Source: Kangiella aquimarina DSM 16071 (GTDB lineage Bacteria > Pseudomonadota > Gammaproteobacteria > Enterobacterales > Kangiellaceae). From it: a stretch of 64,000 nucleotides of DNA. The translations under genes were made by a program, and so were the position numbers. The stretch spans positions 800,862-864,861 of the forward strand of contig NZ_KB893650.1 of assembly GCF_000374105.1 (NCBI RefSeq). The letters run 5' to 3'. The notes below the pieces were generated by a model. It saw nothing but the letters and a program-made list of their open reading frames with translations, did no database searches and had not been told where the DNA came from. This document shows, in pieces, positions 1-64,000 of this stretch (positions are counted from its first letter, which is position 1; each line of letters starts with the position of its first letter).

Positions 1-281
1 CTCAGTGTTTGCAGTGTGGAGGTCAGGTGCGACCCTCCGTCGTCTGGTTTGGCGAAGCACTCCCCGATAAGGCCTGGCGTGAAGCAGAAAGTACTGCCTA
101 TTCCTGCGACCTCTTTTTATCGGTAGGAACATCCAGTCAGGTCTATCCCGCCGCAGGTCTTGCCGCACTGGCCAAAAGCCAAGGCGCAACCGTCATCGAA
201 ATCAATCCTGAACCCACTAATAGTTCGGTGGTGGATTATCAGATAGCAGGTAAGGCGGGAGAGGTTTTTAAAATACTTTAA
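1..281 (+). CDS. cobB: SIR2-family NAD-dependent protein deacylase, C-terminal part
   Basis: Only the last 93 or so residues of a sirtuin are in the window; the gene starts before base 1. The open frame is codon-aligned at base 3 and runs to a TAA at 279-281. Seen: a CxxC pair followed by GG ([17 protein letters not shown]), which is the second half of the sirtuin zinc site leading into the conserved RPxVVWFGE block, then VGTSxxVYPAAG and EINPEPT, both NAD-pocket segments of the CobB class. Known of the family: NAD-dependent removal of acetyl or longer acyl groups from lysines in the cytoplasm. No terminator is visible; the next gene is preceded by a palindromic repeat. Class assignment is firm, the gene symbol is by resemblance to E. 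coli CobB. Confidence 0.9.
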
Positions 282-291
282 CTTTTGATCC

Positions 292-321
292 GTCACCCCG
301 CGATTTAATCGCGAGCTCCAG
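292..321 (+). repeat. Degenerate 30-bp REP-like palindrome upstream of the GIY-YIG gene
   Basis: A 30-base unit starting GTCACCCCGCG and ending GAGCTCCAG, with the central arms CGCGATT/AATCGCG. It aligns end to end with the 30-base unit at 775-804, in the same orientation, with several mismatches concentrated in the arms. It lies between the sirtuin stop and the GIY-YIG start, so the nuclease gene has a copy on each side. Confidence 0.75.
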
Positions 322-353
322 AGCTGTTTAATAAGGAAATATGAAGGATTGCA

Positions 354-644
354 ATGGATAAGCAGTTTTACGTCTATATTTTGGCAAATCAAAGAAATGG
401 AACATTGTATGTAGGTGTCACCTCTGATTTAGTTAAGCGAGTGTGGCAACACAAAAGTAATGTTGTAAAAGGTTTCACTCAAAAGTATGGGGTTCATCAG
501 TTAGTTTATTATGAACAACATGGGAATTCTTATTCTGCGATTCAAAAAGAGAAGAGACTAAAAGAGTGGAAAAGAAAGTGGAAACTGGATTTGATTGAGG
601 GAACGAATCCTGACTGGAAGGATTTGTATGATGAAATTATTTAA
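354..644 (+). CDS. Single-domain GIY-YIG endonuclease family protein
   Basis: A 96-residue protein made of little more than a GIY-YIG nuclease domain. Seen: YVYILANQRNGTLYVGVT at residues 6-23 (the two short strands that carry the GIY and YIG elements, here VYI and YVG), a basic stretch LVKRVWQHK that should carry the conserved Arg, the Glu-rich EKEKRLKEW-type helix (residues 64-74), and the C-terminal NPDWKDLYDEI block typical of the UPF0213/COG2827 group. Known: GIY-YIG domains cut DNA; the role of these stand-alone proteins is not settled. A weak AAGG precedes the ATG. The gene is bounded by copies of a 30-bp palindrome (292-321, 649-678, 775-804), which suggests a link between nuclease and repeats. 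Base use is a little more AT-rich than in its neighbours. Confidence 0.88.
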   Translation: MDKQFYVYILANQRNGTLYVGVTSDLVKRVWQHKSNVVKGFTQKYGVHQLVYYEQHGNSYSAIQKEKRLKEWKRKWKLDLIEGTNPDWKDLYDEII

Positions 645-648
645 TTGA

Positions 649-678
649 CTGGATCCCGCGGTCAAGCCGCGGGATGAC
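649..678 (-). repeat. 30-bp REP-like palindrome, inverted copy
   Basis: Exact reverse complement, 30 of 30 bases, of the unit at 775-804. Begins CTGGATCCCGCGG and ends CCGCGGGATGAC; the arms CCCGCGG/CCGCGGG can form a hairpin. It starts 4 bases after the GIY-YIG stop codon and could also act as a transcript-end structure for that gene. Confidence 0.9.
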
Positions 679-774
679 AGTATTTGTTATGGTTTAGTTT
701 ACATTAGATCAAGTGTCGTTTGGTGCTACAAATAGCACTTTTTTTGAAGTTATACTCAGTGATTATTAATTTCC

Positions 775-804
775 GTCATCCCGCGGCTTGACCGCGGGAT
801 CCAG
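775..804 (+). repeat. 30-bp REP-like palindrome, direct copy
   Basis: Begins GTCATCCCGCGG and ends CCGCGGGATCCAG. It pairs perfectly with 649-678 across a 96-base AT-rich spacer, so the two units form a head-to-head couple like a BIME. A shorter, decayed relative (GTCACTTACCGAGAGATCCAG) follows at 840-860. Confidence 0.9.
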
Positions 805-880
805 TAACTATGTCCGCGCTACCAAAGGCACTTCCTTCGGTCACTTACCGAGAGATCCAGTGACTTTAATTAGATATAAA

Positions 881-902
881 AAAGGCGGGATAACCCGCCT
901 TT
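881..902 (-). terminator. Rho-independent terminator of purC
   Basis: Stem GGCGGG/CCCGCC (884-889 with 894-899) with an ATAA loop, extended by AAA/TTT pairs. Read on the minus strand it is followed by a run of T, and it sits 25 bases past the purC stop. Confidence 0.85.
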
Positions 903-926
903 AATTTAACCAGTTTTAAAAGCTCA

Positions 927-2033
927 TTAATCTACTAGCTTATACTCGTCTTTTAGAATCTTGATAATCTCTGCTTTTGGATTGTCCGATAATTCAATTT
1001 TCTTGCCGGTAATCTTTTCAGCAATGCCAATATAAGTTTTAGAAACGTCCATTAAAGCTTCAACGGGTAGCTCGTTGTCTCGAGCCAGAGCCTGACGTTC
1101 GTCCATGCGCTCTTTGTTTAGCAGGATGTCTGGATCCTCGAAATGATTCAACAGAAACTGACGGAAGCCTTCTTTAGAATTTTCGACAACTTTGCCTTCT
1201 TCTCGGAATGCTTTGCCGTCCCAGATGCGTGAAGAATCTGGTGTGCCGACTTCGTCCATGTAGATCAGTTTCTCGTTACCGTTTTTATCGGTCACATAAC
1301 CAAACTCGAACTTGGTATCGATAAATATCTGATCCAGTTTTTCAAGCTCGCCACTGATAACGTCAAAACCTTCTTTCAATAATTTTTCGTACAGTGCAAT
1401 GTCTTCTTTGCTGCGGAAATTGAAGGCTTGGTAATTGTCTTCAATGTTTTGGCGTGTGACATTAACATCATCCGCTTCGGGTACGCCCGGAATGCCTTTG
1501 AGGATGCCTTTGGTCGACGGTGTAATTAACAGGTCATCCAACTTCTGATTTTTCTCTAATCCATCGGGAAGCTGGATACCGCAAAATTCGCGCTCGCCTT
1601 TTTCGTAAGCTCGCCACATGGAGCCAGTGATATATTGACGCGCAATGGCTTCGATTTTAACAGCACTGGCTTTCTGAACTATCCAGACAAAAGGATGGGG
1701 GATTTCAAGGATGTGGCTGTCGGCCAGTCCATTTTCACGAAACAGTTTAAACCAATGGTTTGAGATGGCGTTTAAAGCTGCGCCTTTGCCCGGAACGCCA
1801 TTTAAGCCTTCTTCACCATGCCAGATAGCATCAAATGCAGAAATACGGTCGCTGATGACCATAATGGCCAATGGCGTTTCAGCGGGAACATTATAACCTC
1901 GCTCATGAATCAGGCGCTTGCTGTCCTCTTCGGTGAGCCAATACACGGATCTTACTTTACCGCTATGAACCGGCTGATTGGTACGTATTGGAAGGTCATT
2001 GTTAACCGCTAAAACAGTGTTTGCGAGCTTCAT
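927..2033 (-). CDS. purC: Phosphoribosylaminoimidazole-succinocarboxamide synthase (SAICAR synthetase)
   Basis: Cytoplasmic ligase of purine synthesis that joins CAIR and aspartate with ATP hydrolysis to give SAICAR. Seen: the family signature SDRISAFD at residues 61-68, a GKVRSVYWL nucleotide-binding start near residue 25, and a C-terminal block with [17 protein letters not shown] and W. At 368 residues it belongs to the long SAICAR synthetase type rather than the ~237-residue E. coli type. The ATG at 2033 has an AGGA element about 10 bases upstream. It is transcribed alone, divergently from the aconitase gene, and ends in a clear hairpin terminator. No PurR-type operator could be recognised in the 259-base gap to acnA. 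Confidence 0.95.
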
Positions 2034-2292
2034 TCCAGGAGATCCTATTTAAGAGTTTGCCCTGTCAGCAATGTGGCTGTCCGACAGCGAGAATACAAAG
2101 CGCATATGATACCAGAATCTTTGTTTCAGGCTAGTTTTCGCTAAGGCTGTATTTGTTAGATTAAATCTTTCATAAAGCACTAATAAGCACACAATTTACA
2201 TGGGTTTATTTCCATTCCGTGGCCGGTTTGCGCTATAGTGATACGCATATAACTGTCTGATTTAACAATTAGTTACCAGAAGGGAGACAAGA

Positions 2293-4998
2293 ATGAGCAA
2301 CTTAGCACAAGATTGTAAGCAGCAACTCAAAGTTGGTGGAAAAAGCTTTGATATTTGGAGTCTGGCTGCTTTGGACCAGAAAGGTCACGGCATTAAAAAG
2401 CTTCCTTTTTCGATTCGAATTCTTTTAGAGAACGCTCTGCGCAACCGCGACGGACTGGGCGTTACTGATGAGCATATTGATACTTTATTAAACTGGGAAC
2501 CGATTCCAAAGCAGGAAGAGGTGCCGTATAAGCCTGCTCGCGTACTCATGCAGGATTTCACTGGTGTGCCGGCGATTGTTGATCTGGCGTCAGTACGTCA
2601 GGAAGCCAGCCGTCATGGAGTTGACGCCAAAAAGATTAATCCATTGATTCCCGTTGACCTGGTGATTGACCATTCGGTTCAGGTGGATTATTTCGGTAGC
2701 AAATCTTCGCTTGAGCAAAATATCAATATGGAATATGAGCGTAATCGTGAGCGCTATCAGTTCCTCAAGTGGGCGCAGACCGCCTTTAATAACTTCACGG
2801 TAGTACCACCGGGCATGGGTATCTGTCACCAGGTCAATCTTGAGTATCTTGCTCAAGGCATAGTGGAAAGAGATGGTGCATTATTCCCGGATACCTTGGT
2901 CGGTACCGACTCGCATACTCCGATGGTTAACGGTATTGGTGTAGTCGCCTGGGGTGTTGGTGGCATTGAAGCGGAAGCGGCAATTCTTGGCCAGCCAATT
3001 TATTTCATCATGCCGGAAGTGGTCGGCTTGAAACTTACCGGTAATTTGCCGCTTGGTACAACTGCAACTGACTTGGTCCTGACCATTACTGAGTTGTTAC
3101 GTAAGCATGGCGTTGTTGGCAAGTTTGTTGAAGTATTCGGCGATGGTCTGGATAACTTAACAGTTACGGATCGCGCGACGATCTCCAATATGTCGCCTGA
3201 ATTTGGTTGTACGGTGACTTACTTCCCGATTGATGATCGCACTTTGGATTACATGCGTGACACCAATCGCGATGAAGCCGTGATTAATCGTGTTGAAACT
3301 TATTGTAAGAATAATATGCTGTGGCGTGCTGACGAAGATCAGATTCGTTATAGCAGTGTGGTTGAGCTGGATTTAAGCTCTGTGGTGCCTACTGTCTCAG
3401 GTCCTAAGCGTCCGCAAGACAAAATCGAAGTGACCAACTTAAAAGCTCAGTTCCAGTCGTTGATGGAGTTGAACTATGGTCGTAAATATCAGTTATTAGA
3501 AGATCGCACTCCTGCTGATAACGACAAAGGGATTATTAAAACCGTCGATGTTCCGGGCGAAGATTACCAGCTACACGACGGTTCAATCGCCATTGCAGCA
3601 ATTACTTCCTGTACTAATACCTCCAATCCAAGCGTGATGCTGGGTGCTGGTCTGGTGGCAAAGAAAGCCAATGACATGGGCTTAAAAGTAAAGCCATGGG
3701 TTAAGACATCGCTGGCGCCTGGTTCAAAAGTTGTCACTGATTATCTTGAGCACTCGGGATTATTGGATGATCTGGAAGCGCTTAATTTCTTCCTGGTTGG
3801 CTATGGCTGTACATCCTGTATCGGTAACTCAGGACCATTACCTGATGCCATCGGTAAGGCGGTGAAAGAAAATGATATGGTGGTCTCATCGGTTCTTTCG
3901 GGTAACCGTAACTTTGAAGCACGTGTTCACCCTGACGTTAAGATGAACTTCCTGATGTCGCCGATGCTGGTGGTGATGTATGCACTGGCTGGTCGGGTTG
4001 ATATTGATTTTGATAGCGAACCAGTGACTTATACGGTTGATGATAAGCCGGTTTACTTCAAAGATTTGTGGCCAAGTAATGAAGAGATTCAACAGATCAT
4101 GAGCGAGGTGTTATCGCCTGCTGATTACGCGAAAAGTTATGGTGAAATCTTCGAAGGTAATGAGCAATGGAAAAACCTTGAGGTTTCCAAAGACAAAGTT
4201 TATCAGTGGGATGACCAATCCACTTACATCAAACAGGCTCCGTTCTTTAAAGGATTGACACCTGAAATCGATGTGCCTGGCAATATTGAAGGCGCCAGGG
4301 TTCTTCTGAAGCTGGGTGATTCGATCACCACTGACCACATTTCACCAGCCGGTGGGTTTTCTGAAAGCACGCCTGCTGGAAAATACCTGCTGGATAAAGG
4401 TGTTGAGAAGCGACTCTTTAACTCTTACGGGTCACGTCGAGGTAATGATGAGGTGATGGTGCGCGGTACATTTGCCAACGTTCGTATTAAAAACCAGTTG
4501 GTGGATAAAGAGGGTGGTTACACACGCTACATTCCAAATGGTGAAACCATGACGGTATTCGATGCAGCCATGAAATATCAGGAAAGCAATACACCATTAG
4601 TGGTTTTGGCCGGTAAGGAATACGGCAGTGGTTCATCGCGTGACTGGGCAGCAAAAGGCACAACCTTGCTTGGTATTAAAGCCGTGATTGCTGAAAGTTA
4701 CGAGCGTATTCACCGCAGCAACCTGGTCGGTATGGGCGTGCTTCCGTTGCAGTTCAAGCCGGGAGAAGATGCTGAGACACTGGGTTTGCGTGGTGATGAA
4801 ACCTTTAACATTCTAGGGTTAGATAAAGGCATCGAAACCGGTCAAACCGTTCAGGTAGAAGCAGTCGCTAATGACGAGTCAGGCAAAGTCATCAAGTTTG
4901 AGGCCATATCAAGACTCGACTCGCGCGTAGAGCTCGAATACTACAAAAACGGTGGTATTTTGCATTACGTACTGCGCCAGTTTATTAATCAGGCTTAA
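2293..4998 (+). CDS. acnA: Aconitate hydratase, AcnA/IRP1 type
   Basis: TCA-cycle enzyme that isomerises citrate to isocitrate through a [4Fe-4S] cluster. Length 901 matches the AcnA/IRP1 class (about 890). Seen: cluster ligands at Cys440 (ITSCTNTSNPS) and Cys506/Cys509 (GCTSCIGNSGP), substrate-site segments TDSHTPMVNG, TTDHISPAGG and NSYGSRRGNDEVMVRGTF, and the swivel-domain motif GKEYGSGSSRDWAAKG with its active-site serine. The start is supported by AGGGAGA 6 bases upstream of the ATG. The next gene, an MFS transporter, begins 35 bases downstream on the same strand with a strong hairpin straddling its first codons. Proteins of this class can also bind mRNA when the cluster is lost; nothing here tests that. 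Confidence 0.97.
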   Translation: MSNLAQDCKQQLKVGGKSFDIWSLAALDQKGHGIKKLPFSIRILLENALRNRDGLGVTDEHIDTLLNWEPIPKQEEVPYKPARVLMQDFTGVPAIVDLASVRQEASRHGVDAKKINPLIPVDLVIDHSVQVDYFGSKSSLEQNINMEYERNRERYQFLKWAQTAFNNFTVVPPGMGICHQVNLEYLAQGIVERDGALFPDTLVGTDSHTPMVNGIGVVAWGVGGIEAEAAILGQPIYFIMPEVVGLKLTGNLPLGTTATDLVLTITELLRKHGVVGKFVEVFGDGLDNLTVTDRATISNMSPEFGCTVTYFPIDDRTLDYMRDTNRDEAVINRVETYCKNNMLWRADEDQIRYSSVVELDLSSVVPTVSGPKRPQDKIEVTNLKAQFQSLMELNYGRKYQLLEDRTPADNDKGIIKTVDVPGEDYQLHDGSIAIAAITSCTNTSNPSVMLGAGLVAKKANDMGLKVKPWVKTSLAPGSKVVTDYLEHSGLLDDLEALNFFLVGYGCTSCIGNSGPLPDAIGKAVKENDMVVSSVLSGNRNFEARVHPDVKMNFLMSPMLVVMYALAGRVDIDFDSEPVTYTVDDKPVYFKDLWPSNEEIQQIMSEVLSPADYAKSYGEIFEGNEQWKNLEVSKDKVYQWDDQSTYIKQAPFFKGLTPEIDVPGNIEGARVLLKLGDSITTDHISPAGGFSESTPAGKYLLDKGVEKRLFNSYGSRRGNDEVMVRGTFANVRIKNQLVDKEGGYTRYIPNGETMTVFDAAMKYQESNTPLVVLAGKEYGSGSSRDWAAKGTTLLGIKAVIAESYERIHRSNLVGMGVLPLQFKPGEDAETLGLRGDETFNILGLDKGIETGQTVQVEAVANDESGKVIKFEAISRLDSRVELEYYKNGGILHYVLRQFINQA

Positions 4999-5033
4999 GT
5001 CTGGCATAGCAATAAATAAACAACAGGAGTTTT

Positions 5034-6401
5034 ATGACTGAGTCATCAAAAGCTCAATCCAACTCAAAAAATACCGCCTCCACTGTGGAGGCGGTTTACC
5101 AATCCCTCACTTCAGAAGACGATGGCCGCGTCTGTAAAGACATTCCAGAAACAGCTTGCCGCCATCAACCTAAAAATGTTGTCACCCATGTCATATCCCT
5201 GACTTCAACCAAAATTGCGGATGGCCTGATAGATCCTAAGCTCATCCTCAGTTGGTTATTGTCAGCGCTGGGCGCGTCGTCGTTCATGATTGGTTTATTA
5301 GTGCCGATTCGTGAAGCAGGCGCTTTATTACCTCAACTATTCACTGCAGGTGCATTGAGACGTCTACCGCAACGTAAGTGGGCGTGGGCTGCTGGTAGCT
5401 TTGTGCAGGGAGCCTGTGCAGCAGGCATGGCTCTGAGTGCTTTGTTACTGGAAGCGACCACAGCCGGCTGGGCAATCTTAATCTTGCTGGCCATTCTTGC
5501 GGTTGCCCGCAGTGTCTGCTCTGTGTCCTATAAAGACGTATTAGGCAAAACAGTTTCCAAGTCAATGCGTGGTCGCACAACAGGACTGGCGGCCTCAATT
5601 GCCGCGGGTGCAGTAATTGCCTTTGCCTTGCTACTGAGTTCCGGCTTAATAGAAAAGCAAAGTCTGGTCATTGCTGGTTTATTAGTGGCTGGCGCACTAT
5701 GGATTTTTGCCAGTGTGATGTTTAGCAGCTTGGCAGAAGAAAAAGGTGCAACCGAAGGCGGCGGTAATCCATTGACGGTGGCGAGAGAAAATTTTTCTTT
5801 GCTGGTAAAAGATAAGCAACTGATTCGTTTTATTACAGTTCGAGGACTACTGATTGCTACAGCATTGGCTCCGCCTTTTATGGTGGCTTTAAGTGGCAAT
5901 ACTGATAGCGGTAATGGGTTGCAACAGAGCGGTTTCAACAACCTGCTCAGCGGGCTTGGACCACTGGTATTGGCATCGGCATTAGCCAGTTTATTAAGCA
6001 GTTACATTTGGGGACATTTATCTGATCGCTCGAGCCGTAAAGTTCTGATGTATTCAGGGCTATTTGCCGCATTGGCGCTAGCGCTGACTGCCGGATTCGA
6101 TTGGCAGGGCTGGCTACAGATTTCTGCTGTTTTGCCTGGCCTGCTATTTCTACTGATGATTGCCTATCACGGTGTTCGACTGGGTCGATCGACTCATCTG
6201 GTGGATATGGCGGATGCGGAAAATAGAGCTGCCTATACCGCTTTGTCTAACACCATTATTGGCATTTTGTTATTGGCCGGTGCCGTATTCAGCGTCATTG
6301 CAGAATACTTTGGATTAAGAGCGGTAATGATTGTGATGGCATTAATGTGTTTGCTGTCATCATGGGTAGCGCTGGGTCTTAAGGAAGTGCAGCAGGAATA
6401 A
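5034..6401 (+). CDS. MFS transporter of unknown substrate
   Basis: A 455-residue inner-membrane protein with about 12 hydrophobic helices and an unusually long polar N-terminus (about 60 residues before the first helix at LILSWLLSALGASSFMIGLLV). Seen: a loop SYKDVLGKTVSKSMRGRTTG between helices 4 and 5 and SDRSSRKVLMYSG between helices 8 and 9, the usual MFS cytoplasmic loop signatures. CxxxxETxC in the N-terminal tail (CKDIPETAC, near residue 35) is notable and could bind a metal or be redox-active. AGGAG lies 6 bases before the ATG. It follows acnA closely and may be partly co-transcribed with it. Substrate cannot be told from the sequence. Confidence 0.85.
   Translation: MTESSKAQSNSKNTASTVEAVYQSLTSEDDGRVCKDIPETACRHQPKNVVTHVISLTSTKIADGLIDPKLILSWLLSALGASSFMIGLLVPIREAGALLPQLFTAGALRRLPQRKWAWAAGSFVQGACAAGMALSALLLEATTAGWAILILLAILAVARSVCSVSYKDVLGKTVSKSMRGRTTGLAASIAAGAVIAFALLLSSGLIEKQSLVIAGLLVAGALWIFASVMFSSLAEEKGATEGGGNPLTVARENFSLLVKDKQLIRFITVRGLLIATALAPPFMVALSGNTDSGNGLQQSGFNNLLSGLGPLVLASALASLLSSYIWGHLSDRSSRKVLMYSGLFAALALALTAGFDWQGWLQISAVLPGLLFLLMIAYHGVRLGRSTHLVDMADAENRAAYTALSNTIIGILLLAGAVFSVIAEYFGLRAVMIVMALMCLLSSWVALGLKEVQQE
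5073..5095. promoter_or_regulatory. Perfect 23-bp inverted repeat inside the 5' end of the MFS gene
   Basis: ACCGCCTCCAC-T-GTGGAGGCGGT: two 11-base arms around one base, so an RNA hairpin of about 9 pairs with a 5-base loop. It covers codons 14 to 21 of the MFS gene, 75 bases after the acnA stop. On the plus strand it is followed by GTTTACC, a poor U-tract; on the minus strand it is followed by a run of six T. It may dampen acnA read-through or MFS translation. Confidence 0.6.
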
Positions 6402-6475
6402 CCGTTTGCGATTTCTGCTATGACTAGGGTATAAACAAAAGGCTTAAACAATAATATATCAATGGGGGAAGTCAA

Positions 6476-6898
6476 ATGAATAAATTACCAATGTGGTACT
6501 GGATTATCGCGATACTGGCTTTGGTCTGGAATCTTGTCGGAGTTTTCCAATATATCAGTATGCGTTTGATTACCGAGGAGCAATTTGCACAGATGAGCGA
6601 AGCAATGCAGCAACTGCATAATGCTACGCCCTCCTGGGTTGTGGCTGCATTCGCCACTGCTGTTTTTTCAGGTGCTTTGGCCAGCGTACTCTTGTTGTTG
6701 AAAAAAAGTGTTTCGCAATTATTTTTCCTTATTTCCTTGTTGGCTATTTTAGTACAGGCCAGCTACATCCTGTTTATGAGTGAAAGCATTGCATTGCTGG
6801 GTACTCAAGCGGCCATTCTGCCAGCGGTATTAGCTATTGTGGGTATCTTCTTGTTGTGGTTTTCGAACTTCAGTAAAACCAGAGGTTGGCTTAAATAA
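6476..6898 (+). CDS. Small four-helix membrane protein, function unknown
   Basis: A 140-residue protein with four predicted membrane segments: residues 6-27 (MWYWIIAILALVWNLVGVFQ region), 53-75, 82-101 and 107-127. The only sizeable soluble part is the short loop after helix 1 (ITEEQFAQMSEAMQQLHNATPSW). The opening pattern KLPxWYWIIAxLALxWNLxGV is shared by a widespread family often labelled simply as membrane or sugar-transporter-like protein; no function is assigned here. A GGGGGAAG-type ribosome site precedes the ATG. It lies 74 bases after the MFS gene and is followed by a terminator, so it probably ends that transcription unit. Confidence 0.8.
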   Translation: MNKLPMWYWIIAILALVWNLVGVFQYISMRLITEEQFAQMSEAMQQLHNATPSWVVAAFATAVFSGALASVLLLLKKSVSQLFFLISLLAILVQASYILFMSESIALLGTQAAILPAVLAIVGIFLLWFSNFSKTRGWLK

Positions 6899-6917
6899 TT
6901 AATTTAGAGTAAAAAAG

Positions 6918-6942
6918 AAAGGTGCCTCTGGTGCCTTTTTTT
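6918..6942 (+). terminator. Rho-independent terminator after the small membrane protein
   Basis: Stem AAAGGTGCC/GGTGCCTTT with loop TCT; two of the nine pairs are G-T wobbles. Followed directly by a run of T to 6942. It lies 20 bases past the stop codon at 6898. Confidence 0.8.
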
Positions 6943-7030
6943 ATGCTTGGAGGTAGCAGGTTAGAGTTCTCGCTCGACAATCTTTATAATACGCCTCCAC
7001 AACCACTCATGAACCTTACGTTTGGTGCTT

Positions 7031-8230
7031 ATGAATTACCTCCAATTCGTTAAATCCAATAAATATCTGCTGCTATTTGGTTTCCTTTGCGTCTTCCTTG
7101 GCAATCTTGGGCAGACATTTTTCATTTCGCTTTTTAATAAGGATTTAATCACCAACCTCTTGTTAGAGAAGGACAATTTGAGTCTGGTGTACTCGGTGGC
7201 AACACTGATCAGTGGCTTTACTTTATTCTTTGTGGGCGCCAAAATTGACGACATTCCAGTGAAAAAATTCACCAGCTTTGTGGTCGTTGGGCTGGTTCTC
7301 GCCTGTATCATCTTTGCCAATAGCACCAATCTCTGGATGTTGTTTATTGCCTATCTTGGAATTCGGTTGTGCGGTCAGGGGCTAATGACTCATATCGCAG
7401 TAACCACACTTATGCGCTACATCCCCAATCATCGCGGAAAAGCGGTCAGCCTTGCCCTGCAGGGAATGGGGGCTGGTGAGATTGTGTTGCCGATCATGGC
7501 CGTGCATTTGTTACTTAATTATGGGCATACCAGCAGCTGGCATTTGTATGCACTGCTTAGCAGCCTGTTAATGTTTCCATTTATGATGTGGTGTTTGCAT
7601 AAAGCCAAACTCAAACCTATAGAGCGCGATACTGAAGGTGTTGAGGATGTATCGGATAATACTGACTGGTCTCGCAAGCAGGTCATGTCGGATTGGCGCT
7701 TCTGGTTTATTCTTCCGGCCATCATCGCGCCAGCTTTTTTAATTACAGGTATCTTTTTCCACCAGACGTTACTAGTGGATAGTAAGGGCTGGGAAATAGA
7801 GTGGTTGTCGATTACCCTGGCCACATACGGAGTTATTCATGTTGTGGGTGCGCTGGTTACAGGACCACTGGTTGATGCATCTCATCCCCGTAAATTCCTG
7901 CGTTGGTATCTATTGCCATTATTATTGGGTGTTGCTTGTTTGTGGTATGGGCAAAGCGACTGGTGGTTATTGGCCTTTATGATTCTGGCCGGAACCACGG
8001 TGGCAACCAATGGGCCTGTGGTTAATTCATTCTATGCCGAAGTGTTCGGCAGTACTCACCTGGGCGCTATACGAGCCTTGGTTTCTGCCGTCATGATTAT
8101 TTCTACAGGAATTGCACCTTATCTGTTTTCACTGTTTGATGATATTAATAGCTTTCTGGCTTTTGCTTTTGCATATGGCGCTGTGTGTATAGTGCTCATT
8201 CAAAAGAAGATATTGGCGGAGAAAGTTTAA
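7031..8230 (+). CDS. MFS transporter of unknown substrate
   Basis: About 399 residues with 12 hydrophobic segments. Seen: GAKIDDIPVKKF between helices 2 and 3 (the MFS motif A position), NHRGKAVSLALQGMGAGEIVLP in the middle of the N-terminal half, and GPLVDASHPRKFLRWYLLPL opening the C-terminal half. The overall style is that of the small-solute/oxalate-formate antiporter-like MFS branch, but the substrate is unknown. The open frame extends back to a TTG at 7022; the ATG at 7031 is preferred although no good ribosome site is visible for either. It is a single gene closed by a bidirectional terminator shared with the aminopeptidase on the other strand. Confidence 0.85.
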   Translation: MNYLQFVKSNKYLLLFGFLCVFLGNLGQTFFISLFNKDLITNLLLEKDNLSLVYSVATLISGFTLFFVGAKIDDIPVKKFTSFVVVGLVLACIIFANSTNLWMLFIAYLGIRLCGQGLMTHIAVTTLMRYIPNHRGKAVSLALQGMGAGEIVLPIMAVHLLLNYGHTSSWHLYALLSSLLMFPFMMWCLHKAKLKPIERDTEGVEDVSDNTDWSRKQVMSDWRFWFILPAIIAPAFLITGIFFHQTLLVDSKGWEIEWLSITLATYGVIHVVGALVTGPLVDASHPRKFLRWYLLPLLLGVACLWYGQSDWWLLAFMILAGTTVATNGPVVNSFYAEVFGSTHLGAIRALVSAVMIISTGIAPYLFSLFDDINSFLAFAFAYGAVCIVLIQKKILAEKV

Positions 8231-8254
8231 AAAAATAAGGATTGAAAAAGTAAG

Positions 8255-8284
8255 AAAAAAGCGCTCCTTCGAGCGCTTTTTTTT
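8255..8284. terminator. Bidirectional terminator between convergent genes
   Basis: AAAAAAGCGCTC, loop CTTC, GAGCGCTTTTTTTT. The stem GCGCTC/GAGCGC is flanked by A on the left and T on the right, so it works on both strands and serves the MFS gene (+) and the aminopeptidase gene (-). Confidence 0.92.
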
Positions 8285-8294
8285 CGATTACTGC

Positions 8295-11141
8295 TTATTG
8301 AGCAGTTTGCTGATTAATATATTGCATAACACCTTCCGAGTGATGTTCAACTTTGGCAATACACAGCTCAATATTTTCTACCGTTTGATCGAAGGAGCGA
8401 GGTGCACCGGGTAGCTCCTGTACAATAGGTTCGAAGAAAGCCATAAAGTCTTTCTTCTTTTGTTCTGAGCAGAACATATTACCTACTACTGGTAAACGAT
8501 TCTGACCGAATGGCGGTATTCTTGATTTAACACCATCGATGTTTTGTTTAAACCAATCCCACATGGCGTCCTGCAGTTCTTGGCTTTCCATTTGTCCCAT
8601 CAGAATGTAGTAAATTTCATTGTCACGTAATGATTCCGACAAGATCAGTTCGCGCAATTCGGTCGCAAATTCCTCGTCTTCAACTGAGCCTAGACCAATT
8701 AACATACGTCCGCGGACGGTTCCATCATTGGATTCGTTAAGTTGTGTCAGCAGATGCTCAGCAAATGGAACCCCCAGCTCTTCAACCGCAACGGCCATGG
8801 CTGTATTAATTACATTGCTGTCGGCTTTATCAGGATGCAAGGCACTGTCGCTCTGGTAGCCTGTATAGTCAGTTGCCATTTTAGTCAGATAGTGACGAAG
8901 GTTTTTATCCTGTCCTTTTTGAGCCAGGAAGGCGACCAATGCGTTACGCATCTGCACCTGATCAACAGAGTCTTCTTTGCGGGTAACGAGACCAAGCTCT
9001 TCCAGTTTTAACTGGTATAAGTCGCGGTTTAAACTTGCAAGGATCTGTTTGTCCTCTTCTGAGCTTACAACCTTGTCATAAGCGAAACTTAGAAGGTCGG
9101 TTGGAGCCATCGCTACACGCGGTGACTCAGAGTCGATGATCTGAGGGGCAATTTCGATAAGATCGAGGAAGCTTAATTTCCCGGCGTTAATCGCAGCCGA
9201 GAAGCTATCGTTAACTGAGATCATGTCTTCGGTGGAAAGCTGGTCTTTGTTATCGAGTAGCTTCTGCCAATTTTCGCCAGACATTGAGAAACGATAATAA
9301 CCTGCGCCTTCTGAGTTTGGCATAACATACTCTGGACAGCCTGCTTCAGGAATTTCAAAACTGTATTCAGCGCTATCTATAACGCTGCAATATTGGTGCT
9401 GATTTCCATCAATAGCATATTCAATACAGGCTGGTACTTCCCAGCTTTGTTGACTGGAGCCTTTTGACCCTATCGGTAGATAACGTGATTGAGTTAGGTT
9501 TACCATCGCCTGCTCATTGTTACAGCTTAATTCCACTTCTAAATAAGGGATGCCGGGCTGTTCAAGAAAACTGTTAAAGGCCGAGCGAATGGTTTCAAGC
9601 GGAACCTTAGTAGACTTTTCACCAATGGCAGTAATAAAGTCATTGGCCGTCGCTACACCAAACTCATGTTTTTTCATGTAATGCTGGATGCCGGCACGGA
9701 ATTCTTCTGGCGTCATGAAAGACTCAATCATGCTCAGAACGCCGCCGCCTTTTGAATAGGTAATACTATCAAATGCAGACTGGATATCGTGGTTGCTGGC
9801 AATGGGTTGGCGGATCTGACGAGCGTGAATCAGGCTATCCTGACGCATGGCACCTAAAGAACGTTCCAATAGGGTTTGGCGGAATTTTTGCTCCGGGTAG
9901 ACATTGTTATTGGAGACGTGAGCCATCCAGGTAGCAAAAGCTTCATTGAGCCAGATGTCATCCCACCATTCAGGCGTGACCAGGTTGCCGAACCATTGGT
10001 GAGCCAGCTCATGCGCATGCACATTAATGTAGGCGCGCTTCTGATCAAGAGAAATGGTGTCATCAAATAGCAGCAGTTGCTCACGATAGGTGATCAGGCC
10101 AACATTTTCCATCGCACCAAAATTAAAGTCCGGTACTGCAACGATATCGAGTTTGGCGTATGGATAAGGAATCTGGAAATACTCCTCAAGGCCATTCAAA
10201 ATGTCTTTGGTGTTCTCAAGAGCATAAGTGAGTTTTTTACCCTTGCCTTTGGTTGCGATACCGCGAAGAGGTATTTCGCGCTCTCTTACTTTCGTTGGCG
10301 GAATGGCTTTCCACTCGACAACATCAAAGTCGCCCACTGCAAATGCCACAAGATAGGTCGGCATCGGTTTAGAGCGTGCATAGACAATTCTCTTCCAGCC
10401 ATTGCCCAGATCCGTTTCGGAAACTGCAGGAGTGCTGGTAAAGGCTTTATGCTCACTTCGAACCGTTATCGTATAGTTGAATGGTACTTTAAAAGCAGGC
10501 TCGTCAAAGCCAGGAAAAGCAAGACGTGCTGATGTGGCCTCGAATTGTGTGAAAGCATAATTTAATCCACCGTCATTGACACGGTATAAGCCTTCCAACG
10601 ATTCATTAAATGGAGCCTGGTACTGAATGGTTAAGTCAAACTTACCGGCGGGTAATGGATTATTAAAAGTAAGCTTGGCAACACCCGTTGGGTCGACTTC
10701 CTCATAGCTACCATTAATGATTTTGCCATCAGCTAATTTAGCACTAACGGATTGTGCGGTAATATCTCTTCCATGTAACCACAGATGCTGAGATGGAGTG
10801 TCCAACTCTACATTAATGGATACTTTGCCGCTGAAATTTGGCTGATCCGGATCAATGGTGAGCTCAAGCCAGTACATGGTTGGACGGGCCAGGCCAGGTA
10901 AGCGACCAGTTGGAATTTCTGCCGGGTAGTCACTTTCGAATGCTGCAGCATCGAGTTCAGCAGATTCTTCAGAAAGAGTATCTGATTCAGTGTCTGAATT
11001 GGCAATTGGCTTAACCAGTGTTTCATGCTCGGAAACCTGGGTTTTTTGACTATCATCCTGCTGTTGCTGGTCATCTGGCTGGCAAGCTGTTACCAGTATT
11101 GTGGCCAGAAAGCAGATGGTGGCCAAATATGCTTTACTCAT
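8295..11141 (-). CDS. M1-family zinc aminopeptidase, lipoprotein
   Basis: A 948-residue zinc metallopeptidase that should trim N-terminal residues from peptides in the cell envelope. Seen: a lipoprotein signal peptide with lipobox LVTAC in the first 20 residues, followed by a Gln/Asp/Ser-rich linker; the exopeptidase motif GAMEN at residues 342-346; the zinc site HELAHQW at 377-383 (His377, His381, catalytic Glu378) with the third ligand Glu400 in WLNEAF, giving the M1 spacing HExxH-x18-E; and a long C-terminal helical region of the ERAP1/APN type. An AAGGGGAT ribosome site precedes the ATG. It is longer than soluble PepN because of the lipoprotein leader and linker. It stands alone, divergent from the RND genes. 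Confidence 0.95.
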   Translation of the reverse strand: MSKAYLATICFLATILVTACQPDDQQQQDDSQKTQVSEHETLVKPIANSDTESDTLSEESAELDAAAFESDYPAEIPTGRLPGLARPTMYWLELTIDPDQPNFSGKVSINVELDTPSQHLWLHGRDITAQSVSAKLADGKIINGSYEEVDPTGVAKLTFNNPLPAGKFDLTIQYQAPFNESLEGLYRVNDGGLNYAFTQFEATSARLAFPGFDEPAFKVPFNYTITVRSEHKAFTSTPAVSETDLGNGWKRIVYARSKPMPTYLVAFAVGDFDVVEWKAIPPTKVREREIPLRGIATKGKGKKLTYALENTKDILNGLEEYFQIPYPYAKLDIVAVPDFNFGAMENVGLITYREQLLLFDDTISLDQKRAYINVHAHELAHQWFGNLVTPEWWDDIWLNEAFATWMAHVSNNNVYPEQKFRQTLLERSLGAMRQDSLIHARQIRQPIASNHDIQSAFDSITYSKGGGVLSMIESFMTPEEFRAGIQHYMKKHEFGVATANDFITAIGEKSTKVPLETIRSAFNSFLEQPGIPYLEVELSCNNEQAMVNLTQSRYLPIGSKGSSQQSWEVPACIEYAIDGNQHQYCSVIDSAEYSFEIPEAGCPEYVMPNSEGAGYYRFSMSGENWQKLLDNKDQLSTEDMISVNDSFSAAINAGKLSFLDLIEIAPQIIDSESPRVAMAPTDLLSFAYDKVVSSEEDKQILASLNRDLYQLKLEELGLVTRKEDSVDQVQMRNALVAFLAQKGQDKNLRHYLTKMATDYTGYQSDSALHPDKADSNVINTAMAVAVEELGVPFAEHLLTQLNESNDGTVRGRMLIGLGSVEDEEFATELRELILSESLRDNEIYYILMGQMESQELQDAMWDWFKQNIDGVKSRIPPFGQNRLPVVGNMFCSEQKKKDFMAFFEPIVQELPGAPRSFDQTVENIELCIAKVEHHSEGVMQYINQQTAQ

Positions 11142-11457
11142 GGTTATCCCCTTAAGTGTTATTTACCTCTTAATTTAGGCCAGCCTCTATTTTTTTGTAT
11201 TAGTTATTGTGTTGAGACCATAGCCTGACTCTCCTGCATGCATAATACTCTATAGATAGTAAATTTGGAGAGCTTTCTTAATATCCTGTTACAATTATTG
11301 TTTCAAGGCTCGCATCAAGTCCTCATCTATGCAGTAAAATTAGCGCCTTGAGTTTGATAAAGCCCTTTGCCAGCCTAAGTGTTTCACATTTTATTCATAA
11401 GTGAGTCCTATAGTAGGCTGAGCTAATATCGCAATATTCTTTGGAATTTGAAGCCTT
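11142..11457. other. Divergent intergenic region, aminopeptidase / RND efflux operon
   Basis: 316 bases that must carry the promoters of both divergent units. I see no convincing -35/-10 pair at good spacing, no strong hairpin and no open frame worth calling. A run of seven T at 11191-11197 is the only low-complexity feature. Confidence 0.5.
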
Positions 11458-12696
11458 ATGTCCGAGCAGAAACCTTCTAACCGTAAAGCCAGCAACAAAA
11501 AAGTATGGCTGAAATCTATCTTGCCGCTATTAATCATAGTGATAGCTATAGTTGTTACCTACCGTATGGTGAACACTAAGCCTGTGGCATTTAACCGTCC
11601 TGACATAGAGCAGGTTGAAGTGGTTGATGTGGAAGCGCTGAAGCTGGTAGACCATCAGATTTTCGTGGATTCGTATGGCACCATCGAACCGACCACGTCA
11701 GGCAATTTGGTTGCGCAGGTCTCAGGTATCGTTACCTGGGTGGCGCCAAACTTTGAGAGCGGTCGAGCCTTTGATAAAGGTGATGCTCTTGTTCGTGTTG
11801 ACAGTCGTGACTATGAGATTGAAGTGACCATTGCGCAGGCTGAAGTCGCCACTGCGCAACTGGCATTGAATGAGGAAATTGCTCGCTCGGAGCAGGCTTT
11901 TAGAGATTGGAAAAAGATTAATCCAAATCGTGAAGCGACTGACCTGGTGTTGAGAAAACCGCAACTGGCTTCTGCTCAGGCAAAACTCGCTGCCGCGGAG
12001 GCTCGACTACAGAAAGCCCAATTAAACTTAAGTCGTACCCAGATCAATGCCCCTTATGATGGCTACATCGTTGAAAAGTTGACTGATCTTGGTCAGTTAA
12101 TCAGTTCCAATACCCCTGTTGCCAGTATTTTTGCCAGTGACTCATTAGAAGTACGCTTACCAGTACCAAGTAACCGTGTTCGATTCTTACAGCTTGATAA
12201 CAGTCAGGACAAGCCTAAGGTTCGTTTAGTCGCAGACTTTGCCGGTGAACAAAAAGTATGGCTTGCTGAACTGGATCGAACTGATAGCGTGATTGATAAC
12301 GCTACCCGTCAGTGGTTCGTGACTGCTAAATTACCAGGTTCAATTCTTAAAGAAGAAGCCTATTTGAAAGCGGGCCAGTTTGTAAGCGCACAAATCGAGG
12401 GTCGCTTGCTGGAAAATATATTTGTTATTCCTTCCAAGTTAATTTCACAAAATAACGAAGTCTTTATTTTTAGCGAAGGACATTTGCATAGGCAGAAGGT
12501 GTCCGTGATCTGGAAAGGTAACGACCAAAGTGTGATTGAGCCAGAAAAGTCAGGAGAACTTGTTCGTGAGGGCAGCCTGCTGGTGAGCAATGTTTTGAGC
12601 TTCGTGGCGGATGGAGCAAAAGCCAGAGTTCGAGGAGAGGCCGTAAAGAAAGAGCCTGAAGCCGATTTAAATAAAGTTCAGGAGGCTAAACTATGA
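11458..12696 (+). CDS. RND efflux periplasmic adaptor (HlyD/AcrA family)
   Basis: Membrane-fusion protein that bridges an inner-membrane RND pump and an outer-membrane channel. Seen in 412 residues: an N-terminal membrane anchor (SILPLLIIVIAIVVTYRMV, about 20-38), a lipoyl-like half motif GTIEPTTSGNLVAQVSGIV (near 75-93), a helical hairpin rich in Ala/Gln/Glu with an LxxAxAxLxxAxLNLSRTQ pattern (about 165-195), the second lipoyl half INAPYDGYIVEKLTDLGQ and a C-terminal beta-barrel region. Its stop overlaps the start of the pump gene in an ATGA, so the two are translationally coupled. There is no outer-membrane TolC-type gene beside them. Confidence 0.92.
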   Translation: MSEQKPSNRKASNKKVWLKSILPLLIIVIAIVVTYRMVNTKPVAFNRPDIEQVEVVDVEALKLVDHQIFVDSYGTIEPTTSGNLVAQVSGIVTWVAPNFESGRAFDKGDALVRVDSRDYEIEVTIAQAEVATAQLALNEEIARSEQAFRDWKKINPNREATDLVLRKPQLASAQAKLAAAEARLQKAQLNLSRTQINAPYDGYIVEKLTDLGQLISSNTPVASIFASDSLEVRLPVPSNRVRFLQLDNSQDKPKVRLVADFAGEQKVWLAELDRTDSVIDNATRQWFVTAKLPGSILKEEAYLKAGQFVSAQIEGRLLENIFVIPSKLISQNNEVFIFSEGHLHRQKVSVIWKGNDQSVIEPEKSGELVREGSLLVSNVLSFVADGAKARVRGEAVKKEPEADLNKVQEAKL

Positions 12697-15600
12697 TCGC
12701 ATGGTTTGCTCGTAATCCTGTTGCGGCTAACCTGTTGATGGTGGTGATTTTAGTCGCTGGATTTTTCACTATTTCTAAGCGCGTTCCAATCGAAACCTTC
12801 CCAACTACCGAATTACAGTTCATTAATGTAGTCGTGCCATTTCGTGGTGCTACTCCGGAAGAAGTTGAGCAGACCATTTCGACCAGGGTTGAGGAGGCCA
12901 TTTATGATCTGGATGGAATCAAGCAATTAACTTCGACATCATCTGAGAATGTGTCCCGAGTAACCATTGAAGTTGAAGAAGATTATGATGTTAAAGAGTT
13001 ATTGGATGAAATCAAAAGCCGAGTAGGTGCTCTGAATACCCTGCCTCTTGAAGCAGAACGCCCAATTATTCAGCAGGTAGAGCGACGTCGTGAAACTATC
13101 AGCGTTGTGGTTAGCGGGAATCTTCCTGAAAAGGAGTTGCGCCAATATTCTGAGATTATTCAGGAAGAATTGTCTTCAATTCCCGGGCTGACCCAAATTG
13201 AAACTTCAGGTGCGCGTGCCTTTGAGATTGCTATTGAAGTAAACCAGAGTCTGTTGAATGAGTACGGCCTGACATTACAGGATATTGCCAATGCGATTAA
13301 CAGCCGCTCACTGGATTTATCAGCGGGGCAGGTCAAGTCTGAGCGCGGTGAAATATTACTGAGGCTTAAAGCCCAGTCTTATACTCAGGAACAATTTGAG
13401 CAGGTACCAATCCTGACCCGTGAGGACGGCACTATCTTGATGCTAAAAGATTTGGCAGTAATTAAAGATGGTTTCGAAGAAGAAAGTTTAAATACTCGTT
13501 TTGATGGCAAGCCATCAATTGAGTTGGAGATTTATCGTACTGGAGATCAAAGTGCGATAGAAGTTGCCCAGCGGGTAAAAGATTATGTTGCTGCCAAGAA
13601 GTCCGATCTTCCGGCAGGTGTAGATTTATCGATATGGCGTGATCGCTCTAAAAGTGTGAATGCTCGATTGAACACTCTAATCAGCAGTGCTGTGCAGGGT
13701 GGTTTGCTGGTCATCCTGTTGTTAGCACTTTTCTTACGACCCAGCATCGCGATGTGGGTTAGTTTTGGAATACCGATTGCTTTTGCCGGTGGTATGGCGC
13801 TGATGCCAGAGATGGGCGTGACCGTTAACCTGATCAGTTTGTTTGCCTTTATTCTGGTGCTGGGGATCGTGGTCGATGATGCGATTGTTACTGGTGAGAA
13901 TATTTACAACCATCTTAATCGAGGGGCCAGTCCACTTGATGCTGCGATCAATGGAACCAAGGAAGTCGCAGTGCCTGTGACCTTTGGTGTGATTACCACC
14001 ATGGCCGCGTTTGTACCCTTAAGCTTCATTGGAGGTGGTTGGGGAACCTTCTACTCCTCAATTCCGTTAATTGTTATTCCAGTTCTAATTTTTTCATTGG
14101 TCGAGTCCAAGCTGATATTACCAGCGCACATTGGCCATATGAAAAAGCTAAACGCCAAGAACGACAACAAGCTGGTGCAGTATCAACAGAAGTTTGCCAA
14201 AGGTTTTGAAGACTTTGTCATGAGGTTTTATAAGCCTGCACTTAAATTTGCGCTGGCTCATTGGCAACTGACACTGGCGATTTTCCTGGCATTTGCGTTA
14301 TTAATTTGGGCCGCAGTGAGTAGTGGTCTAACACGCTTTATTTTCTTCCCGCGGATTCAATCTGAAATTGCACGCGCCACATTAGTGATGCCGGAAGGAA
14401 CGCCATTTGAATTGACTGACAGTTATGTAGAGCGCATGACCGAAGCTGCACTGGAGCTGAAAGATAAGTATCGTGAAGAAGACGGCAGCAGCATTGTCGA
14501 GCATATTTTCTCGGTCAGTGGTTATGGTGGCGGTGGTGGAGCCGTCAGTTCAAGCAATGGTCTGGTCATGTTTGAGATTACCGCACCAGAAGAACGCGAA
14601 AGTGATATCACCAGTGCCGAACTGGTCAATGAATGGCGCAAGCTGATTGGTCCTTTACCGGGTGTGGAGAGTCTCACTTTCCGAGCTGAAATAGGTCGTA
14701 ACCGAGATCCGATTGATGTCCAGTTACGTGGCTCCAATATTCAACGACTAAGTGGCGCTGCCATGGAAGTGAAGGAAATGCTTGGCGATATCAGCGGTGT
14801 ATTTGATATTTCCGATAGTTTCTCCAAAGGCAAGCAGGAAATTCAGTTCAGTCTCAAACCTCAGGCAGAGACTCTAGGTTTGACCCTGAGCGACTTGGCA
14901 CGTCAGGTTCGAAGCTCCTATTTTGGCGTAGAAGTGCAACGTGTTCAGCGTGGTCGTGAAGACGTTCGTGTGATGTTACGTCTGGCTAAAGAAGAACGTA
15001 GTACCCTTGATGGACTCAATAGTCTGCTCATCCAGACACCATCGGGCGCTAAAGTACCGCTTGAGCAATTGGCGGAGCTGTCCTACGGCAACAGTCCATC
15101 GAGTATTACGCGTATTAATCGTCAACGGACTTTAAATATCACTGCAGATGTGCAAAAAGAAACTGCCGATATCGAAGCGATTAAGCGTCGAATTCATCAG
15201 GAAACTACGGAGATTCTTGAGCGTTATCCTGGGGTTTCGTATTCCTTGGAAGGTGAAGCGCGTGAACAGGAAGAATCGACCAGTCGCTTAACCACCAGTT
15301 TGATGTTTGTGCTTTTCGCGATTTATATTTTGCTAGCCATTCCATTTAAGTCTTATGTGCAGCCGTTCATTGTTATGTCAGTGATTCCATTCGGCGCCTG
15401 TATGGCAATTGTTGGGCACTGGATCATGGGTATGTCGCTGAGCGTGATGAGTCTGATGGGAATGCTGGCGTTAACCGGTGTGGTGGTGAATGACAGTCTG
15501 GTGCTGGTCGATTATATCAATCAGCAGCGACGAAAGCATGGTGAAAGTCTGCTTGATGCAGTACTGCATGCCGGTGTCCGACGTCTGCGTCCGGTGATGC

Positions 15601-15797
15601 TGACCTCATTGACCACCTTTGCTGGATTGATGCCGTTGATTTTCGAAAAATCGACTCAGGCTCAATTCTTGATCCCAATGGGTGTGTCGCTTGGCTTTGG
15701 TATTTTGTTCTCAACCTTGATTACGCTGGTGCTGGTGCCGTTGCTTTACTACAAATCAGCGCAGGTTAAGCAATACTTTAAGCGTAAAATGGCTTAA
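12693..15797 (+). CDS. RND efflux transporter, AcrB/AcrD/AcrF family
   Basis: A 1034-residue proton-driven inner-membrane pump. Seen: the N-terminal helix after MIAWFARNPVAANLLM, the large periplasmic loops, the proton-relay acidic pair Asp395-Asp396 in GIVVDDAIV of helix 4, and the duplicated half with GVVVNDSLVLVDYIN. The sequence belongs to the general COG0841 group, closer to cation/other RND pumps than to the AcrB drug-pump core, so the substrate is unknown. It starts inside the adaptor stop codon (ATGA) and ends before a stem-loop at 15815-15846. Three-part pumps of this kind usually borrow a TolC from elsewhere in the genome. Confidence 0.95.
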   Translation: MIAWFARNPVAANLLMVVILVAGFFTISKRVPIETFPTTELQFINVVVPFRGATPEEVEQTISTRVEEAIYDLDGIKQLTSTSSENVSRVTIEVEEDYDVKELLDEIKSRVGALNTLPLEAERPIIQQVERRRETISVVVSGNLPEKELRQYSEIIQEELSSIPGLTQIETSGARAFEIAIEVNQSLLNEYGLTLQDIANAINSRSLDLSAGQVKSERGEILLRLKAQSYTQEQFEQVPILTREDGTILMLKDLAVIKDGFEEESLNTRFDGKPSIELEIYRTGDQSAIEVAQRVKDYVAAKKSDLPAGVDLSIWRDRSKSVNARLNTLISSAVQGGLLVILLLALFLRPSIAMWVSFGIPIAFAGGMALMPEMGVTVNLISLFAFILVLGIVVDDAIVTGENIYNHLNRGASPLDAAINGTKEVAVPVTFGVITTMAAFVPLSFIGGGWGTFYSSIPLIVIPVLIFSLVESKLILPAHIGHMKKLNAKNDNKLVQYQQKFAKGFEDFVMRFYKPALKFALAHWQLTLAIFLAFALLIWAAVSSGLTRFIFFPRIQSEIARATLVMPEGTPFELTDSYVERMTEAALELKDKYREEDGSSIVEHIFSVSGYGGGGGAVSSSNGLVMFEITAPEERESDITSAELVNEWRKLIGPLPGVESLTFRAEIGRNRDPIDVQLRGSNIQRLSGAAMEVKEMLGDISGVFDISDSFSKGKQEIQFSLKPQAETLGLTLSDLARQVRSSYFGVEVQRVQRGREDVRVMLRLAKEERSTLDGLNSLLIQTPSGAKVPLEQLAELSYGNSPSSITRINRQRTLNITADVQKETADIEAIKRRIHQETTEILERYPGVSYSLEGEAREQEESTSRLTTSLMFVLFAIYILLAIPFKSYVQPFIVMSVIPFGACMAIVGHWIMGMSLSVMSLMGMLALTGVVVNDSLVLVDYINQQRRKHGESLLDAVLHAGVRRLRPVMLTSLTTFAGLMPLIFEKSTQAQFLIPMGVSLGFGILFSTLITLVLVPLLYYKSAQVKQYFKRKMA

Positions 15798-15814
15798 CTC
15801 CCTTCTGCTATAGG

Positions 15815-15846
15815 CTGGCTCTAAAGTGTGTATATTTTAGAGCCAG
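15815..15846 (+). terminator. Stem-loop after the RND operon, without U-tract
   Basis: CTGGCTCTAAA (15815-15825) pairs perfectly with TTTAGAGCCAG (15836-15846) around a 10-base loop. It lies 18 bases past the pump stop codon. No T-run follows, so it may be an mRNA 3' stabiliser or a weak terminator rather than a classic one. Confidence 0.6.
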
Positions 15847-15954
15847 AACTAACCTATTTATTCACCTCCAAAAAATAGCTTGCATCTATCTTGGAATTAT
15901 CCAAATCTATCAAAAAAATAAAGTTAATAGTTTTCACGCATCCTTCACAAAAAA

Positions 15955-15970
15955 GGTGACATAGTTCACA
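15955..15970. promoter_or_regulatory. Possible Crp-type operator upstream of the GTPase operon
   Basis: GGTGA-CATAGT-TCACA matches the Crp consensus TGTGA-N6-TCACA at 9 of 10 specified bases. It lies 88 bases before the first gene of the winged-helix/GTPase/Roadblock operon, and a Crp-family regulator gene follows that operon at 17921. The match is seen; any regulation is inferred. Confidence 0.4.
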
Positions 15971-16057
15971 AACTTTTCTGGACCACTCAAAAACGGACAA
16001 TTTGAAGCTGGCCTGGTCGTCGATTTGTAGAACTTTTTATCGCTATGTGAGGCGAAG

Positions 16058-16453
16058 ATGTCATCAGTCAAAGATTACATGTGGAACACTTTATGTATGC
16101 CAGATTTACACCCTGAACTAAAGGGTATGGCTTATAAGCTCGATTATTGGCCCGATTTTGGGCGAGTTACTTATAAACACAGCTTTATTGATCTGTGTGC
16201 TTTGTTATCAACTCAATACGTCAGTTATCAGCAATTAAAAAGTTTTAGTGGTTGCTCTGATGAAACTATCAGCCACTTACTTAACACGCTAAAAACATCA
16301 AATCTACTTAGCACAAAGCCAGTAACGAATGACAGAGTGCCTGGTACCAACCCATTCTCTTTAGCCGGATATAAAGAAAAATTGATGAGTTTTCTCCGTT
16401 CTGCCTATGGCAGAAATGAACAAAGCAGTGCGGAATTGGTTAGAGGGGCTTGA
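16058..16453 (+). CDS. Winged-helix-like protein, first gene of a GTPase/Roadblock operon
   Basis: 131 residues, no signal peptide or membrane helix. The middle (about 45-90) has the layout of a winged-helix DNA-binding fold: FIDLCALLSTQYVSYQQL, then SGCSDETISHLLNTLKTSNLL, that is a helix-turn-helix with a conserved-looking L/I core followed by a short hairpin region (LSTKPVTNDRVPG). I do not recognise a named family. The stop TGA at 16451-16453 is followed one base later by the ATG of the GTPase gene, so the two are tightly coupled. In actinobacterial conservons the GTPase CvnD and Roadblock CvnB are accompanied by CvnC (DUF742), a small protein often described as winged-helix-like; this gene may be an analogue. 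That link is inference. Confidence 0.75.
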   Translation: MSSVKDYMWNTLCMPDLHPELKGMAYKLDYWPDFGRVTYKHSFIDLCALLSTQYVSYQQLKSFSGCSDETISHLLNTLKTSNLLSTKPVTNDRVPGTNPFSLAGYKEKLMSFLRSAYGRNEQSSAELVRGA

Positions 16454-16454
16454 G

Positions 16455-16997
16455 ATGTATCGAAAGTTAGTTGTTATCGGTGATGTTGGCGCCGGAAAAA
16501 GTACTTTGATTCGTACATTAAGCGAAATAGAAACAGTTGATACCGATGTGACATCGAGTAAGAACATAGGTAAACCGCTAACCACCGTAGGTATTGATTA
16601 TGGACGTATCACCCTGGGAGAAGGCGATGCTATAGGTCTATACGGAGTCCCTGGTCAGAAACGTTATTCATTCATCTGGGATATGGTCAAGGAAGATATC
16701 TGGGCTTGTATTTTGCTAGTAAAAGCTGAGCATTTACGAGCACCGGACAAACTTATTGATTTGATTAATGTCTTCATCAATGACAAAGAATATTGCCCAC
16801 TGGCTATTGGTGTCACGCATACTGATATAAAGGCCATCAATCAGGTAGTGATACAGAAAGTGCTACAGGAGAAAGGTGTTAATGCTCCTGTGTTCTCAGT
16901 CGATGCGCGAAAAAAACAAAGCTCCTTATTATTACTGCATACCTTGTTAAGCATGCATAACGCAAATGATTTTTCGAAAAGAGAAAATATGGCATGA
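16455..16997 (+). CDS. MglA/CvnD-like small GTPase
   Basis: A 180-residue Ras-like GTPase of the prokaryotic MglA/conservon type. Seen: P-loop GDVGAGKST at residues 9-17, switch I candidate TTVGIDYG, a switch II of the form YGVPGQKRY in which the usual DxxG aspartate is replaced by Gly, a G4-like THTD, and a G5-like FSVDAR. The open frame extends back to 16407 but would overlap the upstream gene; ATG 16455 is chosen because it has AGAGGGG 6 bases before it and sits just after the upstream stop. Its stop overlaps the next start (ATGA). Partners are the two Roadblock proteins downstream, which in known pairs act as GTPase-activating or exchange partners. Confidence 0.9.
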   Translation: MYRKLVVIGDVGAGKSTLIRTLSEIETVDTDVTSSKNIGKPLTTVGIDYGRITLGEGDAIGLYGVPGQKRYSFIWDMVKEDIWACILLVKAEHLRAPDKLIDLINVFINDKEYCPLAIGVTHTDIKAINQVVIQKVLQEKGVNAPVFSVDARKKQSSLLLLHTLLSMHNANDFSKRENMA

Positions 16998-17368
16998 AGA
17001 AAGAAGAAATAAACAAATTGTTTGAGGGACTGCTAAATAAATATTTTGACTTGAAAATGGTATCGCTCTGCACCAGTGATGGATTTGGAATACTGCATCA
17101 ATCTCGCTTAGATGATGAAGTTGAATTAGATAGAGTGTCTGCGATTACAAGCTCCTTGGTGTCTCTAGGAAATGCCAGCTCTAAACAAATTATTGGTGGA
17201 AACTTACATTCAACAATAGTTGAAACTGATAACGGAAATCTGCTGATAAAAAAATTAAAGCTCGCCGAAAAAGAATTAGTTTTATCAATAGTAACCAGTA
17301 AGAAAATGTTACTGGGTGAAGCTAATTACCTTATTACTATGTGCGCGAAAAATATCGCGCTCATGTAA
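16994..17368 (+). CDS. Roadblock/LC7-domain protein 1
   Basis: 124 residues with the Roadblock/LC7 layout: a first helix (EEINKLFEGLLNKYFD), a strand-turn-strand MVSLCTSDGFGILHQS, a long helix with VSAITSSLVSLGNASSKQI, and strands NLHSTIVETDNGNLLIKKL and ELVLSIVTSK followed by a last helix. This is the fold of MglB and of conservon CvnB proteins, which bind and control small GTPases. It overlaps the GTPase gene by the ATGA junction, which strongly suggests the two proteins work as a pair. Sequence identity to characterised MglB is not obvious by eye; the domain call rests on the pattern and the context. Confidence 0.82.
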   Translation: MKKEEINKLFEGLLNKYFDLKMVSLCTSDGFGILHQSRLDDEVELDRVSAITSSLVSLGNASSKQIIGGNLHSTIVETDNGNLLIKKLKLAEKELVLSIVTSKKMLLGEANYLITMCAKNIALM

Positions 17369-17424
17369 CACGAAAACATTGCTCTTATTATTTTTTAACT
17401 CTCTAAATTTATGAGGAAATTTAA

Positions 17425-17784
17425 ATGTCGAACATTAAAGAATCGTTAAATGCATTGATGGAAATTGATGGTGCTTTAGGTACAGCACTTGTAGATTATG
17501 AATCAGGAATGGTTTTGGGCACTGAAGGTGGGGGTGTTGACTTAGAGCTGGCTGGCGCCGGAAATACCGAAGTTGTAAAAGCAAAAATGGCAACTATGGA
17601 TTCTTTAGGCATTGATGGCGGAATTGAAGATATTTTGATTACTTTGGAAAAGCAGTTGCATATCATCAGACCAACTACAAACCCATCCGGATTATTTATT
17701 TATCTGGTATTGGATAAAGCAAAAGCTAACCTGGCTCTTGCACGACGTAAAGTACAGGGTATAGAAGCTAGTTTAGAAATTTAA
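17425..17784 (+). CDS. Roadblock/LC7-like protein 2
   Basis: 119 residues. Seen: LNALMEIDGALGTALVDYESGMVLGTEGG, the typical Roadblock start (short helix, then G-A-x-x-x-D-Y-x-S-G-x-x-L), a central helix with AGAGNTEVVKAKMATMDSLG, and the closing strands IEDILITLEKQLHIIRPT and GLFIYLVLDKAKANLALARRK. It lacks obvious similarity to the first Roadblock protein beyond the fold. A GAGGAAA ribosome site precedes the ATG, 57 bases after the previous stop, and a strong terminator follows, so this closes the operon. Two different Roadblock proteins with one GTPase could act as a heterodimeric regulator; that is inference. Confidence 0.82.
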   Translation: MSNIKESLNALMEIDGALGTALVDYESGMVLGTEGGGVDLELAGAGNTEVVKAKMATMDSLGIDGGIEDILITLEKQLHIIRPTTNPSGLFIYLVLDKAKANLALARRKVQGIEASLEI

Positions 17785-17805
17785 GTTACCGTAATTGTTA
17801 TAAAA

Positions 17806-17836
17806 ACCGATGGCTAGGATAGCTATCGGTTTTTTT
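17806..17836 (+). terminator. Terminator of the GTPase/Roadblock operon
   Basis: ACCGATGGCTA (17806-17816), loop GGA, TAGCTATCGGT (17820-17830) and a run of T. One pair is a G-T wobble. The left arm is identical to that of the terminator at 22451. Confidence 0.9.
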
Positions 17837-17920
17837 GCTTATGCTATTTGTACCATACTAGTAAAGTTAACTTAGCAGGCGTAACATACTCCAAGCCCGT
17901 AGCAAAAGTTTGGGGCAGTT

Positions 17921-18610
17921 ATGGAACGTCTTATAGAGCAAACTCCAAATCAAATCTTCTCGTCTTTACCTGCCGCTTTACAGCGCCGGTTGATGACCAG
18001 CATGAAACAGTCCCAGCTCCCGGCTGGGAAAATACTTTTCGAATCTCAGGAAGCCATCAATTATCTTTACTTCCCCATGGGTTGCGTCATTAATTTGATC
18101 TTCGAGCTGGATGATGGCGATGAAATACAGGTAGCTTGCCTGGGGGCAGAGGATATTTGTGGTGGTGCGCTTATTTCAGGAAGCAAAAAGTCCCAGCTGA
18201 GAGCTGAGGTACTGCATGCAGGCACAGCTCTATTAATGCCGGCCAAAGAAGCCTTGTACTGGTTTCATAACGAGCGAGAGTTTCGGGTGCCCATATTAAA
18301 ATCATGTTCCAGAATTGAACATCAAATAATGACCAAAGTCGCCTGTAATCGGTTCCATACTATTCAGCAGCAGCTGTGCTTCTGGTTGCTAGAAGTATCA
18401 GACAAGATTCAAAACAAAGTCATTGATGTGACCCACGAGCATATTGCTGGGCTTTTAGGCGTCAGGAGGGAGGGAATTTCAGAAGCTGCCCATAAGCTGC
18501 AGCTACAGGGATTTATCGATTACAAACGTGGCCACATAAAGATTCTTAATAGAAAACAGCTTGAACAGCTCAGTTGTGAGTGCTATCACAACCTCTATTC
18601 CTCAGGTTAA
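17921..18610 (+). CDS. Crp/Fnr-family transcriptional regulator
   Basis: 229 residues. Seen: an N-terminal cyclic-nucleotide-binding-like beta roll (about 20-130) containing LPAGKILFESQEAINYLYFPMG and IQVACLGAEDICGG, a long dimer helix, and a C-terminal winged helix-turn-helix (about 165-215) with DVTHEHIAGLLGVRREGISEAAHKLQLQGFIDYKRGHI. The beta roll lacks the phosphate-binding RxS arginine of true cAMP-binding Crp, and there is no N-terminal Cys cluster of Fnr type, so the ligand is unknown; this is the common COG0664 subclass with a degenerate pocket. It stands alone after a terminator and has no terminator of its own on the plus strand. ATG 17921 is the only sensible start. Confidence 0.9.
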   Translation: MERLIEQTPNQIFSSLPAALQRRLMTSMKQSQLPAGKILFESQEAINYLYFPMGCVINLIFELDDGDEIQVACLGAEDICGGALISGSKKSQLRAEVLHAGTALLMPAKEALYWFHNEREFRVPILKSCSRIEHQIMTKVACNRFHTIQQQLCFWLLEVSDKIQNKVIDVTHEHIAGLLGVRREGISEAAHKLQLQGFIDYKRGHIKILNRKQLEQLSCECYHNLYSSG

Positions 18611-18617
18611 CGCTCAT

Positions 18618-18652
18618 AAAATAAAACGCCTCGAACTTTGAATTCGAAGCGT
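18618..18652 (-). terminator. Terminator of the 35-residue basic protein gene
   Basis: On the minus strand: ACGCTTCGAA, 7-base loop, TTCGAGGCGT, then TTTTATTTTAT. All ten positions pair if one G-T wobble is allowed. It ends 29 bases past the stop of the small gene at 18681 and also lies just past the Crp-family gene on the other strand. Confidence 0.8.
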
Positions 18653-18680
18653 TGAACGTTTGAACTATGCTTTGACGGGA

Positions 18681-18788
18681 TTATTTCTTGCCGCTGCGGC
18701 TAGGAGCACCTTTAGCTGCATTTTGTTTTGGTGCAGCTTGTTTTGGGGCGCTTTTGCTAGCTGGAGCTTGCTTCGCTTTATTACTCAT
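18681..18788 (-). CDS. 35-residue Lys/Ala/Pro/Gln-rich basic protein
   Basis: A short gene with strong translation signals: AAGGAG lies 7 bases before the ATG at 18788, the frame is open to a TAA at 18681, and a terminator with U-tract follows. The product starts MSNKAKQAPASKSAPKQ and ends APSRSGKK; it has nine Lys and one Arg and no acidic residue, and about two thirds of it is Ala, Lys, Pro, Gln or Ser. Three AxKQ/APKQ-type units make it weakly repetitive, like the tails of histone-H1-like or AlgP-like proteins. It should be unstructured and could bind nucleic acid or ribosomes; this is inference. No family recognised. Codon use is like that of the neighbours. Confidence 0.75.
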   Translation of the reverse strand: MSNKAKQAPASKSAPKQAAPKQNAAKGAPSRSGKK

Positions 18789-19011
18789 AGGATTCTCCTT
18801 AAAGGTCATGAGTTACCAGCCCAACACCATGTTGAAACTGATGGGTATAATGTGTTCTCAATTGCATCAATTATCTGTGCGCTAGCGTACACAAGGTGAT
18901 TAATTTTTAGTGTTAGGGAGTGTACAGAATTCAAGTTCTGGGGAGAGCTGAGCACCGGTCAGTACTCAGCCTTGCTTTCACAATTAGAGGTGGTTAAAAA
19001 GCTAGTTTAGT

Positions 19012-19824
19012 TTAAGGCCATGGGTAGTAGCCGTAGGCTTGTTCAATGTACATGGCTAGTGGTTCAATTGGACCACTTTGGCTATAACCTCCAAAAACAT
19101 CTTCGTATTTAATGCTAATGGAGTAATCAACAAAACCGTCTGGCATTTGATGAGACTCAAGTTCAATTCCCACCGCGTTAAACATATGGGCATCAGACAT
19201 TGGGAATGGAGCAGGCAGGTAGATGGTTCTTTGGCCATAGCCGTGCCAGTTGGTAACCAGTTTGAATCCTTCTCCCTCCAACCCTGACTTGGCTCGCTTG
19301 AACAGCTGAATCGTCAAATTCTTACCATCGAGAACGATAGTCTCCTGGTCGACTAGAACATCAGGTGTGACATCTTCCAGAAAGCCGTGAGCATCGTAGA
19401 TTGGTTGCCCATGACTCATATTGACGTCATCCAGCACTCCTTCAAACTCAACAACGTTCAGAGAGACATAAATATCTTCATTAGAAGCTAATGGCTCAGG
19501 AGTCATAACTTCAACATACACCTTACGATAAATCCATGCATCTTCAACAATTGCTCTATAGGAGCCGTTGGTATATTTGAAGTTGCTTGCCTTAAAGTTA
19601 GTGGCGTTTTCAAAAATAATCTCAAGCTCGTCAATTTTCATCATGGGGTCATAATAAGAATTTGAGGCTTTGATTTTGATTTTCTTGGCGTTGCTTAAAT
19701 CCAGACCTGGATAGGTTACATTTGAACCCCCTGCAGGATAGGGCGCTTCAAAGTAGTAATCTTCAGCTTGGGTGGTGGTAGAAAATAAAGTTATTACAAT
19801 AAGAAAAGCAATAATTGCTTTCAT
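19012..19824 (-). CDS. Secreted protein of unknown function
   Basis: About 270 residues. The first 20 residues form a signal peptide (MKAIIAFLIVITLFSTTTQA) with a likely cut after TQA. The rest is rich in aromatic residues and beta-strand patterns, with DYYFEAPYPAGGSNVTYPG at the mature start and EQAYGYYPWP at the very end. I recognise no family and see no catalytic motif, Cys pair or membrane anchor. The open frame extends to a TTG at 19839, but GGAG lies 7 bases before the ATG at 19824, which I take as the start. It stands alone, divergent from the GGDEF/EAL gene. Possibly an exported beta-sandwich protein. Confidence 0.75.
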   Translation of the reverse strand: MKAIIAFLIVITLFSTTTQAEDYYFEAPYPAGGSNVTYPGLDLSNAKKIKIKASNSYYDPMMKIDELEIIFENATNFKASNFKYTNGSYRAIVEDAWIYRKVYVEVMTPEPLASNEDIYVSLNVVEFEGVLDDVNMSHGQPIYDAHGFLEDVTPDVLVDQETIVLDGKNLTIQLFKRAKSGLEGEGFKLVTNWHGYGQRTIYLPAPFPMSDAHMFNAVGIELESHQMPDGFVDYSISIKYEDVFGGYSQSGPIEPLAMYIEQAYGYYPWP

Positions 19825-20082
19825 GGTTTTCTCCTTCAATTATTTGAATAATTTGTCCTGAATTGTGAAAGCCAGAGAATGCTATCACGATAGGAATAGG
19901 AAGAGTAATAAAGAAATGTGTATAAAGTTATCCAAATGAGATAGTCAAAAAATGATAAATAATAGGTAATTTGAATTGAACATGCTTAGAATGCCAGTCC
20001 CGTTTATGGGGATTTACATTCAATTGCAGAGTTGCATTGCTTAAATGTCACCCATGTGGTACAAAAAAAGACAGGGATATAA

Positions 20083-22338
20083 ATGGAATGCATATTGGAT
20101 AACTGCTTTAAGAAAAAGCTTCTAATCTTGTTGGCTTGTTTTCTTCCGACAGCTCAGGGCAGTCAGGGAGCTGAGCTAGTTGACACATCCGTTAACCCTA
20201 AACATATAATTTATGTAGGCTCTGAATATTACCCACCACTTGAATCCATATCTGACGGCGAACCACCTAAAGGTTTTATAACTGACTTGCAAAATGCAAT
20301 GGCTTATTCTGCCGGAGCTACCATTGAAGTCAAACTTATGAATTGGGACAGTGCTTTGCGTTCTGTGCAGGATGGTAGCGCTGATGCTATTGCTCTTATA
20401 CCCTCAAAAGATCGCAGCCAGTATTTTGATTTTACTGAGCCATTTTATTATGTGGCACATGGACTATTCACTCATAGCGGCAATAATGAGCCGTTAACAC
20501 TTACCGACATGAGGGGGAAAAAAGTAGCTATCGTTAACGGTGCTTATGCAGAAACAGCATTAGAAAGCTCTGATTATGATCTAGAGCTGGTTGTGACCGA
20601 TACAGAACTAGAGTGTCTAAAAAGTGTTGCAAATGAGGAGGTTCATGCCTGTATTGAAGTGATAGTCACTTCAAAAAAGCTTGCGGATAATTATGGTCTA
20701 GATATTAAGTTGTCCAGCTCACCTTTTTGGCCAAGACCCTACGCGTTTGGGGTTAAGAAGGGTAACACTAAACTTCAGGAAGAGTTGCAGGATCAATTAG
20801 CGAAAATAGTTGTTGATGGGACTTACAGCGAGATTTATCAAAAATGGGAGTCTCAACTCGAATGGAAGCCACAAAGCTTTTGGAAAAGTCTTAGCCAACT
20901 ATCTTGGTTAATGGCAGGCCTTGTCGTAATACTAAGTATAGTTTTCTTTATCAATAACTTGCTGCGAAGAAAAGTTAATCATAAAACTGCACAGTTAGAG
21001 AGGGAATTAAAAAGTAGTCGAGAGCTTCATAAAAAGTTTGCTTTTAATGCAACACATGACAGCACCACAAAGCTATTAAACCGTAAGGCACTATTTGACC
21101 TTCTAGATGATAAAATAACATACACTTTTATCAATCATACACAGCTTTTTGTTATTGCCATCAGGATTACCAATATCGTTTCAATTATCAGTGTTTTTGG
21201 ATACCGTAAAGCGATTGATATTGTTGTCAGCGTTGCAAAAAAGCTTGCGAGCTTTGACCAAACTCTTTCTGCACACTTTGGTGATGGCGTTTTTGTTGTA
21301 TCCACCGATAATCAGCAATGCGTTGATGACATTATTCAAATCTTAAGTGACCATTCTGACCTGGACTCTAATCAAATCTACCCAGTACCAGTAATTGGTG
21401 TCTATGATTTTTTAATAAATGCTGATGAAAAGCTTCCCAGATCATCAGAGCTGGTTAGAAAGTCAATTACCGCAATGAATTATGCGGAGCGAAAGAGAAT
21501 TCAAGTTGCTGATTATAATCCGGATATTGAACCTGATAGTAGAAACTTAAAATTACTCAGTGATTTTTATAAGGTCGGCTGTGACCAGTTTGTTTTGCAT
21601 TACCAACCACAAATAGATGTAAAGACTGAAACCATTACCCATGTTGAAGCATTAATCAGATGGCAGCATCCAGCACTTGGAATGGTTTCACCCTATCTTT
21701 TTATTCCCCTACTTGAAGAGTCAGGCAATATCAAAAAAGTGACAAGATGGGTCATTAAAGAAGTTATCAGCTTCATTAATAGTCACAAGCCACAAACCGA
21801 TAACGTTAAATTTAGTGTCAATATTACAACTAGAGATTTGGTTGATGATTCATTTGTTGAGTTTGTACGAGACGTTGTCGAAGATTTAGTAACCAATAGC
21901 TTAATTTTCGAAGTTACTGAAAGCGAACTATTAGAGGAAAAAGAGAAAGCAAAGTGGGTTATGCTTGAGTTGGAGTCTATGGGGATAAGCTGCGCAGCCG
22001 ATGACTTTGGTTCTGGCTATTCCTCATTATCTTACTTGAACGACTTATCAGTGGACGAAGTTAAACTGGATAGAAGCTTTATCGCTTCGCTGCATAAAAA
22101 TGAGCGTACATTTAAGATTGTCAGTTCAACTATTGAATTAGCGCATGCTCTGGGGTTAGTGGTGGTTGCAGAAGGTGTCGAAGACCTTAAAACCTATCAA
22201 GTGTTATCAGATTTAAACTGTGATCGTATTCAGGGCTATTTAATTTCAAAACCTGTTTCTGGCAAGGATATTTTGCCTATGTTGCGTTCTACTTCTAATT
22301 TTAGAAGCAATGAGCGGAAACTTTCTAACTTATCCTGA
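20083..22338 (+). CDS. Periplasmic-sensor c-di-GMP phosphodiesterase (SBP-GGDEF-EAL)
   Basis: 751 residues. Seen: a signal peptide (1-29), a type-3 solute-binding domain (about 38-262, with GSEYYPPLESI, GFITDLQNAM and YSEIYQKWE), one membrane helix (LSWLMAGLVVILSIVFFINNLL, near 275-296), a GGDEF domain whose signature is FGDGV at 399-403, so cyclase activity is unlikely, and an EAL domain with intact EALIRW at 522-527, FEVTESELLEE, ADDFGSGYSSLSYL, KLDRSFI, EGVE and QGY. Known: such EAL sites hydrolyse c-di-GMP. The protein should sense an amino-acid-like ligand outside the membrane and lower c-di-GMP inside. It is a single gene closed by the terminator at 22451. A GGGAT element precedes the ATG. 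Confidence 0.93.
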   Translation: MECILDNCFKKKLLILLACFLPTAQGSQGAELVDTSVNPKHIIYVGSEYYPPLESISDGEPPKGFITDLQNAMAYSAGATIEVKLMNWDSALRSVQDGSADAIALIPSKDRSQYFDFTEPFYYVAHGLFTHSGNNEPLTLTDMRGKKVAIVNGAYAETALESSDYDLELVVTDTELECLKSVANEEVHACIEVIVTSKKLADNYGLDIKLSSSPFWPRPYAFGVKKGNTKLQEELQDQLAKIVVDGTYSEIYQKWESQLEWKPQSFWKSLSQLSWLMAGLVVILSIVFFINNLLRRKVNHKTAQLERELKSSRELHKKFAFNATHDSTTKLLNRKALFDLLDDKITYTFINHTQLFVIAIRITNIVSIISVFGYRKAIDIVVSVAKKLASFDQTLSAHFGDGVFVVSTDNQQCVDDIIQILSDHSDLDSNQIYPVPVIGVYDFLINADEKLPRSSELVRKSITAMNYAERKRIQVADYNPDIEPDSRNLKLLSDFYKVGCDQFVLHYQPQIDVKTETITHVEALIRWQHPALGMVSPYLFIPLLEESGNIKKVTRWVIKEVISFINSHKPQTDNVKFSVNITTRDLVDDSFVEFVRDVVEDLVTNSLIFEVTESELLEEKEKAKWVMLELESMGISCAADDFGSGYSSLSYLNDLSVDEVKLDRSFIASLHKNERTFKIVSSTIELAHALGLVVVAEGVEDLKTYQVLSDLNCDRIQGYLISKPVSGKDILPMLRSTSNFRSNERKLSNLS

Positions 22339-22445
22339 TACATCATTATTGATGTCACCACTAGACGATGAGATTGAAAATAAAACTTAAATATCTTCAG
22401 TATAGGAAATAAATACAAATTAGAGCTTTAAGATTATTATTCTGT

Positions 22446-22482
22446 AAAAAACCGATGGCTAAACTCTAGGCATCGGTTTTTG
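22446..22482 (+). terminator. Terminator after the EAL gene
   Basis: ACCGATGGCTA (22451-22461), loop AACTC, TAGGCATCGGT (22467-22477) and TTTTTG. One G-G mismatch splits the stem. The left arm repeats that of the terminator at 17806-17816. The stem is 113 bases past the stop codon. Confidence 0.75.
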
Positions 22483-22523
22483 TGTTAGCAAGCTACAGTA
22501 CTATACTGGATTACCGTGAAGCT

Positions 22524-24347
22524 TTAATTTTGTTTAGCTACATTTCCTCTTGGATTACATCCAACGGTTCTTAGCTCGAGCTCTCGCTCGAAACTAACTT
22601 CTGCGATTTCACCATTTAAAATCAACGAGGTGTCTCCACAGCTAGCACCGGTCTCTCGACCAGAAAATTTAACCAACATATCGAAATAGCCGTCTTCATT
22701 CACATCGGCTGTGGTAATGACTGAACCTTGCGCATCTCCAAGTTGGAGCGAGTCTATATTAATTGTTGAAACATCGTTTGTTCCCGAACCCAGAAATACT
22801 CCAAGCAAAGGTTTGGCGCTTTTCAGGTTAAGTACCCAGGCATTCAGGCTATAAAACTCCAATGGCTCCGCTTCTGGCTCTAATGGAGGAACGACTGAAC
22901 AGGCCGATAGTTCTGAACTGCCATCAGGTGTGGTGACCGTGCTGGTAATGAAGCGACCTTCGGGAATAATATTTAATCCTGGCGTTGTAAAGAGGTTGCT
23001 ACCTGAGTTATCACTAATGTCGCTGCCACAAAATAAGTTGAATTCGGCCTGCGAAACGTCTGATGGACAGGCCGTGGATACTGAAAGGCAGTAGGTTAGC
23101 TCGGTATTAGCAAATTCTGAATCGTTAAACTCGGCTTTGAACAGTTGAGCTCCATTCAGGTTTTCAACGCTGATGGTCGGAGGGTTGGGTATCCCGTCAG
23201 GGCTGACTTGGTTTATGATGCCATCACTCATGACATCAATTGCTAACCCTGCGTTACCGACAAGCATGTTCCTTTCAACGGTACTACCCGGCAATGTTGT
23301 AGCAATGCCAGCGTTGCCATTATTCATCAGCTGATTGGAGAGAACCTGTGCGCCCTGGCTGCCTTCAAGGTAGATACCATTTACATTGTGACCATTGCTC
23401 GAGTTGCCCGTATACAAGTTGTTTGTGCCGTCTATCGACCAAATGCCGTGGCCTGCAACGCCTGAAATAGAGATGGCACCGTTTCCAGTTGCCCCATCAT
23501 AGTCACCAATACGGTTGTTAATGATGCTTGAGTCTGAAACTTGTTGAAGATAAAAGCCGGCACGAAAACCATGACTGGTGTTGTCATCAATCAAGACGGT
23601 TGCCCTAATTACTGTGATTCCCGTGCTGGAATATCCTGGCGCAGCAGAGCCGGATTTGTCATAACCTATAATATTTTTACGTATAACGGTGCCTGTGTTT
23701 TGGATATTGGGATCGAGTGGGGCGTATGGTGCTACACTGATGGCACCGAATGAGTTACTTCGATAGATTCGGTTACCTTCTATAAGGTTTCCATCGCCAA
23801 CAGATTGGATCCCTGAACCGTCGCGTATCACATTTCCCGTGAAGGACTGATTGTCGGCTTGAAGAATCAGGTTCCTAAACTCTGCAAATTCTATGCCTGA
23901 AATCACTGAACCATCGCCATAAAAGCGAAAGTTTTCATTTATTCCGCTGATAATAACATCACCGCCGCCAATGATATGGAGTGGGTGCTGAAAGCTGATG
24001 GAGCTGACTTCTATGGTGCCACTAACCCCTGTGAGATCTATGGTGTCGAGAGCGGGAGTTTGCTCTGCTTCCACAACTGCCGCGAGAAAAGTGCATACTC
24101 CTGAAAAGGTTAAGCATTCACCATCGCCTATCGTTCCAGAAAATTCACTCTCATTGCTTGTAGAATTGACGACAAAGGTCGCAGCGGTCACCAAGGGCGG
24201 GGACAGGAGTATTAGTAGAACCACTATTGAGATAAATACCTTTACAGGTATAAAAAATGACTGATTTAAAAATTGTTTTTGATAACAAAAAGAGTTTGCT
24301 ATCTGTTGAATACGCTGACTTTCTTGCTTTTGAAACTTCTTAAGCAT
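22524..24347 (-). CDS. Secreted right-handed beta-helix protein
   Basis: 607 residues. Seen: an unusually long leader (about 29 polar residues, then FFIPVKVFISIVVLLILLSP and VTAA), so a signal peptide of about 56 residues; a CSLREA-like segment next (TFVVNSTSNESEFSGTIGDG with ECLTFSGVCTFLAAVVEAEQ); then many NNRIGD/NSSNGHNVNGIYL/SNQLMNNGNAGI turns typical of parallel beta-helix (NosD/pectate-lyase-like) folds to about residue 390; then a C-terminal region with LNVNED-type DVNEDGYFDMLVKF resembling a calcium-binding dockerin or VCBS-like loop. No sorting signal such as LPxTG or PEP-CTERM is visible. Start supported by AGGAGG 6 bases upstream. Probably a surface or secreted adhesin or polysaccharide-acting protein; the activity is unknown. 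Confidence 0.8.
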   Translation of the reverse strand: MLKKFQKQESQRIQQIANSFCYQKQFLNQSFFIPVKVFISIVVLLILLSPPLVTAATFVVNSTSNESEFSGTIGDGECLTFSGVCTFLAAVVEAEQTPALDTIDLTGVSGTIEVSSISFQHPLHIIGGGDVIISGINENFRFYGDGSVISGIEFAEFRNLILQADNQSFTGNVIRDGSGIQSVGDGNLIEGNRIYRSNSFGAISVAPYAPLDPNIQNTGTVIRKNIIGYDKSGSAAPGYSSTGITVIRATVLIDDNTSHGFRAGFYLQQVSDSSIINNRIGDYDGATGNGAISISGVAGHGIWSIDGTNNLYTGNSSNGHNVNGIYLEGSQGAQVLSNQLMNNGNAGIATTLPGSTVERNMLVGNAGLAIDVMSDGIINQVSPDGIPNPPTISVENLNGAQLFKAEFNDSEFANTELTYCLSVSTACPSDVSQAEFNLFCGSDISDNSGSNLFTTPGLNIIPEGRFITSTVTTPDGSSELSACSVVPPLEPEAEPLEFYSLNAWVLNLKSAKPLLGVFLGSGTNDVSTINIDSLQLGDAQGSVITTADVNEDGYFDMLVKFSGRETGASCGDTSLILNGEIAEVSFERELELRTVGCNPRGNVAKQN

Positions 24348-24742
24348 TACGACCTCCTAAATCCATTTAAGGCAAATCAGTATACATAATGCACAAATGC
24401 ATCGCAAATTAGCGGTTTGGAGATTCGAGGGTTTGGAGAGTACTAGAAAAAGACGTCAATGAGTCCTAGGAAAAACACTGCTTAGTACCAGGTTCTGTCT
24501 GACATGTTTTTATGTAAACATAGTTTGGCATCATATTAGTTCAGAACAAATTTGCTCGATTCCTGATCGTTACTTCAAGGCTCCGTTTATTCAGCATGGT
24601 AATAGTGGTTACTTTAAAGTGGAGCTGGAAAATCTTCCAAAGGTGGTTATTTGCAAAACAAGCATTCACTGATTAGTATGACTTGAATAATACGAAGAAA
24701 TATAGCCTGACAGGCTTTATGGATAATTATTCAGGACACAAC
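24348..24742. other. Intergenic region between two secreted-protein genes
   Basis: 395 bases holding the divergent promoters. No clear -35/-10 pair or hairpin is seen. Bases about 24462-24672 on the plus strand are open in one frame for about 70 codons ending in TGA, with protein-like composition (for example YFKAPFIQHGNSGYFKVELE) but no good start or ribosome site. This could be a gene remnant; it could also be chance. Confidence 0.4.
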
Positions 24743-26320
24743 ATGAAAACTAAATACCTTCTAGCTCTTCTTCTGGCTTTGCCATTCTACGCACACGCGA
24801 CCTCCGTCATTTATTCTGAGGAATTGCAGTTCGACAGTTGCAGTACACCCAAAGAGGTTCCTATTGTTTACTGTAAAAAAGACGAAGAAACAGCGATCAT
24901 TCAGATTGATGAAAGAAGTAAACTAATAGGCATTGTCCTTGGTAACATTTCTCCAAAACCATTTTCTGTTAAGCCCTTATCAGAAGATGGCACAACAAAA
25001 TATTTCAATGTCCTCAGTGAGAAAATCTATGAAGATGTTGACGTTCCTGAATATGAGACGCCCATAACAATATTAAAGAGCCTAGTAGAGCAGACTAATA
25101 GTCTCAGCAAGAATATTGTTTCCGCAAAGCAATACCAGCCTGAGATAGTCAGTGAACTGACTGCATTAAAAGAGCTGCTTGTTGATAATGCTCGAAAATT
25201 CGGGGGGGAGGTTGCCGGGCCAAGGGAACCTATGTTTTTGCTCTCGAAGGGAAAGGGTTATCAAGAATGCGAAGAACTGACACCCGGCACCTGTCCTTTT
25301 ATGTCCTGTGGTGACAACCATTATCTTTTATTTGATCGCGATAAAAAGCTCTTCCTGCCTATAAGCTACACTCGAAACAGTAAGGGAGAAGCAAAATTCA
25401 CTAAAAATGACCCGGAGGCCATGAAGGTTTGGGGTTTGAATACAACTTTTATACGTTATAACGAGGAGTTTAAGCATTCTCGTCTTACTAATGCACGCAA
25501 GGTTCCTGAAAATCTACAGAATAATGTCACCGCCTACTTCACTTTTCAGGATCCAGACTTCAGCGAATATCTTAAGGACATCATTCCACAGTGCCCATCA
25601 AGCTTCAAAGATGACATCATCTCTCTGGGCGTTCAGACTAATGAAGAGCGCTCAGCAATAGCGTATGTTCACCTGGTTGAGAAAGTAAACGGTAATATCA
25701 CCAGCCAGTACATAAACAAGGCATTCCTACCGGTCGGCATTCGTCTCAATAGGAATTCATATTTCACCCACGAAGCCTTGAAAGAAATGTCCAAATTTGA
25801 ACCGGGATCCGTTAAGGCTATATCTGCAAACAAGGCTAAAACGCTTTTCATGAAAGCTAAAGCAATGAAAAATATGGCTTGGTCACAACCTCAAGATGGT
25901 GCATTTGCACGTACTGAGCTAATGGTGGATATGTTTGAAAAGGAGGGCGTCATCGCTGATAAGGCTTGGGCTTCCGGTTACCTCAAAAGTAAAATAAATA
26001 AAAATCCATGGACTTATCATGTTGCACCTATCGTCTATGTTAAAGGAAACAATGGAAACGTTGATGAAATGATCATTGATCCTCTTATCGCTGATCAGCC
26101 AGTAACAATCGCTCAATGGTTGTCATTAATGGGCATTACTAACCCAGATACCGTATATAGTGTCGGATTTCCCGTGTCGTTAGATGCCAAAGATGTAGGA
26201 ATGATTTCATTTGCTATCACCAATCGTGACGCATTCCACCCGATAGTTGTAAAGAGTATGTCCAAAGAAGAACGAATTAAAGAAGCCCACAGAGTACTGG
26301 CTAACCTGGAGAAAGGGTAA
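24743..26320 (+). CDS. Secreted protein-glutaminase-like protein lacking the catalytic Cys
   Basis: 525 residues from the ATG at 24743, which has AGGACA upstream and opens a clean signal peptide (MKTKYLLALLLALPFYAHA); the frame also extends 20 codons further back. Residues about 300-500 match the pattern of secreted protein-glutaminase (protein deamidase of the Chryseobacterium type): DGAFARTELM at 385-394, WTYHVAPIV around His426, and IIDPLIADQPVT around Asp446, then an xWLxxM block. In the known enzyme the first motif is DGCYAR with the nucleophile Cys; here the position is Ala387. The His-Asp spacing of 20 agrees with the known triad. The N-terminal 280 residues, with four or more Cys, are unrecognised and may be a pro-domain. 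It is a single gene, followed by chaB. Confidence 0.7.
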   Translation: MKTKYLLALLLALPFYAHATSVIYSEELQFDSCSTPKEVPIVYCKKDEETAIIQIDERSKLIGIVLGNISPKPFSVKPLSEDGTTKYFNVLSEKIYEDVDVPEYETPITILKSLVEQTNSLSKNIVSAKQYQPEIVSELTALKELLVDNARKFGGEVAGPREPMFLLSKGKGYQECEELTPGTCPFMSCGDNHYLLFDRDKKLFLPISYTRNSKGEAKFTKNDPEAMKVWGLNTTFIRYNEEFKHSRLTNARKVPENLQNNVTAYFTFQDPDFSEYLKDIIPQCPSSFKDDIISLGVQTNEERSAIAYVHLVEKVNGNITSQYINKAFLPVGIRLNRNSYFTHEALKEMSKFEPGSVKAISANKAKTLFMKAKAMKNMAWSQPQDGAFARTELMVDMFEKEGVIADKAWASGYLKSKINKNPWTYHVAPIVYVKGNNGNVDEMIIDPLIADQPVTIAQWLSLMGITNPDTVYSVGFPVSLDAKDVGMISFAITNRDAFHPIVVKSMSKEERIKEAHRVLANLEKG

Positions 26321-26451
26321 TCACGCAGTCCATAATAGCTTGCGGGTACCGTCGAACAGTTAAGCGCGTAAGACTAAGGGGTTAGAGTGTCTAATAGCTG
26401 GAGTTTATTCATATAGGTTCTCTGGCCCCATAATTCTAAAAGGAGTTTGAA

Positions 26452-26682
26452 ATGCCTTACCAATCGAATGACGAACTACCCGATAGCGTCCGGAATAACC
26501 TGCCCAAGCATGCCCAGGAGATTTACCGAAAAGCCTTTAACTCTGCTTGGGAAGAATACAAGAACCCCGAGGATCGCAGGGGGGACGACAGCCGCGAAGA
26601 AGTTGCCCACAAAGTCGCCTGGTCAGCCGTGAAGAAAGAGTATCATAAGGAAGATGGGAAATGGGTAAGGGATGAATATTAA
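26452..26682 (+). CDS. chaB: ChaB-family protein
   Basis: 76 residues. Seen: PYQSNDELPDSVRNNLPKHA at the start, then EIYRKAFNSAWEEYKNP, REEVAHKVAWSAVKKEY and a final GKWVR. This is the full ChaB family pattern (LPxxVrxxLPxhAQeIyxxAFNsAwexY). Known: ChaB was named as a regulator of the ChaA cation antiporter in E. coli, but most family members have no tested role. AAAAGGAG lies 7 bases before the ATG. No chaA or chaC gene is near; it stands alone beside the end of the integron cassette pair, convergent with it. Its transcript has no visible terminator before the attC site. Confidence 0.92.
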   Translation: MPYQSNDELPDSVRNNLPKHAQEIYRKAFNSAWEEYKNPEDRRGDDSREEVAHKVAWSAVKKEYHKEDGKWVRDEY

Positions 26683-26701
26683 AAATTGTATGGTCAGTTA
26701 T

Positions 26702-26773
26702 TATTAACGCCGCCAGCAGGGGCAGACAAAACGCTCAGCGGTTTGGCTGTCCCTCTGGCTGGCTTTGTTATGG
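26702..26773 (-). other. attC site A of an integron gene cassette
   Basis: Read on the minus strand: R'' box CCATAAC, then AAAGCCAGCC and AGAGGGACAG, a central loop containing CCAAACCGCTGAGCGTTTTG, then CTGCCCCTGCTGGCGG and R' box GTTAATA. The arms GCCAGC/GCTGGC and AGGG-CAG/CTG-CCCT pair with unpaired extra bases on one arm, as attC sites do. The TAA stop of the 242-residue cassette gene overlaps the AAC of R''. R'' is the exact reverse complement of the cassette's first seven bases (GTTATGG at 27524-27518). Confidence 0.85.
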
Positions 26774-27523
26774 CTGTTTCTCAAGGATCTGGCAGTATTT
26801 AACAGGTTCCTTTAGCTGAATATAGTATGTGTCATCTTCAGATATCGGCTCTACCGTACAAGCTTGAAAGTGTATCCGATATTCCCTTTCTGGCGCATAA
26901 AGGCTAGGCTTTTGAGACCACCTCATGCGATCTAATCTGTTTTTATTGGGCTTAGTGGGGTAGTGTTCAAATTTGTCGTAGTTGACCTTTGCTGATTCCA
27001 AGCAAGGTGGATTTACCTTTAGCTTCTCGTCGAGTTGTATGGCGATTGCCAAATCCTTTAGTAAAAGGACTGGACAATCTAGCTTTACAATATAGGAGCC
27101 AAATTTATACAACTCAGGATCAGGCTTACCATTTTTTGGCAGGGAAAAACAATATATGAAATGGGACTTTTCAAATGTGGCAGCATGAATATTTTCAGTG
27201 CCGGGGACTGAAATCAATTGTTTATTTTCTAAATCAACAACTATGGATTCGCCTGGAGCAGCGACCTCACCATACCCTTCTGTTCGATCTATTCTTTCAG
27301 AATCTTCAATAGATTTGTAGTACTCAAGAGTCTGGAATCTTATTCTCCCAGAACAGAACTCTTCCGCGTATTCTCTTTTTGAAAATGCTCGATACAAAGG
27401 TACAGGGATATTCCCATAGATATAAAGCCGATGCCGATGCTTCCATACATCAAAAAAGCTTTGCCTCATACGTTTTCCCTTCGACCGCTTACTCATTACT
27501 AGGTCTTACTCCTCTGGCCATAA
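26708..27523 (-). mobile_element. Integron gene cassette 2 (242-residue ORF plus attC A)
   Basis: About 816 bases on the minus strand, bounded by the G/TT recombination points of attC B (27524/27523) and attC A (26708/26707). It carries one gene in the usual cassette orientation, with a short 5' lead and the stop codon inside attC. The seven-base match between its 5' end and its own R'' box is expected only if the unit once existed as a circle. Confidence 0.82.
26768..27496 (-). CDS. Cassette-borne hypothetical protein, DUF2971-like
   Basis: 242 residues, basic N-terminus (MSKRSKGKRMRQSFFDVWKHRHR), no signal peptide or membrane helix. Residues 33-75 (PLYRAFSKREYAEEFCSG, then IRFQTLEYYKSIED and RTEGYGE) resemble the opening of DUF2971-type proteins, which are common in mobile DNA and defence islands; the rest (EREYRIHFQACTVEP near 205) fits their C-terminal half. 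Function unknown. It is the gene of integron cassette 2: the start lies 28 bases inside the cassette, with GAGGAG about 12 bases before the ATG, and the stop overlaps attC A. Assignment to DUF2971 is by pattern only. Confidence 0.75.
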   Translation of the reverse strand: MSKRSKGKRMRQSFFDVWKHRHRLYIYGNIPVPLYRAFSKREYAEEFCSGRIRFQTLEYYKSIEDSERIDRTEGYGEVAAPGESIVVDLENKQLISVPGTENIHAATFEKSHFIYCFSLPKNGKPDPELYKFGSYIVKLDCPVLLLKDLAIAIQLDEKLKVNPPCLESAKVNYDKFEHYPTKPNKNRLDRMRWSQKPSLYAPEREYRIHFQACTVEPISEDDTYYIQLKEPVKYCQILEKQP

Positions 27524-27611
27524 CGCCCGGCTCACCGGGTAAATTTTTGATGGCGGCCTTAGGCACAAAGGGTGACAGCGGAAATTTATCCGGTGCAGCC
27601 GCTTGTTAAGG
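27518..27611 (-). other. attC site B of an integron gene cassette
   Basis: 94 bases on the minus strand: R'' CCTTAAC, then AAGCGGCTGCACCGGATAAA, a central loop, then AAATTTACCCGGTGAGCCGG and GC before R' GTTATGG. The arms align as GCGGCTGCACCGGATAAATTT against the reverse complement of the right arm with a single bulged G, which is the classic attC asymmetry. R'' is the exact reverse complement of GTTAAGG at 27995-27989, the start of its own cassette. Confidence 0.9.
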
Positions 27612-27994
27612 TTTCTACTGACGGAACAATGGCAGACATAAAATGATCGCGAGCGAACATATTCCAAAAAGGAATGTAAGCGCACCAGCCCATGACAGAG
27701 CTTTGGCCTTCCTATACGCATGGCGCTTGCTCAAAAAACTTCCCGCGAATAGCCAAATCCCTGCTCCCATATAGATAGTACTTAGCACTCTTGCCTCTGT
27801 GCCATAGAAGGTAACCAATGTTCCAATTGGTGGGTTACCCCTACCAATTAACGTACAACTGGCTTGAATGAGTGCGTACGCTCCATACGCAAACAAAGCG
27901 CCCGCCAGAATAAGGCCAAGAAATATCATTTGTACTTTTTCATATCTCGGCCGGAATTCCATATCAATGCTCATTTCTGGGGTCTTCACCTTAA
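27524..27994 (-). mobile_element. Integron gene cassette 1 (124-residue ORF plus attC B)
   Basis: About 471 bases on the minus strand from the G/TTAAGG point at 27995/27994 to the G of attC B R' at 27524. It holds one small gene whose stop lies 3 bases before R''. There is no attC before it, so 27995 marks either a former attI or a genomic insertion point. No integrase gene lies between here and the tRNA gene. Confidence 0.82.
27615..27989 (-). CDS. Cassette-borne small membrane protein
   Basis: Up to 124 residues with three hydrophobic segments (about 21-46, 68-87 and 96-119). The frame opens with GTG at 27989, right at the cassette edge; ATG at 27974 or 27962 would give 119 or 115 residues. 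No start has a good ribosome site, which is common in cassettes where the first gene relies on upstream sequence. No family recognised; small membrane proteins are frequent cassette cargo. Stop TAG at 27615-27617, three bases before the attC B R'' box. Function unknown. Confidence 0.7.
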   Translation of the reverse strand: MKTPEMSIDMEFRPRYEKVQMIFLGLILAGALFAYGAYALIQASCTLIGRGNPPIGTLVTFYGTEARVLSTIYMGAGIWLFAGSFLSKRHAYRKAKALSWAGALTFLFGICSLAIILCLPLFRQ

Positions 27995-27995
27995 C

Positions 27996-28407
27996 ATTAT
28001 ATTACCGGACATCACCGATAACCTATTGATTTAAAATAATTTATTTTTAATGTCCGTTTTTACGGCTAATACCATATAAAACCGGACATTCCTGTTCTGG
28101 TATCTCTTTTTATATTAAGTTTACAGACACCATGGTCAACGACCTACAGACCTTATAGTAATTAGCTCTTTTGTAATTGCAATGCTTTTTAGTATGCAGC
28201 TAAACCCGACAAACAGGACAAGAAGTTTCTGGTTTAACTTTTTACGGCTTGTTCGAAATTATCTGTGTTCAAATAAGTTCTGCTAACAAACCTAGAAGGG
28301 GCGTCTGTATTGTTTAAGTAAAAGGGTTTAGCGGGTACGAAAACAAGTTTTACTGATTCTGGTATTGAGTAAATGTGAGAGAGGGGGTAAAGAATTTTGA
28401 GGAAAAA
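27996..28407. other. AT-rich non-coding region between the cassettes and the tRNA gene
   Basis: About 410 bases without a credible gene. It contains ACCGGACAT twice in direct order (28004-28012, 28081-28089) and once inverted (ATGTCCG at 28050-28056), between the first cassette and the tRNA. If the cassettes sit in a former attI, these could be integrase or operator sites; otherwise they are unexplained. No intI-like frame is present on either strand. Confidence 0.5.
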
Positions 28408-28484
28408 TGGTGGGCCTTCCCAGACTTGAACTGGGGACCTACCGATTATGAGTCGGGTGCTCTAACCAACTGAGCTAAAGGCCC
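28408..28484 (-). tRNA. tRNA with CAU anticodon, probably tRNA-Ile2
   Basis: 77 bases with encoded CCA. On the minus strand: acceptor GGGCCTT/AAGGCCC, D arm AGCTCAGTTGGTTAGAGC, anticodon arm CCGACTCATAATCGG with CAT as the anticodon, T arm CCCAG-TTCAAGT-CTGGG. CAU is read by elongator Met, initiator Met and Ile2 (with lysidine). The initiator is excluded because the first acceptor pair is matched. The anticodon arm GACTCATAATCG and the TTCAAGTC T loop resemble E. coli Ile2 more than Met, so Ile2 is preferred. It follows rpoD on the same strand. Confidence 0.9.
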
Positions 28485-28545
28485 ATTTTTCCATGTGTAG
28501 TGAATCAGGCGGTGCCTAATTGTTCTACAAATTGAGGATGTGTTT

Positions 28546-28588
28546 CTTGAAAAAGAACGCGCAGGAGTTTACGAGAAATCTCCTGCGC
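28546..28588 (-). terminator. Terminator of rpoD
   Basis: GCGCAGGAG (28559-28567) pairs with CTCCTGCGC (28580-28588) around a 12-base loop. On the minus strand it is followed by GTTCTTTTTC. The stem begins about 20 bases past the rpoD stop. Confidence 0.88.
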
Positions 28589-28608
28589 TTGCAATATTTT
28601 AGCTCTTA

Positions 28609-30456
28609 TTATTCGTCAAGATAAGTGCGAAGCTTTTCCGAACGGCTTGGGTGGCGTAGTTTACGCAGTGCCTTGGCTTCGATCTGACGAATACGCTCAC
28701 GGGTTACGTCAAACTGTTTGCCGACTTCTTCCAGAGTGTGGTCTGTGTTCATGTCGATACCGAAACGCATACGCAAGACTTTCGCTTCACGTGCCGTTAG
28801 GCCAGCCAGAATCTCATCAGTGACTTCTTTCAAGCTTTCGCCTGTTGCTGCGTCGACTGGTGAGTCAATGGTGGTGTCTTCGATGAAATCACCTAAATGC
28901 GAATCTTCGTCATCACCAATTGGTGTTTCCATGGAGATTGGCTCTTTGGCAATCTTCAGCACTTTGCGGATTTTGTCTTCCGGCATTTCCATGCGCTCTG
29001 CCAATTCTTCAGGCTGTGGCTCACGGCCCATTTCCTGTAGCATCTGGCGAGAAATACGGTTCAACTTGTTGATGGTTTCAATCATATGAACCGGAATACG
29101 GATGGTGCGCGCCTGGTCAGCAATCGAACGTGTGATTGCCTGACGAATCCACCAGGTTGCGTAAGTCGAAAACTTATAACCACGACGGTATTCGAACTTG
29201 TCGACCGCTTTCATCAAACCGATGTTACCTTCCTGAATCAGATCCAGGAACTGTAGGCCACGATTGGTGTATTTCTTGGCGATAGAGATAACCAGACGTA
29301 AGTTGGCCTCGACCATCTCTTTCTTGGCGCGACGGGCTTTAGCTTCACCAATCGACATTTCGCGGTTGGCTTCTTTAATTTCCATTACGCTCAAGCTACA
29401 GCTTTCTTCGATCAATTGAAGTTTACGCTGTGCTTTTAGAATCTCTTCGGCGTGTTCGGCCAAAGGCTCTGAGTATTTGCTTTTCTTTTTAACGTGTTGC
29501 TCGATCCAGGTTGGATCGGCTTCTGAACCTGAGAAGGTTGAGATAAAGGTTTTACGCGGCATACGCGCGCCGTTTACAGCAAGCATCATAATGTAACGCT
29601 CTTGCTCACGGATACCGTCCATTTTCTCACGCAGGTTGGTTACCAGCAGGTCAAACATTCTTGGCGCCAGACGAAGCTGCATAAACAACTCTTTCATGGC
29701 GTCCAGCTGCTTGATCGCTGATTTGTGCGTGCGGCCATATTTCTCAACGGCTTTAACGGTTTTGTCGTATTGCTTTTTCAGTTCTGCAAAACGCGCAGCT
29801 GCTTCTTCTGGATCCGGGCCAGTATCGACTTCGGTTTCATCTTCGTCGTCATCATCGTCATCCACGTCATCGTCATTATCCAGCTCTTCGCTGGCGTTGG
29901 CGATTTGCGCAGCTTCAGATTCTTCCTGTACGAATTCTGCTTCTTCACCGTCAGTGAAACCCGTTACGATTTCGGTTAGACGAACCTGCTCATCTTCGTA
30001 CAGAGCGAATTCTTCAAGGAGGATACGGATGGTGTCAGGATAGTTGGCGATTGCGCCTAGAACCTGGCGGATGCCTTCTTCGATGCGTTTTGCGATATCA
30101 ATCTCGCCTTCGCGAGTCAGTAGCTCGACGCTACCCATTTCGCGCATATACATACGAACCGGGTCGGTAGTACGACCGAATTCGCTGTCTACGCTTGCCA
30201 ATGCAGCAGCAGCCTCTTCAGCAGCTTCTTCATCGGTTACCGATTCGTCATTCATCAACAGTTCATCAGCATCAGGAGTTGTTTCGTACACCTGAATGCC
30301 CATGTCATTGATCATGCGAATAATGTCTTCGATTTGCTCGGGATCAACGATATCCGGTGGTAAGTGGTCATTCACTTCGGCATAAGTGAGGTAACCTTGT
30401 TCTTTACCGCGAGCGATAAGTAACTTTAATTGTGACTGTTGCGAATTCTCTGACAT
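28609..30456 (-). CDS. rpoD: RNA polymerase primary sigma factor (sigma 70)
   Basis: 615 residues, the usual length. Seen in order: region 1.1 (residues 1-90), region 1.2 with [21 protein letters not shown], a non-conserved insert with a strong acidic run of Asp and Glu (about residues 190-215), region 2 with [38 protein letters not shown] and [15 protein letters not shown] (the -10 recognition helix), region 3, and region 4 with the helix-turn-helix [30 protein letters not shown] that reads the -35 box. It is the last protein gene of the rpsU-yqeY-dnaG-rpoD cluster and is followed by its own terminator and a tRNA gene. Confidence 0.98.
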
Positions 30457-30572
30457 CTAGAATAACCTTTGTAGGGCTCGCAAGACATTTTGCGAGTCAA
30501 AAACCAAGCGACGGCTTGCGCATAGCGAACCGCTAATTATACAGAATTTGCCCCAGCTACAGCAAGCGCTAG

Positions 30573-32348
30573 TTATTTGGCGCTATTGCCGTTGGAGCCT
30601 TGTTTGGCCAGCAATAGTAATTGCCGGTATTCAGACTTTTCCTGATTGGTTAGACCGTGCTCTGCCGCTTTCTGTTGCAAATAATCGACCCGAATTTTAC
30701 GGGCATGCAATAACAGGCGATTCACACAGTCCTGTAATTCCTGCTGTTCCTGACCCTGTATGCGCTCTTCGCGCTCGGTCATGGCTAAACTGGCCAGGCG
30801 ATCATACAACTTTGGATTGTCCCGCCAGTTCTCAAGCAGCAAACTAGTATTGATCTTGGGGGTTTTATGAATAATTTCAAGTAATTGGTGCAAAAGTTTT
30901 GAGCCTTTATCCGGCAAAGTCAGCAGCCAGTCGTAATTTTTGAGGCTCAGGGCAAGGCTTGGCTGCTGTAATAGCAGGGTAATCGCCAGTTGCAGGGTTT
31001 TATTGGTTTTAGTGCTTTGAGGCTTGCTCTGAGTGGGTTTGCGAGCAGGTTGCGATTGAGTTGGGGCCTCAATAATGGCCGCCAGCTTGCTTTCCGACAG
31101 CTTTGCCTTTTCGGCCAGGGCGCTACTGAAAAACTCGTGATAAATAGGATCGGTGATTTTATCGAGATACGGCTTGGCTAGATGAACCAGCTGGCCGCGG
31201 CCTGATACTGAGGCTAAATCCACCTGAGATGACAAATGCTCCAGAATAAACTCGAATAACGGCGTTGCTTTACCGATCATTTCCTCAAACTGCTCTTTGC
31301 CCACTTTGCGAACCATGGAGTCGGGATCCTCCCCATCAGGCAGGAACATCAGGCGAATCTCACGGCCCTCGCGCATTTGCGGCAAGCCATGCTCGATGGC
31401 ACGCAGTGCAGCATCGCGCCCGGCGCGGTCGCCATCAAAACACAGTATTAGTTCGCGGGTAGTGCGGAAAAGCTGTTGTAAATGACTGGACGTTGTGGCC
31501 GTTCCCAGAGTTGCCACTGCATAATTGATACCGAACTGAGCCAGCGCCACCACATCCATGTAGCCTTCGACAATCAGTAAGCGACTCAGTTTCCGGTTAG
31601 CCTGGCGTGCCTGATACAGGCCATAGAGCTCATTACTTTTATGGAAAATTGGCGTTTCCGGAGAGTTCAGGTATTTGGGCTCGCCTTGACCCATAACCCG
31701 TCCACCGAATGCGATCACACGTCCGCGCTTATCTTTGATCGGAAACATAATGCGATCACGAAAGCGGTCATACAGCGAACTGTCCTTGCGAATCATGAGT
31801 CCGCACTCAACCAGTTGCTGTTGTAATTTTTTATCCTGTTGCAGCTTGGGGAAGATGGCCTCCAGATTGCGCCACTCACCGGGCACATAGCCAATCGCAA
31901 ACTGTTTGGCGATTTCGCCGCTTAAACCACGGCCTTTAAGATACTCTATGGCGCTTTTATTGGATTTTAGCTGCTGTTGATAGTAGTTAGCGGCTTTTTC
32001 CATGATGTCGTATAAAGAGGTGTCCACTTTGGGAGCATTGGATACCGTCTCTTCACGCGGTACTTCCATGCCCATCATGGCAGCCAGTTCTTCAACCGCA
32101 TCCGGAAACTCCAGGCGGTCGTACTCCATTAAAAAGCCAATCGCATTACCATGAAGGCCACAACCGAAGCAGTGATAAAACTGCTTATCCTGGCTGACTG
32201 TAAAAGAAGGCGTTTTCTCACCGTGGAAGGGGCAGCAAGCCTTGTAGTTGGCACCCGCTTTTTTTAATGGCACACGCGAATCAATCAGGTCGACAATATC
32301 AACCCGAGCTAATAATTCGTGAATAAAGTGTTGCGGGATAAGGCCCAT
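30573..32348 (-). CDS. dnaG: DNA primase
   Basis: 591 residues, normal length. Makes RNA primers at the replication fork in partnership with DnaB helicase. Seen: the zinc-binding domain with Cys39, His42, Cys60 and Cys63 (CCPFHGEKTPSF and YHCFGCGLHGNAI), the catalytic core with LIVEGYMDVVAL and the TOPRIM acidic motif CFDGDRAGRDA, and a C-terminal helicase-binding domain of about 150 residues. A Gln/Lys/Pro/Thr-rich linker (PTQSQPARKPTQSKPQSTK) lies near residue 430. It sits between yqeY and rpoD on the same strand, as in the classic macromolecular synthesis operon, with 116 bases to rpoD. Confidence 0.98.
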   Translation of the reverse strand: MGLIPQHFIHELLARVDIVDLIDSRVPLKKAGANYKACCPFHGEKTPSFTVSQDKQFYHCFGCGLHGNAIGFLMEYDRLEFPDAVEELAAMMGMEVPREETVSNAPKVDTSLYDIMEKAANYYQQQLKSNKSAIEYLKGRGLSGEIAKQFAIGYVPGEWRNLEAIFPKLQQDKKLQQQLVECGLMIRKDSSLYDRFRDRIMFPIKDKRGRVIAFGGRVMGQGEPKYLNSPETPIFHKSNELYGLYQARQANRKLSRLLIVEGYMDVVALAQFGINYAVATLGTATTSSHLQQLFRTTRELILCFDGDRAGRDAALRAIEHGLPQMREGREIRLMFLPDGEDPDSMVRKVGKEQFEEMIGKATPLFEFILEHLSSQVDLASVSGRGQLVHLAKPYLDKITDPIYHEFFSSALAEKAKLSESKLAAIIEAPTQSQPARKPTQSKPQSTKTNKTLQLAITLLLQQPSLALSLKNYDWLLTLPDKGSKLLHQLLEIIHKTPKINTSLLLENWRDNPKLYDRLASLAMTEREERIQGQEQQELQDCVNRLLLHARKIRVDYLQQKAAEHGLTNQEKSEYRQLLLLAKQGSNGNSAK

Positions 32349-32841
32349 TGAGTACTTATAATTAGGTAAGGCTTAATTGGGCAATCATAGCAGAGCTACC
32401 GGTTTTTACATAGTCTGTGGATTGGATTAGTTCTTTGGTTGAGATGGTGGATTGGCATGGGGTGGTCATTGGCAACACCACCACTTATTGCTGTGGCGAG
32501 GTATTATTAATGTTCATGTCCCCTAAAGGGGCTTCCTTCGGTCGTTTGGACGAGCAAAAAACGAACCAAAAAACTCGCCCCAAAAAGTTAGACGCTTCGC
32601 GCTCCCCTCACTTCTCAAAATTACTTTACGTGCCGCAAAACGAAACTTCCTTGTTTCGAATTTGCTAAATTGGGCTGTCCTGCCCAATTTACACTATAAT
32701 TTTGAGCAATGAGGCTAACTTTTAACGGGGTATTGGGTGCCAACTGCAAGTGTTGTCAGTTTAAAGTGGCTTACTTATTTGTCAAAAAGGTACAGGTGCC
32801 ATGGTATGGCGAAGTTTTATAAGGATTAGCGGGGTTGTAAA
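32349..32841. other. Repeat-rich intergenic region between dnaG and yqeY
   Basis: 493 bases, unusual within an operon that is normally tight. Contains CTTCCTTCGGTC (32530-32541), the same 12-mer as at 831-842 with similar flanks; a hairpin CGAAAC/GTTTCG (32641-32658); and a perfect 9-pair hairpin AAATTGGGC/GCCCAATTT (32667-32690). An 83-codon open frame covers most of it on the plus strand but has no ribosome site and looks like translated repeat. Probably a dispersed repeat inserted in the operon. Confidence 0.55.
32667..32690. repeat. Perfect 9-pair hairpin in the dnaG-yqeY gap
   Basis: AAATTGGGC, loop TGTCCT, GCCCAATTT. No T-run on either side, so it is not a standard terminator. It adjoins a second hairpin at 32641-32658 and closes the repeat-like block that starts near 32520. 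Confidence 0.65.
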
Positions 32842-33288
32842 CTAACCTAGACGGCTTTTAATTTTTCCGCTGACCTGGCCCATATCGGCACGGCCTTGTA
32901 ATTGAGGCTTTAGAATGCCCATTACTTTGCCCATGTCTTTGATGGATTCTGCGCCAGTGCTGCTGATGGCTTGCTCAATGAGTTCGGCAATTTCGTCATC
33001 AGTTAGTGGCTTTGGAAGGAATTCCTGAAGGACTTCGATTTCCGCATATTCAACGTCGGCCAGTTCTTGACGGCCTGCGTCTTCATATTGCTTGATCGAT
33101 TCGCGACGTTGCTTGACCATTTTATCAAGAATGGCAAGAATCGCGGTATCATCTAACTCGCTTCGAGTATCGACTTCAACTTGTTTGATAGCAGATAGGA
33201 TTAAACGGATAGTCGACAGGCGGGCCTTATCTTTGGCACGCATGGCATCTTTCATGGCTTCTTTAATTCGATCGTTTAGAGCAGACAT
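32842..33288 (-). CDS. yqeY: GatB/YqeY domain protein
   Basis: 148 residues. Seen: LNDRIKEAMKDAMRAKDKARLSTIRLILSAIKQ at the start, then KMVKQRRESIKQYEDAGR and the C-terminal QAISSTGAESIKDMGKVMG with the closing QLQGRADMGQVSGKIKSRL, the full YqeY pattern that resembles the tail domain of the amidotransferase subunit GatB. Known: probably helps in tRNA-dependent amidation or tRNA binding; the exact role is not proven. The frame starts at a TTG at 33294, but ATG 33288 has AAGGA 6 bases upstream. It follows rpsU by 72 bases with a hairpin between them. Confidence 0.93.
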   Translation of the reverse strand: MSALNDRIKEAMKDAMRAKDKARLSTIRLILSAIKQVEVDTRSELDDTAILAILDKMVKQRRESIKQYEDAGRQELADVEYAEIEVLQEFLPKPLTDDEIAELIEQAISSTGAESIKDMGKVMGILKPQLQGRADMGQVSGKIKSRLG

Positions 33289-33314
33289 GGTCAATCCTTA
33301 CTAAGCTAATAGAA

Positions 33315-33354
33315 TTTGGGCTCTTCTTTCGATGGTTCTAGAGAAAAGCCCAAA
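33315..33354 (-). promoter_or_regulatory. Stem-loop between rpsU and yqeY
   Basis: TTTGGGCT (33315-33322) pairs with AGCCCAAA (33347-33354); inner bases pair in part. It begins 6 bases past the rpsU stop. The minus-strand copy is followed by TTCTATT, a weak U-tract. It may be a leaky terminator or processing site that lets rpsU be made in excess over the genes that follow. Confidence 0.55.
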
Positions 33355-33360
33355 CAACTA

Positions 33361-33576
33361 TTAATACAAGCGAGTGCGACGAGCGTTTTCGCGAGCTACT
33401 TTTTTCGCTGCACGTTTTACTGCCGCAGCTTTTTCGCGCTTACGAACAGATGTTGGCTTCTCGTAGTATTCACGCTTACGAACTTCAGCCAAAATACCTG
33501 CTTTCTCGCACGAACGCTTGAAGCGACGTAATGCAACGTCAAATGGCTCGTTTTCTTTAACTCTTACGCTTGGCAT
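33361..33576 (-). CDS. rpsU: 30S ribosomal protein S21
   Basis: 71 residues, identical length to E. coli S21. Seen: [20 protein letters not shown] at the start, [20 protein letters not shown] in the middle and a highly basic tail ending RTRLY. Known: binds near the anti-Shine-Dalgarno end of 16S rRNA and helps initiation. AGGTGATTT precedes the ATG. First gene of the rpsU-yqeY-dnaG-rpoD cluster, divergent from tsaD as in most gammaproteobacteria. Confidence 0.98.
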
Positions 33577-33874
33577 TAAAAATCACCTAACCTTAAAATG
33601 TATGTTTATTAAAAAGTAAATAAAATCAGTACGTTACAATTGGTGAAACGAGAGAATCACCAAGAGGGCGCAAATTTTAATCATTTTTTGATCAAAAAGC
33701 AAAGATAAACCCATGAAATATTGATTTTAGCCGGTTTTGGCCTGTGATTTGTCGGGAACTCGCTAATTGGCGCAAACTCCATTAAAATTGCCTGCAACTT
33801 TTGTCGGCTCATTCTGTTGCTCGATTCTTCGGGCAGCACTATACCAGCCGGACAGCGTAAAAAGGCTTATATTG

Positions 33875-34897
33875 ATGAAAATTCTTGGTATTGAAACTTC
33901 CTGCGATGAAACCGGAATTGCTATTTACGATAGCGAGCAGGGCATCATTGCGGATGCATTATTCAGCCAGATTAAGCTGCATGCTGAGTACGGTGGTGTG
34001 GTGCCTGAGTTGGCGTCGCGTGATCATGTGCGCAAAACCATTCCATTGATAAAGAAAGTCATGGCAGAGTCTGGCTGCACGCCAGCTGACATTGATGCTA
34101 TCGCCTACACTAAAGGCCCGGGTTTAATTGGTGCGCTGTTTGTTGGAGTCGGCATTGGTCGCAGTCTGGCTTATGCCTGGGATGTCCCGGCGATTGGCGT
34201 GCATCATATGGAAGGGCACTTGTTAGCACCGATGCTGGAGGACGATAAGCCAGAGTTCCCGTTTGTTGCCTTGCTGGTTTCCGGTGGTCACTCAATGCTG
34301 GTGGATGTTCAGAGTTTGGGCCATTACACCATTCTGGGCGAATCAATTGATGATGCAGCTGGTGAGGCGTTTGATAAAACCGCCAAGATTATGGGGCTCG
34401 GTTATCCGGGTGGACCGGCGCTTGCTAAGTTGGCTGAAAAAGGTCGACCAGGCATATATAAGTTACCGAGACCGATGACCGATCGACCTGGTTTAGACTT
34501 TAGTTTCAGTGGTCTGAAAACTGCGGTAGCTAACCTGTATCGTGATTCAGACAAGACAGAACAGGATCTGGCGGATATTGCCTACGCCTTTCAGGAAGCC
34601 GTTGTCGACACCATTTATATTAAGTGTCGTCGTGCGCTAGAACAAACTGGTTATCAGTCCTTGGTTGTTGCAGGCGGAGTAAGTGCTAACATTTCATTAC
34701 GCGAGAAGCTTACCAGTTTGCTGGAGAGTAAAGGTGGTAAAGCCTATTACCCCAGGCTTCAATTCTGTACAGATAATGGTGCCATGATTGCTTATGCAGG
34801 CTATTGCCGCTACCAGCAGATCATCAGCCAGCAAGGGCAATTTGAGGAACCTGCTGTTCGTGCGCAGCCGCGCTGGCCAATTGCGGACTTAGGGTAG
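33875..34897 (+). CDS. tsaD: tRNA N6-adenosine threonylcarbamoyltransferase
   Basis: 340 residues from the ATG at 33875 (AAAGG upstream); the open frame reaches back to 33767 but the extra 36 residues are not family-like. Transfers threonylcarbamoyl to A37 of ANN-decoding tRNAs together with TsaB and TsaE. Seen: [15 protein letters not shown] at the start, the metal-site motif HMEGH with His111 and His115 (same numbers as in E. coli), [34 protein letters not shown] and the closing [12 protein letters not shown]. It is divergent from rpsU; the 298-base gap must hold both promoters. It converges on a small lipoprotein gene. Confidence 0.97.
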
Positions 34898-34955
34898 CTC
34901 GAAATATGATGGGTTACGGCTGTCTAACGCTTGTACCGTCTTCAACGTTTCAAAC

Positions 34956-35297
34956 TTAAATCCCGCCCCAGGCTCGTAATTTTCTGGGGTCATGTCTTCT
35001 CTGATTATGCGATAACTCTAGAACTTGCTCTGCGCTTAAACCATCCAATGGGTTACTGGTTGGCAGCAGGCTAAATTCTTTCTGGGTTTGGTAAGTGTGT
35101 AGTGCCTGCTTAATGGCTTGATCAAACTGCTTTAGGCGAGTGTCATCCACTTGCGCTCTAACCTCTTTCAGGGTTTTATTAAATGCTTGTGGGTCGGTAG
35201 TATCCAGACGTGGTTTCTGGCTGTTTTGCTGACAGCCACCAATAATTCCAACACACATCAATATGCTAACCAGTAAAGGCAATACTTTTCCTTTCAT
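34956..35297 (-). CDS. Small lipoprotein, DUF6694-like
   Basis: 113 residues. Seen: a lipoprotein signal peptide with lipobox GIIGGC (Cys22), then PRLDTTDPQAFNKTLKEV and a helical region ending LDGLSAEQVLELS, which is the layout of DUF6694 lipoproteins (a short D-T-S/T start, one helix, then DGxTAExV). Known: no function assigned. The C-terminal tail (HNQRRHDPRKLRAWGGI) is basic and not family-like, which could mean a frameshift near the 3' end or simple divergence. GGAG lies 8 bases before the ATG. Confidence 0.8.
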   Translation of the reverse strand: MKGKVLPLLVSILMCVGIIGGCQQNSQKPRLDTTDPQAFNKTLKEVRAQVDDTRLKQFDQAIKQALHTYQTQKEFSLLPTSNPLDGLSAEQVLELSHNQRRHDPRKLRAWGGI

Positions 35298-35405
35298 CCT
35301 TTTTTCTCCATTGCTATATGGTTGAATATCTTGCGTATGTTTTTGATAAACTGTTTTTATCGCAAGTTTGTTACCTTATTCTTTAATAACTATTATTCTT
35401 TTCTT

Positions 35406-35431
35406 AAAAAAACCGACTCAAAAGAGCCGGT
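35406..35431 (-). terminator. Terminator of the S41 peptidase gene
   Basis: On the minus strand: ACCGGCTC, loop TTTT, GAGTCGGT, then a run of seven T. One G-T wobble. It lies 62 bases past the stop codon. Confidence 0.88.
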
Positions 35432-35493
35432 GATTCACTGATTTAATATCAGGGGTAGGTTTATGTGTTCTTGAAAACTCTTACCCAATCTCC

Positions 35494-36771
35494 TTAATTC
35501 TGAACCAAAGTATGAGTTTTGCGGCTGTTGATGTCTTGAATGACCCAGCCTAAGCTTTTATCGTTGGCACGCATGTAATCTTCAGCGGTCAATTCAATCG
35601 CAACGTCTGGGAAAACTGCATCCGCATCCCTGTCTTCAAAGCGATACATTCTTTTTGAGTAAGTCACAATCAGACCAGAGTTTGGTAGAGTGAACTGCCA
35701 CATATCCTGATAACCGTTAGGCTTTGAGCCGGTAGGCTGCCCCACCAATGTTGCATTCAATAACTGGGCAAACTGAGAGGCGTTTGACATAGCCGCAGAG
35801 TAGGTATTGTTGTCAATCATGACGTAAACACCTGACTTCCAATTAACGCTGTTAGCAAGTACTAACACTTGCGCCAGCTTAAGTCCGATAAAGAAGTCGC
35901 CACCTTGATTACCACGTAGGTCAATGATCAGGTTCTCGGTTTTGTAGTGGTTGATGAAGCGAAGCAACTCGGCAGACATCTCGTCCATTTTGGACATTGA
36001 GCTGTACTTTTCAAAGTTGATATAAACAGTTTTGCCTTTGTCTGCGGCACCATACCAAAGGTGATCGTCAACGCCACCATAAGGCTTAAAGGGAAGCTTC
36101 TGTTTGAAGTTGATGCGCTGAGTAATTTGGTTGCTGGTGCTCGCAGCCATGTGATATTTGAAGCTTTGGTTAAAGTTTTTGAAGGTGAATTCGACAGAAT
36201 CCAGGCTGTCGATAATACCTAAACCTCTTAATAGCTCAGCAGTCATCATGTATTCGGCAACTCGAACAGGAGTTGAGTAGTCATTTTCAGCAAATGGTAC
36301 TATTTCAGCAAACATCTCATACACTTGTTTCACGGGCTTGCCATTGATTGCAGTAAGCTCATTGCCAATCAAGTTGGAGTATTCGTTAGAAGACCCGGTA
36401 ACCAGAACTTCATCGTTGATGACTTTCAACTCTATGGGAAACTTGTGATATTGCTGATCCCACAAAGGAACAGTAGTGTGGCCATCGCCAATCTTGTGAG
36501 TTAGGCGCATCAATTCAATGATGATTTGCTCGTGAGTAAGAGTTGGGAGCTGACTTTTAATCGCGCTGATTTCACGCTCAAAGTCTTTATAGGTAAGCTT
36601 GTGGTAAAGATCGATATGCTTTTCTTCAAGGATTCTCCAGTAAGCATCAATATCCTGACTCCACTTCTCAGCATCAGCCTGGCTAACTGCAGTTGCGCTG
36701 TGCGAAGTGATAGCCGCTAGCAAGGGTAGGGCTAATAGGAATGAAAATGCTTTTTTACTGAATATCTTCAT
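35494..36771 (-). CDS. Secreted S41-family (C-terminal-processing type) peptidase
   Basis: 425 residues. Seen: a signal peptide (about 1-28, ending SATA), an N-terminal helical domain with WRILEEKHIDLYHKL and LTHKIGDGHTTV (tail of the TSP cap), then the S41 core: LIIDLRGNQGGDFFIGLKLA near 285-304, the nucleophile Ser325 in NNTYSAAMSN, VGQPTGSKPNGY, and a closing AVFPDVAIELTAEDYM. No clear PDZ domain is seen, so this is the short secreted S41 type rather than Prc/CtpA. Its upstream region carries three copies of a 17-base motif (36827-36920). Substrate unknown; periplasmic or extracellular. Confidence 0.88.
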   Translation of the reverse strand: MKIFSKKAFSFLLALPLLAAITSHSATAVSQADAEKWSQDIDAYWRILEEKHIDLYHKLTYKDFEREISAIKSQLPTLTHEQIIIELMRLTHKIGDGHTTVPLWDQQYHKFPIELKVINDEVLVTGSSNEYSNLIGNELTAINGKPVKQVYEMFAEIVPFAENDYSTPVRVAEYMMTAELLRGLGIIDSLDSVEFTFKNFNQSFKYHMAASTSNQITQRINFKQKLPFKPYGGVDDHLWYGAADKGKTVYINFEKYSSMSKMDEMSAELLRFINHYKTENLIIDLRGNQGGDFFIGLKLAQVLVLANSVNWKSGVYVMIDNNTYSAAMSNASQFAQLLNATLVGQPTGSKPNGYQDMWQFTLPNSGLIVTYSKRMYRFEDRDADAVFPDVAIELTAEDYMRANDKSLGWVIQDINSRKTHTLVQN

Positions 36772-37088
36772 TTGGACCCTCCTGGTCGGTTACCTATATT
36801 GAAGAAGTTGCAAAATTTACTATAACTGTCAGGATTTTTTACATCTCTGTGATGTCTATAATATACCTGTCAGAATTTTTTACAACTAATTCCATCCATA
36901 AAATGTAAAAAAGTTTGACACTTTTTCCGAAGTGCTTTTTATGCACGTTATAGAGTTGATTGATATTTAACCATATAAGCATCGATTTATTGTGAATATC
37001 AAATGAACTTTGCTGATCAAATGTAAAATTTGCTGGTGTAAGCTGAGAATTGGCGGGTTTCAGGAGTGATTATTGCAAAATCAATGAG
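36772..37088. other. Intergenic region upstream of the S41 peptidase gene
   Basis: 317 bases between the S41 start and the end of the Bcr/CflA gene, both on the minus strand. It contains the triple 17-base motif described separately and otherwise AT-rich sequence. No terminator for the upstream bcr-like gene was recognised. Confidence 0.5.
36827..36920. promoter_or_regulatory. Three copies of a 17-base motif, TGTCArrnTTTTTTACA
   Basis: TGTCAGGATTTTTTACA at 36827-36843, TGTCAGAATTTTTTACA at 36868-36884 and, inverted, TGTAAAAAAGTTTGACA at 36904-36920. The two direct copies are 41 bases apart (about four helical turns) and the third 36 bases further. The nearest start codon is that of the S41 peptidase, 56 bases away on the minus strand. 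The regularity suggests binding sites of one regulator. Confidence 0.65.
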
Positions 37089-38273
37089 TTAGCTAAGGCT
37101 TAGACGTCGTCTAATTAACTGCACAATCATGACAATAGCAACGGATGCGAACATCAAAATCGCGAAATTGAGCGGGGTTCCATCAAAGAGAAGTGCCAGA
37201 ATTGGTCCCGCCAAAGCACCACTGCCAAAACGCAGTGTGCCAATTACCGCTGTGGCAGTGCCGGTTTGCTGGGGAAATTGATTGAGAATCAGGCCATCTG
37301 AATTGACGGTTATCAGCGCCAAGGACCCAATCAAAGGGAATAAGGCACCAACCGTCCAATACAGCGACCAGCCAAAAACAGTCACCAGTACAAGACTTAA
37401 GGCGAAGATATTGGCAATAACGGTACCAATCATCAGCATTCTAGCCGAGCCAGCTCGCTCAACGGTGCGGGTGTTGATGATATTGGTAATCATCAAGGCG
37501 ACGACATTGGCGCCAAACAAAATACTGAATTTGCCTTCGCTGACCCCAAAATACTCGATATAGACGAAAGAAATGGTGGTGATATAGCAAAAGAAGCCAA
37601 AGGAGCCCATCATCGAGCTGATGATATTGAGCCTTGACGCTGGGTGACTGAAGACCAGTTTATAATTACTGGCAAACTCATGCAGCCACTTACGCTCCGA
37701 TCGTAGCGGCAGGTTTTTCGGCAGCTTCCAGATAACCAGCAGCAGAATAAAGACCGCATAACCGGCCAGACTGAGGAATATGGTGCGCCACACCGATAAC
37801 TCCAGAATAAAGCTGCCGATGCCGGGGGCGATCATTGGCGCCACCATCATGATCAGGCTGACATAGGACAACCCCTTGGCAGTATGTTCTTTATACAAGT
37901 CACGAATGATACCGGGTACAACCACGGTGGCTCCGCTGCCGAACGCAGCCTGCACAAAACGGTAAGCAAGGAATTGATTAATGGACTCCGTAAAAGCCAG
38001 TAACAGAGAAGTGATGATAAAGCCTGTTAATCCAACGAGAGCAACTTTGCGGCGACCGATCCGGTCAGCAATTGGACCGAACATCATCATGCCCAATGCA
38101 TAACCTGCCAAGTAGAGACTCAAAGAGACCTGAATCGCACTCGAGGTAGTGCCAAGCTCCTTTGCGATGATTGGCATCGCAGGTAAATACATATCAATCG
38201 CCAGCGGTGTAATGGCCACCATGGAGGCGAGTAGTGGGAGTAGGTGCGCTACATTGATTTTACTGCGAGTCAT
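37089..38273 (-). CDS. Bcr/CflA-family drug efflux MFS transporter
   Basis: 394 residues, 12 membrane helices. Seen: ATP-free MFS features of the DHA1 Bcr/CflA group: AIDMYLPAMPIIAKELGTT in helix 1, SLYLAGYALGMMMFGPIADRIGRRKV (motif A between helices 2 and 3), RFVQAAFGSGATVVVPGIIRDLY and the motif C-like VAPMIAPGIGSFIL in helix 5. Known: proton-coupled export of drugs such as bicyclomycin or chloramphenicol, or of sulfur compounds. The start overlaps the end of plsY by 14 bases on the same strand, so the two are probably co-transcribed. The substrate is not predictable here. Confidence 0.92.
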   Translation of the reverse strand: MTRSKINVAHLLPLLASMVAITPLAIDMYLPAMPIIAKELGTTSSAIQVSLSLYLAGYALGMMMFGPIADRIGRRKVALVGLTGFIITSLLLAFTESINQFLAYRFVQAAFGSGATVVVPGIIRDLYKEHTAKGLSYVSLIMMVAPMIAPGIGSFILELSVWRTIFLSLAGYAVFILLLVIWKLPKNLPLRSERKWLHEFASNYKLVFSHPASRLNIISSMMGSFGFFCYITTISFVYIEYFGVSEGKFSILFGANVVALMITNIINTRTVERAGSARMLMIGTVIANIFALSLVLVTVFGWSLYWTVGALFPLIGSLALITVNSDGLILNQFPQQTGTATAVIGTLRFGSGALAGPILALLFDGTPLNFAILMFASVAIVMIVQLIRRRLSLS

Positions 38274-38865
38274 TACTTCTCTTATCGGTAATTTTACGTT
38301 CGGTACCTTGCCACAGGTTTCTTATGTTGCGATGGTGTCTGGCGGTCAGTATCAGGAACATGGCAAATAGGGGGAAGAAATACTTATGATCCAGATAAAA
38401 GCCGAAGGCAGCAACAGCAAAACTGGATAGTATGGATGCCAATGACGCATAACGGGTAAAGAATGCGGTAACCAGCCAGGTAACAATGCAATAGGCTAAT
38501 AACAGAGGCGACAGAGCAACCAGAGCACCAAAATAGGTGGCCATGCCTTTGCCGCCCTTGAAGCGGAAATAAATAGGATAAAGGTGGCCGATAAAAGCCA
38601 TGAAACCAACCCAACCCAGATTTCGATTATGTAAATCCAACGCATAACCAATCAGGATCGGAATGATGGCTTTCAGCATGTCACCGAGTAGGGTAAATAT
38701 GGCTGCTTTTTTGCCACCCAGTCTCAATACATTCGTCGCGCCTGGGTTGTGCGAGCCAAATTTACGTGGATCCGGCAGGCCCATAATGCGACAAACGATG
38801 ACCGCACTCGAAATAGAGCCCGTCAGGTAAGCCAGTAGCCAAAGCCCGGCAAGTTGCCATTCCAT
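38260..38865 (-). CDS. plsY: Glycerol-3-phosphate acyltransferase PlsY
   Basis: 201 residues, inner-membrane enzyme that acylates glycerol-3-phosphate with acyl-phosphate, the first step of phospholipid synthesis. Seen: GSISSAVIVCRIMGLPDPRK, the motif GSHNPGATNVLRLGGKKAA, the second site GHLYPIYFRFKGGKGMATYFG and the third near the end, AVAAFGFYLDHKYFFPLF with a basic tail RHHRNIRNLWQGTERKI. These are the three conserved PlsY motifs. It is divergent from folB, as is common in this group, and overlaps the Bcr/CflA gene. Confidence 0.96.
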   Translation of the reverse strand: MEWQLAGLWLLAYLTGSISSAVIVCRIMGLPDPRKFGSHNPGATNVLRLGGKKAAIFTLLGDMLKAIIPILIGYALDLHNRNLGWVGFMAFIGHLYPIYFRFKGGKGMATYFGALVALSPLLLAYCIVTWLVTAFFTRYASLASILSSFAVAAFGFYLDHKYFFPLFAMFLILTARHHRNIRNLWQGTERKITDKRSNDSQ

Positions 38866-39119
38866 TATCAGTTCTTATCCTTTGCGCAGCATTTTGTGTT
38901 TACAACAGCCTTCATTAACCTGAATAAACTCCATCTTATTGTTTAGCGCCCATTTATTCATAGAGAACTAACTCAAATCGAGGCACCGCGGATTTTCTAT
39001 AGGATACTGTTATTTTTTAATCAGGTCATGGGAAAGTCTTTGATTTGTGTAATCAAATGACCTTTTCTTTGCTATCCTATGACCCACATTAACCATAAAC
39101 ATCAAACCAAGAGTCGCCT

Positions 39120-39473
39120 GTGGACATCGTTTTTATTGAAGACTTAAAAGTAGATACGGTCATTGGTATTTATGACTGGGAACGACAAATCCGTCAAACC
39201 ATCAGCATTGATCTGGAAATGGCGCATGATATTCAGCCAGCAGCCCAGGAAGATACCATCGACAAGTGTCTTGATTATAAATCTGTGGCTAAACGCATTA
39301 TTAGTTTTGTTGAGGAATCTGAATTCCAGCTGGTTGAAACTCTGGCAGAGAAAATTGCTGAAATTGTTCGCAATGAATTTAATGTGCCCTGGTTGAAGTT
39401 AAAGCTTAGCAAGCCAGGGGCTGTTCGTGGTTCTAAAAACGTTGGAGTGATCATCGAACGCGGCACCAAGTAA
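39120..39473 (+). CDS. folB: Dihydroneopterin aldolase
   Basis: 117 residues. Splits dihydroneopterin to hydroxymethyl-dihydropterin and glycolaldehyde in folate synthesis; works as an octamer in the cytoplasm. Seen: IEDLKVDTVIGIYDWERQIRQ at the start, DTIDKCLDYKSVAKRIISFV in the middle, FQLVETLAEKIAEIV and KLSKPGAVRGSKNVGVIIER at the end, the complete FolB pattern. The start is GTG at 39120; no strong ribosome site is visible. Its stop is 4 bases before the folK start. Confidence 0.95.
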   Translation: MDIVFIEDLKVDTVIGIYDWERQIRQTISIDLEMAHDIQPAAQEDTIDKCLDYKSVAKRIISFVEESEFQLVETLAEKIAEIVRNEFNVPWLKLKLSKPGAVRGSKNVGVIIERGTK

Positions 39474-39476
39474 GTT

Positions 39477-39974
39477 ATGGCTATTATTTATATCAGTATC
39501 GGCAGTAATCAGGATGCGGCACGCCAGATCCGATATGGGGTGCAGCGCCTTGATGAAATGTTCAGCCATTTAAAACTGTCGAAAGTTTATGAAAGTGAAG
39601 CGGTGGGATTTGAGGGCGATAATTTTCTCAATCTGGTGGCAAGAGCGGAAACCCAGCTGACGATTGCACAGGTGGAGCAGATATTTAAAGCCATCGAAAA
39701 AGAAGCCGGTCGTCGGCGCGATGTTCCGAAATTTAGTGATCGCGCTCTGGATATCGACCTTTTGCTTTATGATGATGTGATTTGCGAGCAACCCATTCAC
39801 TTGCCGCGCGGAGAAATCCTACATCACGCCTTTGTACTGCAACCTCTGGCAGAAATAGAACCGCAAAGAAAACATCCGGTCATAAACAAAACGTATCAGG
39901 AACTGTGGCAGGCTTTTAGTAAAAAAGAACAACAAAAGTTATGGGCCATAGAATTCGATTGGCAACAGCAATAA
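39477..39974 (+). CDS. folK: 2-amino-4-hydroxy-6-hydroxymethyldihydropteridine pyrophosphokinase
   Basis: 165 residues. Transfers pyrophosphate from ATP to the pterin made by FolB. Seen: IYISIGSNQDAARQIRYGVQ at the start, YESEAVGFEGDNFLNLVARAET, the signature block RRDVPKFSDRALDIDLLLYDD and LPRGEILHHAFVLQPLAEI. The second hydrophilic loop is short, as in many gammaproteobacterial enzymes. It follows folB by 3 bases and precedes the pteridine reductase by 13. Confidence 0.95.
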   Translation: MAIIYISIGSNQDAARQIRYGVQRLDEMFSHLKLSKVYESEAVGFEGDNFLNLVARAETQLTIAQVEQIFKAIEKEAGRRRDVPKFSDRALDIDLLLYDDVICEQPIHLPRGEILHHAFVLQPLAEIEPQRKHPVINKTYQELWQAFSKKEQQKLWAIEFDWQQQ

Positions 39975-39987
39975 AAGGTAAGAATTC

Positions 39988-40704
39988 ATGAGTCAGCAGA
40001 AAGTAGCGATTGTTACTGGTGGAGCCATTCGAGTGGGGCGAGCGATAGCTCTTGAGCTTGCCAGGCAAGGCTACGCTATCGCATTGCATTATAATCATTC
40101 GAGAGATAGCGCCGAGCAAACCGCCAGTGATATTGAAGCACTTGGCGTTCAAGTAAAATTGATAGGTGCGAATCTTTCCGAACCCGATAGCTGTGCTGAT
40201 GTGGTGGCCGAGGCTGCAGAGCTGGGTGATCTGTCTGTATTAATCAACAGCGCTGCAATCTTTCCTGAAAACGATACGATCAATGATGATCTGTCGCACT
40301 GGAATCAGGTGATGAATCTTAACTTGCGAGCGCCACTGTTATTGAGTCAGGCTTTTGCAGCAAGTAAGCCCCAGCAGGCTCATATCATTAATATTCTAGA
40401 CGCTCGAATTAATCATCCAGCGGGCGACCACCTGGTGTACCGTCTATCGAAGGCTGGTCTTTGGCATTTAACGGAATCTCTCGCGCGTGAGTTGGCTCCG
40501 GATATTCAGGTCAACGGTTTGGCATTGGGTGCTATCTTGCCACCGCCAGGAGCAGACGCTGATCATTTTGCGCGTATGGCCGAGCATATCCCGCTTAAGC
40601 GAACCGGTAATCCTCAGGCAATTGCCGATGGCGTTGCATTTTTGATTCAGCAGTCATTTATCACCGGCATCATCATCCCGGTTGATGGTGGTGAATTCCT
40701 CTAA
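39988..40704 (+). CDS. Pteridine reductase-type SDR (FolM-like)
   Basis: 238 residues. Seen: the SDR cofactor motif VTGGAIRVGRAIA with the Arg that marks NADPH-using pteridine reductases, LINSAAIF, Asp138 in NILDARINH in place of the usual SDR Ser, and the catalytic Tyr151-x3-Lys155 (YRLSKAG). The Asp-Tyr-Lys set is that of PTR1 and FolM rather than of ordinary SDRs. It should reduce dihydrofolate or dihydromonapterin. Its place directly after folB-folK supports a pterin substrate. AAGGTAAG lies 9 bases before the ATG. Confidence 0.9.
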   Translation: MSQQKVAIVTGGAIRVGRAIALELARQGYAIALHYNHSRDSAEQTASDIEALGVQVKLIGANLSEPDSCADVVAEAAELGDLSVLINSAAIFPENDTINDDLSHWNQVMNLNLRAPLLLSQAFAASKPQQAHIINILDARINHPAGDHLVYRLSKAGLWHLTESLARELAPDIQVNGLALGAILPPPGADADHFARMAEHIPLKRTGNPQAIADGVAFLIQQSFITGIIIPVDGGEFL

Positions 40705-40722
40705 CCATAATACTTATAAGTC

Positions 40723-41937
40723 ATGGTGCATTTTTTAAAGGATTATCCAACCTATTTTGAATGGCTTACAGAACAGTGCCGTTCGCTTAAGGTGCCGCTG
40801 GTGAATGGCATTCAGGGCAAAACCAGTTATCGTTTGAGCCAGACCATTGCCGGTGAAATTGAAAAGCTGGGCGCACTACCTTTTAGCCAATTCATGCATC
40901 ATGCACTGTATGAGCCAGGACTTGGCTACTATAGTGCAGGAAGCCATAAACTGGGAGAAGGTGGTGACTTTGTGACGGCTCCTGAACTGTCACCATTATT
41001 TGCTCAGACTCTGGCCAAAAGTTTTATCAAAGTATTTGAACAGAGTGAAGCACAGGTACTTGAGCTTGGTGCAGGTAGCGGTACTTTTGCAGTTGAGCTG
41101 ATGAAAGAATTGGAAGTTAAGAATAGTCTGCCCCAACACTATTACATTCTTGAGGTATCCGCGGATTTAAAGCAACGGCAAAGACAGGCCATTGAGCAGT
41201 CGATACCGCATTTGGCCAGTCGCTTTATATGGCTTGACCATCTGCCCAGACAGTTTTCAGGTGTAATTTTTGCCAATGAAGTGGCTGATGCTCTGCCTGT
41301 TGATTTGGTGCGCAAGCAGAAGAACCAATTGCAAAAAGCTCACGTTAAGCTGGATGATTCTGGCTATCGGTTGAGCTGGCAAGAAACAGAATCAATTCAG
41401 GAAGTTAATCCATATCTGAAACAGTGGCCGCATGGCTATATGACGGAACATCACCTACAAACCGAGTTCTGGTTGGAGGGGCTGGTCGAGAGCCTGAGCA
41501 AAGGCGCAATCATACTGTTCGACTATGGGTACAGTGCTGATGAGTATTATGAATCTCACCGAACGCATGGAACCCTGCAGTGCTATTACCAGCAGCACAA
41601 ACATCATAGTCCACTGTTATTACCGGGTCTTCAGGATATCACCGCCTCCGTAAATTTTAGTCAGATAGCTTATATAGCGCATAAGTTAGGTGCGGAGATT
41701 GTCGGTTACTGTGAACAGGCCCTGTTCCTGATGTCCAGCGGCATTGAACAGCAAGCAGCAAAGCTAGCCGAAAGCCTCGGATCTGATACAATGGCGCAGG
41801 TCAAAATCAGCCAGCAGCTCAAAAAATTGCTGATGCCTGATGAGATGGGCGAAAACTGCAAAGTGCTGGTCGCCTCTAAAAACTGCACTGTTCAACTACA
41901 AGGTTTTGCATTGAGCAATAAATTACATCGCTTATGA
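40723..41937 (+). CDS. MidA/NDUFAF7-family SAM-dependent methyltransferase
   Basis: 404 residues. Seen: PFSQFMHHALYEPGLGYYSAG near the start, GGDFVTAPELSPLFAQTLAK, the SAM site VLELGAGSGTFAVELMKEL, IFANEVADALPVDLVRK and FDYGYSADEYYESHRTHGTL, which together define the DUF185/COG1565 group. Known: the mitochondrial member NDUFAF7 methylates an Arg of complex I subunit NDUFS2; bacterial roles are less clear. It lies in the fol cluster, 18 bases after the reductase, and its stop overlaps the next start (ATGA). Confidence 0.92.
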   Translation: MVHFLKDYPTYFEWLTEQCRSLKVPLVNGIQGKTSYRLSQTIAGEIEKLGALPFSQFMHHALYEPGLGYYSAGSHKLGEGGDFVTAPELSPLFAQTLAKSFIKVFEQSEAQVLELGAGSGTFAVELMKELEVKNSLPQHYYILEVSADLKQRQRQAIEQSIPHLASRFIWLDHLPRQFSGVIFANEVADALPVDLVRKQKNQLQKAHVKLDDSGYRLSWQETESIQEVNPYLKQWPHGYMTEHHLQTEFWLEGLVESLSKGAIILFDYGYSADEYYESHRTHGTLQCYYQQHKHHSPLLLPGLQDITASVNFSQIAYIAHKLGAEIVGYCEQALFLMSSGIEQQAAKLAESLGSDTMAQVKISQQLKKLLMPDEMGENCKVLVASKNCTVQLQGFALSNKLHRL

Positions 41938-42197
41938 ATATGATGACTAAAATACTGACTGCTGTTGCTTTGTTGTTATTACCACAACTGGCTTTTGCAG
42001 CCAGCAGCAAAGATAACTGGTATTGGCTAGTAGGTGTTGCTGTTCTAAATTCTGCCGTTATTTCAGCAATACTGGTCTGGAAAAGTAAAAAGCTGGATAC
42101 CTTCACAACCAAAGCCGTTGGCTTCGGAGCCTGGTTTTGGTTTTTGATTTTTATTCAGGTGATGTGTTATGGGTTTTATGTTGGTCTGACTAAGTAA
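41934..42197 (+). CDS. Small two-helix membrane protein
   Basis: 87 residues with a hydrophobic start (ILTAVALLLLPQLAFAA) that could be a signal peptide or anchor, then two helices (YWLVGVAVLNSAVISAILVW and FGAWFWFLIFIQVMCYGFYVG). Coupled to the methyltransferase gene by an ATGA overlap; a second ATG lies six bases further in. No family recognised. Last gene of the folB cluster. Confidence 0.75.
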   Translation: MNMMTKILTAVALLLLPQLAFAASSKDNWYWLVGVAVLNSAVISAILVWKSKKLDTFTTKAVGFGAWFWFLIFIQVMCYGFYVGLTK

Positions 42198-42347
42198 CTA
42201 AGATTTGCTGGTTATTTTGCTCTTATACTTTGTTGGAGTAAAAAGTTAAAAAAGTCATTTATTGAAATAAACTCCTTTTTTATCCTTTTCGCTCCGCCGC
42301 GTCTAAGAACAAAATCCTTCAGCAAAATGGGCATCCCGATCTTATGT

Positions 42348-42371
42348 AGGGGCAATTCATGAATTGCCCTT
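42348..42371. repeat. Palindrome AGGGGCAATTCA/TGAATTGCCCTT
   Basis: A 24-base near-perfect palindrome (one mismatch), extended by GT/AC to GTAGGGGC...GCCCTTAC. Units of the form TAGGGGC-AATTCATGAATT-GCCCyTA are dispersed in many bacterial genomes. Confidence 0.7.
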
Positions 42372-42476
42372 ACGTATGAAAAATAGATGCGTAGGTTGTA
42401 AAGGAACAAGCATTGGTCGTATTCCAGCAAAAATCGAGAGTGGTTCAAGGGCTTGGATTTTCAAAACATAATTAAG

Positions 42477-42514
42477 TGTTGGGTGGCGCCGCTTTGCGGT
42501 TTATCCAACCTACA
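42477..42514. repeat. Dispersed-type repeat TGTTGGGT...ATCCAACCTACA
   Basis: 38 bases with ends TGTTGGGTGGC and TTATCCAACCTACA. The GTAGGTTGGGT/ACCCAAC theme with a GC-rich centre (CGCCGCTTTGCGG) is a common non-coding repeat style in gammaproteobacteria. It is 43 bases before uppP. Confidence 0.6.
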
Positions 42515-42556
42515 CTAATATTCCAGGCTTTAGAAAAAAACTAACCGGAAAACAAT

Positions 42557-43381
42557 ATGGATTGGCTTCAAGCATTATTTCTAGCATTAATTCAGGGCTT
42601 AACTGAGTTTCTTCCGATCTCGAGTTCGGCACATTTGATTCTGACGTCTAAGGTTTTGCAGTGGCAGGATCAGGGGTTGGCGTTTGATGTGGCGGTTCAT
42701 GTTGGGACTTTAACGGCGGTGGTTGTTTATTTCCGTAAGGAAGTGGCGGAGATGATTGGCGCCTGGTTTAAGGCGGTGTTAGGCGGTCAGCCTACGCCTA
42801 ATTCTCGTCTTGCCTGGGCGGTGATTTTCGGAACGATTCCGGTAGGTCTGTTTGGTCTTTTTTTAGAAGCTTTTGATATCGTTGATCTGTATCTGCGCGA
42901 AACCTATGTGATTGCGATTACCACCATTATTTTTGGCCTTTTGTTGTGGTATGCGGAGCGTCAATACAAGGGGAAACCAGTCGAGCAATTTAAGGATGAG
43001 TATCAATTACGCTGGCGCGATATTTTTGCCATTGGTGGTGCTCAGGCTCTGGCTTTAATTCCGGGCACCTCACGTTCTGGCATTACTATGACTGCGGCGG
43101 CATTATTAGGGTTTTCTCGTACCGCCGCTGCTCGCTATTCTTTCCTCTTGTCGATTCCTGCGATTGTCTTACCGGGTGGTTTGAAAGGCATTCAGCTTGC
43201 TCAGGAAGGGGCTAAATTCGATTGGGACTTTCTGATTTTAGGAATTGTGGTTTCGGCGTTGAGTGCTTTTGCCTGTATTCACCTATTCCTGAAATGGCTT
43301 GAGAAGATCGGCTTTATGCCTTTTGTCTGGTATCGCCTGATTCTGGGTGTGGTTTTATTCGCTATCGTATTTATGGGCTAA
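42557..43381 (+). CDS. uppP: Undecaprenyl-diphosphatase
   Basis: 274 residues, inner-membrane enzyme that recycles undecaprenyl diphosphate to the monophosphate carrier used for peptidoglycan. Seen: the two catalytic motifs QGLTEFLPISSSAHLIL near residues 14-30 and PGTSRSGITM near 175-184, with about eight hydrophobic helices. The product gives bacitracin resistance when overproduced in E. coli (old name bacA). Its last 27 bases overlap the end of cca on the other strand, so no terminator separates the two. Confidence 0.96.
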   Translation: MDWLQALFLALIQGLTEFLPISSSAHLILTSKVLQWQDQGLAFDVAVHVGTLTAVVVYFRKEVAEMIGAWFKAVLGGQPTPNSRLAWAVIFGTIPVGLFGLFLEAFDIVDLYLRETYVIAITTIIFGLLLWYAERQYKGKPVEQFKDEYQLRWRDIFAIGGAQALALIPGTSRSGITMTAAALLGFSRTAAARYSFLLSIPAIVLPGGLKGIQLAQEGAKFDWDFLILGIVVSALSAFACIHLFLKWLEKIGFMPFVWYRLILGVVLFAIVFMG

Positions 43382-44590
43382 CAAGCCTTTAATTGCTTTT
43401 AGTCGGGCTCGGTCAATAGCCTCACCGAGCTTGGCGCCTTCATATCCCTTCTCAATTAACGACTGAACATCAATGGTTTCAGATACCTTGAAGCATTCTC
43501 TAAGCAAGTCACCTTGCGGATAAGGCTTCTCTTCATTACCCAGCCTGCCATTAAAGTCTGCTTCACAGGTCAGAATAAAGGCTTCTAAAAAGTCTGGATT
43601 ACGATAAGCGCTCAATCCCTTAAGCATTTTCAGGACGGTGCTCGGGCGTAGCTCAAACATCTTGTGGCTATGTAGATGATATCGAGACACCTGGGTTGCA
43701 AGCTGCTCATAGACCTTAGGAACTTTTAATCGCTTACACAGCTTTTTGATAATCGGAATGCCAGACTCTTCATGCCCACGATGCTGTGGCCATTGCTCCC
43801 GTGGCGTGACACCCTTGCCAAGATCATGTACAGCTGCGGCAAAGCGAATACGCAGATCAGGAGTTTTTTTGGCAGCCTGTTCAATTACCATCAAGGTATG
43901 AATACCGGTATCGATTTCCGGGTGCCATTTCTCAGGATTGGGGATGCCCCAGAGGCAGTCTATTTCCGGCATCAGAACAGCCAGTGCACCGCATTGATGA
44001 AGCACATCAAAATAGACTTGGGGTGATTGAGTGGCTAAGGCTTTTTCAGTTTCGGCCCACACTCGCTCTGATGTCAAGTGCTTGAGCTCATCGCCATATG
44101 ATAGCTCCTGCATCAGGGCAAAGGTTTCATCAGCTATGATGAAACCTAGATGGGTGAAGCGAGCAGCGAAACGGGCAACACGTAAAACACGCAATGGGTC
44201 TTCGGCAAAAGCGGGCGAGACATGTCGCAAGATTTTATCACGCAAATCCTGCTGACCATTAAAGGGGTCGATGAGGTTGCCATCCTTATCCTGAGCCATG
44301 GCGTTAATGGTCAGATCGCGACGAATCAGATCCTGCTCGAGTGTAATGTCAGGCGAGAAGTCGACGTTAAAGCCTTTATAACCTTTGCCAGACTTGCGTT
44401 CGGTTCTGGCTAGCGCATATTCTTCGCCGGTTTTAGGGTGCAAATAGACAGGAAAGTCTTTGCCGACTTCTTTAAAGCCTTTGGCAATCATTTGCTCGGG
44501 TGTAGCACCAACCACCACATGGTCATGATCTACAACCTTGAGTCCGAGTAATCTGTCTCTTACTGCGCCACCAACCAAATAGATTTGCAT
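43355..44590 (-). CDS. cca: CCA tRNA nucleotidyltransferase with HD domain
   Basis: 411 residues. Adds or repairs the CCA end of tRNAs. Seen: YLVGGAVRDRLLGLKVVDHD with Asp21 and Asp23 as metal ligands, RRDLTINAMAQDKDGNLIDP, ALAEDPLRVLRVARFAARF, then the HD phosphohydrolase domain with FAAAVHDLGKG and HRGHEESG. This is the gammaproteobacterial Cca with phosphatase and phosphodiesterase activities. 15 bases separate it from the DUF4124 gene upstream. Its 3' end overlaps uppP. Confidence 0.96.
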   Translation of the reverse strand: MQIYLVGGAVRDRLLGLKVVDHDHVVVGATPEQMIAKGFKEVGKDFPVYLHPKTGEEYALARTERKSGKGYKGFNVDFSPDITLEQDLIRRDLTINAMAQDKDGNLIDPFNGQQDLRDKILRHVSPAFAEDPLRVLRVARFAARFTHLGFIIADETFALMQELSYGDELKHLTSERVWAETEKALATQSPQVYFDVLHQCGALAVLMPEIDCLWGIPNPEKWHPEIDTGIHTLMVIEQAAKKTPDLRIRFAAAVHDLGKGVTPREQWPQHRGHEESGIPIIKKLCKRLKVPKVYEQLATQVSRYHLHSHKMFELRPSTVLKMLKGLSAYRNPDFLEAFILTCEADFNGRLGNEEKPYPQGDLLRECFKVSETIDVQSLIEKGYEGAKLGEAIDRARLKAIKGLLAHKYDSE

Positions 44591-44605
44591 ATCAACCTTA
44601 TAGAG

Positions 44606-45082
44606 CTACTTTATACACTGTCTGGCATCTTCATTTTGTGCGATACAGTTTAGCAAAGAGCGGTCTTCAGGTTGAGCATTTCTACAACTATCTGGGTTTA
44701 CGATTCTTTTAACATCATCGAGTTTAGCGAGCCCCTGGGCAAACTGTTGGTCGTTGATTTCTTTTTTCGCCAGTTTTTCGACTAACTCACCACGATAAAG
44801 CGGTTCAGTATTTTTCAGGTTGTCGATGGCTGACTGGCATTGACCAGCGGTCAATGGCGTTTGTCTTTGTGAGCGAGGCATACTGGTCACAGTTAACTTG
44901 CTACTATCGACTTTCTGCTCTTCTACTTTTAGGGACTGGTCTTTAGGCGGCTTGTCAGAGAAGTGGAGCTTGCCATCCTTATCTTTCCATTTATAAATTT
45001 TACCTTCGTAAGCCTGGCTGCCAGCAGTAAAGCAGAGCATAAGAATCATAGTAAAAGTGAGTAAAAGTCCGTGCATCTTCAC
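44606..45082 (-). CDS. DUF4124-domain secreted protein
   Basis: 158 residues. Seen: a signal peptide (LLLTFTMILMLCFTAGSQA) followed at once by the DUF4124 motif KIYKWKDKDGKLHFSDKPPKD (the YKWVDxxGxxHySDxPP pattern). The rest is helical with three Cys (CQSAI, DSCR, NCIAQNEDARQC). Known: DUF4124 proteins are periplasmic and of unknown function. It lies upstream of cca on the same strand and is divergent from the ExeA gene. Confidence 0.9.
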   Translation of the reverse strand: MKMHGLLLTFTMILMLCFTAGSQAYEGKIYKWKDKDGKLHFSDKPPKDQSLKVEEQKVDSSKLTVTSMPRSQRQTPLTAGQCQSAIDNLKNTEPLYRGELVEKLAKKEINDQQFAQGLAKLDDVKRIVNPDSCRNAQPEDRSLLNCIAQNEDARQCIK

Positions 45083-45184
45083 ACGCTATCCCTTAGATTG
45101 AGAGGTGGTTAATAATGAGCCATAATAGGCAAAGCATAATAAGTATACAATATTCAATAGGGAACTTTGGGAAATAGGCCAGAT

Positions 45185-46918
45185 ATGTATAACGATTTCT
45201 TTGGGTTAAAAGAAACACCATTCACAATCGCGCCCGATCCGCGCTACCTTTTCATGAGCGAGCGGCATCGCGATGCCCTGGCGCATCTGTTGTATGGAAT
45301 TGGAGCCGGTGGTGGATTTGTATTACTGACCGGCGAAGTAGGAACCGGTAAGACAACCGTCTGCCGATGCCTGCTTGAGCAATTGCCAGCTAATGTCCGC
45401 CTTGCCTATATCCTTAATCCCAAGTTGAATGCCATTGAGCTGATGGCGACCATGTGCGATGAGCTGGGTATTGAATATGATCCCAGAGAATCGAGCTTAA
45501 AAACCTTTACCGATTTGTTGAGCCGTCGTTTGCTGGACAACCACGAGCAGGGTTTGAATACTGTGCTGATGATTGATGAGGCACAGAATTTAAGTGTCGA
45601 AGTCTTAGAACAGATACGCTTATTGACCAACCTCGAAACAAACCAGAAAAAACTGCTACAAATTATTTTAATCGGTCAGCCTGAACTACAGGAGTTACTG
45701 GCCAAGAAAGAACTCCGTCAGTTGGCACAACGAATTACCGCCCGCTACCATCTTCGCCCTTTATCGCTGAATGAAACCAAATCGTATCTGGAGCACCGGT
45801 TAAGAATTGCCGGTGTTATGCGTCCTGTTTTTAAAGGCAAGGCCATTAAATTGATACATAAGGCTAGCGGTGGAATTCCACGACTGATTAATGTGATCAG
45901 TGACAGGGCAATGTTAGGAGCTTTTGCAGAAAATTTACATCATGTAGATGTACGCACAGTCAATAAAGCAGTTTCTGAAGTTTTAGGTGAAAAAACTGAT
46001 ATGGCTGAGAATGGCTCATTAGTTAATCACTGGAAGTGGGCTGTTCCTACGCTATTGGTTGGGCTGACTTTAGGTGTCACCGCCTGGTCATTTGGTTTAT
46101 TTAATGATGCTGTTGGAACATCGAGCGAACAACAACCCGAGCACATTGCACAGCTTGCTGATAGCTCTCAAGCAGCGTCAATCAATGAGCAGACGACAAA
46201 GGTTGGTGAGACGGATGAGTCGTCAATAAAAACTAACGATGTTGCTGGTGAAAATGTCCGCGAGAACATCAGTAAAACGCCGAGCGAGCTAGCTGAAGAA
46301 TTCTGGGGCGAACAAAGCTGGGATCGGAGTGGAGCCATTGCCAGCCAAAACTTGTTGGCTTTATGGGGTGTCAGTTACCTGCCATTCCAGTCACCAGATG
46401 CCTGCAGCTTTGCTGCAAATTATGGTCTAGGGTGTGATCAGGGAATGACTGACTGGAAATTCCTAAGCCAGCTCAATCGTCCTGCAAATTTGAAATTCAC
46501 AACAGCACAAGGTGGGGACTTCTGGGGAACCTTGATTGAGATTCAGGATCAATCGGTGGTCATGCAGTTTGGTGAAAATCAAGTGATGATAGAACGCAAA
46601 AAAATTAATCCGATGTGGACAGGTGAATACAGGTTGTTCTGGAAAAAACCTGCAGGGTTTAGAGACCCAGTTGGCATTGGCAGTCGAGGTGCGGAAATCA
46701 TCTGGCTAACGAATTTTATCGAAATGTCGGAAGGGATTACCATTGAACCTGATAATGTATTTTCAGAGCAGGTTGCTGACTGGCTTGCATTATTTCAGAT
46801 GGAGCATGGCCTGATATCAGATGGTATTCTTGGCAAACACTCCATCATGATGATTAACAATTTGGCTGAGCCGAGTATTCCAAAATTATTTGTTGAAAGA
46901 TTGCAGGTAGAAAAATAA
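45185..46918 (+). CDS. ExeA/GspA-like AAA ATPase of type II secretion
   Basis: 577 residues from the ATG at 45185 (the frame reaches back to a TTG at 45167). Seen: YNDFFGLKETPFTIAPDPRYLF, the typical ExeA start, Walker A GEVGTGKTT near residues 50-58, Walker B VLMIDEAQNL, a membrane helix (WAVPTLLVGLTLGVTAWSFGLF, near 277-298) and a periplasmic C-terminal peptidoglycan-binding-like domain ending with FQMEHGLISDGILGKHSI. Known: ExeA with ExeB helps place the secretin of the type II system in the outer membrane. The GspB gene follows with a one-base overlap (TAATG). Confidence 0.92.
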   Translation: MYNDFFGLKETPFTIAPDPRYLFMSERHRDALAHLLYGIGAGGGFVLLTGEVGTGKTTVCRCLLEQLPANVRLAYILNPKLNAIELMATMCDELGIEYDPRESSLKTFTDLLSRRLLDNHEQGLNTVLMIDEAQNLSVEVLEQIRLLTNLETNQKKLLQIILIGQPELQELLAKKELRQLAQRITARYHLRPLSLNETKSYLEHRLRIAGVMRPVFKGKAIKLIHKASGGIPRLINVISDRAMLGAFAENLHHVDVRTVNKAVSEVLGEKTDMAENGSLVNHWKWAVPTLLVGLTLGVTAWSFGLFNDAVGTSSEQQPEHIAQLADSSQAASINEQTTKVGETDESSIKTNDVAGENVRENISKTPSELAEEFWGEQSWDRSGAIASQNLLALWGVSYLPFQSPDACSFAANYGLGCDQGMTDWKFLSQLNRPANLKFTTAQGGDFWGTLIEIQDQSVVMQFGENQVMIERKKINPMWTGEYRLFWKKPAGFRDPVGIGSRGAEIIWLTNFIEMSEGITIEPDNVFSEQVADWLALFQMEHGLISDGILGKHSIMMINNLAEPSIPKLFVERLQVEK

Positions 46919-47736
46919 TGTCTTACATACTGGATGCCATTAAAAAAACTGAGTCAGGCGAGAAGGACGGTGATGTTCCAAATTTAAACAGTGAACATCA
47001 GCATACTGCATTTATTGAAGATGATGAAAGCCGACGTTGGTTAATCCCAATGCTGGTAGTGATAGGTATATTATTATCAGTGGTCATCTGGTTGTTATTA
47101 CAGCCTGCGAATCTTCAAGATAGCGATCAAGCTATATCCAATCAAAGTTCTCAAGATTATTTACAAGAAAAAGTACAAGAAAAAGTACAAGAAAACTCTC
47201 AGACATCACTTAATAATGAACAGCCATTGTCAGCACAAGCTAAATCGCAACTAGATACAGGCTCCGTAATTGAAGCAACAAAGCAATCACCAGACATTGT
47301 ATCGAGTCAGTCTGGAGTCATCATCAAAAAAGCTCCCTTGGAAATACAACAGCCTGTAGTGCAGGTTCAGTCTCAGAGACAGCCTCAAAAGGTAGTTGAA
47401 ACGATCAACACCAGGCCGGTAACTGAAGTGGTTCAAGATTCTGGAAGTGTTCAGAAGCCAGTGCAACAATCTATGCAACAACCCGTAAGAACAAATGACG
47501 AACCTGTCTTTCTGGCAGCTATCGATCATGATCACTGGCCAACCTTGATCTATACCACGCATATATACGCGACAGAGCCAGCAGATCGCTTTGTGATGTT
47601 AAATGGCAAGGCTTACAGTATTGGTGACACTATTACTAAAGGGATGGTAGTTGCCGATATTTTGGAGAATGATTTATTGGTGGAGTACCAGGGACAGAAG
47701 GTCATTGTCCCTGGCCTGACTGATGTTAATCCGTAA
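46918..47736 (+). CDS. GspB-like type II secretion assembly protein
   Basis: 272 residues. Seen: MSYILDAIKKTESG at the start (shared by ExeB/GspB), one membrane helix (LIPMLVVIGILLSVVIWLLL, 41-60), a long Gln/Ser/Val-rich periplasmic linker and the C-terminal T2SSB domain WPTLIYTTHIYATEPADRFV with LNGKAYSIGDTITKGMVV. In the linker, bases 47162-47195 hold a 12-base tandem repeat (TACAAGAAAAAG), coding QEKV units, which may vary in number. It is coupled to the ExeA gene and its last 11 bases overlap the M16 gene on the other strand. Confidence 0.9.
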   Translation: MSYILDAIKKTESGEKDGDVPNLNSEHQHTAFIEDDESRRWLIPMLVVIGILLSVVIWLLLQPANLQDSDQAISNQSSQDYLQEKVQEKVQENSQTSLNNEQPLSAQAKSQLDTGSVIEATKQSPDIVSSQSGVIIKKAPLEIQQPVVQVQSQRQPQKVVETINTRPVTEVVQDSGSVQKPVQQSMQQPVRTNDEPVFLAAIDHDHWPTLIYTTHIYATEPADRFVMLNGKAYSIGDTITKGMVVADILENDLLVEYQGQKVIVPGLTDVNP

Positions 47737-50605
47737 TTGCCTGTTCTGATTTTTGCTCAGCTTTATTAACGATATCAGTCTCATCATCGGGACGCATGAT
47801 ACTGGTAATCAGATAGCTGTCTTTAAAAAGCATATTGGCCGTGTCCTGAATTTGTTTAGCGGTAACCGCATCTAAACGCTCCATATAGTGTGTAAAATAA
47901 TAGTAGTCTATATTTTCACGTTCATATAAAACGATTTGTCCAAGCCAGAACTGATTGCTTTGCTGGCCTTCGGTGAATACCATTCGTCGCTGTTGTTTAA
48001 TGTTATCCAGTTTATCTTGCGGCAAAGGTTCATTAAGACTCTTATCAATTACTTGCTGAATAACTTCAATTAAATTATCTTCATGTCCAGGTTCAGCGTT
48101 GAAACTGATTAGCAAATTGAACCACTCCGTTGGATAGCGATCGATGCTGGCATTAACACCAATTGAGTACACCTCGCCTAATTCCTCTCTTAGCTTTGCC
48201 TGCAATTCCTGCTGAAGTATTTCTTCATACAGTCCTAATCGGAATCGAGTTTCTGAAATGTACTTCTCAATAGGTTTGTGAAATTGCAAATTAACTTTAG
48301 TCTTTTCATCTAAAGCTGTATTACGTGAGAAATGGATATTGCGCTCAACCGTCCTGATATTCTCATCACGCCAGGTTTCAGTTTTATCAGTCGCAGGAAG
48401 ACTTGCAATGTATTTCTCGATTAGTAGCTTAATTTCTTCTTCTTTTATATTGCCGGTAATGACGAAGGTAAAATTATTCGCTTTTGAGAATCGTTGCTTA
48501 TAAAAATCTAAAGCAACTTTCGGATCTATTTGTTCAGCCTCTTCAACTGACCAGGGTTGTGATTTTGGATGGTTATCAGTGATTAATAGATGTAACTCAT
48601 CTGCGTAGCGCTGCTCTGGATCATTAAGACGGTTACGCTGATACTGCATAACTGACTCTTTGTAATTTTGAGCAACAATCGGATCAATTTTAGGTTCAGT
48701 GAAATAGAGATGGATTAATTGGAACATCAACTCCAGATCTTTGGGCGCACTGCTAGCTGACAGTTGAGAGTAGTAACGACCAATATTTAAATTAAGCTGT
48801 ACCGTTTTGTCCTGTAGTTTTTTGCCAAGGTCGGTTCGGGTGTAACTGGCAATCCCGGAAGAGGCTACCAGTTTCGCTGACTCCATTGCGGAGCGTTGCT
48901 GTTGTTGGTTGGCAAGAGAGTAACCGCCTGGTGCATAAGCAGCCAGCAATACTTCGGTATTGGATAAATCACTGGGACGTATGATTACAGTAGCACCATT
49001 ACTTAATTGATATTTAGTGGCTTCAACTGCTTCTATTGAAGACTGCTCAACAATGCTGCCTTTTTCGGGTAGGGCGACCATCAGTGGAGCATCTAATTCA
49101 GCTTCCTGGTATGGCTGAACCTGCCTGGTTTTTTTAAGCTCAGCATAAAGGTCATTTTTTAAATCGGCTGATGGGGCTTCATTCACTGGAGCATAGACGA
49201 TGGTTGAGTGTAGAGGATTGGAAATCAACTGGCTAAAGTGTGCCGATATTTCTGAAGTGCTTATGGTCGGTAATACAACTTCTAATAACACGTGTCGCTG
49301 AATGGTTGAGAAATAATGCTCACCATAAAGGAAGTGCGACATATACTTGTCAGTTAGATGGCTTGAATGCATGGAATCCATATCTTCAACGGCCAGCATG
49401 CTGCTGTTAAGTACTTCCTTACGATAGCGGTCAAGTTCAGTATCTAGAAACCCATGTTGTTCAACGCGCTTTATTTCTTCAATCAGACGCATGTAGCCTT
49501 GACTGAAATAACCGTCTTTAGGGGTTACTGAAAAGTTAAACAGCAGTTTATCGTTTCCCAGCTGAGAATAGCCAAGCCCGGCACTTTCAAAAGGCTTTTC
49601 TGCACTTTCTGCCAGCTCATACATTCTCTTATTAAAAAGGCTAACAACAATTTGATTCAGTAATCGATATCGAAGTGCATCAAAGTTATTTAGCGTTACG
49701 CTATGGGTCTGGTAGCGAATATTTAGAGAGCTACTTAAAATTTCCTGATCGCTGATAATTTCAAAGTCAGGTTCTTGTTTTGCAGGAATTAAGTACTCCT
49801 GAGGTTTTGTGCTATTGGAAGGTTTAATCTGGCCGATGGTGTTATTGAAGAATTTAACCGTGTTTTCAGGATCAACATCACCAGTGATGATCAGTGCCAT
49901 ATTATGTGGTTGGTACCACTTCTGATAGAAAGCTCTGAGATCATCGGCGGTCATGGCATTGAGTGTTTCGTCAATACCGATGGGCATTCTTTTGGCATGT
50001 CTGGCATCACCAAAATTGATGGGCGTCAGCACCTCAGAGAGCCTCTCACCTAACCCTTTGCGGGCGCGTTTTTCAGAGAGGATGACTTTACGTTCTTTCT
50101 CGACTTCTTCTGGTTCAAATTTGATACCTGTAATCCAGTCATCCAGAATCAAAGCGATGGTTGACCAGTTATCCGGATTGTCGGTAGGTATTTCTAAATG
50201 GTATCGAGTGTTATCGAAACTGGTAAAGGCGTTAATATCCGAGCCAAAGCTCATGCCAAGACTTTCCAGTGTAGTAACCAGAGCATTTTTATTAAAGTGA
50301 GTTGAGCCATTAAAGGCCATGTGTTCGACGAAGTGAGCAGCACCACGCTCATGCTCCTCTTCCTGTAATGAACCAACGTTTAGTAATAATGTGATGTACG
50401 CTCTTTCTTCAGGTTTGCCATTGGGGTGAATGTAATATCGGATACCATTTCTCAGCTCACCGGTTGTAACTTCTGGTGATAATGGAAGTCGGTCATTATC
50501 TTTTTCAGGTGCAAGAGTCTGACATGAGATCAGAAGACTGATGCAACAAAGTAACAAACCGGCTCTGATTTTGCTGATATTGGAATTCAAATTATTTAAC
50601 CTCAA
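47726..50605 (-). CDS. M16-family zinc peptidase, lipoprotein
   Basis: 959 residues, two fused M16 halves. Seen: a lipoprotein signal with lipobox LLISC (Cys28), the inverted zinc motif HFVEH at residues 91-95 (His91, Glu94, His95) in GAAHFVEHMAFNGSTHF, the downstream ligand helix EEVEKERKVILSEKRAR with the third ligand Glu, and a second, inactive M16 half from about residue 530 with FVITGNIKEEEIKLLI. Known: pitrilysin-like peptidases degrade short peptides. Here it should sit in the periplasm on a membrane. The first TTATTTAACC upstream gives no good ribosome site, but the ATG starts a clean lipoprotein leader. Confidence 0.93.
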   Translation of the reverse strand: MRLNNLNSNISKIRAGLLLCCISLLISCQTLAPEKDNDRLPLSPEVTTGELRNGIRYYIHPNGKPEERAYITLLLNVGSLQEEEHERGAAHFVEHMAFNGSTHFNKNALVTTLESLGMSFGSDINAFTSFDNTRYHLEIPTDNPDNWSTIALILDDWITGIKFEPEEVEKERKVILSEKRARKGLGERLSEVLTPINFGDARHAKRMPIGIDETLNAMTADDLRAFYQKWYQPHNMALIITGDVDPENTVKFFNNTIGQIKPSNSTKPQEYLIPAKQEPDFEIISDQEILSSSLNIRYQTHSVTLNNFDALRYRLLNQIVVSLFNKRMYELAESAEKPFESAGLGYSQLGNDKLLFNFSVTPKDGYFSQGYMRLIEEIKRVEQHGFLDTELDRYRKEVLNSSMLAVEDMDSMHSSHLTDKYMSHFLYGEHYFSTIQRHVLLEVVLPTISTSEISAHFSQLISNPLHSTIVYAPVNEAPSADLKNDLYAELKKTRQVQPYQEAELDAPLMVALPEKGSIVEQSSIEAVEATKYQLSNGATVIIRPSDLSNTEVLLAAYAPGGYSLANQQQQRSAMESAKLVASSGIASYTRTDLGKKLQDKTVQLNLNIGRYYSQLSASSAPKDLELMFQLIHLYFTEPKIDPIVAQNYKESVMQYQRNRLNDPEQRYADELHLLITDNHPKSQPWSVEEAEQIDPKVALDFYKQRFSKANNFTFVITGNIKEEEIKLLIEKYIASLPATDKTETWRDENIRTVERNIHFSRNTALDEKTKVNLQFHKPIEKYISETRFRLGLYEEILQQELQAKLREELGEVYSIGVNASIDRYPTEWFNLLISFNAEPGHEDNLIEVIQQVIDKSLNEPLPQDKLDNIKQQRRMVFTEGQQSNQFWLGQIVLYERENIDYYYFTHYMERLDAVTAKQIQDTANMLFKDSYLITSIMRPDDETDIVNKAEQKSEQAITD

Positions 50606-50656
50606 TTGTTTAAAAGAGTTTCATCGCACTTATATTACTTATTCAATTCTGATTTA

Positions 50657-52096
50657 CTAAAGCTCGGCAAACGGAGTATCGTTGACCAGATATCGGGGCA
50701 ATGAATTCTTCAATTTGTTGCCCAGATTTTTCGCCAATCCAATGACTACACCCTGATATAGAATTGCAACTTCACCTTTTTTCAGTGAGCCAGATTTGCT
50801 AATTGAAATATCCCGCCCCTGATAATACTCGACAGCCTGTTCGCTATTGAGTTCATAAGTTTGCTGAGTAAATTCATGGCCAAAAGCCGTAACTGCCTGG
50901 TGTTGAAGCCGAAATCCACTGCGGTGACTTTCTGCCAGTTTAACACCGATTCGGTCCATTCGGAGTTTCCCAATCAGATGCTCGATACCTTCTGGGAAAT
51001 ACCAGACTTCTTTAGAACGTTGCCAAAGGAGGTGTTTGATAGGAGCAAGCTGCCAGCCCAGCGCAGAACAGTGCTCTGCCAGATCCCGGTAGTCTTTTTT
51101 GGATAATTGGATGAAAGGAAAGCGCGAGCCTAACTCGCTATCAAGTGCCAACTCTTCTTCAATAGGCGCTTCTTTTTTCCTGAAGCAAGCAACGAAGAAT
51201 CCTTCGCTATCGAATAGGTGAGGATAAACGTGTAGGTAACCCTCTTTGGTGGCAACGTCCTCAGCTCCGGCAAATAGTTGATCAAGTGGGAATACGCTTA
51301 TGTCATCGGGGTGTTGATCCAAGAGGTGTTGGCAAACTACTTGGTTTTCTTCTTTAGACAGTGTGCAAGTGGAGTAGACCAGGGTGCCGCCAGGTTTGAG
51401 AGCCTTATAGGCACTGATAATCAGTTCTTTTTGCAGATCGGACATGCTCAATACACTGTCCAAAGACCAGTTGCTCAGAGCTTCCGGATCCTTACGAACG
51501 GTACCTTCACCGCCACAAGGAGCGTCCAGTAATATCGCATCAAAGGTTTGAGGGGTCATTTCGCCAAACTGGCGTCCATCGTAATGGCACAAAACTCCGT
51601 TACTGACCCCGGTTCTTTCGAGGTTGGCATAGAGAGCTTTGATTCGTGACGCTGATAGTTCGTTAGCTACCACCAGTCCCCGGTTTTGCATACGGGCTGC
51701 AATCTGAGTGGTTTTGGAGCCGGGAGCGGCAGCCACATCCAATACCATATTTGGCTCAGGGTTAGCGGCAAATAATGCCGAGACCGGTAACATTGAGCTG
51801 GCTTCCTGAATATAGAATTGGCCCGCCAGATGCGGCAGGTAGTTACCGAATCCTTCGGGAAGTGGTTTATGGCTTTCATCAATCCAGAAACCATCACCAC
51901 ACCAGGGAATGGACTCCAGTTGATAGCCTGCCTGTCCCCATTCATGAGCGATGGAGTCTTTATCGGCTCGTAATGAATTGATGCGAATACTTTTGCGCAA
52001 TGGCTTCTGGCTATAGTCGAGCAGTGCCTGCAAGGCATCCGGATCATTAAGCTGCTGCGCAATATGCTGAATAAAATCTTGTGAAATGTTTGTCAT
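50657..52096 (-). CDS. rsmF: 16S rRNA m5C1407 methyltransferase
   Basis: 479 residues from the ATG at 52096, the same length as E. coli RsmF; the frame extends 16 codons further to a TTG with no support. Seen: PLRKSIRINSLRAD, GQFYIQEASSMLPVSALF, the SAM site VLDVAAAPGSKTTQIAARM, LLDAPCGGEGTVRKDP with the first Cys and VYSTCTLSKEENQ with the catalytic Cys, then a C-terminal PUA-like domain. This is the RsmF (YebU) pattern rather than RsmB, which has a NusB-like start. The putA terminator lies just upstream. Confidence 0.94.
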   Translation of the reverse strand: MTNISQDFIQHIAQQLNDPDALQALLDYSQKPLRKSIRINSLRADKDSIAHEWGQAGYQLESIPWCGDGFWIDESHKPLPEGFGNYLPHLAGQFYIQEASSMLPVSALFAANPEPNMVLDVAAAPGSKTTQIAARMQNRGLVVANELSASRIKALYANLERTGVSNGVLCHYDGRQFGEMTPQTFDAILLDAPCGGEGTVRKDPEALSNWSLDSVLSMSDLQKELIISAYKALKPGGTLVYSTCTLSKEENQVVCQHLLDQHPDDISVFPLDQLFAGAEDVATKEGYLHVYPHLFDSEGFFVACFRKKEAPIEEELALDSELGSRFPFIQLSKKDYRDLAEHCSALGWQLAPIKHLLWQRSKEVWYFPEGIEHLIGKLRMDRIGVKLAESHRSGFRLQHQAVTAFGHEFTQQTYELNSEQAVEYYQGRDISISKSGSLKKGEVAILYQGVVIGLAKNLGNKLKNSLPRYLVNDTPFAEL

Positions 52097-52144
52097 AATG
52101 CAGTGGCCATAACGCTTAGCCATAGCAGGCTGTAAAGCTGGCAA

Positions 52145-52175
52145 TAAAAAAGGGCATCAAATGGTGATGCCCTTT
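52145..52175 (-). terminator. Terminator of putA
   Basis: AAAGGGCATCA (52149-52159), loop AATGG, TGATGCCCTTT (52165-52175). On the minus strand it is followed by six T. It starts 19 bases past the putA stop. Confidence 0.92.
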
Positions 52176-52193
52176 AGTTTACCTTGAAACTGC

Positions 52194-55100
52194 TTAATCG
52201 CCTAACGACAGCAGGGTAGCGTTACCGCCAATTGCTGCGGTGTTGTTGGTGCGAGTATGCTCGGTAGCAAAGCGGTGCAGATAGAAAGGACCGCCTGCTT
52301 TAGGACCTGTGCCTGACAGACCCTGACCACCAAATGGCTGAACACCAACGGTCGCACCAATCATGTTACGGTTGATGTAGACGTTGCCCACACGAGCGCG
52401 TTTATCAATGTAAGTGGCAGTGCTCTCGTTGCGTGAGTGAATGCCTAGCGTCAAACCAAAGCCATAGCCGTTGATCTGATCGATGACCTGATCCAGCTCT
52501 TTCGATTTATACTTGATGACATGCAGAATCGGGCCGAACCATTCTTGAGTCAAGTCATTGATATGATTGATAAAGAAGGCAGTTGGCGCCAGGAAACAGC
52601 CTTTCTCAAGACCGGCTGGCATTGGTGTTTCAGCAATCAAATTGCCGGTAGCACGCAATTGCTCAACATGCCCTGCCAACTCTTCACGCGCAACCGCATC
52701 GATAACCGGACCAACGTCAGTTGATAAATCGGTCGGATCGCCCAGTTTAAGTTCCTGCATGGCGCCAGAAAGCACTTCCAGGATACGGTCTGCGACATCT
52801 TCCTGTACATACAGCACGCGTAAGGCGGAACAGCGCTGACCGGCACTGGTGAAGGCTGATTGAATGACATCAGCAACCACTTGCTCAGGTAATGCAGAGC
52901 TGTCCACGATCATGGCGTTCTGACCACCGGTTTCAGCAATCAGTGGCGACAACATACCATCGCGAGTAGCCAGAGTACGGTTAATGGTTTGTGCTGTTGA
53001 GGTAGAACCGGTGAAAGCAACACCTGCAATGCGGATATCCGACAGAACCACTTTGCCGAAAGTTGAACCGCGGCAAGGAACAAATTGAAGCACGCTAGTT
53101 GGTACACCAGCCTGATGCATTAATTGCACTGCTCGATAAGCCACCAAAGTCGTTTGGTCGGCTGGCTTAGCGAGAACGGTATTACCGGCAACCAATGCTG
53201 CTACGACCTGACCAGTGAAAATGGCTAACGGGAAGTTCCATGGGCTGATACAGGCAAACACGCCGCGTCCCTGAAGATAGAGGTGGTTACTTTCGCCTGT
53301 TGGTCCCGGTAGAGTGATTTCCTGACCAAAATCTTTACGCGCGTTATTAGCGTAGTAGCGACAGAAATCCACTGCTTCGCGAACTTCGTCAATACCGTCC
53401 TGCATCGTTTTACCGCCGTCACGGCTACACAATGCGATCAGCTCCGCTTCGTTTTCTTCGAAAACATCGGCAATTTTCTCAAGAATTTGAGCGCGCTGTT
53501 CAACGGGCGTCATATCCCAGGCAATGAAATTCTTATGAGCAATAGTTAGAGCTTCTAAAGCCAGTTCTTCGCTGACCTTATGGACGGTACCGATCTGGTG
53601 AGTGTTGTCATAAGGGCAGAACACGGCTTCTTCGTTAGTGGTAATTTCTTTACCGTCAATAATGGGTTTAGCGTGCCATTGATTGTCTAAATACTGTTGT
53701 ACGTTTTGCATAAAAGGCTCGATCTGGCTGTTAATGTGGAGATTAGTACCTGCCGAGTTCACACGGTCAGGACCATAAATATGAGGTGGCAATGGAATCC
53801 GATCATTGTGTAGCGTCGGGTAACGCTTCAATACAAGACACGGATGTTCAACCAGGCTCATCACCGGAGTGGCTTTATCTACCAGCTGATGAACGAAGGA
53901 GGTATTGGCACCATTTTCCAATAGGCGACGTACCAGATAAGGAAGCAAATCTTTATGGTTTCCTACTGGTGCATAAATACGGCATTTCAAACCTGGATAG
54001 CGTTCCAGTACTTTGTCATAAAGAATCTCACCCATGCCATGCAGCCGTTGGAATTCAAAATCACGACGGTCGCCTGCCATCTCCATAATGCTGAAAACGG
54101 TTTGCGCGTTATGAGTTGCAAACTGAGGGTAGAAGCTATCTTTGGTGCTCATGATAAAGCGAGCACAGGCCAGATAAGACACGTCAGTACCCGCTTTACG
54201 GGTAAACACTGGGTAGTTGCTCAAGCCAGCCTGTTGTGACCATTTGATCTCGGAATCCCAATAAGCACCTTTCACCAGGCGAATTGGAATACGACGACCA
54301 TGCTTACGTGACAATGCATCCAACCAGCCCAGTACCGGCAGTGCACGTTTAGAATAAGCCTGAACCACCATGCCCAGACCAGCCCAGTCCTGGCAGATTT
54401 CTGAGGTATAAAGTGCTTCGAAAATATCCAGTGATAATTCCAGGCGATCAGCTTCTTCGGCGTCAATGGTAACTGCAACATCCAGCTCCCGTGCCTGCTT
54501 GACCAGCTTAAGCAGGGTATCAACCATTTCGGTCATGACGCGATCTTTTTGACCGACTTCGTAGCGCGGGTGAAGTGCTGACAGCTTGATCGAAATACTC
54601 GGTGCTAATTGGCCTTCTTTAACTTTAACCTGACCAATTTCCGAAATCGCTTTGCTGTAAGCTTCGTAATAACGATGCGCATCTTGTGCGGTATAAGCTG
54701 CTTCACCCAGCATATCGAAGGAGTGGGTGTAGCCTTTCTCAACACTTTTTGCGCCACGTTTCATGGCTTCTTTGATGCTGCGGCCTAAAACGAATTGGCG
54801 ACCCATTAGACGCATCGCCTGGTTCATGGCCTGACGAATCACTGGCTCACCAAATTTGGCAATTAGACCCTTTAATAAAGTATCAGGTTTACCATCGCCG
54901 TCCTGATCAACGTCGACGATTTTTCCGGTTAACATTAAGCCCCAGGTTGAAGCATTAACCAGAATTGACTCACTTTGACCGGTATGTTTTTTCCACTCGG
55001 CAGCACTGAGCTTGTCACGAATCAGTGCATTAGCAACATTGGCATCAGGAATACGCAACAGCGCTTCCGCCAGACACATCAGAATCACACCCTCCTTGGT

Positions 55101-55352
55101 ACTCAGACTGTATTGTTGCAAAAAGGCTTCAACACCTTCTCGCGACTTACTGCTCTGGCGAATTTCTTCAACCAGTTGCGAAGCCTGATGAGTAATGATA
55201 TTTACGGTTTTGTCGTCTGGAGTAGCGAGCTCTAACAATTCTTGTAAGTAGCCCGATTCATCGACAGAGTAGTTTTGGGTGATAATTTCCTGCCACTCGC
55301 TCAGCGAGAGTTGCTGATAGGAATCTGACAGGATTTGACTGGCTTTAAACAT
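52194..55352 (-). CDS. putA: Bifunctional proline dehydrogenase / P5C dehydrogenase, minimal PutA
   Basis: 1052 residues. Oxidises proline to glutamate in two steps. Seen: the FAD-binding proline dehydrogenase barrel (about 170-470) with SIKLSALHPRYE, VTIDAEEADRLELSL, RIPIRLVKGAYWDSEIK and FATHNAQTV, then the aldehyde dehydrogenase (about 510-1040) with SPWNFPLAIFTGQVVAALVA, FTGSTSTAQ, ETGGQNAMIVD and the catalytic Cys841 in SAGQRCSALRV. It lacks the N-terminal ribbon-helix-helix DNA-binding domain of E. coli PutA, so it cannot act as its own repressor, and it lacks the extra C-terminal domain. No putP permease or regulator gene lies beside it. The ATG is preceded by a poor ribosome site. Confidence 0.96.
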   Translation of the reverse strand: MFKASQILSDSYQQLSLSEWQEIITQNYSVDESGYLQELLELATPDDKTVNIITHQASQLVEEIRQSSKSREGVEAFLQQYSLSTKEGVILMCLAEALLRIPDANVANALIRDKLSAAEWKKHTGQSESILVNASTWGLMLTGKIVDVDQDGDGKPDTLLKGLIAKFGEPVIRQAMNQAMRLMGRQFVLGRSIKEAMKRGAKSVEKGYTHSFDMLGEAAYTAQDAHRYYEAYSKAISEIGQVKVKEGQLAPSISIKLSALHPRYEVGQKDRVMTEMVDTLLKLVKQARELDVAVTIDAEEADRLELSLDIFEALYTSEICQDWAGLGMVVQAYSKRALPVLGWLDALSRKHGRRIPIRLVKGAYWDSEIKWSQQAGLSNYPVFTRKAGTDVSYLACARFIMSTKDSFYPQFATHNAQTVFSIMEMAGDRRDFEFQRLHGMGEILYDKVLERYPGLKCRIYAPVGNHKDLLPYLVRRLLENGANTSFVHQLVDKATPVMSLVEHPCLVLKRYPTLHNDRIPLPPHIYGPDRVNSAGTNLHINSQIEPFMQNVQQYLDNQWHAKPIIDGKEITTNEEAVFCPYDNTHQIGTVHKVSEELALEALTIAHKNFIAWDMTPVEQRAQILEKIADVFEENEAELIALCSRDGGKTMQDGIDEVREAVDFCRYYANNARKDFGQEITLPGPTGESNHLYLQGRGVFACISPWNFPLAIFTGQVVAALVAGNTVLAKPADQTTLVAYRAVQLMHQAGVPTSVLQFVPCRGSTFGKVVLSDIRIAGVAFTGSTSTAQTINRTLATRDGMLSPLIAETGGQNAMIVDSSALPEQVVADVIQSAFTSAGQRCSALRVLYVQEDVADRILEVLSGAMQELKLGDPTDLSTDVGPVIDAVAREELAGHVEQLRATGNLIAETPMPAGLEKGCFLAPTAFFINHINDLTQEWFGPILHVIKYKSKELDQVIDQINGYGFGLTLGIHSRNESTATYIDKRARVGNVYINRNMIGATVGVQPFGGQGLSGTGPKAGGPFYLHRFATEHTRTNNTAAIGGNATLLSLGD

Positions 55353-55419
55353 TACGGCAATTACCTAATAACAATGTACTGGTTAGGTTTATCTGAACCT
55401 AAAGTACAACCTGAAAACG

Positions 55420-56010
55420 TCAACGCCAACCGGAGCGCTGACGGCGTTTCATGCTAACACGGGATAATACCCAGCTGATTAGCATGCCCACTAGCAGGAC
55501 TAATGCGCCTGCGTAAAACACATCGCTGTGAAAACGATCTTTAAGCAGCTCGTTTTGTTGGCGAAGTTTATCCGACTCGTTTTGCAGTTCGGAAACCTGT
55601 TGTTGCAGCTGATCATTCAGCGCAATGACATTCTCTTTATCAGCAATTTGCTGTTTGGTCTGAGCAAGCTCCTGTTTCAGGGCATCGTGCTCAACCTGCA
55701 GTGCTGAATATAGCGCCTGCACCGTTGGCTGATCTGTAATGTATTCGGTCTGGATCCAGCCTTCGTCACCATTAGCTGTACGCACCTGGCTACTTTTATT
55801 TTCAACGTCTGAAGCCAAAACTTCGATAGGGGTTCCGGCAACTATTCGACCAATGACACGATAACGATTGGTCGGGCCGCTACGCATAACTACGCCAATA
55901 TCATCGGACACATAATAATTGCTTTGAGCGGCTGTGTTTTGAGCTGGATCAGCTGCTTGTGCAAACTGGGTTGTGGTCAGCAATAAAAACACTAAAAGTA
56001 GACGAAACAT
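55420..56010 (-). CDS. SH3-domain protein of the TIGR04211 type
   Basis: 196 residues. Seen: a signal peptide (LLLVFLLLTTTQFAQA), a bacterial SH3 domain (YYVSDDIGVVMRSGPTNRYRV to WIQTEYI, about 32-90), a coiled coil from about 100 to 155 (QVEHDALKQELAQTKQQIAD and on), one membrane helix (VFYAGALVLLVGMLISWVL) and a basic tail RVSMKRRQRSGWR. This order is that of the TIGR04211/YgiM family. In E. coli, ygiM is next to cca; here it is near the Pit genes. It should be anchored in the inner membrane facing the periplasm. Function unknown, possibly wall-related. Confidence 0.92.
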   Translation of the reverse strand: MFRLLLVFLLLTTTQFAQAADPAQNTAAQSNYYVSDDIGVVMRSGPTNRYRVIGRIVAGTPIEVLASDVENKSSQVRTANGDEGWIQTEYITDQPTVQALYSALQVEHDALKQELAQTKQQIADKENVIALNDQLQQQVSELQNESDKLRQQNELLKDRFHSDVFYAGALVLLVGMLISWVLSRVSMKRRQRSGWR

Positions 56011-56141
56011 AAACTTTCCTAACGGTTAAATTTTGAGCTTAATCGTAAATAAAGGGGCAAGTATATAGCAGGTATTCGGAGGGGGGAAGGGGCAGAATTA
56101 AGACTTATTGGCTTATAACTGTAAGCTATTCGCTCATAAAT

Positions 56142-56188
56142 AAAAAAGCGGCCTTAAGTCATTGATTAAGAAGACTTAAAGCCGCTTT
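56142..56188 (-). terminator. Terminator downstream of the Pit gene (distal)
   Basis: On the minus strand: AAAGCGGCTTTAAGTC, 12-base loop, GACTTAAGGCCGCTTT, then a T-run. Sixteen pairs with one G-T wobble. It is the second of two stem-loops after the phosphate transporter gene. Confidence 0.9.
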
Positions 56189-56189
56189 A

Positions 56190-56229
56190 AAAAGTCTGTT
56201 AACTGGCTAACAAATCGGCCAGTTAACAG
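56190..56229 (-). terminator. Stem-loop directly after the Pit gene (proximal)
   Basis: CTGTTAACTGGC (56196-56207) pairs perfectly with GCCAGTTAACAG (56218-56229) over a 10-base loop. On the minus strand ACTTTTTA follows. Fourteen bases separate it from the Pit stop. With the distal hairpin it makes a tandem terminator. Confidence 0.75.
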
Positions 56230-56243
56230 AGATTGTTATCTTA

Positions 56244-57524
56244 TCAGGCTATGAATAACGCCTTAAAGATGAAGAAGAAGATGACTGATAGAATCGCACC
56301 TGCAGGTAGTGTTACTACCCATGATACAAAGATGTTACGCACAACACCTAAGTTCAGAGCCGCGATACCACGTGCCATACCAACACCTAATACCGCACCG
56401 ACCAGAGTCTGTGTGGTTGAAATAGGCAGACCAGCACCACTGGCAATAATCACCGTTGAGGCAGCTGCTAATTCAGCCGCAAAGCCACGGCTTGGTGTCA
56501 GGTGAGTAATCTTCTTACCGATGGTAGCCATTACTCGACTACCAAGCACGATTAGACCAATCACGATACCAATTGCGCCGACTAATAATATTCGAGGGTC
56601 AACTGATGCTTTGGCACCAATTTCGCCACCGTTTTGAATCACGCTGACAACCGCTGCCAATGGACCAATCGCATTAGCCACGTCATTCGAACCGTGTGCA
56701 AAGGCCATGCCACAGGCGGTTACAATCATTAGCACTGCAAACACTTTCTCAACGCTGGCAAAGTGATAGTCCTTGTCAGCTTCTTTTTCCAACTTGATAC
56801 GACTGATGAAAATAGCACCAATAATGGCAATAATTGCACCAATACCAATTGCAATCAGGTAGGTTTCAGTCAGGCTTAAGGAAATGTCTTTGTCTTTGAA
56901 AATATGTTTTAAGCCTTTCATGATGGTTACCAGCGCCATCACAAAGCCAGCCAGGAACATATAGAAAGGTACATAACGCTTAGCCATGTCGAAAGGATTC
57001 TGTGTATTGAGAATCAGTTTCTGTACGCTAAGTACAATCAGGAAAGCAATCACACCTGCTATGAAAGGAGTCACAACCCAGCTACCAACGATTGAGCCAA
57101 CTTTGCCCCAGCTCACTGCGTCAATGCTGACGCCAACCGCAGCGAAACCAACGATAGCACCAATGATTGAGTGAGTTGTTGATACTGGCCAGCCAAACCT
57201 CGAAGCTAAAACTAACCAGATACCGGCTGCTAACAGAGATGCCATCATACCAATTATCAGTAACTCAGGTGTGCCCTCGAAATAACTGGAATCAATGATT
57301 CCTTTACGAATGGTCTGAGTTACTTCACCGCCTGCCAGATAGGCACCGGCAAATTCAAAAATTGCTGCGACAAAAATGGCCTGCTTAAGTGTCAGTGCCT
57401 TAGCGCCTACAGACGTCCCCATAGCGTTGGCAACATCATTGGCGCCAATACCAAACGCCATCAAGAAACCAAACGCGACCGCTATCCAGATAAAGGTATC
57501 GGCATTTTGTAATATAAAATCCAC
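56244..57524 (-). CDS. Inorganic phosphate transporter, PiT family
   Basis: 426 residues, inner-membrane low-affinity phosphate carrier driven by H+ or Na+. Seen: the duplicated PiT signature, first as GIGANDVANAMGTSVGAKAL near the start and again as AHGSNDVANAIGPLAAVVSV in the second half, plus FGWPVSTTHSIIGAIVGF and GLPISTTQTLVGAVLGVG, the two TTH/TTQ repeats. Around ten hydrophobic helices with a cytoplasmic loop containing KLEKEADKDYHF. Thirteen bases separate it from the DUF47 gene upstream; this pair is the standard Pit/PitA-accessory layout. Confidence 0.95.
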   Translation of the reverse strand: MDFILQNADTFIWIAVAFGFLMAFGIGANDVANAMGTSVGAKALTLKQAIFVAAIFEFAGAYLAGGEVTQTIRKGIIDSSYFEGTPELLIIGMMASLLAAGIWLVLASRFGWPVSTTHSIIGAIVGFAAVGVSIDAVSWGKVGSIVGSWVVTPFIAGVIAFLIVLSVQKLILNTQNPFDMAKRYVPFYMFLAGFVMALVTIMKGLKHIFKDKDISLSLTETYLIAIGIGAIIAIIGAIFISRIKLEKEADKDYHFASVEKVFAVLMIVTACGMAFAHGSNDVANAIGPLAAVVSVIQNGGEIGAKASVDPRILLVGAIGIVIGLIVLGSRVMATIGKKITHLTPSRGFAAELAAASTVIIASGAGLPISTTQTLVGAVLGVGMARGIAALNLGVVRNIFVSWVVTLPAGAILSVIFFFIFKALFIA

Positions 57525-57537
57525 AAGTTCCCCCGGT

Positions 57538-58212
57538 TTATCGAGCTATCATCATTTCAAGGCGTGAACCGACGCTTTGAGCGCTGTCAGCTAAATCACC
57601 GATTTGTTGAACTACCTTATACATAAACATGACCTGTACTGGAGGTAGTTCATTTTCCTGTTCAAAAATCTTGAACAGAAGTTCACGTTGCAATTCGTCT
57701 GTGTCATTTTCGATCATGTCTAACTGATCAATCATTTCTTCAACCAGACTGGCTTCGCGGCCTCTGAAGCCGGTAGCTAATAATTCGTCAAGCTCATTGA
57801 TCGCCTTGAACGCCTGAGCTGACGCATCCAGTGAACGCTGTAATAACCCCATCAGGTCATCATTTACATTCGCCGGGAATTGCATCTTACGACCAAAAAC
57901 AAGCCCTGAAATATCGCGAGCGATATTGGCAATTTTGTCTTGTTTACTGAGAAGAGCGAGTAGGTCGGTACGGGCAACAGGAAGGAATAAGCCTTTTGGA
58001 AGGTGCATGCGCAGGTCATGCTTTAAGTCATCCGCTTCATTTTCCAGTTCACGGATGCGGGTTCTTAGCTGGTCAGCCTTGTCCCAGTTGCCTTCAATAG
58101 TGGCCTGGAAAAAGTTTTTCAGTTCAGAAGCACATTCATGAACCTTCGCCATATGATCCTGCATAGGACGAATAGGTGATGACGCAAAAAGGTCTAGAAT
58201 CGAATTAGCCAT
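57538..58212 (-). CDS. DUF47-family phosphate-transport accessory protein (TIGR00153)
   Basis: 224 residues from the ATG at 58212, which has GGGGGAT a few bases upstream; the frame extends 18 codons further but that part is not family-like. Seen: MANSILDLFASSPIRPMQDH at the start, then long PhoU-like helices with LRTRIRELENEADDLKHDLR and MIDQLDMIENDTDELQREL and the ending DLADSAQSVGSRLEMMIAR. Known: PhoU-like helical proteins that often control or assist the PiT transporter beside them. All-cytoplasmic. Confidence 0.93.
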   Translation of the reverse strand: MANSILDLFASSPIRPMQDHMAKVHECASELKNFFQATIEGNWDKADQLRTRIRELENEADDLKHDLRMHLPKGLFLPVARTDLLALLSKQDKIANIARDISGLVFGRKMQFPANVNDDLMGLLQRSLDASAQAFKAINELDELLATGFRGREASLVEEMIDQLDMIENDTDELQRELLFKIFEQENELPPVQVMFMYKVVQQIGDLADSAQSVGSRLEMMIAR

Positions 58213-58363
58213 GTATCCCCCAATGGATTGTCTGGGCCAACAAGTAAAGGTGCACATTATAAGCAAGCGAGCACTTGCATACCAGACTTAACGATTGGCA
58301 ATTCTTAATTCGCGCTGTAAACTGCGGTGAATGACTCAAACGAAACTGAGTAGAACATAAGGC

Positions 58364-59860
58364 ATGTCGATCGAAATAGAAATAAAACTATCAGCGACGC
58401 CCGACAAGATTAGCGATATAAAACAATGGGTTAGCGATAGGTTCTCGGAAGATGGTGAATGGCAGGAAAAGCAGTTGGCCAACACCTATTTCGACACCGA
58501 GAATCATAAACTCAGAGAGATGGAAATCGGGCTCAGAATACGTCGGGACGGCGATAAATTCATCCAATCTGTAAAATCTGCTGGCCGAGTGGTCGGTGGT
58601 CTGTTCCAGCGCAATGAGTCTGAAGTCGAGCTTCCTGCCAATGAACTTGACCTGCAGGCGGTCGACGAACCTTATCTTATGATTCTGCTGGAAGAGGCGG
58701 AAGAAGAAGATGGCGCAGTGAAACCAGCCTTTAACACCGACTTTTTAAGACGTCAGATATTTGTCAAAGAAGGCGAAAGTCAGATAGAGATTGCACTCGA
58801 TGTTGGCTCTATTCGTTGCAAAGACCACAAGCTTGATATCTGCGAAGTTGAGCTTGAGCTAAAAGAAGGTGAGCCTGCAGCATTATTCAGCCTGTGTCAG
58901 GAATTAATCGAAAAGTTTGACCTGGTGCTTGATAGCGCGAGCAAAGCCGAACGTGGATACACTCTGTGTCAAAAGCCTTCTCCTTACTTACGACAGCTCA
59001 GAGTGGTGGAATTAACTGCAAAATCCTCAGCCGAAGCGGCCTTTGAAACTATTGCACATACCGGCCTGGGACATTGGCAACATTACATTAAGCAGATCAA
59101 ACGCGAAGTGACCATTGATCATGTCCTGCAGCTCAATCGTGCCCTGATGTTCATGCAGCATATGTACTCGGTTTTTGCACCCATGATTCCGCGTCATGCC
59201 TTAAGCAGCCTGCGTAGTGACTGGCGCGAGATCACCAAGAATTTTTCCAAATTGTTGAAAGTGGCTCAAGAGATCAACTGGCTCAATAACGGCAAGCTGT
59301 ACGGTTTTACTTATGAAGAACTGTCAGATTTTGAGAAAGGCTTGCGACAGGCATTTAAGCGCGAAGGCAGTCAATTTACTGAATATTTAAAATCCGCATC
59401 ATACAATCTCAAACTGCTGCACTTTTCACGCTGGCTGTATTTAAAAGAGTGGCGACAAGCCTTCAGTAATGGTGGCGCACAACGACTGAAAAAAGAAATT
59501 TTCCCATTCGCCATACGTCAATTGCAGCATCAATTGTTCGATATCAAGCGCCACTTAACCGATAAAGGCGAACTCACCGAAAACGATTACCTTGCCTACC
59601 TCCCAAGAATGTATCGAACCCTGGACATCGGTTTGTTCTTCGGTAGCCTGTTTGAAAACAAAAAACGTAAAGCCTACCGCCAAAGATGGGTCGACCTCGT
59701 GGCCAGCATTGAACTCTTTAAGCAACTCGAATTCATCCGCCGTGCATTAAAAACCGAAGACCGTGTTGATGAACGTTTAGAACGGACCGAGAAAGATATT
59801 CTTGATGCGTTGGTTACCATGCGAACTAAAGCATTGGAAGAGAATCCGTATTGGAATTAG
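58364..59860 (+). CDS. CYTH-CHAD inorganic triphosphatase (YgiF-like)
   Basis: 498 residues. Seen: the CYTH domain (about 1-205) opening with IEIEIKL (the ExExK metal site), NTYFDTENHKLREMEIGLRIRR, and later EVELELKEG; then the CHAD domain (about 225-490), with conserved His and basic residues (KRGEVTIDHV-type motif KQIKREVTIDHVLQ, FAPMIPRHALSSLRSDW, KLLHFSRWLYL). Known: E. coli YgiF is a tripolyphosphatase, and CHAD domains bind polyphosphate. In E. coli ygiF is next to glnE; here glnE lies 3.6 kb away, with five genes between, which suggests later insertion. Confidence 0.92.
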   Translation: MSIEIEIKLSATPDKISDIKQWVSDRFSEDGEWQEKQLANTYFDTENHKLREMEIGLRIRRDGDKFIQSVKSAGRVVGGLFQRNESEVELPANELDLQAVDEPYLMILLEEAEEEDGAVKPAFNTDFLRRQIFVKEGESQIEIALDVGSIRCKDHKLDICEVELELKEGEPAALFSLCQELIEKFDLVLDSASKAERGYTLCQKPSPYLRQLRVVELTAKSSAEAAFETIAHTGLGHWQHYIKQIKREVTIDHVLQLNRALMFMQHMYSVFAPMIPRHALSSLRSDWREITKNFSKLLKVAQEINWLNNGKLYGFTYEELSDFEKGLRQAFKREGSQFTEYLKSASYNLKLLHFSRWLYLKEWRQAFSNGGAQRLKKEIFPFAIRQLQHQLFDIKRHLTDKGELTENDYLAYLPRMYRTLDIGLFFGSLFENKKRKAYRQRWVDLVASIELFKQLEFIRRALKTEDRVDERLERTEKDILDALVTMRTKALEENPYWN

Positions 59861-59919
59861 TTGTTTAGGCTTAAGGCTGTATATCAATGAATACAGTCTG
59901 TCAAAAATAGTAAGTCAAA

Positions 59920-60420
59920 TTAAACTATAATTCTAATTTGATCTATGGTTTGCTCAATTGCAGATGTTATTTCTTTTAGAATAACTTTACGGCAAAGCCA
60001 CTTTACATTTTTTGTATTTTCATACTTAGCCTCAAAAATAAAGCATTGCAGAAAAAATTCATTTTTATATGGAATTAAAAAACAACATAAATGATCCGTT
60101 GTAGGGCCAAGCTCTAGAATTCTGCACCTTAGATTGATTTCATCCAATTCTTGATCACAGTTAGAGTTTCCCAAGTTATATGCAAGTAATTTACTTGCGC
60201 ACTCTTCTAGAGTTAAAGAGTTTAAATAGTCAGTAATCTTTCGGTCAAAACTTTCTTCTAATTTCTCTCGTTCTAAATTCAAATAATGCATGAATTGTTT
60301 GCCATATGCATTTGTATCATCAGAACTAACATTGAAACCTGCGATCCAAACCTCAACATTTATCATTTCATTAATGCTTTTTAGTTCAAAGGCTAAATTC
60401 TTTATATTTCCTATAATCAT
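59920..60420 (-). CDS. Immunity-protein-like hypothetical, resembles Imm42
   Basis: 166 residues, no signal or membrane helix, and markedly AT-rich compared with its neighbours. It opens MIIGNIKNLAFELKSI, like Imm42-type immunity proteins (MIIGDxxxFAIE), followed by VEVWIAGFNVSSDD and a helical region with several Cys (ECASKLLAY, RCRILEL, LCCFLIPY). I rate the Imm42 match as weak. It lies 12 bases downstream of the colicin-immunity-type gene, same strand, so the two are probably co-transcribed. No toxin gene is in the window. Confidence 0.6.
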   Translation of the reverse strand: MIIGNIKNLAFELKSINEMINVEVWIAGFNVSSDDTNAYGKQFMHYLNLEREKLEESFDRKITDYLNSLTLEECASKLLAYNLGNSNCDQELDEINLRCRILELGPTTDHLCCFLIPYKNEFFLQCFIFEAKYENTKNVKWLCRKVILKEITSAIEQTIDQIRIIV

Positions 60421-60432
60421 ACGTTATACACA

Positions 60433-60702
60433 CTAGAAATCTAAAGCTCCTAATAAATCGGAAACTTTTTTCTTAAGCTGAATTTCATTTAATTCATAGC
60501 CTTGTCGGAAAGGACTTGAGTTATATAAATCTGCTAAACAAAAAATACTAGATAGACATTCACTTAAAAGGTCGTCATCTAGGCTTAATAGTCCTTCCTT
60601 TCCTTCAAACTTCCAAAGCTCCATATACGCATTTGAGAATTCATCTGCGTTTAACCTTCCGGCTTGAAATGACTTTGCTAAAGCTAAAATAGTAATGCTC
60701 AT
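60433..60702 (-). CDS. Colicin-immunity-type protein (Colicin_Immun-like)
   Basis: 89 residues. Seen: ALAKSFQAGRLNADEFSNAY, MELWKFEGKEG, LLSECLSSIFCLADLYNSSP and YELNEIQLKKKVSDLLG. This is the layout of the PF09204-type self-protective immunity family (sFxxGxlsAxeFxxxYxxlWk, LsslFclaDxYxxxxxR, YExdexxL). Known: members shield the cell from colicin-D-like tRNase toxins. AT-rich; start ATG 60702 lies 12 bases after the M48 gene, on the same strand. No colicin, CdiA, Rhs or other toxin gene is visible. Confidence 0.78.
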   Translation of the reverse strand: MSITILALAKSFQAGRLNADEFSNAYMELWKFEGKEGLLSLDDDLLSECLSSIFCLADLYNSSPFRQGYELNEIQLKKKVSDLLGALDF

Positions 60703-60713
60703 ACATTAGTACT

Positions 60714-62672
60714 TTAATTTGCTGACATGCTCTGAATATTATTCTTCACCAATTTCTCCTGCGCCTGTTCCAGTATCGGTGGAATAGGGCAGTTTAAACA
60801 CTCTGCAATCGCTCGCAGTAATTCAATTTCACGAGGATTCACTTTGCCATCATAAGTAACAGCGTCTTCGAGTGCCTGAATTAATGGCTTTTTCAGCATT
60901 GGTGTTAATTGGTTAAGGCGTTTCAATGCCTGGTGGAAGGATTCGGCATCAAAGGTCTTATCCAGTAATGGTGACGGTTCTTTGACAAAAGGCTGGATCA
61001 GTTTTGAGTAAAGCGCTTTCTTGTCTTCGTCACTTTGACCAGTGCTATGCACTGTCGCTGACAGAATAACCTGTATTTCATGGGAAACAGCGTTGAAGCT
61101 TTTAATGCTGTTACTAGGTCCTTGCCCGCTATCACTAAGATTTTTTTGCAGGATTGAATACAGCACATACTCAAATTCCGAAATATGACTATCCAAGTGA
61201 ATGGCTTGTCGTAACAAGCTGAGAAATCCCTTGCGCTCTGTAGCGCTTAATCGTCGGAGACTCGGTATAGAAATATCTAGTATAGCTAAGCGTAAGTGAC
61301 GCTGGTCTTTGGTTATGTGCTGGGCTAATTCCAGAACCTGATCAGCGTCTTTTTGACTGGTCTTCTCGGCAATCAGATTCAACACTGGTTCCGAAACCTG
61401 ATTATCGTCACTCAGCAATAGGGCTAATGCAAGATGCATGGCATGGTTATTGGAGTGGTGACTATGTGCTGCCTGGCGAATGACTTCGGGCAGTGCAAGC
61501 AGCAATGCTCCGGCAGCATGTTGGTGCAAAGTAGTTGGCTGGCCAATGGTGTCGATAATGGCGTCAAAACCAAAATCCATGGCAGGTTTATCGTCTTTTC
61601 CCAGCTCGATATCTTCGTATTCCTGCTGCTGGGCCATTTCACGCAGGCGCTGTTCTTCTATCTGTTTCGCCAAATTGCGCCAGCCCGGCAAAATCGCAGT
61701 CAGCCGCTTTTCAATCGGTGGATGAGAGGCAAGGCCACTAAAGTTCAACTTGATCGGTTCCGAAATACACATGTGGCTGGTTTCTTCTGCATGTGAATTC
61801 TTCAACAAGGAGCCTTGTTGTCTGATCTTAATGAAAGCTCCGGCCAGCCCCTCATTATCGCGTGCATATTGCACCGCGGAAGCATCCGCCAGAAATTCAC
61901 GTTGCCGAGAAATCGCCGCTTTAATTAGACGACCAAAGAAGAGACCAATGTAACCGATAACAAATAGTGACAGACCAATTACGAATACCGCAACAACGGC
62001 GTTGCCACTATCCTTATTGCTGCTTCTGATGTTGCCATAACGAATATAGCGCATCACGAAATAGCCCGCCTGACCTATTAATAATATCCCCGCCAGTACC
62101 GCAATAAGGCGTACATTGATGCGCATGTCGGAATTAAAAATATGACTGAACTCATGGGCTACAACGCCCTGAAGTTCTTGACGGCTGAGGTTCTCAAGCG
62201 CACCACGAGTGACCACCAATACCGTATCGCTGGTTTCCAATCCAGCCACGAAAGCATTGATGGTTTCTTCTTCATCCATCACATAGACAGTAGGCACTGA
62301 AGTTCCCGATGCAATGGACATTTCTTCCACCACATTGAGCAGGCGTCGTTCCAGCAGGTCATTGGTGTCCGGCAGAATTTCGCGGGCTTTAACCATAGAG
62401 GCGACGGCTTTGCCGCCTGCACTGAGCTGAAACCAGCGGAACAGGGAACCGAATACGATGAGCAACAAAGTCCCGATAGTTACCGCGTAAAACCAGGAAT
62501 GTTGAAACCAGTCTGTGATTGAGAAAGGGTATTCCGGAGAGGTTTGCGAGCGAACAATCAGGAAACCAATCAGATTGAGAACGGCGATGATCAATACCAC
62601 AGCCATGAGAAAGTAAAAAACAAGCAGCCGGGTTTTCTTCCTGGCTGCTTCTTGATGCTCAAAAAAGTCCAT
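60714..62672 (-). CDS. M48-family membrane metallopeptidase
   Basis: 652 residues. Seen: two N-terminal helices (about 15-40 and 60-80), the zinc site HEFSH at residues 173-177 in VVAHEFSHIFNSDMR, two more helices (about 190-210 and 225-250) and the third ligand region FLADASAVQYARD; then a cytoplasmic C-terminal half of about 330 residues with helical TerB-like features (DGKVNPREIELLRAIAECLN). HtpX-like core, but longer because of the C-terminal domain. Known: membrane protein quality control or unknown; such genes are often paired with lemA, as here (38 bases apart). The two immunity-type genes follow directly. Confidence 0.93.
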   Translation of the reverse strand: MDFFEHQEAARKKTRLLVFYFLMAVVLIIAVLNLIGFLIVRSQTSPEYPFSITDWFQHSWFYAVTIGTLLLIVFGSLFRWFQLSAGGKAVASMVKAREILPDTNDLLERRLLNVVEEMSIASGTSVPTVYVMDEEETINAFVAGLETSDTVLVVTRGALENLSRQELQGVVAHEFSHIFNSDMRINVRLIAVLAGILLIGQAGYFVMRYIRYGNIRSSNKDSGNAVVAVFVIGLSLFVIGYIGLFFGRLIKAAISRQREFLADASAVQYARDNEGLAGAFIKIRQQGSLLKNSHAEETSHMCISEPIKLNFSGLASHPPIEKRLTAILPGWRNLAKQIEEQRLREMAQQQEYEDIELGKDDKPAMDFGFDAIIDTIGQPTTLHQHAAGALLLALPEVIRQAAHSHHSNNHAMHLALALLLSDDNQVSEPVLNLIAEKTSQKDADQVLELAQHITKDQRHLRLAILDISIPSLRRLSATERKGFLSLLRQAIHLDSHISEFEYVLYSILQKNLSDSGQGPSNSIKSFNAVSHEIQVILSATVHSTGQSDEDKKALYSKLIQPFVKEPSPLLDKTFDAESFHQALKRLNQLTPMLKKPLIQALEDAVTYDGKVNPREIELLRAIAECLNCPIPPILEQAQEKLVKNNIQSMSAN

Positions 62673-62709
62673 TCTTGTTATTGCTTATCAGTTGATGAAA
62701 AGGAGAGGA

Positions 62710-63297
62710 TTAATCAAAAGAAACTTTAACGGCTTCTCTGGCTTCCTCATTTTCAACTTCGAACAATTCGGCTTCCTGGAAACCAAATGGATTGGCAATA
62801 AAGTTATTTGGTACCTGTTCACGGTATGTGTTGTATTGCATGACCGCATCGTTATAGGCCTGACGTGCGAATGCAATTTTGTTTTCGGTGGTGCTTAACT
62901 CTTCCATCAACTGGGCCATATTCTGATTGGCTTTCAGATCAGGATAATTCTCTGACAGGGCGAATAGACGACCTAAGGCACCGGTTAACTGACCCTCTGC
63001 CTGATTCAGATTTTTGATGGCATTTGGATCTTCAGGGTGATCTGCGGCTGCCTGATTGGCAGAGACCGCCATATTTCGTGCGTTGATTACGGCTTCAAGC
63101 GTTTCACGCTCATGCTTCATGTAACCTTTTGCTGTTTCAACTAAATTGGGAATTAAGTCATAACGACGATTAAGCTGTACATCAATTTGTGCGTAAGCGT
63201 TTTTGAAACGGTTGCGAAGACTGACCAGCTTGTTGTAAATCCCGACTACAAACAGGATTAACGCAGCGATGATGACTAAAGTGATAATGGTACCCAT
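62710..63297 (-). CDS. lemA: LemA-family protein
   Basis: 195 residues. Seen: an N-terminal membrane helix (IITLVIIAALILFVVGIYN), then LVSLRNRFKNAYAQIDVQLNRRYDLIPNLVETAKGYM, EAVINARNMA, LGRLFALSENYPDLKANQNM, LMEELSTTENKIAFARQAYN and VPNNFIANPFGF, the complete LemA pattern. Known: membrane-anchored coiled-coil protein of unclear role, often paired with an M48 or TPM-domain gene. GGAG is 8 bases before the ATG. Divergent from glnE. Confidence 0.95.
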   Translation of the reverse strand: MGTIITLVIIAALILFVVGIYNKLVSLRNRFKNAYAQIDVQLNRRYDLIPNLVETAKGYMKHERETLEAVINARNMAVSANQAAADHPEDPNAIKNLNQAEGQLTGALGRLFALSENYPDLKANQNMAQLMEELSTTENKIAFARQAYNDAVMQYNTYREQVPNNFIANPFGFQEAELFEVENEEAREAVKVSFD

Positions 63298-63474
63298 GTA
63301 AGATGCTCCTTATTCATTGTTATCAGCCTATCCTATCAATGTTTATCTAAGTGATAAATTATTAGTTTGCATTAAAATGTAATAAATCTTACAACATCAA
63401 TAGCTTAAATTCGGGCAAATACGTTAGGATAAGCGAGCTCAAGGCAAAAATAATCACTTATAGTTGACTCATTC

Positions 63475-64000
63475 ATGATCCAGATAGCACCTATTCCAGA
63501 AGCACTGAAAACTGAAGCTGAAAAGAGAACATCACAATGGCTAGAGGCATTGGGAACAGCCTATTCTGGTGATATGGAGCAGGTTAGACGCATCCTTTGT
63601 GGTAGCGACTATCTTTATCATTGGGCGAAGCGTCAACCGCAATGGTTGGTTGAAGCATTGGCTACTGACTTGAGTAGCCTGTCTGCCCATATCTTGACTA
63701 TTCAGCAGAATCTGGATACTAGCTGGCCCGAATACGAAGTGAAACAGTTCTTGCGTCATCAGCGCCATTACTGGTCAATGCAGATTGCCGTGGCCGATAT
63801 TCTTCAGCTACTACCCATCCGTCAGATTTGCTATTTGCAATCAATACTCGCAGAGCAATTAATCAACTGTGCACAGGACTGGAGTTATTATCAGACCTGT
63901 CAGCAATATGGTGTGCCGGTTTCCGAAACGGGTGAACAGCAACATTTGCTAGTATTGGCGATGGGTAAACTGGGCGGTGAGGAACTTAACTTTTCTTCTG
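63475..64000 (+). CDS. glnE: Bifunctional glutamine synthetase adenylyltransferase/deadenylase, N-terminal part
   Basis: Partial gene: 175 codons open from the ATG at 63475 to the window edge. GlnE adds and removes AMP on glutamine synthetase in response to nitrogen via PII. Seen: a helical N-terminus (SQWLEALGTAYSG, RILCGSDYLYHW) and, at the last bases, VLAMGKLGGEELNFSS, the start of the first nucleotidyltransferase domain (MGKLGxxELNxSSD). No strong ribosome site is visible; ATG is the first in-frame start after an upstream stop. It is divergent from lemA. Confidence 0.93.
   Translation, partial: MIQIAPIPEALKTEAEKRTSQWLEALGTAYSGDMEQVRRILCGSDYLYHWAKRQPQWLVEALATDLSSLSAHILTIQQNLDTSWPEYEVKQFLRHQRHYWSMQIAVADILQLLPIRQICYLQSILAEQLINCAQDWSYYQTCQQYGVPVSETGEQQHLLVLAMGKLGGEELNFSS

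Follow-up and report, generated by a model that had tools for sequence, protein, structure and literature searches.

Two gene cassettes at an attI site without a full integrase gene in Kangiella aquimarina, and related attI copies across the genus

Integrons are usually described as one integrase, one attI site and one array of gene cassettes, and integrase-less arrays as decayed remains of such systems. The DNA analysed here, a 64-kb window of the chromosome of Kangiella aquimarina DSM 16071 (genome G000, C1:800862-864861), carries two cassettes next to a tRNA gene without a full integrase gene nearby. What is the site at which these cassettes lie, and by which enzyme could they have been placed there? 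An earlier note, made from the letters alone, had read the two units as a small orphan array or as an insertion at some genomic site. As described below, integron cassettes with attC sites in one orientation and no full intI nearby were indeed found, while the rest of that description proved too weak.

Two cassettes and their attC sites

A covariance model of attC (R2) was trained on 18 other Kangiella attC sites, with the two sites of the window excluded. It was built from the joined ends, because an alignment of full-length attC sites made with MAFFT without the window sites (A3) was misaligned. R2 matched both sites on the minus strand exactly where the earlier note had placed them, attC B at 27518-27611 with 38.4 bits (E=4.5e-7) and attC A at 26702-26773 with 34.3 bits (E=4.6e-6), so that a covariance-model check of the kind proposed there turned out significant for the two sites. 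No third attC was found by R2 over the whole 64 kb up to E=5. When R2 was run on the window with the Infernal filters off, both full-length attC sites were missed, which may be due to a window-length limit. A scan by stem alignment gave the two sites scores of 15.3 and 14.4 and detected one extra stem in the window (36820-36919, score 11.6), and the same scan found 0 stems after one mononucleotide shuffle of the window. It was used in place of a fold-based attC scan, which recovered neither site of the window. A plain R''/R' consensus pattern was useless, giving 78 forward matches in the own genome versus 136 in the reversed control. At the gathering threshold of Rfam, the tRNA was the sole match in the window. 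In an alignment of 20 attC sites including the two of the window, stem pairs are formed in 88.9% of the cells. The covariation score of this set, most of whose sites had been preselected by the stem and junction tests, is 0.628 versus a shuffled mean of 0.146, and 0 of 500 shuffles scored as high. The arms are clearer in attC B, and the model alignment shows attC A to be non-standard at two positions.

Cassette 1 (27524-27994, minus strand) lies between the attI crossover and the R' box of attC B, and cassette 2 (26708-27523, minus strand) between the R' boxes of attC B and attC A. At the start of cassette 1 lies GTTAAGG (27995-27989), the exact reverse complement of its R'' box CCTTAAC (27611-27605), and at that of cassette 2 GTTATGG (27524-27518), the exact reverse complement of its R'' box CCATAAC (26773-26767). 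Inspection of the letters thus bore out both of the seven-of-seven matches that had been reported. Each unit has one gene in cassette orientation, also as reported: a 124-aa ORF in cassette 1 (27615-27989, minus strand, with a GTG start and an ATG at 27972), whose stop codon lies just 5' of R'', and a 242-aa ORF in cassette 2 (26768-27496, minus strand), whose stop codon lies within R''. The neighbouring tRNA gene is a tRNA-Met(cat) at 28408-28484 on the minus strand, found by ARAGORN and Rfam in the flank on the rpoD side. The far-side flank has a ChaB gene at 26452-26682 on the plus strand (Pfam ChaB, 1.7e-25). Next to ChaB, 24683-26320 encodes a protein of 545 aa with a glutaminase domain (Gln_deamidase_2).

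The 242-aa protein belongs to phrog_13198 (E=3.2e-37), a family of unknown function. It has no match in Pfam, PADLOC or NCBIfam, no confirmed relative in viral contigs and none in plasmids. The 124-aa protein gave sub-threshold family matches only. Out of 25 first-cassette ORFs picked, ten were scanned against PADLOC, with a match for two, and a partly overlapping set of ten against Pfam, with a family for four. At a solo attI elsewhere in the own genome (G000:C1:1592k), a lone cassette of ~2.6 kb encodes an 866-aa AAA protein (L037:3977-6577) that matches the phage-defence candidate PDC-S06 of PADLOC (E=2e-120). In genome G013, one solo attI has a small multidrug resistance family transporter as its first cassette (L041:5382-5699).

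An attI and an integrase remnant at the insertion point

The own genome (2.68 Mb in 3 contigs) has one integron integrase above the family cut-off in a whole-genome search (C1:342508-343455, 400 bits). Its intact ORF of 321 aa lies 485 kb from the window platform, and no full intI was found within the window by the same search. It has its own array of about five cassettes as counted by eye, of which R2 detects one attC clearly and two weakly. At C1:331-335k (L038), six small genes in the same orientation directly follow a truncated upstream half of attI, and R2 found no attC in this row.

It was found that positions 27906-28318 of the window align with the bases upstream of the own intact intI. 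The attI core (27992-28093, minus strand) ends at the crossover G/TT, with the G at 27995, and is 93% identical, across 100 bases, to the cis attI of the own genome. The junction between attI and cassette, GTTAAGG at 27989-27995 on the minus strand, is the exact reverse complement of the R'' box of attC B. Model R1 of attI gives this copy 100.9 bits, the copy being one of the training rows of R1. Upstream lies a promoter-like block with a candidate Pc, TTGCAA..TACTATAA (28151-28182, minus strand), which would read into the cassettes. The promoter-like segment is 89% identical to the own cis intI locus, and the block is kept in copies of the same upstream class. A generic promoter scan did not rise above shuffles, and the promoter activity of the block is putative. 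Farther upstream, a decayed 5' end of intI (28225-28320, plus strand) can be aligned to the start of the intact gene, with 59% identity over ~100 bases. Against the sequences of intI loci, the attI core reaches 92-93% and the remnant 53-60%. No match to the attI region was found in plasmid and phage collections. Like a complete integron, the window has an attI matching the cis attI and attC-bounded cassettes in one orientation, while of an intI in cis it has the ~100-base remnant alone.

The statement of the earlier note that no intI lies in the window therefore holds for the full gene and overlooked this decayed start; an orphan array or an insertion at a genomic site is too weak a description, since the cassettes lie at an attI that is accompanied by its upstream block and a remnant of intI. 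The search of the rest of the genome that the note suggested led to the distant intact intI with its own array, and the platform in the window is one of many in the genus.

Is the same platform present in related genomes? I compared 19 rpoD loci of the genus, taking ~1.5 kb beyond the match, and found an attI region beside tRNA-Met only in G000 and G013. The intI remnants of the two genomes are 96% alike. Their homology extends over ~3.5 kb, breaks off 5-6 bases beyond the crossover G, and returns beyond the cassettes at the 3' end of the ChaB flank. The cassettes differ. The first cassette in G013 has a 76-aa ORF (L039:6281-6511), and no homology was found between its DNA and the cassettes of the window. 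Since the remnant is common to both genomes, intI was broken before their split and the cassettes changed later; the comparison is thus evidence of a cassette change after the loss of the intI in cis. The G013 platform, whose attC is a member of the R2 training set, passes the junction test described below only at stem 6.8. No intI over the cut-off was found in G013. At the place of its relatives' intI locus, homology to the adjoining gene, presumably comM/yifB-like, stops 367 bases from the junction, and only short pieces of intI are left. In another genome, G011, a repeat (85%) of the 3'-terminal 40 bases of tRNA-Met follows downstream of the intact gene (L090:1371-1410), which could be a trace of the integration of an element.

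A family of attI copies and their differing cassettes

An exact attI pattern was found in 7 stretches among 84,980 species genomes, all in Kangiella records; this absence outside Kangiella is weak evidence, because a slightly stricter pattern fits only 13 of 35 known copies. The attI sequence model gave 88 matches (E<=0.01) in all 20 Kangiella genomes, with at most 10 per genome; 150 candidates per genome were scored, and the weakest of the 88 may be chance matches. They include 28 training copies. An intI above the cut-off is present in nine of the 20 genomes, the 11 without it including some drafts. I examined 78 of the copies; 8 were not fetched, and in two (L136 and L139) the match falls short of the junction. 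An intact intI adjoins seven of the 78, the only such copies among the 88. Of the remaining 71, four are found at an intI locus or beside a truncated intI, which leaves 67 solo copies.

The copies were tested for a cassette whose R'' box exactly matches the junction. With a stem score of at least 8, such a match was found in 29/78, 25/71 and 22/67 copies, and in 21 of 2016 controls, in which mismatched junctions were tried on the same sequences. With a stem of at least 6, the counts were 37/78, 32/71 and 29/67, and 70 of 2016 for the controls. The test was failed by 45 of the 67 solo copies at the stricter and by 38 at the looser setting, some failures (L045, L055 and L119) coming from too little sequence. 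In an earlier, smaller test (score >=12), 8 of 35 copies passed versus 0 of 461 controls. A tblastn search with intI proteins found no match at the other solo loci; short remnants may be unseen there, because this search also missed the remnant of the window itself. One locus (L059, G014:C33) has tandem attI copies 1.66 kb apart with a promoter-like block in each.

Grouping of the platforms by their flanks gave 13 clusters without an intI locus and 41 cross-genome pairs, in which G014:C33 was entered as two copies. By nucleotide BLAST, the first cassettes are different in all 41 pairs. The alignment reaches the junction in 23 pairs, ending 2-8 bases past it in 19 and 11-22 bases past it in 4. 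The other 18 have no alignment to the junction, and in 9 of the 41 one flank is without homology. Several cassette sequences recur at other places. A unit of 435 bp leads the cassettes at one solo attI in G003; in G005 and G002, solo platforms have it again (76%), following an attC-type R'. The intI array of G011 and a solo attI of G014 have 1106 bp in common (91.5%), starting at the junction, an example weakened by the lack of a recognised attC at the other end of the stretch. The cassette regions of L124 (G005:1043k) and L118 (G002:C10), from two species, have 696 bp in common at 97% identity, pointing to recent exchange.

The nine intact intI genes have several types of attI ending. Among 22 non-cis attI copies in genomes with an intI, 10 have the cis attI of their own genome as the nearest of the nine cis attI sites, ties included. 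The remaining 12 are nearer to the attI of another lineage; thus, some solo copies may be relics. A solo attI of G010 (814k) is 93% like its own cis attI, and in two relatives the platforms orthologous to it come closest to other types. At one place, the G015 copy is of this genome's own type (80%, a tie with the G016 type) and the copies of four relatives are of another type, the orthology of this place resting on the upstream flank only. Copies like the cis attI of G015 occur in 5 of the 20 genomes, and copies like that of G017 in 14. The mixture of attI types may be a record of integrase replacement together with some tracking of the current enzyme.

Similar integrase-less sites also occur outside Kangiella, in at least one further genus of the family. 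In G021, a member of such a genus, three attI-like copies lie apart from the intI. One of them has the exact expected R'' (TCTTAAC) ~330 bases on, with an attC of only 14.7 bits; no match was found between the copy at C12 and its first attC. At L172 of the same genome, two attI-like copies lie 2.4 kb apart. With the same query on nine other genomes, one short match each beyond the source was found in G023 (the query source), G027 and G035.

Proposed service in trans and its alternatives

Judging from sequence comparison, the window probably contains a second integron platform, whose own integrase has been lost and which would be served in trans by the distant IntI. The platform would consist of the attI, the upstream promoter-like block and the decayed intI start, now with two cassettes. 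Acting in trans from 485 kb away, the intact integrase would recombine attC with attI at the G/TT of 27995 and so insert and exchange cassettes, the first of which would be driven by a promoter on the attI side, and the platform would be a member of a dispersed family of integrase-less attI sites across Kangiella. The sequences show the attC and attI sites, the remnant, the likeness to the cis attI and the different cassettes at orthologous platforms, and from there I infer the trans action, the promoter function and the origin of new attI copies. The presence of different cassettes at the same sites in related species suggests that many sites may be served by a single enzyme. Eleven of the 20 genomes, G013 included, are without an intI over the cut-off; therefore, the sites there may be frozen.

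It is rather unlikely, though the most serious of the alternatives, that the platform is a fossil, a full second integron which received its cassettes through its own integrase and then lost intI, without any action in trans. The remnant at the platform and the lack of a full intI in 11 of the 20 genomes fit such a history, and short remnants at other solo sites may have escaped the search. However, the loss behind the common remnant predates the split of G000 and G013, yet their cassettes differ, and the first cassettes differ in every orthologous pair. Moreover, the attI core has stayed at 92-93% to intI-locus sequences while the remnant has fallen to 53-60%. Arrival of the cassettes by homologous exchange of flanking DNA between strains is improbable. 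It could account for near-identical DNA in cassette regions across species, as in the 696 bp of G002 and G005, but it does not predict the breakpoint 2-8 bases past the crossover that was seen in 19 of the 23 junction-reaching pairs, and the agreement of R'' with the junction in 25 of 71 copies also argues against it. Least probable is that IntI put the cassettes into an arbitrary genomic site of attG type. The use of attG sites by IntI1 has been reported (PMC12901181, citing Loot 2024), but such a site should be unlike attI, and the insertion point here resembles the own cis attI at 93% over 100 bases and has the upstream block and the intI start beside it; this candidate was rejected. A MITE-like mobile repeat was also considered; the copies end at the crossover and many lie at orthologous places.

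How does the probable trans-served platform relate to known systems? With two attC sites, ordered cassettes and no adjacent full intI, the window array is a CALIN in the sense of IntegronFinder; it differs by its attI, its promoter-like block and the remnant of intI. Single-cassette platforms would be left out of this class, because the default of IntegronFinder 2, as far as described in the part consulted, requires at least 2 attC sites (PMC9024848). In the accessible part of its description, the CALIN of the Shewanella prophage M16-3, which lies beside a complete integron, is likewise an integrase-less array and begins with the attI type of that integron, but it concerns one prophage, with no genus-wide set of such platforms described (PMC9892861). 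The Xanthomonas CALINs occupy seven distinct, relatively conserved chromosomal loci without an integrase, for which attI is not mentioned in the sections available (PMC12444791). According to the portion seen of another paper, the delta-attI cassettes of mobile integrons carry attI-type sites used by IntI1; there the site is part of the cassette, while in Kangiella the attI is a fixed platform upstream (PMC12901181). The attG insertions treated in the same portion resemble the window in having cassettes away from intI and differ in that the Kangiella site is attI-like (PMC12901181). No recognised description of genus-wide integrase-less attI platforms was found in the literature searched, most subscription journals lying outside it.

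In Kangiella, integrase-less attI sites are numerous, many of them have orthologous positions, and different species hold different cassettes in them. The genus also provides natural sets of attI sites of several types for testing recognition by IntI. If the service in trans is true, a part of the CALINs and of the ignored single attC sites would be functioning platforms, and such a bacterium would not be limited by the gradient of expression along a long array. The chances seem evenly balanced that the Kangiellaceae have a distributed integron, in which one integrase would serve many fixed promoter-attI ports spread over the chromosome and many "first" cassettes would be expressed at once, with no queue behind a single promoter. 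The ports would outlast the loss or replacement of the integrase, and the set of attI types in a genome would record its past integrases.
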